A stretch of DNA of 23,209 bases from Ferruginibacter sp. (GTDB lineage Bacteria; Bacteroidota; Bacteroidia; Chitinophagales; Chitinophagaceae), in contig JANXOQ010000512.1 of assembly GCA_025357775.1 (NCBI GenBank), positions 1 to 23,209 of the forward strand, in the 5' to 3' direction. Numbering within the stretch: position 1 is the stretch's first letter; every line of letters starts with the position of its first letter. Positions 1 through 23,209 of the stretch are shown here, one piece after another. The position numbers were made by a program, and so were the translations under genes. Under the pieces are notes generated by a model that saw only the letters and a program-made list of their open reading frames with translations, ran no database searches and was not told the DNA's origin.

Positions 1-22
1 CATTTATTGTAATATTAGGAAA

Positions 23-340
23 ATGAACAGAGAATCTATTTCAAATACTGACAATGCATTGCTTACGCAAATAGGTAACTTTATAAAAGAAATGCGTATA
101 AGTGAAAACAAAACACAGCAACAAATAGCTAATGAAGCTGGCATTAATAGATCTACCTACACACATATAGAAAATGGAAAGGGCTCAAGCATGCTGCATT
201 TTATAAAAGTATTAAGAGTATTGAATGCATTGCATCTCTTAAAAAACTTTGAATGGCAAACAACCATAAGCCCAATAGCACTTGCCAAAGCGCAGCAAAC
301 TAAAAGGCAAAGGGCAAGTAAAAGCACCACTAACATTTAA
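23..340 (+). CDS. hipB: HipB-like XRE-family antitoxin / repressor
   Basis: This 105-residue protein has a Cro/C1-type helix-turn-helix at about residues 14-70. The helix region reads QQQIANEAGINRSTYTHIENG, with the usual T-x-x-x-I-E-x-G ending. The C-terminal tail (about 85-105) is basic and probably disordered. The stop codon lies 5 bp before the hipA start, so the two genes are almost certainly co-transcribed. HipB-type proteins bind operators upstream of their own operon and hold the HipA kinase inactive. That role is inferred from the family and the neighbour. The ATG at 23 is the first in frame in the window and precedes a plausible full N-terminus. The promoter and operators would lie mostly before base 1, so they cannot be examined here. 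Confidence 0.9.
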   Translation: MNRESISNTDNALLTQIGNFIKEMRISENKTQQQIANEAGINRSTYTHIENGKGSSMLHFIKVLRVLNALHLLKNFEWQTTISPIALAKAQQTKRQRASKSTTNI

Positions 341-345
341 GTGAA

Positions 346-1638
346 ATGAACAGCGTATCACAAATAAAAATATTTAACAAAAAGGTAGGTGCAGTAGCTT
401 ATGATAATGAAAAAGGTACAGCCTTATTTGAATTTGAAGATTCATTTTTAAAATCTGGTTTAGATTTATCTCCCATAAAAATGCCTATTAAAAATGCAAA
501 AGGAAAAATATTTTCTTTTGTAGAACTAAGCAGGAGTAATACTTTTAAAGGTATGCCAGGATTATTGGCAGATGTGTTACCCGATAAATATGGCAATGCA
601 TTAATAAATAATTGGTTGGCAAAAAATGGTAGACCAACAGGAAGTTTAGACCCTGTAGAAACACTTTGCTTTATTGGAAAGCGAGGAATGGGTGCATTAG
701 AATTTAATCCAGTAAACCCACCAACTGCCAACAACAGTACCAAAGTAGAAATTGGTAGCATGGTACAAATAGCCCAAGATATTTTAAGTGAAAGGAAAAC
801 TTTTACAACAAATTTATCTGTAGATGAAGAAAAAGCAATGGCAGATATTTTAAAGATAGGTACGAGTGCAGGTGGCGCAAGAGCAAAAGCTATTATTGCG
901 TATAACCCACTTACCAAAGAAGTAAAAAGCGGGCAAACCGATGCCCCTGCTGGGTTTAATCATTGGCTTATAAAATTTGACGGTGTAGATGATGCACAAT
1001 TTGGCGCAAGTAGTGGATACGGACGAGTAGAAATGGCATACTACAAAATGGCCTTAGATTGTGGCATAGAAATGATGGAATGTAAACTGTTTGAAGAAAA
1101 TGGCAGAGCGCATTTTATGACCCGTCGCTTTGATAGACCAACTGAAAATACCAAGCTACATGTACAAACATTTTGTGCCATGCAGTATTACGATTTTAAT
1201 GATGTGGGTTTTTATAGCTACGAACAATTGTTTGAAACAATGCGCATTTTAAATTTGCCATACCCACAGCATGAGCAACTTTACCGCCAAATGTTGCTAA
1301 ATGTAATGGGGCGCAACTGCGATGACCATACTAAAAACTTTTCTTTTGTAATGGACGAAAATGGCACATGGAAACTATCCCCTGCGTATGATGTGTGTCA
1401 CGCATACAGGCCTGCGAGCCCATGGGTGAGCAAACAATCGCTCAGCGTAAATGGCAAAAGAGAAAACATTAACAAAGATGATTTGTTGGCTGTAGCAAAA
1501 TTAATTGGCATAAAAAAAGCCGCAAAAATACTTACACAGGTAAGTGATGTTGTAAACCGCTGGAAAGATTATGCAGTGGAGCAAAAAGTACTAGCAAAAT
1601 TAAGAGAAGCTATTAATAAATCTCTTTTACCGATGTGA
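346..1638 (+). CDS. hipA: HipA-family serine/threonine protein kinase toxin
   Basis: At 430 residues this is a full-length HipA containing both the N-terminal subdomain and the kinase domain. Visible motifs are the glycine-rich ATP loop GTSAGGARAK (residues 172-181), the catalytic loop N-x-DDH-x-KN (N324, D326, D327, H328, K330, N331) and the metal-binding AYD (347-349) in LSPAYDV. In E. coli, HipA phosphorylates glutamyl-tRNA synthetase and halts translation, and it is silenced by autophosphorylation of a serine in the ATP loop. S174 aligns with that serine by its position before AGGARAK. The gene sits 5 bp after hipB. No frameshift or missing catalytic residue is visible, so the toxin looks intact. 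The target in this organism cannot be told from sequence. Confidence 0.94.
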   Translation: MNSVSQIKIFNKKVGAVAYDNEKGTALFEFEDSFLKSGLDLSPIKMPIKNAKGKIFSFVELSRSNTFKGMPGLLADVLPDKYGNALINNWLAKNGRPTGSLDPVETLCFIGKRGMGALEFNPVNPPTANNSTKVEIGSMVQIAQDILSERKTFTTNLSVDEEKAMADILKIGTSAGGARAKAIIAYNPLTKEVKSGQTDAPAGFNHWLIKFDGVDDAQFGASSGYGRVEMAYYKMALDCGIEMMECKLFEENGRAHFMTRRFDRPTENTKLHVQTFCAMQYYDFNDVGFYSYEQLFETMRILNLPYPQHEQLYRQMLLNVMGRNCDDHTKNFSFVMDENGTWKLSPAYDVCHAYRPASPWVSKQSLSVNGKRENINKDDLLAVAKLIGIKKAAKILTQVSDVVNRWKDYAVEQKVLAKLREAINKSLLPM

Positions 1639-1782
1639 GTATTACAATTCTTACATAATAAAAATATGCATTCGTAATCAAAAAAAGTCAATGGGCTATA
1701 CCGCTTAAACAGGTTATCACCAATTTTGAAGTTTCAACTATTTTAAATGCAAAGTTTAATGCAGAGCGAAGTAAAATAAATA

Positions 1783-2910
1783 TTAAAAATCTTTTACCCA
1801 CCACAAATAAAATGTAGCAAAATTTTTTCGCCATGCAACTTCATTGTGCTTTGCATTTTCATCTTTGGTTACACTTGTATTGTTAGTTTTTTTCGAAATA
1901 ATCTTTTGCATTCTTTCCATATCAGCCATCATTGTAAACCCTTCTTTACCGCCACAATAAAACCAAAAGCGATTGTTATTATTTTTCATCATTATTTTTT
2001 CTGCAAAGTTTTCTAAAGCAGGTGCTATCCAATATGCAGGAGAAAATATACCTGCACTGCCAAATATTGTTGGATATTTTAATATTGCATAAGTACTAAT
2101 AAGCCCACCCATACTACTTCCTGCAATAGCAGTGCTAGATGCTGCTGCTTTTGTTCTATAATTTTTATCAACAAAAGGTTTAAGCGTTTTTACTAAAAAA
2201 TTTGTGTAAGCTTCCCCCTCTCCTTTTCCAAATTCTTTTGTGTTGTATGGGTTATATTCTACCAACCTTTTTTCGCCACCATGGTCTATACCAACTACAA
2301 TACAGTATTTACCAGTTTGCTTTTGTAACGAATCTAGCGTTTCATCTACATTCCATTCGCCAAAAGGAGCAGAAAAGTCATCAAACAAATTTTGTGCATC
2401 ATGAATGTATAATACAGGATATTTTTTGTTTGTAGTTGTATAATTGGAAGGAAGATAAATCCATATTTTTCTTTTGCGATGTAGCTGCGGTATGTAAAAA
2501 GAATCAGAAACAATATGTACATTTTTTGATGCTGTATGATTGTGAGGTTTATCAATTACACGCCAGCCAAGGGTTGTAAAATAAAAGCTAGTGTCACTTT
2601 TAATGGTTATTAGCCTATTACTTCTTTCTGCACCATTTAGTGAATCCTCTACAGTTTGCCAACTACCTTGTGTAAACTTAAAACTATAATCTCCTTTTGC
2701 AATATTTGGCAAAATTATCTCCCAAGTATTATCCTTTGTTTTTACCAATTCAAAATTTTTATCAGAAGGGTTCCAACTATTAAAATTACCTACTGCAAAT
2801 ATTTGTGTAGCATTGTACATGGAATTATCTGTAACCACAAAACTTACTTTGAATTGACAAAAAGATTTTGTAGAAAAAAACAACAAACTGTAAACGCAAT
2901 ATTTTATCAT
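1783..2910 (-). CDS. Secreted alpha/beta-hydrolase esterase (esterase D family) with N-terminal glycan-binding-like domain
   Basis: This 375-residue protein begins with a short hydrophobic export signal (about residues 1-18). A beta-sandwich follows at about 20-105, containing VGNFNSWNP and YSFKFTQGSW, which resembles the CBM48/AMPK glycogen-binding family. The remainder (about 130-375) is a putative esterase domain. Its nucleophile elbow GSSMG places the serine at S266. H355 near the C-terminus is the likely catalytic histidine, and the acid is probably around E323-D330. Homologues include Fes-type enterobactin esterases and feruloyl or acetyl esterases, so the substrate cannot be fixed. The protein is probably periplasmic or surface-exposed. 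It is transcribed convergently with hipA and is not in an obvious operon. Confidence 0.86.
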   Translation of the reverse strand: MIKYCVYSLLFFSTKSFCQFKVSFVVTDNSMYNATQIFAVGNFNSWNPSDKNFELVKTKDNTWEIILPNIAKGDYSFKFTQGSWQTVEDSLNGAERSNRLITIKSDTSFYFTTLGWRVIDKPHNHTASKNVHIVSDSFYIPQLHRKRKIWIYLPSNYTTTNKKYPVLYIHDAQNLFDDFSAPFGEWNVDETLDSLQKQTGKYCIVVGIDHGGEKRLVEYNPYNTKEFGKGEGEAYTNFLVKTLKPFVDKNYRTKAAASSTAIAGSSMGGLISTYAILKYPTIFGSAGIFSPAYWIAPALENFAEKIMMKNNNNRFWFYCGGKEGFTMMADMERMQKIISKKTNNTSVTKDENAKHNEVAWRKNFATFYLWWVKDF

Positions 2911-3029
2911 ACCAAAAATATTTATTGTTAAAATTAATCTATAAAAAGTGGCAGGGCAGCCTGACGAAATAAAAAGAGCATGGATATTTACAGATTGGAG
3001 AGAGGTGGAATAAAAATAGTTTTACATAA

Positions 3030-3061
3030 AAAAAGGGCTATCATTTCTGACAGCCCTTTTT
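3030..3061 (-). terminator. Rho-independent terminator of the cold-shock gene
   Basis: Perfect inverted arms AAAAAGGGCT (3030-3039) and AGCCCTTTTT (3052-3061) are separated by 12 bases. Three further pairs (TCA/TGA) can form inside after one mismatch. Read on the minus strand the hairpin ends in a run of seven T. It starts 17 bp after the cold-shock stop codon, which fits an intrinsic terminator. The A/T flanks would also allow some function in the other direction. Confidence 0.88.
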
Positions 3062-3077
3062 GCAATAGAATGTTATA

Positions 3078-3278
3078 TTATCCAATAACAGTTACATTAA
3101 CTGCATTCATTCCTTTTTTACCATTCTGCAATTCAAATTCTACTTTATCACCTTCTTTAATCTCATTGATTAAACCACTTACATGTACGAAGGTTTCTTT
3201 GTCAGAATCATCATGCTTAATAAATCCGAATCCTTTTTCAGAATTGAAAAACTTTACGGTTCCTTGATTTTTGTCCAT
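3078..3278 (-). CDS. Cold-shock domain protein (CspA family)
   Basis: A 66-residue OB-fold RNA/ssDNA-binding protein beginning MDKNQGTVKFFN. RNP1 is KGFGFI (about residues 15-20) and RNP2 is FVHVS (about 30-34), with all the aromatic nucleic-acid-binding residues present. It acts as an RNA chaperone in the cytoplasm. An in-frame ATG lies 11 codons upstream at 3311, but family alignment favours 3278, because csp proteins begin just before the first beta strand. The extra codons also run into the predicted promoter element at 3309-3316. The gene is monocistronic, with its own promoter and terminator. Confidence 0.95.
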   Translation of the reverse strand: MDKNQGTVKFFNSEKGFGFIKHDDSDKETFVHVSGLINEIKEGDKVEFELQNGKKGMNAVNVTVIG

Positions 3279-3308
3279 TTTTTTTATTTGTATTGTATTA
3301 TTAAAAGG

Positions 3309-3316
3309 CAAATGTA
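3309..3316 (-). promoter_or_regulatory. Candidate Bacteroidetes -7 element for the cold-shock gene
   Basis: The minus strand reads TACATTTG, an exact match to the Bacteroidetes -7 consensus TAnnTTTG. It lies 30 bp before the chosen ATG, leaving a leader of roughly 20-25 nt. No clear TTTG -33 box is seen upstream, so this is a pattern match only. Confidence 0.5.
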
Positions 3317-3400
3317 AGGGTTTTATGTTAATTAAAATATTTACTTTAAAATACTTTACTGTTTTGCATTAAAATTCTCCAAATTTCCTTGCACATAATA

Positions 3401-3431
3401 TTGTCTGACTTACTATAAAAACATAATTTTG
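3401..3431 (+). promoter_or_regulatory. Candidate Bacteroidetes promoter for ndk
   Basis: TTG at 3401-3403 and TAATTTTG at 3424-3431 are separated by 20 bp. This fits the -33 TTTG / -7 TAnnTTTG architecture of Bacteroidetes housekeeping promoters. The predicted start of transcription is only about 10 nt before the ndk ATG at 3449, so the leader would be very short. Confidence 0.55.
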
Positions 3432-3448
3432 CAAAAAATTTTATAAAT

Positions 3449-3865
3449 ATGACAAATAGAACTTTTACCATGATAAAACCAGATGCTACCTTAAATGGAA
3501 GTACTGGTGGTATATTAGAAATGATAAACACAGCAGGCTACCGCATTGTAGCTATGAAAATGGTACATTTAAGTGCTGCAAAAGCAGGTGAATTTTATGC
3601 AGTGCATAGCGAAAGGCCGTTTTATGGTGAATTAGTAGAATTTATGAGCCGTGGACCAATAACAGCCGCTATTTTAGAAAAAGAAAATGCTGTGGAAGAT
3701 TTTAGAACTTTGATAGGTGCTACTAACCCTGCGCAAGCTACAGAAGGCACTATTCGTAAAAAATATGCTACATCAATTGGTGAAAACGCTGTACACGGTA
3801 GCGATAGTGATGAAAATGCCTCAATAGAGGGCAATTTCTTTTTTAGTAAACTAGAGCAATTCTAA
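3449..3865 (+). CDS. ndk: Nucleoside-diphosphate kinase
   Basis: At 138 residues this is the usual length for bacterial NDK. It transfers the gamma phosphate from ATP to nucleoside diphosphates through a phospho-histidine. The active-site motif NAVHGSDS (residues 113-120) gives H116 as the phosphorylated residue. The N-terminal TMIKPDA supplies the conserved lysine K10. The C-terminal FFFSKLEQF resembles that of other Bacteroidetes NDKs. It is a cytoplasmic housekeeping enzyme, monocistronic and convergent with serA. Confidence 0.97.
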
Positions 3866-3918
3866 GCATATATTATTGAAGAAACTAATACAGAAAAATA
3901 AAAATTAATAAAAATTTG

Positions 3919-3957
3919 TAAGCAAGTGCAAGGCTGAGTAAGTCTTGCATTTACTTA
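3919..3957 (-). terminator. Terminator hairpin after serA, between convergent ndk and serA
   Basis: AAGTGCAAG (3924-3932) pairs with CTTGCATTT (3944-3952), with one G-T pair. After a single C/A mismatch, TAAG (3919-3922) pairs with CTTA (3954-3957). The stem totals 13 pairs with an 11-nt loop. On the minus strand it is followed by ACAAATTTTTATT, so it best serves serA. On the plus strand there is no clear T run, although it may still limit read-through from ndk. Confidence 0.65.
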
Positions 3958-3961
3958 TAAA

Positions 3962-5200
3962 TCAATATAATACCCTCACTTTCCTTGTCCCTTTTACACC
4001 TTTCAATAAATCCATTGCGCTTTTACTTAAGCTTTTGTCTAAGTCTAAAACTACATAGCCAATAGTATCAGTAGTTTTGAGATATTGCCCCAGTATATTT
4101 ATTTTATTTTTGCTAAGCAAAGTATTTATATCGCTCAGCACACCTGGCACATTATTATGTATATGTAGTATTCGGTGTGCGCCTTCTTGTGGGGGTAGTG
4201 CAAGTGCCGGTATGCTGTGAGAACCAGTGCTGATGCCCTTTTCTAGATAGTTGAATAATTTTGTGCTCACGTCTACACCAATATTACTTTGTGCTTCTTG
4301 CGTACTACCGCCTATATGTGGTGTAAGAAGAACATTTGGTAAATCTTTCATTGGGCTATCAAATATATCCCCATTTTTTTCGGGCTCTACAGGAAAAACA
4401 TCTATAGCAGCACCACCAATTTGCCCTGCAATAATTGCTTTGCGAAGTGCTTCTAATTCTACCACTGTGCCTCTTGCGTAATTAATAATAATTGCCCCTT
4501 TTTTACAATATGCAATGGTAGTTTTATTTATTAAATTATAGGTAGAGTCAAGCTCTGGAACATGCAGTGTTACGATATCTGATTTTTGTAAAAGTTCTTT
4601 TAAAGTTTTACAATCATTGGCATTGCCTAAAGGCAATTTTGTTTCTGAATCATAAAAAATAACTTTCATACCCAGTCCTTCTGCTAATACACTTACTTGG
4701 CTACCTATATTACCATAGCCAATAATACCGAGGGTTTTGCCCCTCAGCTCGTGGCTGCCTGTAGCATCTTTCATCCACTTGCCTTCGTGTGCAGCTTTGT
4801 TTTTATCTACAATTTTTCTTATAAGCATAATAGATGCACCTATTACCAACTCAGCCACACTTCTTGTATTGCTGTAAGGTGCATTAAATACCGCTACACC
4901 ATTTGCAGATGCTGCATTTAAATCTACTTGGTTTACACCAATACAAAAACAGCCAATTGCCTGCAACTTTGTAGCAGACTCTATTACACCAGCGGTTATT
5001 TGTGTTTTACTACGAATGCCTAATATGTGTACATTTTTAATTTCTTTTATTAATTCGGCTTCTGTAATAGCACCACTAATTTTTTTTACAGATGTATAAC
5101 CATTATTTATAAATTGCGCAACTGCTGCTTCACTTATATTTTCTAAAAAAAGAATATTGATTTTTTCTTTAGGATAACTCGTAATTTTTTTATCTGCCAT
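3962..5200 (-). CDS. serA: D-3-phosphoglycerate dehydrogenase with C-terminal ACT domain
   Basis: This 412-residue enzyme (E. coli SerA is 410) oxidises 3-phosphoglycerate to 3-phosphohydroxypyruvate with NAD, the first step of serine synthesis. The Rossmann motif GYGNIG is at 161-166. The catalytic set is R243 (YARG), E272 (VEPE) and H295 (TPHIGG), each three positions later than R240, E269 and H292 of E. coli. The C-terminal ACT domain (about 343-412, HIHNNVPGVLSDIN) is the serine-binding allosteric module, so feedback inhibition by L-serine is expected. It is not next to serC or serB here. The hairpin at 3919-3957 follows the stop codon. Confidence 0.96.
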   Translation of the reverse strand: MADKKITSYPKEKINILFLENISEAAVAQFINNGYTSVKKISGAITEAELIKEIKNVHILGIRSKTQITAGVIESATKLQAIGCFCIGVNQVDLNAASANGVAVFNAPYSNTRSVAELVIGASIMLIRKIVDKNKAAHEGKWMKDATGSHELRGKTLGIIGYGNIGSQVSVLAEGLGMKVIFYDSETKLPLGNANDCKTLKELLQKSDIVTLHVPELDSTYNLINKTTIAYCKKGAIIINYARGTVVELEALRKAIIAGQIGGAAIDVFPVEPEKNGDIFDSPMKDLPNVLLTPHIGGSTQEAQSNIGVDVSTKLFNYLEKGISTGSHSIPALALPPQEGAHRILHIHNNVPGVLSDINTLLSKNKINILGQYLKTTDTIGYVVLDLDKSLSKSAMDLLKGVKGTRKVRVLY

Positions 5201-5222
5201 TGTATAATGTCCTTATTTTGCA

Positions 5223-5230
5223 CAAATATA
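5223..5230 (-). promoter_or_regulatory. Candidate -7 element for serA
   Basis: The minus strand reads TATATTTG, matching TAnnTTTG, 22 bp before the serA start codon. No convincing -33 box is visible. The 89-bp divergent interval (5201-5289) must also hold the promoter of the serine hydrolase gene, for which no good match is seen. Confidence 0.45.
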
Positions 5231-5289
5231 TCTTTAAGAAGTGTTTTTATTAAAGATGAACTATTTTTATTTTTAAAGATTATTTAATA

Positions 5290-6636
5290 ATGTATACATC
5301 TTCTTATAAATTTTTTCTTTGTTACATATTCATATTATGTAGTTTATTTTCATGTTTAGAAAATAATAATGCTGAAAAAAAAATTTCTATAAATAATGAA
5401 AAAAAAATTACCTACAATATTCCAGCACCTACTGCATTAAACCAAATAGAACAAAAGCGTATTTTTGATGCAGTAAAGTTATTTTATGATACTACCCTTG
5501 CAACATCAAGTTTTAATGGTGGTTTTTTAGTAGCTAAAGCTGGTAATATTATTTTTGAACAATACCGTGGTTCAGTTAATTTAGATAACCAACAAATAAT
5601 TACTGCCAATACTCCATTGCACATTGCCTCTGTTTCTAAAACATTTACTGCAATGGCTATTTTAAAACTGCAAGAGCTGGGAAAACTAAGCGTTGATGAT
5701 AGTTTAACAAAATTTTTTCCACAATTTAATTACCCAGGTGTAACAGTAAAAACATTGCTAAACCATAGAGCTGGTTTGCCAAATTATTTGCATTTTTTAA
5801 AAGAAGTAGCATGGCCAGATAGTGTGCTTCTGCGAAATGAGGATGTTTTAAATTTAATAATTAACAAAAAAAATATTTTACAAAAAAATATATCTGCACC
5901 AGATAAACGATTTTCATATAACAATACCAATTATGCATTGCTAGCGTTAATTATTGAAAAAGTATCGGGGAAATCATACCCTCAATTTATGCAACAAAAT
6001 ATTTTTGACCCAATAGGTATGAAAAATACATTTGTACATTTTGCAGGAGATAATAAAGTTGTATCAAAAAGTTTTGATTGGAAAGGAAGATTGATGCTTA
6101 ATACAAATCTTGATGGTATTTATGGAGATAAAAATATCTACAGTACAGTACAAGATTTGTTAAAATGGGATAGGGTATTGAATGATACCGTATTTCTTTC
6201 AAAAAAATCGTTGAATATGGCTTATACGCCTTACAGTAATGAAAAGCCAGGCATAAAAAATTATGGCTTTGGATGGCGAATGAATATATATGAAGATGGT
6301 AAAAAAATTATTTTTCACAATGGTTGGTGGCATGGTAATAATGCAGCACTTATAAGGCTTTTAAAAGATGATGTAACCATTATTGCTATGAGTAATAAAT
6401 TTGCAAGAGCGGTATACGGTACAAAAATTTTAGTAAATATTTTTGGGAATTATTTTGATGAAAAATCTGCTGAAGAAGATGATAATGTGATGCCAAACAA
6501 TATCCCAACCGTTTTTCCTGCGGTTACTAATAAAAAGAGCAAAAAATTAGACGAACAACTAGAGCGACAACAAAATTATAATTTTGAAGATATGAATAAA
6601 CATATTACACCAACGGAAAATAAACCTGCTAAATAA
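5290..6636 (+). CDS. Lipoprotein serine hydrolase (class C beta-lactamase / penicillin-binding-like family)
   Basis: A 448-residue protein with a type II signal peptide. The lipobox LFSC gives C22 as the lipidated cysteine, so it is probably anchored in the outer membrane or facing the periplasm. The active-site triad of the beta-lactamase class C/AmpH-like family is complete. SVSK supplies S114 and K117, YNN supplies Y210 and N212, and HNG (343-345) takes the place of KTG. Family members include D,D-peptidases, D-aminopeptidases and esterases, and few are true beta-lactamases, so resistance should not be assumed. The last ~55 residues (after about 393) are charged, Asn/Pro-rich and probably disordered. 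The gene is divergent from serA. Confidence 0.9.
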   Translation: MYTSSYKFFLCYIFILCSLFSCLENNNAEKKISINNEKKITYNIPAPTALNQIEQKRIFDAVKLFYDTTLATSSFNGGFLVAKAGNIIFEQYRGSVNLDNQQIITANTPLHIASVSKTFTAMAILKLQELGKLSVDDSLTKFFPQFNYPGVTVKTLLNHRAGLPNYLHFLKEVAWPDSVLLRNEDVLNLIINKKNILQKNISAPDKRFSYNNTNYALLALIIEKVSGKSYPQFMQQNIFDPIGMKNTFVHFAGDNKVVSKSFDWKGRLMLNTNLDGIYGDKNIYSTVQDLLKWDRVLNDTVFLSKKSLNMAYTPYSNEKPGIKNYGFGWRMNIYEDGKKIIFHNGWWHGNNAALIRLLKDDVTIIAMSNKFARAVYGTKILVNIFGNYFDEKSAEEDDNVMPNNIPTVFPAVTNKKSKKLDEQLERQQNYNFEDMNKHITPTENKPAK

Positions 6637-6855
6637 GTTTGTAAATATTAATCTTTTAAAGCTACAAGCGCAAGTAATGCAATATTGTTAAAATACCAAA
6701 GGGCTTGATTTTCACAACTACTGCCCATGACTTTATATCATGGAATGAAAATATAAAGGATAAACTATGCCAACCTGCGCATATTTTTTTGTTGTAAATT
6801 TAAAAAATCGTATAGAAATTAAAAAGGTAACGTTGCTACTTTCTAGATAAAAAAA

Positions 6856-8316
6856 TTAAGGCATTTCTTTTAAAAATATTATAGAATCTTTACAATATTT
6901 TATTTGCTGATTAAAATTTTGGTTAAACAAAAAGCGAAAGAAATTTACATTACTTATATGTATATCTAAGCTAGGTTTACTTTGATTTGTTTTTATAGCA
7001 CAAAAATTGTTAAAGGCAGACTCCGTGGTACTTATTCGTAAATCTCTAAAACCATGATCGCTCATTAATAATACAATTGCTGAGGGGTCTTTTTTTATTA
7101 TTGCTTTCTCGTATTCTATTATTTTTTTATTGCAATATTTTAAATAAGAAATATATTCAGCTTTATTAAACCAAGCTTCGTCTTTAAAGTGCGCTGCTAT
7201 TGTTTTTTTTACTCCATTGCTATCATATAAGAATGGAAAATGTGGCATTAAAAAATGAGCATATACAAATTGAGATTTAGTACTTTCAATGCTTGTCTCC
7301 AACAATGCTGTTTCAATTTTATTATTATAAACGGGCATATCGTCTAAAAATATTTTTTGCATCCAAGTTTTTGCATTTTTGCCTACCGCCAGTTTCCAAC
7401 CAATATCTTTAAGCAAAACGTTGTGCATAATTTTATTGGTAAGTACTCTTTTATGCCCCAATAAATATTGATTTGCACCCATGCTTTTACTTTCTCCTAC
7501 CTCAAATAAAGAAAAACTTTTTATTTCGTAGTTCATACTTTTGAACACATCAAATACTTCAGCGTTTTTTATTTCTGCCATTCGCTGTTGTGTTTGCTGC
7601 CAGCCAACTGTAGCGGAGTCTTTTATATTTTTTACATAGTTCATGCAAAAAAGTGAAGCCATGCTAAACTGTGTAATACTATAATTTGAATTTATTGGCA
7701 TTATTTGAAAACTATCTTTTTTCAATTGTTCATAAAACAAATCATTTTTAAAATTAAAACTATCTGCAAGCGAAGTGTACCCAGCATATTCATCAAATAA
7801 TAACAAATATACATTTGGTTTATACAAAACTTTTTGGGTATCAAAGCCTACAGAATTTAAATAACTATGAGCTGGAAGTAAAAATTGTTTCTTTGCAATC
7901 GTAAACATATCATACAAGCAATATGTAATAAATAATAAATTAAAAAACAAGGTTAATTTGGAAAGAAACATTTTGTTTTTACGAACTAATAAAATCAATA
8001 ACAAAATAAAAACAAAAAGAAAAGGTATTAAAAAAGTATAACTTTTAAAATAAGGTATCTGGCTAAGTGAGGATTTTATAGCTCCAAAAAAAAGATAAAC
8101 AGATGCGATAATAAAAACAATAAAGCCTGCATACAAAGCAGATTTAATTACAAAATTAATTATTGCAAACGCTACAGAAATAACAATTAATATAGCAATA
8201 AATACTTCTACTACTTCATTTACAGATATAAAACCAAAATTTTCGGCACTGCCATGCAAGCAAAAAAACAATGCTAATAAAAAAACATAAATGGGTTTAG
8301 TTTGTAACAGTTTCAT
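6856..8316 (-). CDS. Membrane-anchored sulfatase-like (alkaline phosphatase superfamily) enzyme
   Basis: This 486-residue protein has about five hydrophobic segments before residue 142, then a periplasmic catalytic domain. Metal and catalytic motifs of the superfamily are visible: D175-E176 in LLLFDEY, the nucleophile region YSITQFSMAS (212-221) with T215 or S218 as candidates, H354 and H359 in AHFLMPHFPF, and D420-H421-G422. The architecture matches phosphoethanolamine or phosphoglycerol transferases and related membrane sulfatases. Transfer of a phospho-group to an envelope glycan or lipid is therefore a reasonable inference. No C-x-P-x-R formylglycine sulfatase signature is present, so true sulfatase activity is unlikely. 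It is the last gene of the operon and its start overlaps the methyltransferase end by 20 bp. Confidence 0.8.
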   Translation of the reverse strand: MKLLQTKPIYVFLLALFFCLHGSAENFGFISVNEVVEVFIAILIVISVAFAIINFVIKSALYAGFIVFIIASVYLFFGAIKSSLSQIPYFKSYTFLIPFLFVFILLLILLVRKNKMFLSKLTLFFNLLFITYCLYDMFTIAKKQFLLPAHSYLNSVGFDTQKVLYKPNVYLLLFDEYAGYTSLADSFNFKNDLFYEQLKKDSFQIMPINSNYSITQFSMASLFCMNYVKNIKDSATVGWQQTQQRMAEIKNAEVFDVFKSMNYEIKSFSLFEVGESKSMGANQYLLGHKRVLTNKIMHNVLLKDIGWKLAVGKNAKTWMQKIFLDDMPVYNNKIETALLETSIESTKSQFVYAHFLMPHFPFLYDSNGVKKTIAAHFKDEAWFNKAEYISYLKYCNKKIIEYEKAIIKKDPSAIVLLMSDHGFRDLRISTTESAFNNFCAIKTNQSKPSLDIHISNVNFFRFLFNQNFNQQIKYCKDSIIFLKEMP

Positions 8317-9685
8317 TTACTTTTTTCATTAAAAACAAAATACGATTGGTAGAACCAATTTTTTCTTCTAACATAATTTCAAAATAATTTGAAAAAATAT
8401 TTTTAAAATTATCAATGTTATAATCGTCAAAAATATCTTCTCTGTTTTTTAAAAGTTGTATTACTTTTTCGTCTGACTTTGGTACAAATTCTATAACTAA
8501 ATAATGTGCCATGCCATGCATCCATTTTGCAATGAGCTGCAAAGGCACATTGCATGCAATGGCAAGGTGATGCACCAATGCTAATGAACAGACAAGGTCT
8601 GAACGCAATCTTTCTGTCATGCTATTTCGCTCTGTATTAGCCCATCCTATAGCTGGTGATGGAGCATTCAATACATTTACCAATGGCAATATATTTTTTA
8701 TTTTTTCTTTTCGCAAACGAGTATACAATTCGTTTATACAATTAGAATCAAAATCAGTAGCAATTATATTTGTAGCACTATCTTTTAACAGTAAACTAAA
8801 ATAACCATCGTTAGCGCCAAGGTCTATAGCAGTTTTAAAAGAAATACTGCTTATAAATTTTTCAAACAATATTTTTTTTGAGGAAAGATATTCGTTTCCT
8901 AAAATTGTTTCAGAATAATAATCATCCCACACAGATTTTTGTTGCTGCTGTTCTAAATTACTTACAAGTATCAATAATCCATTTAAAAGTGTAAGAAGCT
9001 TTTGTTTTGAAAATGCTTTAACAACATTATTGTTATTTACATTTTTTTTTGAAACCCTTGCTTGCAACCAAATGTGTAAATATACTTGTATGTTAAACTT
9101 TGCTTTTAGTGGTAATAAAGTTTTTACAATTTCTAATGGTATTCCATCAGGGTAAATTTGTAGCATTTTACCTAAATCTCTATGCCCATAATGCATTAAT
9201 AAAAGTGGTGCCAAAAAACTTTCACAAAATTGGCGATAGGCTACCCATGGCTTATCTAGCTCATATTTTTCAAAAGAAAGAGTATCTATAAAAACAGGGC
9301 GACCATTATAAAACTGAATATTAAACGGCGTTGCATCTTTTAATATCATTTCTTTTTGAAGCGACTGTATGGCAATTTTTAGGGTTACTATTGCAGCATC
9401 TCTCCACATATCAAAACTCCATTCATAAGGATAACTAATAAACGGAATTTGAATTGGTAATATTACTTTACAATTTTCAACAATATTTAAACTATGCGCA
9501 TTTATTTCCTCATGTGCTATTAGCCTGCCAGCATTAGTAAGTTCACTGTAAAGTTTTGAGGAAATTAGTAAATCGTAATGAGGAAAATATGATGGCTTTA
9601 TAAGTCTGTAAATTATATTGTTTTGCTTAAAAACAAACCCATCATTATCTCTATAGGAAGATGCAAGTGCATGAATATTTTGCAT
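8297..9685 (-). CDS. Kinase-like / class I SAM-dependent methyltransferase fusion
   Basis: A 462-residue protein in two parts. The C-terminal part (about 250-450) is a Rossmann methyltransferase. Its motif I is IDLGANDGYFS (287-297), with an acidic residue after beta2 (ATDFD, about 309-313). The N-terminal part (about 1-240) contains KDATPFNIQF followed by GRPVFIDTLSF. D117, N122 and D134 reproduce the spacing of the catalytic D-x4-N and metal-binding D of aminoglycoside-phosphotransferase-like kinases. The kinase-like reading is inference, as no canonical nucleotide-binding lysine was pinned down. By analogy with WbdD, a methyltransferase-kinase that caps O-antigen chains, it may modify a surface glycan. 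It starts 6 bp after the 64-residue microprotein gene. Confidence 0.78.
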   Translation of the reverse strand: MQNIHALASSYRDNDGFVFKQNNIIYRLIKPSYFPHYDLLISSKLYSELTNAGRLIAHEEINAHSLNIVENCKVILPIQIPFISYPYEWSFDMWRDAAIVTLKIAIQSLQKEMILKDATPFNIQFYNGRPVFIDTLSFEKYELDKPWVAYRQFCESFLAPLLLMHYGHRDLGKMLQIYPDGIPLEIVKTLLPLKAKFNIQVYLHIWLQARVSKKNVNNNNVVKAFSKQKLLTLLNGLLILVSNLEQQQQKSVWDDYYSETILGNEYLSSKKILFEKFISSISFKTAIDLGANDGYFSLLLKDSATNIIATDFDSNCINELYTRLRKEKIKNILPLVNVLNAPSPAIGWANTERNSMTERLRSDLVCSLALVHHLAIACNVPLQLIAKWMHGMAHYLVIEFVPKSDEKVIQLLKNREDIFDDYNIDNFKNIFSNYFEIMLEEKIGSTNRILFLMKKVNETVTN

Positions 9686-9691
9686 ACCGTT

Positions 9692-9886
9692 TTACAATTC
9701 GTTATCAAGTTCTTCTTTGGTAATATTTTCTTCTTTTACTTTTTTACCTATAAAAAAGAATTTTACTTTTAACCAAGCATTTTTAAAGAAAAATAAAGAA
9801 CCTAATATGCCTGCTATTATCATTTGAATAATATAACTACCACTGTTAGGATCTATATATAAAAAAGAAATCATCATATATTTCAA
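9692..9886 (-). CDS. Conserved small membrane protein (64 aa)
   Basis: The protein begins MKYMMISFLYIDPNSGSY and has one hydrophobic helix (about residues 17-35). A basic segment, KNAWLKVKFFFIGKKVK, and an acidic tail follow. The YIDP-x-SGSYIIQ motif before a single helix suggests a real, conserved microprotein rather than a chance ORF. So do the tight spacing (20 bp after the GtrA gene, 6 bp before the methyltransferase) and the absence of any competing gene. The true start may be the ATG for M4 or M5. Function is unknown. Co-occurrence suggests an accessory subunit of the envelope-modification operon. Confidence 0.75.
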   Translation of the reverse strand: MKYMMISFLYIDPNSGSYIIQMIIAGILGSLFFFKNAWLKVKFFFIGKKVKEENITKEELDNEL

Positions 9887-9906
9887 ATGTACAAGAAACC
9901 ACTTAA

Positions 9907-10383
9907 CTATTGAGAAGTATCTTGCTTAAATGTAAAATATTTTTGTGTAAAATAGCTAATGGCAACTATTATTACAACAATCATAACTTGAGAAAGATAA
10001 GTATTTATTAAAAGCATTTCTACAAATACAGTTTGCAAAAATGCCGCTATACAAAGATTAGCAAAAAATGATAGAAAATATCGAAATAATTGTATGCGTC
10101 CTTTAATGTTAGAATCTGTGAAAACTACTAACTTATTTAAAAAAAAACCTACAATAAATGTTATACTTGAAGAAAATATAAGTGCTGCTTTGTGAGCTTT
10201 AAAAACCAAAAATCCTATTGTAACAATATCATTTGTAAAAAAATAATGATACAAAATAAAAAAAATTATTAAACCCAACATTGTATTACCACCACCGCAG
10301 GCAGCATACCTAAAGGTCTGTAGCGGCATTATCTTTTTAAATGGTGGATAAAAAACATCAATTATGTTGGTGAGTATTTTCAA
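9907..10383 (-). CDS. GtrA-family membrane protein
   Basis: A 158-residue protein with four predicted transmembrane helices (about 28-48, 63-83, 101-125 and 128-150). It carries the family signatures FLNKLVVF after helix 2 and YFTQKYFTF at the end of helix 4. GtrA proteins are small integral membrane proteins thought to flip polyprenyl-phosphate-linked sugars for surface glycan decoration. No glycosyltransferase lies next to it here, which is unusual for the classic gtrAB arrangement. It is the first gene of the four-gene operon. The repeated GAACAT motifs at 10431-10496 lie directly upstream and may regulate it. Confidence 0.88.
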   Translation of the reverse strand: MKILTNIIDVFYPPFKKIMPLQTFRYAACGGGNTMLGLIIFFILYHYFFTNDIVTIGFLVFKAHKAALIFSSSITFIVGFFLNKLVVFTDSNIKGRIQLFRYFLSFFANLCIAAFLQTVFVEMLLINTYLSQVMIVVIIVAISYFTQKYFTFKQDTSQ

Positions 10384-10430
10384 AAATAAATTTAAGCTTT
10401 ATCGTATTTAAAATTTAAATATTGGTTGAT

Positions 10431-10496
10431 GAACATTAATTATTGAACATTTTTTTAATAATTAAAATGTTCAATACACAACAAACAATGTTCAAT
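10431..10496. promoter_or_regulatory. Cluster of four GAACAT/ATGTTC motifs including a 12-bp-arm inverted repeat
   Basis: The 122-bp gap between the ABC-F stop and the GtrA start contains GAACATT at 10431 and a perfect inverted repeat, ATTGAACATTTT (10442-10453) with AAAATGTTCAAT (10464-10475). A further AATGTTCAAT lies at 10487-10496. The central hairpin has a 10-nt loop and could end ABC-F transcription, but no T run follows on the minus strand. The repeated half-sites on both sides instead look like operators for a dimeric regulator of the downstream operon. The two roles cannot be separated by eye. Confidence 0.5.
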
Positions 10497-10505
10497 TTAT
10501 AGGTA

Positions 10506-12143
<1,638 letters not shown>

Positions 12144-12155
12144 TCAAAATTGGCG

Positions 12156-12163
12156 CAAAAATA
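12156..12163 (-). promoter_or_regulatory. Candidate -7 element for the ABC-F gene
   Basis: The minus strand reads TATTTTTG, matching TAnnTTTG, followed by CGCC and the start codon 18 bp further on. The leader would be short. No -33 box is evident. The rest of the 219-bp divergent interval to 12356 is A/T-rich and shows no other clear site. Confidence 0.45.
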
Positions 12164-12356
12164 AAAAAAAATGATGAGATATTGTGATTTAAGATTTTAA
12201 GAAGCTAAAACTTTAGTTTAATGGTATAAATCTATTTTTTAGAAAGGAAATTAGTAATTGGTAATTTAAATATTATTTAACAAACGTTTAAAAATAAATA
12301 CTATTTTATGCCTATAAGAATATAATTTCATGGCTTAAATTTATTAAAAATTAAAC

Positions 12357-14831
12357 ATGAAAAAATTGTTTTTATTACTGCTTGTCATTTCTTTTTTGAT
12401 GACAAAATTATTTGCACAATCGTCACAAGTATATTCTTCCGCTGATATTTTGCAACAAATAAAAAAGCTATCTGTATTTGGTAGTGTGTTGTACATAGCT
12501 GCACACCCAGATGATGAAAATACAAGACTGTTGGGCTATTTGGCCAATGAAAGAAAATTTCGTACAGGCTATTTAAGCCTTACAAGAGGTGATGGTGGAC
12601 AAAATTTAATTGGGGATGAACAAGGTATAGACCTAGGGCTTATACGTACACAAGAGTTGCTTAGTGCTAGGCAAATAGATGGTGCAGAGCAATTTTTTTC
12701 AAGAGCATACGATTTTGGCTATTGCAAAAACCCTGAGGAAGCTATGAAAATTTGGGGACATGATATTGTTTTAGCAGATGTAGTATGGGTAATAAGAAAA
12801 TTTAAACCAGATGTAATCATTACCCGTTTTCCAACAACAGGTGAGGGTGGGCATGGGCATCATACCGCCTCTGCAATACTGGCTGGTGAAGCTTTTGACG
12901 CTGCAGCCGATAGCACAAAATTTCCAGAACAGCTAAGTAAGGTTGTTACAACATGGCAAGCAAAAAAATTACTTTGGAACACATTTAACTTTGGTGGTAA
13001 TAACACACAAAGAGATGACCAGTTTAAAATAGACTGCGGCGTTTATAATCCCATATTAGGCAAAAGCTATGGAGAAATAGCAGCTGAAAGCCGCAGTAGG
13101 CACAAGAGCCAAGGTTTTGGTGTGCCTGCACAAAGAGGAAAAAATATTGAATATTTTAGTACCATAAAAGGTAACAAACCTGTAAATGATTTAATGGATG
13201 GGGTGGATTCAACTATTTTTAGGACTGATAAAGCCAAAGAATATTTTGCATTAGTAAAAAATATTGAGCAATCATTTAATCCTTCTACTCCTCAAAATTC
13301 TATAGCTGCATTTAAACGTTTGTATCGTTCTTTTTTTGAGTTTCCTTTTATTAATTATGAAAAAAATAAAACATTAGGAAATCTTATTGCTGCATGTGGA
13401 GGGTTATTTATGGAAGCCATTGCTATAAATCAGTTAAATGTAATTGGAGATAGTATACCGCTAAAATTTTCTTTAATAAATAGATTAGGTATTGATATTG
13501 AATTTGCGCAAGTACAAGCATTTGGTCGTTCTTTTTTGTTTAATAGTTTTAAAAAAAATGAAATGAACGATATTAGTGCAACTATTAAATTAGAATCATT
13601 TGTGCCGGTTTCTCAGCCTTATTATTTGCAACAAATAATGAATGTAGGTTCTTACAAAGCAGACCAAGAAGATATTGGCAAGCCTCAAAGCACAGCACAA
13701 TTGGCAGATTTTCAAATAACCATAGGTGGAGATAGATTTTCTTACAAAATGCCAATTTTGTATAAATATACCGACCCTGTAAAAGGAGAATTATATCAAC
13801 CAATACAAATTGTTTCTCCTGCATTTGTAAATGCATCTCCTAATTTATTAATTTTTTCAAACAATAAAAAAAATGAGAAAAAGCAAGTGAATTTTACAAT
13901 ACAATCTAATTTACAATTAAAAGAAAAAGTAAAATTATATAACTATCAAAATAAAATAAGTACGCTAATAGCGGATACTACACTTGCACTAGCAAAAACT
14001 GGCAAGGCAATTATACCTGTCTTATTTAAAGGAGATGATTTTAAAAAAGATAGCACAACTAGCATTGGTGGTGAGCTTGCTGCACCTAGTATGCCTGAGC
14101 ATCAATACACCTCATTAAAAAAAATAAGCTACGACCACATACAAGATATTTTTTATAATTACCAAGATAGGGTAAAGGTTATAAAAATGGATTTGAAAAC
14201 GGTAGGCACTAAAGCAGGATACATTGTAGGCGCAGGCGATAAAGTGCCACAAGCATTGGAACAAATGGGTTACGCAATTACATTTCTTTTAGAGAAAGAT
14301 ATTACAGCAGATAATATAAAGCAGTTCGATGTAATTGTTACTGGTGTCCGTGCATATAATATACATTCATGGCTAAGTATTGTATACCCTATATTAATGC
14401 AATATGTAAAAGATGGTGGTGTATTACTTACACAATACAATACTAATAATTCTATAGGGCCTGTAAAAGCAAATATTGCACCGTATCCTTTTACAATAAG
14501 TAGAAATAGAATTACAGATGAAACTGCAAAAGTAAATTTTTTATTGCCATCAAACGATGCATTAAATTATCCTAATAAAATAACTACAAAAGATTTTGAA
14601 GGATGGATACAAGAACGAAGTATTTATAATGCAGAAAAAATAGATACTGCATATCAAAAAATCATTAGCATGAAAGACCCTGGAGAAACAGAGCAAGATG
14701 GAAGCGTTATTGTAGCTGATTTTGGCAAAGGTAAATTTGTATATACAGGGCTTGTTTTTTTTAGAGAATTACCTGCTGGTGTAAGTGGGGCGTATAGGTT
14801 TTTTGCAAATTTAATTGCGAAAAGAAAATAA
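12357..14831 (+). CDS. Secreted PIG-L family deacetylase (large, multidomain)
   Basis: An 824-residue protein with a signal peptide (LFAQ, cleavage after about residue 20). The LmbE/PIG-L domain at about 40-290 carries the zinc-binding AHPDDE (49-54) and HGHHTAS (166-172). This is the signature of enzymes that remove acetyl groups from N-acetylglucosamine-type amino sugars. A central beta-rich region (about 340-600) follows. A C-terminal Rossmann-like domain (about 620-820), containing VIVTGVRAYNIHSWL and GGVLLTQYN, resembles class I glutamine-amidotransferase-like folds. This long form is typical of Bacteroidetes exported deacetylases. The substrate is unknown. The symporter gene further downstream may import a product, but a nuclease gene lies between them. 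Confidence 0.87.
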   Translation: MKKLFLLLLVISFLMTKLFAQSSQVYSSADILQQIKKLSVFGSVLYIAAHPDDENTRLLGYLANERKFRTGYLSLTRGDGGQNLIGDEQGIDLGLIRTQELLSARQIDGAEQFFSRAYDFGYCKNPEEAMKIWGHDIVLADVVWVIRKFKPDVIITRFPTTGEGGHGHHTASAILAGEAFDAAADSTKFPEQLSKVVTTWQAKKLLWNTFNFGGNNTQRDDQFKIDCGVYNPILGKSYGEIAAESRSRHKSQGFGVPAQRGKNIEYFSTIKGNKPVNDLMDGVDSTIFRTDKAKEYFALVKNIEQSFNPSTPQNSIAAFKRLYRSFFEFPFINYEKNKTLGNLIAACGGLFMEAIAINQLNVIGDSIPLKFSLINRLGIDIEFAQVQAFGRSFLFNSFKKNEMNDISATIKLESFVPVSQPYYLQQIMNVGSYKADQEDIGKPQSTAQLADFQITIGGDRFSYKMPILYKYTDPVKGELYQPIQIVSPAFVNASPNLLIFSNNKKNEKKQVNFTIQSNLQLKEKVKLYNYQNKISTLIADTTLALAKTGKAIIPVLFKGDDFKKDSTTSIGGELAAPSMPEHQYTSLKKISYDHIQDIFYNYQDRVKVIKMDLKTVGTKAGYIVGAGDKVPQALEQMGYAITFLLEKDITADNIKQFDVIVTGVRAYNIHSWLSIVYPILMQYVKDGGVLLTQYNTNNSIGPVKANIAPYPFTISRNRITDETAKVNFLLPSNDALNYPNKITTKDFEGWIQERSIYNAEKIDTAYQKIISMKDPGETEQDGSVIVADFGKGKFVYTGLVFFRELPAGVSGAYRFFANLIAKRK

Positions 14832-14876
14832 GATTTATTATTAAAATGTTTTTTTAGTATAAATAAATTGTAGGAT

Positions 14877-16019
14877 ATGAATTTTAAAATTCTTGCACAG
14901 CAAATAGAGTCTATACATGTAGCCTTACAAACAAAAGCTGTAAATGCAGTAAATACCCATATTACTTTTCGTAATTGGGCAATAGGGTTATACATTTTAG
15001 AGTACCAACAAAAAGGAGAAGATAAAGCTAAGTATGGTAATAAACTATTAGAAAAATTAGCAATAAAATTTAGTAAAACATCTCTTAAAGGCTTAACTGC
15101 TCCAGAGCTTTCCAGATGTAGACAATTTTATATAACGTACCCCTCAATTCTTGGGACAGTGTCCCAAAAATCTGTTATTTCTCAGCTCAATTCTTCAATT
15201 CTTGGGACACTGTCCCAAGAATTGAACCCAATGACAGTAAAGGTTATAGAAGATTGTAAAAAAATAAACCCTACACTTTTTACTAAGCATTACAACCAAT
15301 TATTTTCTACTACTTCTTATTCGCATTTTACAGAATTAATAAAAATAAGCGATATTTATAAACGTACTTATTATGAATTGCTGGTGTGTAAAACTACATT
15401 ATCTGTAAGAGAACTTAGAGATAGCATAAATACACTGTCTTATGAAAGAACAGGGCTATCGAAAAACAAAACTTTATCGTTACAAACAATAGCCAATAAA
15501 ATAAAACCTGCTAAAGCATCTGATGCCATTAAAGATTTCTATTTCTTCAATTTTTTGGAATTAGAAAATGTAGAAGTTGTTGATGAAACAAAATTAGAAA
15601 CAGGTTTATTAAATCATCTAGAAAAATTTATTTTAGAATTAGGAAATGGATTTTGTTTTGAAGCAAGGCAAAAAAGAATACTTATTGGCGATGAATATTT
15701 TTTTATTGACATGGTTTTTTATCATCGAATATTGAAATGCCATGTATTGATAGAGTTAAAAGTAGATAAGTTTAATGCGGTGCATGCTACTCAGTTAAAA
15801 AACTACTTAAAATATTACAACAAATTTGTAAAAACAAAAACCGATAACCCAGCTATAGGTATTTTGTTAGTTACAGATAAAAATAAAGCCTTAGCAGAGT
15901 TCACAGTTGATGGTATTAACGAAAAAATGTTTGTTTCTAAGTATGCCATAGAGCTTCCTACTAAACGACAATTAGAAAATTTTATAAAGAAAGAATTAAA
16001 AAACTATAAGGATTTATAA
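14877..16019 (+). CDS. DUF1016 / YhcG-type PD-(D/E)xK nuclease-domain protein
   Basis: A 380-residue protein. The N-terminal part (about 1-165) is the helical DUF1016_N region, with ITFRNWAIGLYILEYQQKG and the SRCRQFY motif (80-85). The C-terminal part (about 215-375) is a PD-(D/E)xK nuclease fold, with D278 in FIDMVFYH and E293-x-K295 in LIELKVDKF as the metal-binding core. Cellular role is unproven; relatives occur near restriction and mobile elements. The linker between the halves contains two SILGT(V/L)SQ repeats (90-97 and 107-114), each encoded by a DNA palindrome. It lies 45 bp after the PIG-L gene and 80 bp before the symporter, in the same direction. No methyltransferase or specificity gene is nearby. 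Confidence 0.87.
   Translation: MNFKILAQQIESIHVALQTKAVNAVNTHITFRNWAIGLYILEYQQKGEDKAKYGNKLLEKLAIKFSKTSLKGLTAPELSRCRQFYITYPSILGTVSQKSVISQLNSSILGTLSQELNPMTVKVIEDCKKINPTLFTKHYNQLFSTTSYSHFTELIKISDIYKRTYYELLVCKTTLSVRELRDSINTLSYERTGLSKNKTLSLQTIANKIKPAKASDAIKDFYFFNFLELENVEVVDETKLETGLLNHLEKFILELGNGFCFEARQKRILIGDEYFFIDMVFYHRILKCHVLIELKVDKFNAVHATQLKNYLKYYNKFVKTKTDNPAIGILLVTDKNKALAEFTVDGINEKMFVSKYAIELPTKRQLENFIKKELKNYKDL
15143..15171 (+). repeat. Palindromic repeat copy 1 (inside DUF1016 gene)
   Basis: The core TTGGGACAGTGTCCCAA (15151-15167) is a perfect palindrome around one central G. It is the exact reverse complement of the core in copies 2 and 3. The left flank CTCAATTC matches copy 3 base for base, but the right flank is AAATCTG and does not complete the outer arms. 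It encodes ILGTVSQK at about residues 91-98, in frame. Confidence 0.9.
15194..15226 (+). repeat. Palindromic repeat copy 2, perfect 33 bp (inside DUF1016 gene)
   Basis: The 16-nt arms TTCAATTCTTGGGACA and TGTCCCAAGAATTGAA are exact reverse complements around a single central C at 15210. It encodes SILGTLSQEL at about residues 107-116, in the same reading frame as copy 1. A transcript of this segment would form a very stable 14-16 bp hairpin within the coding region. Confidence 0.95.
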
Positions 16020-16026
16020 AAATTTC

Positions 16027-16057
16027 TCAATTCTTGGGACACTGTCCCAAGAATTGA
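16027..16057 (+). repeat. Palindromic repeat copy 3, perfect 31 bp (between DUF1016 gene and symporter)
   Basis: The 15-nt arms TCAATTCTTGGGACA and TGTCCCAAGAATTGA surround a central C at 16042. It starts 8 bp after the DUF1016 stop codon and ends 42 bp before the symporter ATG. It could act as a transcription-ending or attenuating hairpin, but no T run follows. The sequence after it (16058-16083) resembles the coding sequence after copy 2. Confidence 0.95.
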
Positions 16058-16099
16058 AGCTAGTGCCAGTAAGGATTGTAGCGGTTTAAAAATAACAAT

Positions 16100-17740
16100 A
16101 TGAGTATTTATGATTGGATAATATTAATAGTTGTGTTACTTGCCATTGTTTTGTATGGCATGTATAAAAGCAAATCATCTGAAAACTTAGAAGGGTATTT
16201 TTTGAGTAATAGAAGTATGCCTTGGTACCTAGTGCTGCTAAGTATAATGGGTACACAAGCAAGTGCCATTACATACCTTACAGGGCCAGGGCAAGCATAT
16301 ACAGATGGAATGCGTTTTGTACAATATTATTTTGGGTTACCATTTGCCATGATTGTAATTGCTGTATTTTTCGTTCCGGTATATAACAAGCTAAAAGTAT
16401 TTACTGCATATGAGTTTTTAGAAAACCGGTTTGATGTAAAAACAAGAACATTTACATCTTTTTTATTTTTGCTCTCTCGTGGGTTGAGTACAGGTGTAAG
16501 CATATATGCGCCATCGCTCATACTTTGCTCTATTATGGGTTGGAATATTTATTACACCAATATTTTAATGGGAGGTATTCTTATCGTATACACTATCAGT
16601 GGAGGTAGCCGTGCTGTAGCACATACACAAAAACTACAAATGATAATAGTATTTATTTCACTTTTTTTAATAGGATATATTGCCGTAAAAATGCTACCAC
16701 CCAATATGGGGTTTATGGCTGCAGTAAATGAAGCCGGGTCTTATGGAAAAATGAATGTAATTACTACAGGCTTTACCAGCAAAGGATTTGATTGGAAAGA
16801 TAAGTACAATATTTGGAGCGGATTGATAGGAGGTTTTTTTCTTGCATTAAGTTATTTTGGTACAGACCATAGCCAAGTAGGGCGATACCTTACAGCAAAA
16901 AGCGTAAAGGAAAGCCAAAAAGGATTATTGATGAATGGGTTAATAAAAGTGCCTATGCAATTTGGCATTTTACTGCTAGGTATCTTAATATTCACTTTTT
17001 ACATTTACAATAAAGCGCCAGTATATTTTGATAATGAAAATAAAGAAAAAGCATTGGCGACAAACTATAAAGATTCTTTAAATATTTTAGAAAATAATTT
17101 TATAGCCGCAACATCAAAAAAAGATATGCTTGAAGCTAAAGCTAACCGTACAGCTTATGTAAAAATGGTAGCGATAGCTTTAAATGATAAAAATATAAAA
17201 GATACTAATTTTATTTTTTTACGTTTTGTAAAGGACAATTTGCCTATTGGTTTAATAGGGTTGCTATTTGCTGTAATATTTTTAAGTGCTTGGGGGAGCA
17301 TTGCTGGTGCGTTAAATTCTTTAGCTGCTTGCTCTATGATAGATTTTCACAAACAATTTTTCCAAAAAAAAGGGGAAGAGTTAAATGATTATAAAACTTC
17401 GCAGTGGTATACATTTGGGTGGGGAATATTTTGCATAATCATTGCCATGTTTGCACAAAATATTGGAAATAGTTTAATAGAAGCTGTAAATATTTTAGGG
17501 TCTATTTTTTATGGGGTAATCCTCGGTGTTTTTTTAGTAGCTTTTTGGGTAAGGCATGTACAGTCCAATGCAGTTTTTATTGCAGCACTTATTTCACAAA
17601 TTGCAATAATAGCTATCTATAAAGCAGATGTTATTTCATTTTTATGGTTAAATGTAATTGGAGCTTTGTTGGTATTAGCATTAAGTATTATTATACAAAT
17701 TTTTATTAAAACTAAGCTTAGTAATATAGCAGATAATTAA
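16100..17740 (+). CDS. Sodium:solute symporter (SSS family)
   Basis: A 546-residue integral membrane protein with about 13 hydrophobic helices. The N-terminal stretch LSNRSMPWYLVLLSIMGTQ, followed by ASAITYLTGPGQAY, is characteristic of SSS transporters, which couple sodium entry to uptake of sugars, sialic acid, vitamins or similar solutes. GTDHSQVGRYL (255-265) and FLSAWGSIAGALNSLA (394-409) match the conserved core helices. A soluble insertion of about 75 residues (about 304-378) separates two helices, as in many Bacteroidetes members. The substrate is not readable. Its position after PIG-L suggests an amino-sugar derivative, which is inference. Confidence 0.93.
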   Translation: MSIYDWIILIVVLLAIVLYGMYKSKSSENLEGYFLSNRSMPWYLVLLSIMGTQASAITYLTGPGQAYTDGMRFVQYYFGLPFAMIVIAVFFVPVYNKLKVFTAYEFLENRFDVKTRTFTSFLFLLSRGLSTGVSIYAPSLILCSIMGWNIYYTNILMGGILIVYTISGGSRAVAHTQKLQMIIVFISLFLIGYIAVKMLPPNMGFMAAVNEAGSYGKMNVITTGFTSKGFDWKDKYNIWSGLIGGFFLALSYFGTDHSQVGRYLTAKSVKESQKGLLMNGLIKVPMQFGILLLGILIFTFYIYNKAPVYFDNENKEKALATNYKDSLNILENNFIAATSKKDMLEAKANRTAYVKMVAIALNDKNIKDTNFIFLRFVKDNLPIGLIGLLFAVIFLSAWGSIAGALNSLAACSMIDFHKQFFQKKGEELNDYKTSQWYTFGWGIFCIIIAMFAQNIGNSLIEAVNILGSIFYGVILGVFLVAFWVRHVQSNAVFIAALISQIAIIAIYKADVISFLWLNVIGALLVLALSIIIQIFIKTKLSNIADN

Positions 17741-17996
17741 AAAATTTAAATACCTATACTTTCATAGAAAACAAATCATTTATAGCAATAAAATAAAAAA
17801 AATGTTTGTAAAAATAATGGTTTTAAAAATTTTAAATATTGCTTAAGCATAATAAAGTATTTGATAACTGTAATCAATTTTTATAAGTTACATTTTTCTT
17901 TATCATGTTTAAATATTTTAAACTATAAAAATAAATTACTTTTTCTTTTGTACTTTCACTAAATAAATTAATAAATATTAACCAAATAATTAATCC

Positions 17997-20900
17997 ATGA
18001 AAATTATTACTCAATTTAAAATTAGTAGCTTTCTATTATTTTTTACCTTAGTATCCTTTAAAATGTTTGCACAAAATGGTACAATAAAAGGTACTGTAAA
18101 AGATGCAAGTGGCACTGTTTTAGAAGGTGCATCAGTAACAGCACAGCCTGGTAAAATAGGCACACGTACGAATATAGATGGTACTTACACAGTTAGCATT
18201 GCTGCGGGTAATTATACCATTACTACAAGCTATGCTGGCAAAGTTACTGAACAAAAAAAAATATCGGTAAAAGCAGATGAAAGTAACATTTTTGATTTCA
18301 TTTTACAAGAAACTGGAGACCTTACAACCGTAACCGTAGGCTCAAGAGTTAGAGATTCTAGATTAAAAACATCTACTGCTGTACCTGTTGATATAATACG
18401 TACTAAAGATATAATAGCATTAGCACAAGCTGATGTTGCACAAATTTTAACCTACGCAGCCCCTTCTTTTCAATCAAATAGACAAACTGTAAGTGATGGT
18501 ACAGATCATATTGACCCAGCTTCCCTACGTGGTCTTGGGCCAGATCAAACCCTTGTTTTAGTAAATGGAAAAAGGAGGCATAATACTTCATTAGTAAATA
18601 TAAATGGTACCGTAGGTAGAGGCTCTGTAGGTACAGATTTAAACTCAATTCCTGCAGCAGCAATTGAAAGAATAGAAGTATTAAGAGATGGTGCAGCTGC
18701 ACAGTATGGTTCAGATGCCATTGCAGGGGTAATTAACATTGTTTTAAAAAAGAATTATAATGGTTTAAATGTTTCTGCAAATTTTGGTGCAAATGTTACC
18801 ACACAAAGTACTCCATCTGCATTTGATCTTACACAAGTAAAAAACAATATTACCGATGGTACTAATAAGCAAATTGATATTGATTGGGGAATGACAGGAA
18901 AAAATAAAACCTATATAAATGTTGCAGCACAATATTTACAAAGAGGTTCAAGCAATAGAGGAGGTTATGATAATTCTCCACTTTTATATTATGGTTCAGC
19001 AGGGTTAGGAAATTTACCAGCTACTTATTCAGCTGCTACATCAATACCATTGAGAACAGACTATTTTCAATGGATAATGAACCAAGATGCAGCAAAGGTT
19101 GCTTCTACAGGTTTTGACCGTAGAGATATGATTTATGGTAACTCAGATTCAAAAAACTTTTTAGCCTTTGTTAATGCGGGTACGAATATCTCATCAAATG
19201 TAGGGTTATACAGCACTTTTGGTATAGGGTATAGAAAAGGAGAAGCAACAGGTAATTATAGGTTACCCTCACAAATATCACAACAGCCTATCAGAGCAGA
19301 TGGTTCACTTTATTATCCTAATGGGTTTTTACCACGTATAGCTCCTGTTATTAATGATATTTCTTTTTTAATTGGTAGCAATATTAAAGCAGGAAAATGG
19401 GATTTAGATATAAGTAATTCAATTGGTAAAAATACTTTTCAATTTTTTGTAACAGGGTCTGGCAATGCTTCTTTAGCAGCTAATGACAATGTTCAAACCA
19501 CTTTTGATGCGGGTAAAGTAAGTTTTTTACAAAATACTTTTAATGTAGATTTATCACATAAATTTGATCTAAACAAAACAGGAAATTATTTCAATCTTGC
19601 TTTTGGAGGTGAATATAGATACGAAAATTTTAAAATTATTGAGGGGGAGCCAAATTCGTATATTTTAGGCACAAGACCTACTGTAGGCACTGCAGTATTT
19701 GCTCCCATTTACCCAGTTACAAATACAGCGGCTACTATTTCAACAGCTATTGCTGCTACATCACCTGGTTCGCAAGTTTTTCCTGGTTTTGGCTTAAGCG
19801 ATGCAGTAAATGCACATCGTAGTGTATACGCAATATATGCAGATGGAGAAACAAAACTTGATAAATTAACCTTAGGGACAGCAATAAGATTTGAAAGCTA
19901 TGCAGAGCAAACTGGTGATAAATATAACAATATTAGTGGTAAATTTTCTGCACGTTACGAGTTTAATCCTGCATTCGCAATACGTGGCTCAGTAAGCAAT
20001 GGCTTTAGAGCACCATCATTGCACCAACGCTATTTTCATAACACCTCTACACAATTTGTTGCTTCTTTAGCATCTAATACACTAACTATAAATAATCAAG
20101 ATGCAATTGCTAGAAATGGATTTGGTATTGAAGCACTTAAACCAGAAACCTCTGTAGATTTTACACTAGGATTTGTAGGTAAAGTTGGAAATAATTTTAG
20201 TTATGCTATAGATGCATATCAAATTGATATAAAAGATAGAATTGTATTATCATCTGCTTTCCCAAGATCTAATGCTTTGGTAGCAGCTATATTAACAGGT
20301 GTAGACCCATCTACATCTAATGTACAATTTTGGACAAACGCAATAGATACTCGTACCAAAGGATTAGATATTGTGTTAACAGAAAAAATTCCATTTAAAA
20401 ATTTAAGTAGCCTTACATTATCACTAGCTGGTAATTTTAATCAAAATAAAATTATTGGAAATCAACGTGCAAGTAGTACCATAAGCTCTGCTGTTAATAA
20501 CCCAAGTAAGTCTGATGATACAAAAAACCCAGCAAATGATTTAGAGAATATTTTATTTGACAGACAGCAAAAAAGCAGAATAGAAGTGGGGCAACCAAAC
20601 AGTAAATTTAATTTTACAGCTAACTATACTGTAAAAAAATGGAGTTTTATTTTACGTGCAGTACATTGGGGAGAAATTACAGTTTTAAATACAATTGGTA
20701 ATGATCCTAATGGAATTATAAAATCTACAGGTTTATACTATAATGATGTATCACCACAAAGTGATCAAACTTTTAGTGCAAAACTTACTACAGATTTAGC
20801 AATAAGCTATAGACCTAGCAGCCAATTAACAGTAACTATTGGTTCTAATAATATTTTTGATATTTATCCAGATCAAATTTTTGTTGATCCACGTAATTCT

Positions 20901-21107
20901 TTAAAATCAGTTTATGCAAATCCAGTTGTAACACAAGCTTCTAATGCTGTAGCTGGTCAAAAAGCCGTAGGTGGATATGCTGCAACAAGAGATGGTACAA
21001 ACAGAAATCGTTTACTATACTCTGCCAATCAGTTTGGTTTTAATGGAAGATATATTTATTTTAAAATAAGTGCTGAACTTGGTAAATTATTAAAAATAAC
21101 TAAATAG
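17997..21107 (+). CDS. TonB-dependent outer-membrane receptor
   Basis: A 1036-residue outer-membrane receptor. A signal peptide ends at about MFAQ (residue 26). A carboxypeptidase-regulatory-like beta domain occupies about 28-108 (GTIKGTVKDASGTVLEGASV). A candidate TonB box, LTTVTVGSR, lies at 109-117. The plug (about 125-252) carries LVNGKRRH and ERIEVLRDGAAAQYGSDAI. The rest is the 22-strand barrel, ending in an aromatic-rich terminal strand. No SusD partner or sigma/anti-sigma pair lies beside it, so it is a stand-alone receptor rather than a SusC polysaccharide transporter. The ligand is unknown, with siderophores, cobalamin or small oligomers all possible. A strong terminator follows. 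The 256 bp before it is A/T-rich with no clear promoter match. Confidence 0.94.
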   Translation: MKIITQFKISSFLLFFTLVSFKMFAQNGTIKGTVKDASGTVLEGASVTAQPGKIGTRTNIDGTYTVSIAAGNYTITTSYAGKVTEQKKISVKADESNIFDFILQETGDLTTVTVGSRVRDSRLKTSTAVPVDIIRTKDIIALAQADVAQILTYAAPSFQSNRQTVSDGTDHIDPASLRGLGPDQTLVLVNGKRRHNTSLVNINGTVGRGSVGTDLNSIPAAAIERIEVLRDGAAAQYGSDAIAGVINIVLKKNYNGLNVSANFGANVTTQSTPSAFDLTQVKNNITDGTNKQIDIDWGMTGKNKTYINVAAQYLQRGSSNRGGYDNSPLLYYGSAGLGNLPATYSAATSIPLRTDYFQWIMNQDAAKVASTGFDRRDMIYGNSDSKNFLAFVNAGTNISSNVGLYSTFGIGYRKGEATGNYRLPSQISQQPIRADGSLYYPNGFLPRIAPVINDISFLIGSNIKAGKWDLDISNSIGKNTFQFFVTGSGNASLAANDNVQTTFDAGKVSFLQNTFNVDLSHKFDLNKTGNYFNLAFGGEYRYENFKIIEGEPNSYILGTRPTVGTAVFAPIYPVTNTAATISTAIAATSPGSQVFPGFGLSDAVNAHRSVYAIYADGETKLDKLTLGTAIRFESYAEQTGDKYNNISGKFSARYEFNPAFAIRGSVSNGFRAPSLHQRYFHNTSTQFVASLASNTLTINNQDAIARNGFGIEALKPETSVDFTLGFVGKVGNNFSYAIDAYQIDIKDRIVLSSAFPRSNALVAAILTGVDPSTSNVQFWTNAIDTRTKGLDIVLTEKIPFKNLSSLTLSLAGNFNQNKIIGNQRASSTISSAVNNPSKSDDTKNPANDLENILFDRQQKSRIEVGQPNSKFNFTANYTVKKWSFILRAVHWGEITVLNTIGNDPNGIIKSTGLYYNDVSPQSDQTFSAKLTTDLAISYRPSSQLTVTIGSNNIFDIYPDQIFVDPRNSLKSVYANPVVTQASNAVAGQKAVGGYAATRDGTNRNRLLYSANQFGFNGRYIYFKISAELGKLLKITK

Positions 21108-21122
21108 TATTATCAATAAAAT

Positions 21123-21158
21123 AAAAAAAGTTGCTCAAAATTGAGCAACTTTTTTTTT
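21123..21158 (+). terminator. Rho-independent terminator of the TonB-dependent receptor gene
   Basis: The arms AAAAAAAGTTGCTCAA (21123-21138) and TTGAGCAACTTTTTTT (21141-21156) are perfectly complementary and run into a nine-T tract. The hairpin starts 15 bp after the stop codon. The GC-containing core GTTGCTCAA/TTGAGCAAC gives stability, and the A/T flanks make it potentially bidirectional. Confidence 0.93.
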
Positions 21159-21253
21159 GTAACAGAATTTAACAGTTAATCTATTATCTGTCATAAACTT
21201 TTAAATTAATTTTAATTTTTTTAAAAACATCTATCTTTATTTAAAAATAAAAT

Positions 21254-21967
21254 ATGAAACTTATTATAACCTTTCTCTTATTAACAATTTCAACTTCAAC
21301 TATTTCATTCGCACAAACAAGCTCCACAATCCAAAATGCTTCGCAGGTTAAAGATGCTCCTGTAAATGTACTTATTACTGATTTTAAGAAAAATCCATTG
21401 AGGCACGAATTAGTAGTTTTTAGAAGTTTGATAAATAGTAAAGAATATCAAGGTTTAAGCCAAGATGATGGTAAGTTTTCACTTAGATTGCCTGCTGGTG
21501 ATAAATATGAAATATTTGTACTAGGTTTTAAAGATTCTACCAGTTTAAATATGTTAGAGATACCCGCTTTAGGAGCAAATGCAAGTTATAAAGTACCATT
21601 TGAAGTAGAATTGCAGCATCAATCTGCAAAAACTTTTATACTAGAAGGAGTAGTATTTGAAACCAATAAAGCAAATCTTGACCCTGATTCTTACCCAGTA
21701 CTTGATGAATTAGTAATATATCTAAATAGGAATGATGACGATAGAATTGAAATTGGAGGGCATACAGATAATGTTGGTAAACCCCCTGCTAATTTAATTT
21801 TATCTATGGAAAGAGCAAAAAGTGTAATGGCATATTTATTAACAAAAGGTATAGCTACTAACAGACTTACAGCAAAAGGTTATGGCATGAATATGCCAAT
21901 TGCATCAAACAAAACCGAAGATGGCAAAGCGGAAAATAGAAGAACTGAAGTAAAAATATTAGAATAA
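21254..21967 (+). CDS. OmpA-family peptidoglycan-binding outer-membrane protein
   Basis: A 237-residue protein with a signal peptide (SFAQ, cleavage after about residue 20). A small beta domain at about 35-118 resembles transthyretin or carboxypeptidase-regulatory folds. The OmpA C-terminal domain spans about 125-237. It has the expected start LEGVVFETNKANL, the GGHTDNVG motif with D172, and R187 in SMERAKSV. D172 and R187 correspond to the pair that holds diaminopimelate in peptidoglycan. The terminal NRRTEVKIL is also typical. There is no barrel, so it probably links the cell wall to an outer-membrane partner through the N-terminal domain. It lies after the terminator of the receptor gene, so it has its own promoter. 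Confidence 0.92.
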   Translation: MKLIITFLLLTISTSTISFAQTSSTIQNASQVKDAPVNVLITDFKKNPLRHELVVFRSLINSKEYQGLSQDDGKFSLRLPAGDKYEIFVLGFKDSTSLNMLEIPALGANASYKVPFEVELQHQSAKTFILEGVVFETNKANLDPDSYPVLDELVIYLNRNDDDRIEIGGHTDNVGKPPANLILSMERAKSVMAYLLTKGIATNRLTAKGYGMNMPIASNKTEDGKAENRRTEVKILE

Positions 21968-22268
21968 AATTTATTTCCCACATTAATATATGGCAAACGA
22001 ATTTGTACATTAAGGAATTATTAAGAGATGATAATATGAGAGTAGAAATTGTATAAAAAAGTTATTTACAAAAAGAAACTTATTCACAGTATATTTTATT
22101 ATACAAAAAGTAGGATGCCTCACTTTAAAAATTCTAAAACTATTTTAGTAACTAGAAAAATCCTAGAGTTGGTGGCAATTTTGTTCAACTACACTAAAAA
22201 ACTTAAACATAATAAAACGGACAAGCTGAACACCGTATTACAAAGTAGGCTATTTAATACAACATAAA
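21968..22268. other. 301-bp gene-poor interval between OmpA-like and carbonic anhydrase genes
   Basis: The interval is A/T-rich. It holds one open frame on the plus strand (22049-22267, 72 codons) that is lysine-rich and ends 1 bp before the carbonic anhydrase start. No family was recognised in that frame, and its composition looks like translated intergenic sequence. No clear terminator hairpin for the OmpA-like gene and no exact TAnnTTTG promoter element were found. Confidence 0.5.
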
Positions 22269-23054
22269 ATGAAAAAAAATCTATTTCTATTATTAACTTT
22301 TCTATTAGTACAAACTTTAACTTTTGCACAAAATCGAAAGACTAAAAAGGAAAAAAGTAAAGAAGTTGCAACTGTAATTACAGACTCTGCGCAATGGCGT
22401 AAAGAACACCATATTATAAACAGGGACTCTGCATATGCAAATCCAAGGATAGGAATACAAAAACTTATTGGTGGAAATTTGCGATTTATTGAAGGCAAAA
22501 GTATTAGGCCAAGACAAGATGCCGAAACTATTAAAAAATTAGATAAAGGACAACAGCCATTTGCAACTATCGTTGCCTGTTCAGACTCTAGAGTACCCAA
22601 CGAAATGATTTTTGACCAAGGGTTTGGAGATTTATTTATTATACGAACTGCAGGTCAAGTTTCTGCTGCCGCTTCATATGGTAGTATAGAGTTTGCTGCT
22701 TTAAAATTAAAAACAAAACTAATTGTTGTACTTGGGCATACGGAATGTGGTGCTGTTGCAGCAGCGGTTGCTCGTCCTGAAGATGTACCGGGACATATTG
22801 TAACGTTAATTAATGAAATTAAACCTGCCGTTGCGAAATCTTCGCATTTACCAGGCGACCCTGTAAATAATGCAGTAAGACAAAATGTGATTGACCAAGT
22901 AAATGAATTAAGAGATTTAGAACCTATTTTACACAAAAAATATACAAATGGTGAAATTTTAATAGTAGGTGCAGTATATGATATACACACAGGTAAGGTT
23001 GAATTTTTACAAGAAACCTTATTAAATTTACCTCAACCTAAAACCGCAAAATGA
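22269..23054 (+). CDS. Exported beta-class carbonic anhydrase
   Basis: A 261-residue enzyme that interconverts carbon dioxide and bicarbonate. Zinc ligands are C104 (ACSDSRVP), H157 and C160 (LGHTECGAV). The catalytic D106/R108 dyad is in place, and IIRTAG (125-130) is the usual following motif. The first ~20 residues (LLLLTFLLVQTLTFAQ) form a signal peptide, so it should act in the periplasm, unlike the common cytoplasmic beta enzymes. Residues about 21-58 form a charged linker before the catalytic domain. It shares an ATGA overlap with the next gene, implying translational coupling. Confidence 0.94.
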   Translation: MKKNLFLLLTFLLVQTLTFAQNRKTKKEKSKEVATVITDSAQWRKEHHIINRDSAYANPRIGIQKLIGGNLRFIEGKSIRPRQDAETIKKLDKGQQPFATIVACSDSRVPNEMIFDQGFGDLFIIRTAGQVSAAASYGSIEFAALKLKTKLIVVLGHTECGAVAAAVARPEDVPGHIVTLINEIKPAVAKSSHLPGDPVNNAVRQNVIDQVNELRDLEPILHKKYTNGEILIVGAVYDIHTGKVEFLQETLLNLPQPKTAK

Positions 23055-23209
23055 AAATAGCTAAAGCAATTATTCTTTTTTTTATTTATTGCCTTAGCAA
23101 CATAAACTCTTATGCACAAAACAATCGTTTAAATACCAATAACAGCATTGGTTGGTATAATTATTTTGGCACATTTAAAATTTCTAAAAAAGTTGGCATT
23201 CATACAGAA
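23051..23209 (+). CDS. DUF2490 family protein, N-terminal fragment cut by the window end
   Basis: Only 53 codons are present, reading MKIAKAIILFFIYCLSNINS, then YAQNNRLNTN and NSIGWYNYFGTFKISKKVG. The first ~22 residues are a signal peptide ending in YAQ. The I-G-W-Y-x-Y-F-G-T-F-K-I motif with a following H-T-E fits the start of DUF2490 proteins, which are predicted outer-membrane beta barrels common in Bacteroidetes. The ATG overlaps the carbonic anhydrase stop as ATGA. Function is unknown. The frame remains open to the last base. Confidence 0.72.
   Translation, partial: MKIAKAIILFFIYCLSNINSYAQNNRLNTNNSIGWYNYFGTFKISKKVGIHTE

Follow-up and report, generated by a model that had tools for sequence, protein, structure and literature searches.

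Palindromes inside DUF1016/YhcG nuclease genes and their probable recognition by the encoded proteins

DUF1016/YhcG is a widespread bacterial and archaeal nuclease family without known function that is also present in E. coli K-12. The locus described here raises the question of why a gene of this family carries a palindrome twice within its coding sequence and once more just behind its stop codon, and whether the encoded protein is the partner of that palindrome. We followed this question from a single stretch of Ferruginibacter sp. DNA (23,209 nucleotides analysed in full, hereafter the window) to the family as a whole.

Three palindrome copies at one nuclease locus

The protein encoded in the window scored above the curated Pfam cut-off for both domains of the DUF1016/YhcG family (PF17761, E 1.8e-22, 80.3 bits, cut-off 32.8; PF06250, E 1.5e-47, 161.7 bits, cut-off 32.5). 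The DUF1016_N match covers residues 10-191 (profile positions 2-137) and the YhcG_C nuclease domain residues 216-366, with the E-D-(D/E)xK residues of the PD-(D/E)XK nucleases present as E237, D278, E293 and K295. The features of the locus, including those assigned from the co-variation analysis below, are as follows.

14877..16019, forward strand: DUF1016/YhcG gene (380 aa), DUF1016_N plus YhcG_C PD-(D/E)XK nuclease
15102..15116, forward strand: codons of residues 76-80, putative recognition helix for palindrome positions 5-8, from the co-change scan
15143..15171, forward strand: palindrome copy 1 (core 15151-15167), in frame, codes for ILGTVSQ
15194..15226, forward strand: palindrome copy 2 (core 15202-15218), perfect over 33 bp, in frame, codes for ILGTLSQEL
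15321..15323, forward strand: codon of S149, putative reader of palindrome position 3 (and 4)
15405..15410, forward strand: codons of V177 and R178, putative readers of positions 4 and 2, respectively
15522..15974, forward strand: YhcG_C nuclease domain, with E237, D278, E293 and K295 all there
16027..16057, forward strand: palindrome copy 3 (core 16034-16050), perfect over 31 bp, non-coding

We confirmed the three copies of the original prediction, including the perfect palindromicity of the second and third around one central base. They share a 17-bp core, TTGGGACA-N-TGTCCCAA, and a search of the window with up to three mismatches returned these three matches and, as had been stated, no further copy, far above the 100 shuffled sequences (mean 0.05, maximum 1). 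Copy 3 begins 8 bp past the stop of the open reading frame 14877-16019 and thus lies just outside the gene, as described; the copy 2 region is 80% identical to the 75 nt around copy 3, which may be a duplicate of the in-gene segment. The two remaining copies were correctly described as in-frame units, but they do not belong to the linker between the two domains, where they had been placed: they lie inside DUF1016_N, flanked by two parts of that domain that seem to read DNA.

The palindrome had also been suggested to be possibly expanding or mobile, comparable in concept to REP/RAYT pairs or Rickettsia palindromic elements (RPEs). In the 2.99-Mb host genome, the core was found at up to one mismatch in the window's three copies only, with two further places at two mismatches. 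Three DUF1016 genes of this genome are paired with three different palindromes. That of the contig 292 gene (three copies in the gene, one on its 5' side) occurred nowhere else at up to two mismatches and that of the contig 453 gene nowhere else at up to one mismatch, with four other places at two mismatches. A dispersed mobile palindrome was rejected because, for all three genes, copies at up to one mismatch were confined to their own locus. A search of related genomes, which the original prediction had suggested, covered 298 genomes of the order, among them that of the window. It returned eight exact cores from five genomes, and each of the eight lay within or immediately beside a DUF1016 gene or the remnant of one. 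One of these genomes (G293) mirrors the window, with one exact core in its DUF1016 gene and one just after it, and other DUF1016 genes of the order carry different palindromes in the same place. Beyond what had been predicted, palindrome sequences diversify between genes along with their putative readers, which is the main result. In viral contigs, the bare 17-mer core had three matches, none of them (0/3) in a DUF1016 gene and all without the outer AATT arms; these look chance-like, and the bare 17-mer is an imperfect marker. The longer palindrome had two matches there, both in DUF1016 genes on contigs already sampled.

Judged by its flanks, the DUF1016 gene itself is mobile. A PIG-L-like gene and a symporter flank it in the window; of 29 further loci from relatives, both were present in 26, and in 0/26 of these was a DUF1016 gene located between them, the gap measuring 9-427 bp in 25 and 1275 bp, with another ORF, in one. 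A scan of 10 of 124 candidate neighbours of DUF1016 genes, picked from 24 listed, revealed type I restriction R and S subunits, a helicase, an integrase, an AAA_21/AbiEii-like ATPase and otherwise housekeeping or other genes, with no consistent partner or protecting enzyme beside the gene among those 10.

A palindrome within DUF1016_N across the family

DUF1016 genes were collected from relatives (59 genomes), the phylum (148 genomes; 30 loci plus further fetched regions, a part of all matches), named bacteria and archaea (the best 80 of 581 candidate relatives) and viral contigs (27 loci). This gave 216 distinct frames, of which 189 were full length and 172 remained after removal of near-duplicates; archaeal (Methanomicrobium, L112), proteobacterial and viral-contig members are among them. 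A palindrome was called when at least 9 of 11 positions were paired around a centre in codon phase 0 within the region at 15-45% of the gene. By this rule, 148 of the 172 non-redundant genes carry an in-gene palindrome, at the same place inside DUF1016_N (one in 94 genes, two in 44, three in 9 and five in 1). Twelve of the 24 genes that fail the rule show a weaker (8/11), even-centred or other-phase palindrome by reading of the scan. Since the palindromes were selected by pairing, all pairing percentages are inflated; density, phase and the residue code were not so chosen. The best perfect palindrome exceeded the 99th percentile of synonymous-codon shuffles in 75/172 genes, and in 71 of these 75 it lay at 20-40% of the gene. 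Centres with at least 10/11 paired positions were distributed over the codon phases as 132/3/0, with the central base at codon position 1 in 132/135, and good centres reached a density of 2.32 per kb in the loop region compared to 0.023 elsewhere in the gene and 0.058 in the flanks.

In general, the palindrome reads AATT, variable bases and CA-n-TG, followed by the mirror image. Copies within one gene were more alike than copies of different genes, with a mean Hamming distance over 19-mers of 4.6 versus 10.7. Across 81 copy pairs from 54 genes, arm positions 3-6 differed in 15-22% within a gene versus 53-66% between genes, and positions 7-9 differed in 23-41% within a gene; where the copies of a pair differed, they were still paired in 16/19 cases at position 7, 26/31 at position 8 and 19/33 at position 9. 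The centre of the first palindrome is found 9-10 codons past Y85 in 79/148 genes, and in single-copy genes it lies exactly 8 codons before H150 in 38/94. These two anchors place the site between the codons of the two protein parts that seem to read it. Position 9 was paired in 174/214 palindromes, yet no strong reader residue was found for it. This counts against a plain dimer operator, which needs no pairing there, and hints at an added role of hairpin or cruciform forms or at a palindrome-correcting mutation process.

Extra copies beside the gene, as in the window, were detected in 7/148 genes (up to three mismatches, within 1.5 kb) compared to 5/2960 control scans. A flank copy as a general rule was therefore rejected, as it concerns a minority. 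Such non-coding copies occur upstream as well as downstream of genes and carry the core of their own gene.

Co-variation between residues of the protein and bases of the palindrome

Seven residues (149, 76, 77, 79, 80, 177 and 178) co-varied with the palindrome. In partial Mantel tests on 148 genes with protein distance removed, residue 149 versus position 3 (counted from the centre) reached an r of 0.70, followed by 76-7 with 0.59 and 178-2 with 0.53, compared to a maximum of 0.21 in 200 random permutations that covered positions 3-6 only. Sliding windows along the protein peaked at residues 147-158 (0.22) and then at 85-96 (0.19; this segment includes palindrome-encoded residues), and none over the nuclease domain exceeded 0.08. 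Among 3179 residue-by-position pairs, the four strongest were 149-3, 76-7, 77-5 and 79-8, with 80-6 in tenth place; the sixth pair, L227 with position 4, lies outside DUF1016_N. On a tree of the 189 genes built with residues 60-205 left out, the residue-149 class and the position-3 class changed on the same branch 31 times versus 5.9 expected (26 versus 6.9 when ungrouped), and R76 and G7 did so 28 times versus 3.6 (29 versus 11.4 when ungrouped). Sixty cherries of the tree gave p values of 5e-9 for 149-3, 4e-8 for 76-7, 5e-6 for 79-8, 0.003 for 178-2 and 0.006 for 77-5; on the same 60 cherries, residue 153 had no support as a partner of position 4 (p 0.28).

Overall, the relation amounts to a simple residue-to-base code. 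Across all 189 genes, R76 goes with G7 in 86/89, E79 with C8 in 21/21, Y, W, S or F79 with T8 in 53/53, G149 with C3 in 17/17, S149 with A3 in 86/97, T149 with T or G in 55/59 and R178 with C2 in 126/126. Looser pairs are N77 with A5 (93/121) and R80 with G6 (32/47), and E77 is split between A5 (9) and G5 (10). The pairs were also seen at four-fold degenerate codon positions, with R76 and G7 in 67/69, D76 and C7 in 7/8, E79 and C8 in 18/19, Y79 and T8 in 21/21, N77 and A5 in 82/104, and R178 and C2 in 116/116. The window's own palindrome fits at P76/T7, S79/T8, S149/A3 and R178/C2 (P76, E77, S79 and R80 being the residues of its putative recognition helix); E77/G5 also fits, but by a weak rule.

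The code was then applied to a held-out set of 56 full-length genes, reduced to 45 by removing relatives of the training genes and of each other; some genomes supplied both training genes and further DUF1016 genes of this set. A palindrome was found in 41/45 of these new genes, with the best centres in phase 0 in 33/33. R76 predicted G7 in 20/20, R178 predicted C2 in 21/21 and G149 predicted C3 in 7/7; T149 was accompanied by T or G in 9/11, and S149 by A3 in 10/14, the base being another in 4/14. Compared to always choosing the commonest base, the modal rule was correct in 29 versus 21 of 34 genes for residue 76, 20 versus 10 of 32 for residue 149, 30 versus 25 of 38 for residue 178 and 19 versus 16 of 29 for residue 79. 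It brought no gain in this set for residues 182 (17 and 17 of 20), 153 (14 and 14 of 34) and 77 (28 versus 29 of 38). Self-identification, in which the seven residues pick out the core of their own gene, was performed with residue-to-base tables trained only on distant genes, the residues themselves having been picked on the same data. When the training genes differed by more than 60%, the median rank of the own core among 112 cores was 5.4%, 119/189 genes placed it in the best 10% and 7 placed it worse than half; at a 45% threshold, the median was 2.7% versus 32% with nuclease-domain residues as the control.

Palindromes outside the usual frame separate the DNA from the peptide that it encodes. 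Three of 11 listed out-of-frame centres have AATT-type arms (L094, L102 and L216; the other eight look like chance) and encode other peptides there, and at residues 76, 79, 149 and 178 they agree with the code in 11/12 cases, the exception being T149/C3 in L102. Taken with the non-coding copies that carry the core of their own gene, this makes reading at the DNA level the better explanation. Sequence statistics establish the location, frame, palindromicity, self-specificity and code.

Self-recognition and its possible consequences

From these statistics we infer physical binding, a dimer and a consequence of binding. That a DUF1016/YhcG protein recognises the palindrome in its own gene is very probable, and the co-variation code thereby supports the original suggestion that the PD-(D/E)XK protein is the partner that recognises the palindrome. 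Each gene would thus contain the site that its own protein recognises. A dimer of DUF1016_N would read the palindrome, each subunit one arm, with positions 5-8 (counted from the centre) falling to the helix around residues 74-84 and positions 2-4 to residues 149, 177 and 178. The site would be encoded between the codons of the two reading parts, so that reader and site would travel together on transfer and shift specificity together. The protein may then sit on its own gene, and on the extra copies up- or downstream where present, and limit its own expression. In that case the nuclease would form a single-gene unit, portable, self-regulated and probably serving defence. PADLOC matched the window protein to the phage-defence candidate profile PDC-S02 (E 3.3e-107), and 24 of the 25 profiles listed for each protein were PDC-S02. 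As a whole, self-recognition with in-gene self-regulation is our best explanation, and we regard it as about evenly balanced between right and wrong; for self-regulation as the main outcome of recognition, the balance tips slightly to the negative side. It is favoured because self-cutting would harm the carrier, because gene-adjacent sites exist and because the gene has no fixed neighbourhood, and it is weakened by the conserved nuclease active site, which a mere regulator would not need.

Two alternatives would explain the palindromes without a protein that reads DNA. A hairpin in the mRNA, which the original prediction had offered as an alternative, agrees with the strong RNA hairpin predicted for copy 3 (z -3.75) and with the pairing that is mostly retained where copies differ at positions 7 and 8. 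Yet G:T mismatches, which RNA would tolerate as G.U, were more depleted than A:C mismatches over arm positions 2-8 and 10-12 (18 versus 128 expected and 47 versus 152 expected, respectively). This comparison omits position 1, which adjoins the centre and where G:T (26) was as common as A:C (22), and position 9, where a T at +9 gives a TAA stop; the raw counts over positions 1-11 were 48 and 92. The code moreover resembles the familiar major-groove preferences of Arg for G and Asn for A, and the non-coding copies lie on both sides of the gene, so a hairpin is very improbable. A peptide encoded by the palindrome could instead contact residues 76, 79 and 149, in which case the co-variation would be internal to the protein. 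The nearly invariant frame and the recurrent spacing to H150 would suit this, and every read position alters the peptide through at least one arm, so that the synonymous-site counts alone do not exclude it. Palindromicity at synonymous sites, however, needs a cause at the DNA level (with the proviso that pairing was the selection criterion), the peptide next to a given reader varies (at codon +2, R76 is accompanied by Ala, Pro, Ser, Thr or Arg), and both the out-of-frame palindromes and the non-coding copies behave as expected of DNA sites; we consider the peptide reading highly improbable.

The other alternatives accept recognition and differ in its consequence. The main rival is that the nuclease cuts DNA with a matching palindrome, i.e. 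another copy of its own gene, which would serve to exclude related elements, for homing-like gene conversion or to move the gene; we consider this rather unlikely, though well ahead of the remaining readings. Its case lies in the active site (D278, E/D293 and K295 each kept in 188 and E237 in 187 of 189 aligned relatives) together with a long putative site that has no other close match in the genome at up to one mismatch. The mobility of the gene, whose flanking genes adjoin without it in relatives, also fits, as do specificities that diversify as in self/non-self systems. So does a nuclease domain placed nearest to YraN and archaeal Holliday-junction resolvases, with low fold-recognition scores, by Kosinski 2005 (PMC1189080); our own PDB search gave no convincing relative (best E 0.27). 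The resident copy, however, carries an identical site and would itself be cut if unprotected, the 10 neighbours scanned include no consistent protecting enzyme, and E. coli K-12 retains yhcG with four sites. Alternatively, the palindrome DNA might inhibit the nuclease, such that loss of the gene frees a toxic enzyme, as in a one-gene addiction unit. An inseparable site, a kept active site and diverging specificities would all be explained, but E. coli strains with a yhcG deletion exist, and we judge this improbable. A replication or transposition initiator with an in-gene origin in the style of lambda O would have the same anatomy, inverted-repeat sites within the gene of the binding protein, according to PMC6022878. 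Relatives of E. coli YhcG (E 1e-20) were present on 421/72,556 plasmids and in 12/50,697 phage records, which leaves the family untied to replicons, and the effector domain is a nuclease; this reading is as remote as the peptide one. A tentative and rather doubtful synthesis, somewhat ahead of cleavage, is that the single ORF constitutes a selfish or defence gene encoding a rare-site nuclease plus its own target, which may act only on DNA of its own gene (self-exclusion or homing) or use the gene as a safety switch; its specificity could evolve because reader and target form one linked cassette.

Several known systems share some of these features. In lambda O, ori-lambda lies within the initiator gene as repeated inverted repeats that dimers of the gene product bind, and a linker connects the DNA-binding and effector parts of this product (PMC6022878); DUF1016 would share this layout. 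Such sites of its own inside the gene are what an origin in an initiator gene would have, with binding in DUF1016 suggested by co-variation; unlike lambda O, DUF1016 ends in a PD-(D/E)XK nuclease with nothing pointing to replication, the codons of its site lie between those of two putative reading parts of a single domain, and its code diversifies across bacteria and archaea. The pT181 origin lies within repC. The Rep proteins of pT181/pC221 are alike in their plasmid-specific recognition of a palindromic element (a reference title in PMC5775427) and in cruciform extrusion at the double-strand origin (PMC5775427). They differ in enzyme class, with a tyrosyl intermediate, and in serving a replicon.

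REP/RAYT pairs likewise involve a nuclease family whose cognate palindromes vary between members. In DUF1016, the palindromes are in coding sequence and, for the three genes of the host genome at up to one mismatch, not dispersed; the Pfam domains above cut-off in the window protein are DUF1016_N and YhcG_C only, without a Y1 (HUH) transposase domain. Rickettsia palindromic elements share palindromic DNA in frame within genes (PMC4316617) but measure about 100-150 nt and occur across many genes. DUF1016 palindromes, by comparison, span about 27-33 bp and belong to one family and one place, with the putative reader in the same protein; the window's perfect copies of 31-33 bp are tied to one gene at up to one mismatch rather than to many unrelated genes. 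Controller (C) proteins of restriction-modification systems autoregulate through a palindrome at their own gene, as is proposed for DUF1016, whose sites by contrast lie in the ORF and whose reader is fused to a nuclease. A homing endonuclease gene breaks the site of the empty allele, whereas the putative sites here are intact in the gene.

Novelty would thus rest on the combination of a nuclease, a target within its ORF and a diversifying self-specific code. To our knowledge, no nuclease family is built with an in-gene self-target, the nearest precedents, lambda O and pT181 Rep, being replication initiators; we found no earlier report of such a target in DUF1016/YhcG in the open-access literature, with the subscription literature mostly outside this search. 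The data provide a predicted DNA ligand for most members of the family and raise the question of what a nuclease does on its own gene. The code can be tested by single-residue swaps, and if binding is confirmed, the family would offer a natural collection of matched reader-site pairs in which the evolution of DNA specificity can be studied.

Self-recognition can be tested in E. coli through yhcG of K-12, which carries three palindromes within the gene and a fourth, perfect one whose centre lies 28 bp past its stop. A 31-nt query with this 3' palindrome had 12161 matches, irrespective of locus, in 4386 of the 5426 E. coli genomes (E up to 10), none of them on a plasmid. Strains differ at the locus: between L219 and L225, the non-coding 3' copy is altered at position 7 of both arms and at the centre, with identical flanks. 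Strain NR329 has a replacement segment between nearly identical flanks, which spans roughly residues 82 to 135 (K-12 numbering) and includes the putative reading helix and every palindrome within the gene.

Palindrome centres and the DUF1016 genes of the window's genome

Across the 189 full-length DUF1016 genes aligned, the unpaired central base of the palindrome was strongly biased towards G or C, with C found in 94 genes and G in 71, compared to T in 13 and A in 11. The genome of the window itself carries six DUF1016 genes, and several distinct palindromes were present among those that were read. Upstream of one DUF1016 gene of this genome (L187, on contig 453), two further AATT-type palindromes were located at distances of 95 and 72 bp, which are similar to the gene's own core, that is, its own palindrome sequence, without matching it.

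Broken and rearranged yhcG alleles in E. coli

Broken alleles of yhcG, the E. coli member of the family, were observed in E. coli B C2566 (L220:5001-5406) and E. coli E3 (L221:4001), with the breakpoint at the third in-gene palindrome in both strains (query positions 406 and 385, respectively). An IS1 is located at the breakpoint in E3, and the same end points recurred in several further strains among the matches listed. Strain E3 also harbors an additional yhcG-type palindrome, AATTCGCCAGAC TGT GTCTGGCGAATC, directly past gltD (L221, approximately 3205-3232) and upstream of the disrupted yhcG. Comparison of two other E. coli loci (L223 versus L219) revealed a cassette-like swap of yhcG residues ~82-135, which exchanges the putative palindrome-reading helix together with every in-gene palindrome, while the flanking sequence is nearly identical.

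Gene neighborhood and a small circular carrier

The window opens with two genes that, judged by eye, resemble a HipBA toxin-antitoxin pair:
23-340, HTH protein
346-1638, HipA-like protein

In a related genome (G323, L298), a different ORF of approximately 305 codons lies in the exact gap occupied by DUF1016 in the window, between the PIG-L-like and symporter genes. A DUF1016 gene with its palindrome in frame was also found on a very small circular record (4404 bp) of Bacteroides finegoldii (L321), which additionally encodes a regulator, a methyltransferase and, as seen by eye, a recombinase-like fragment.
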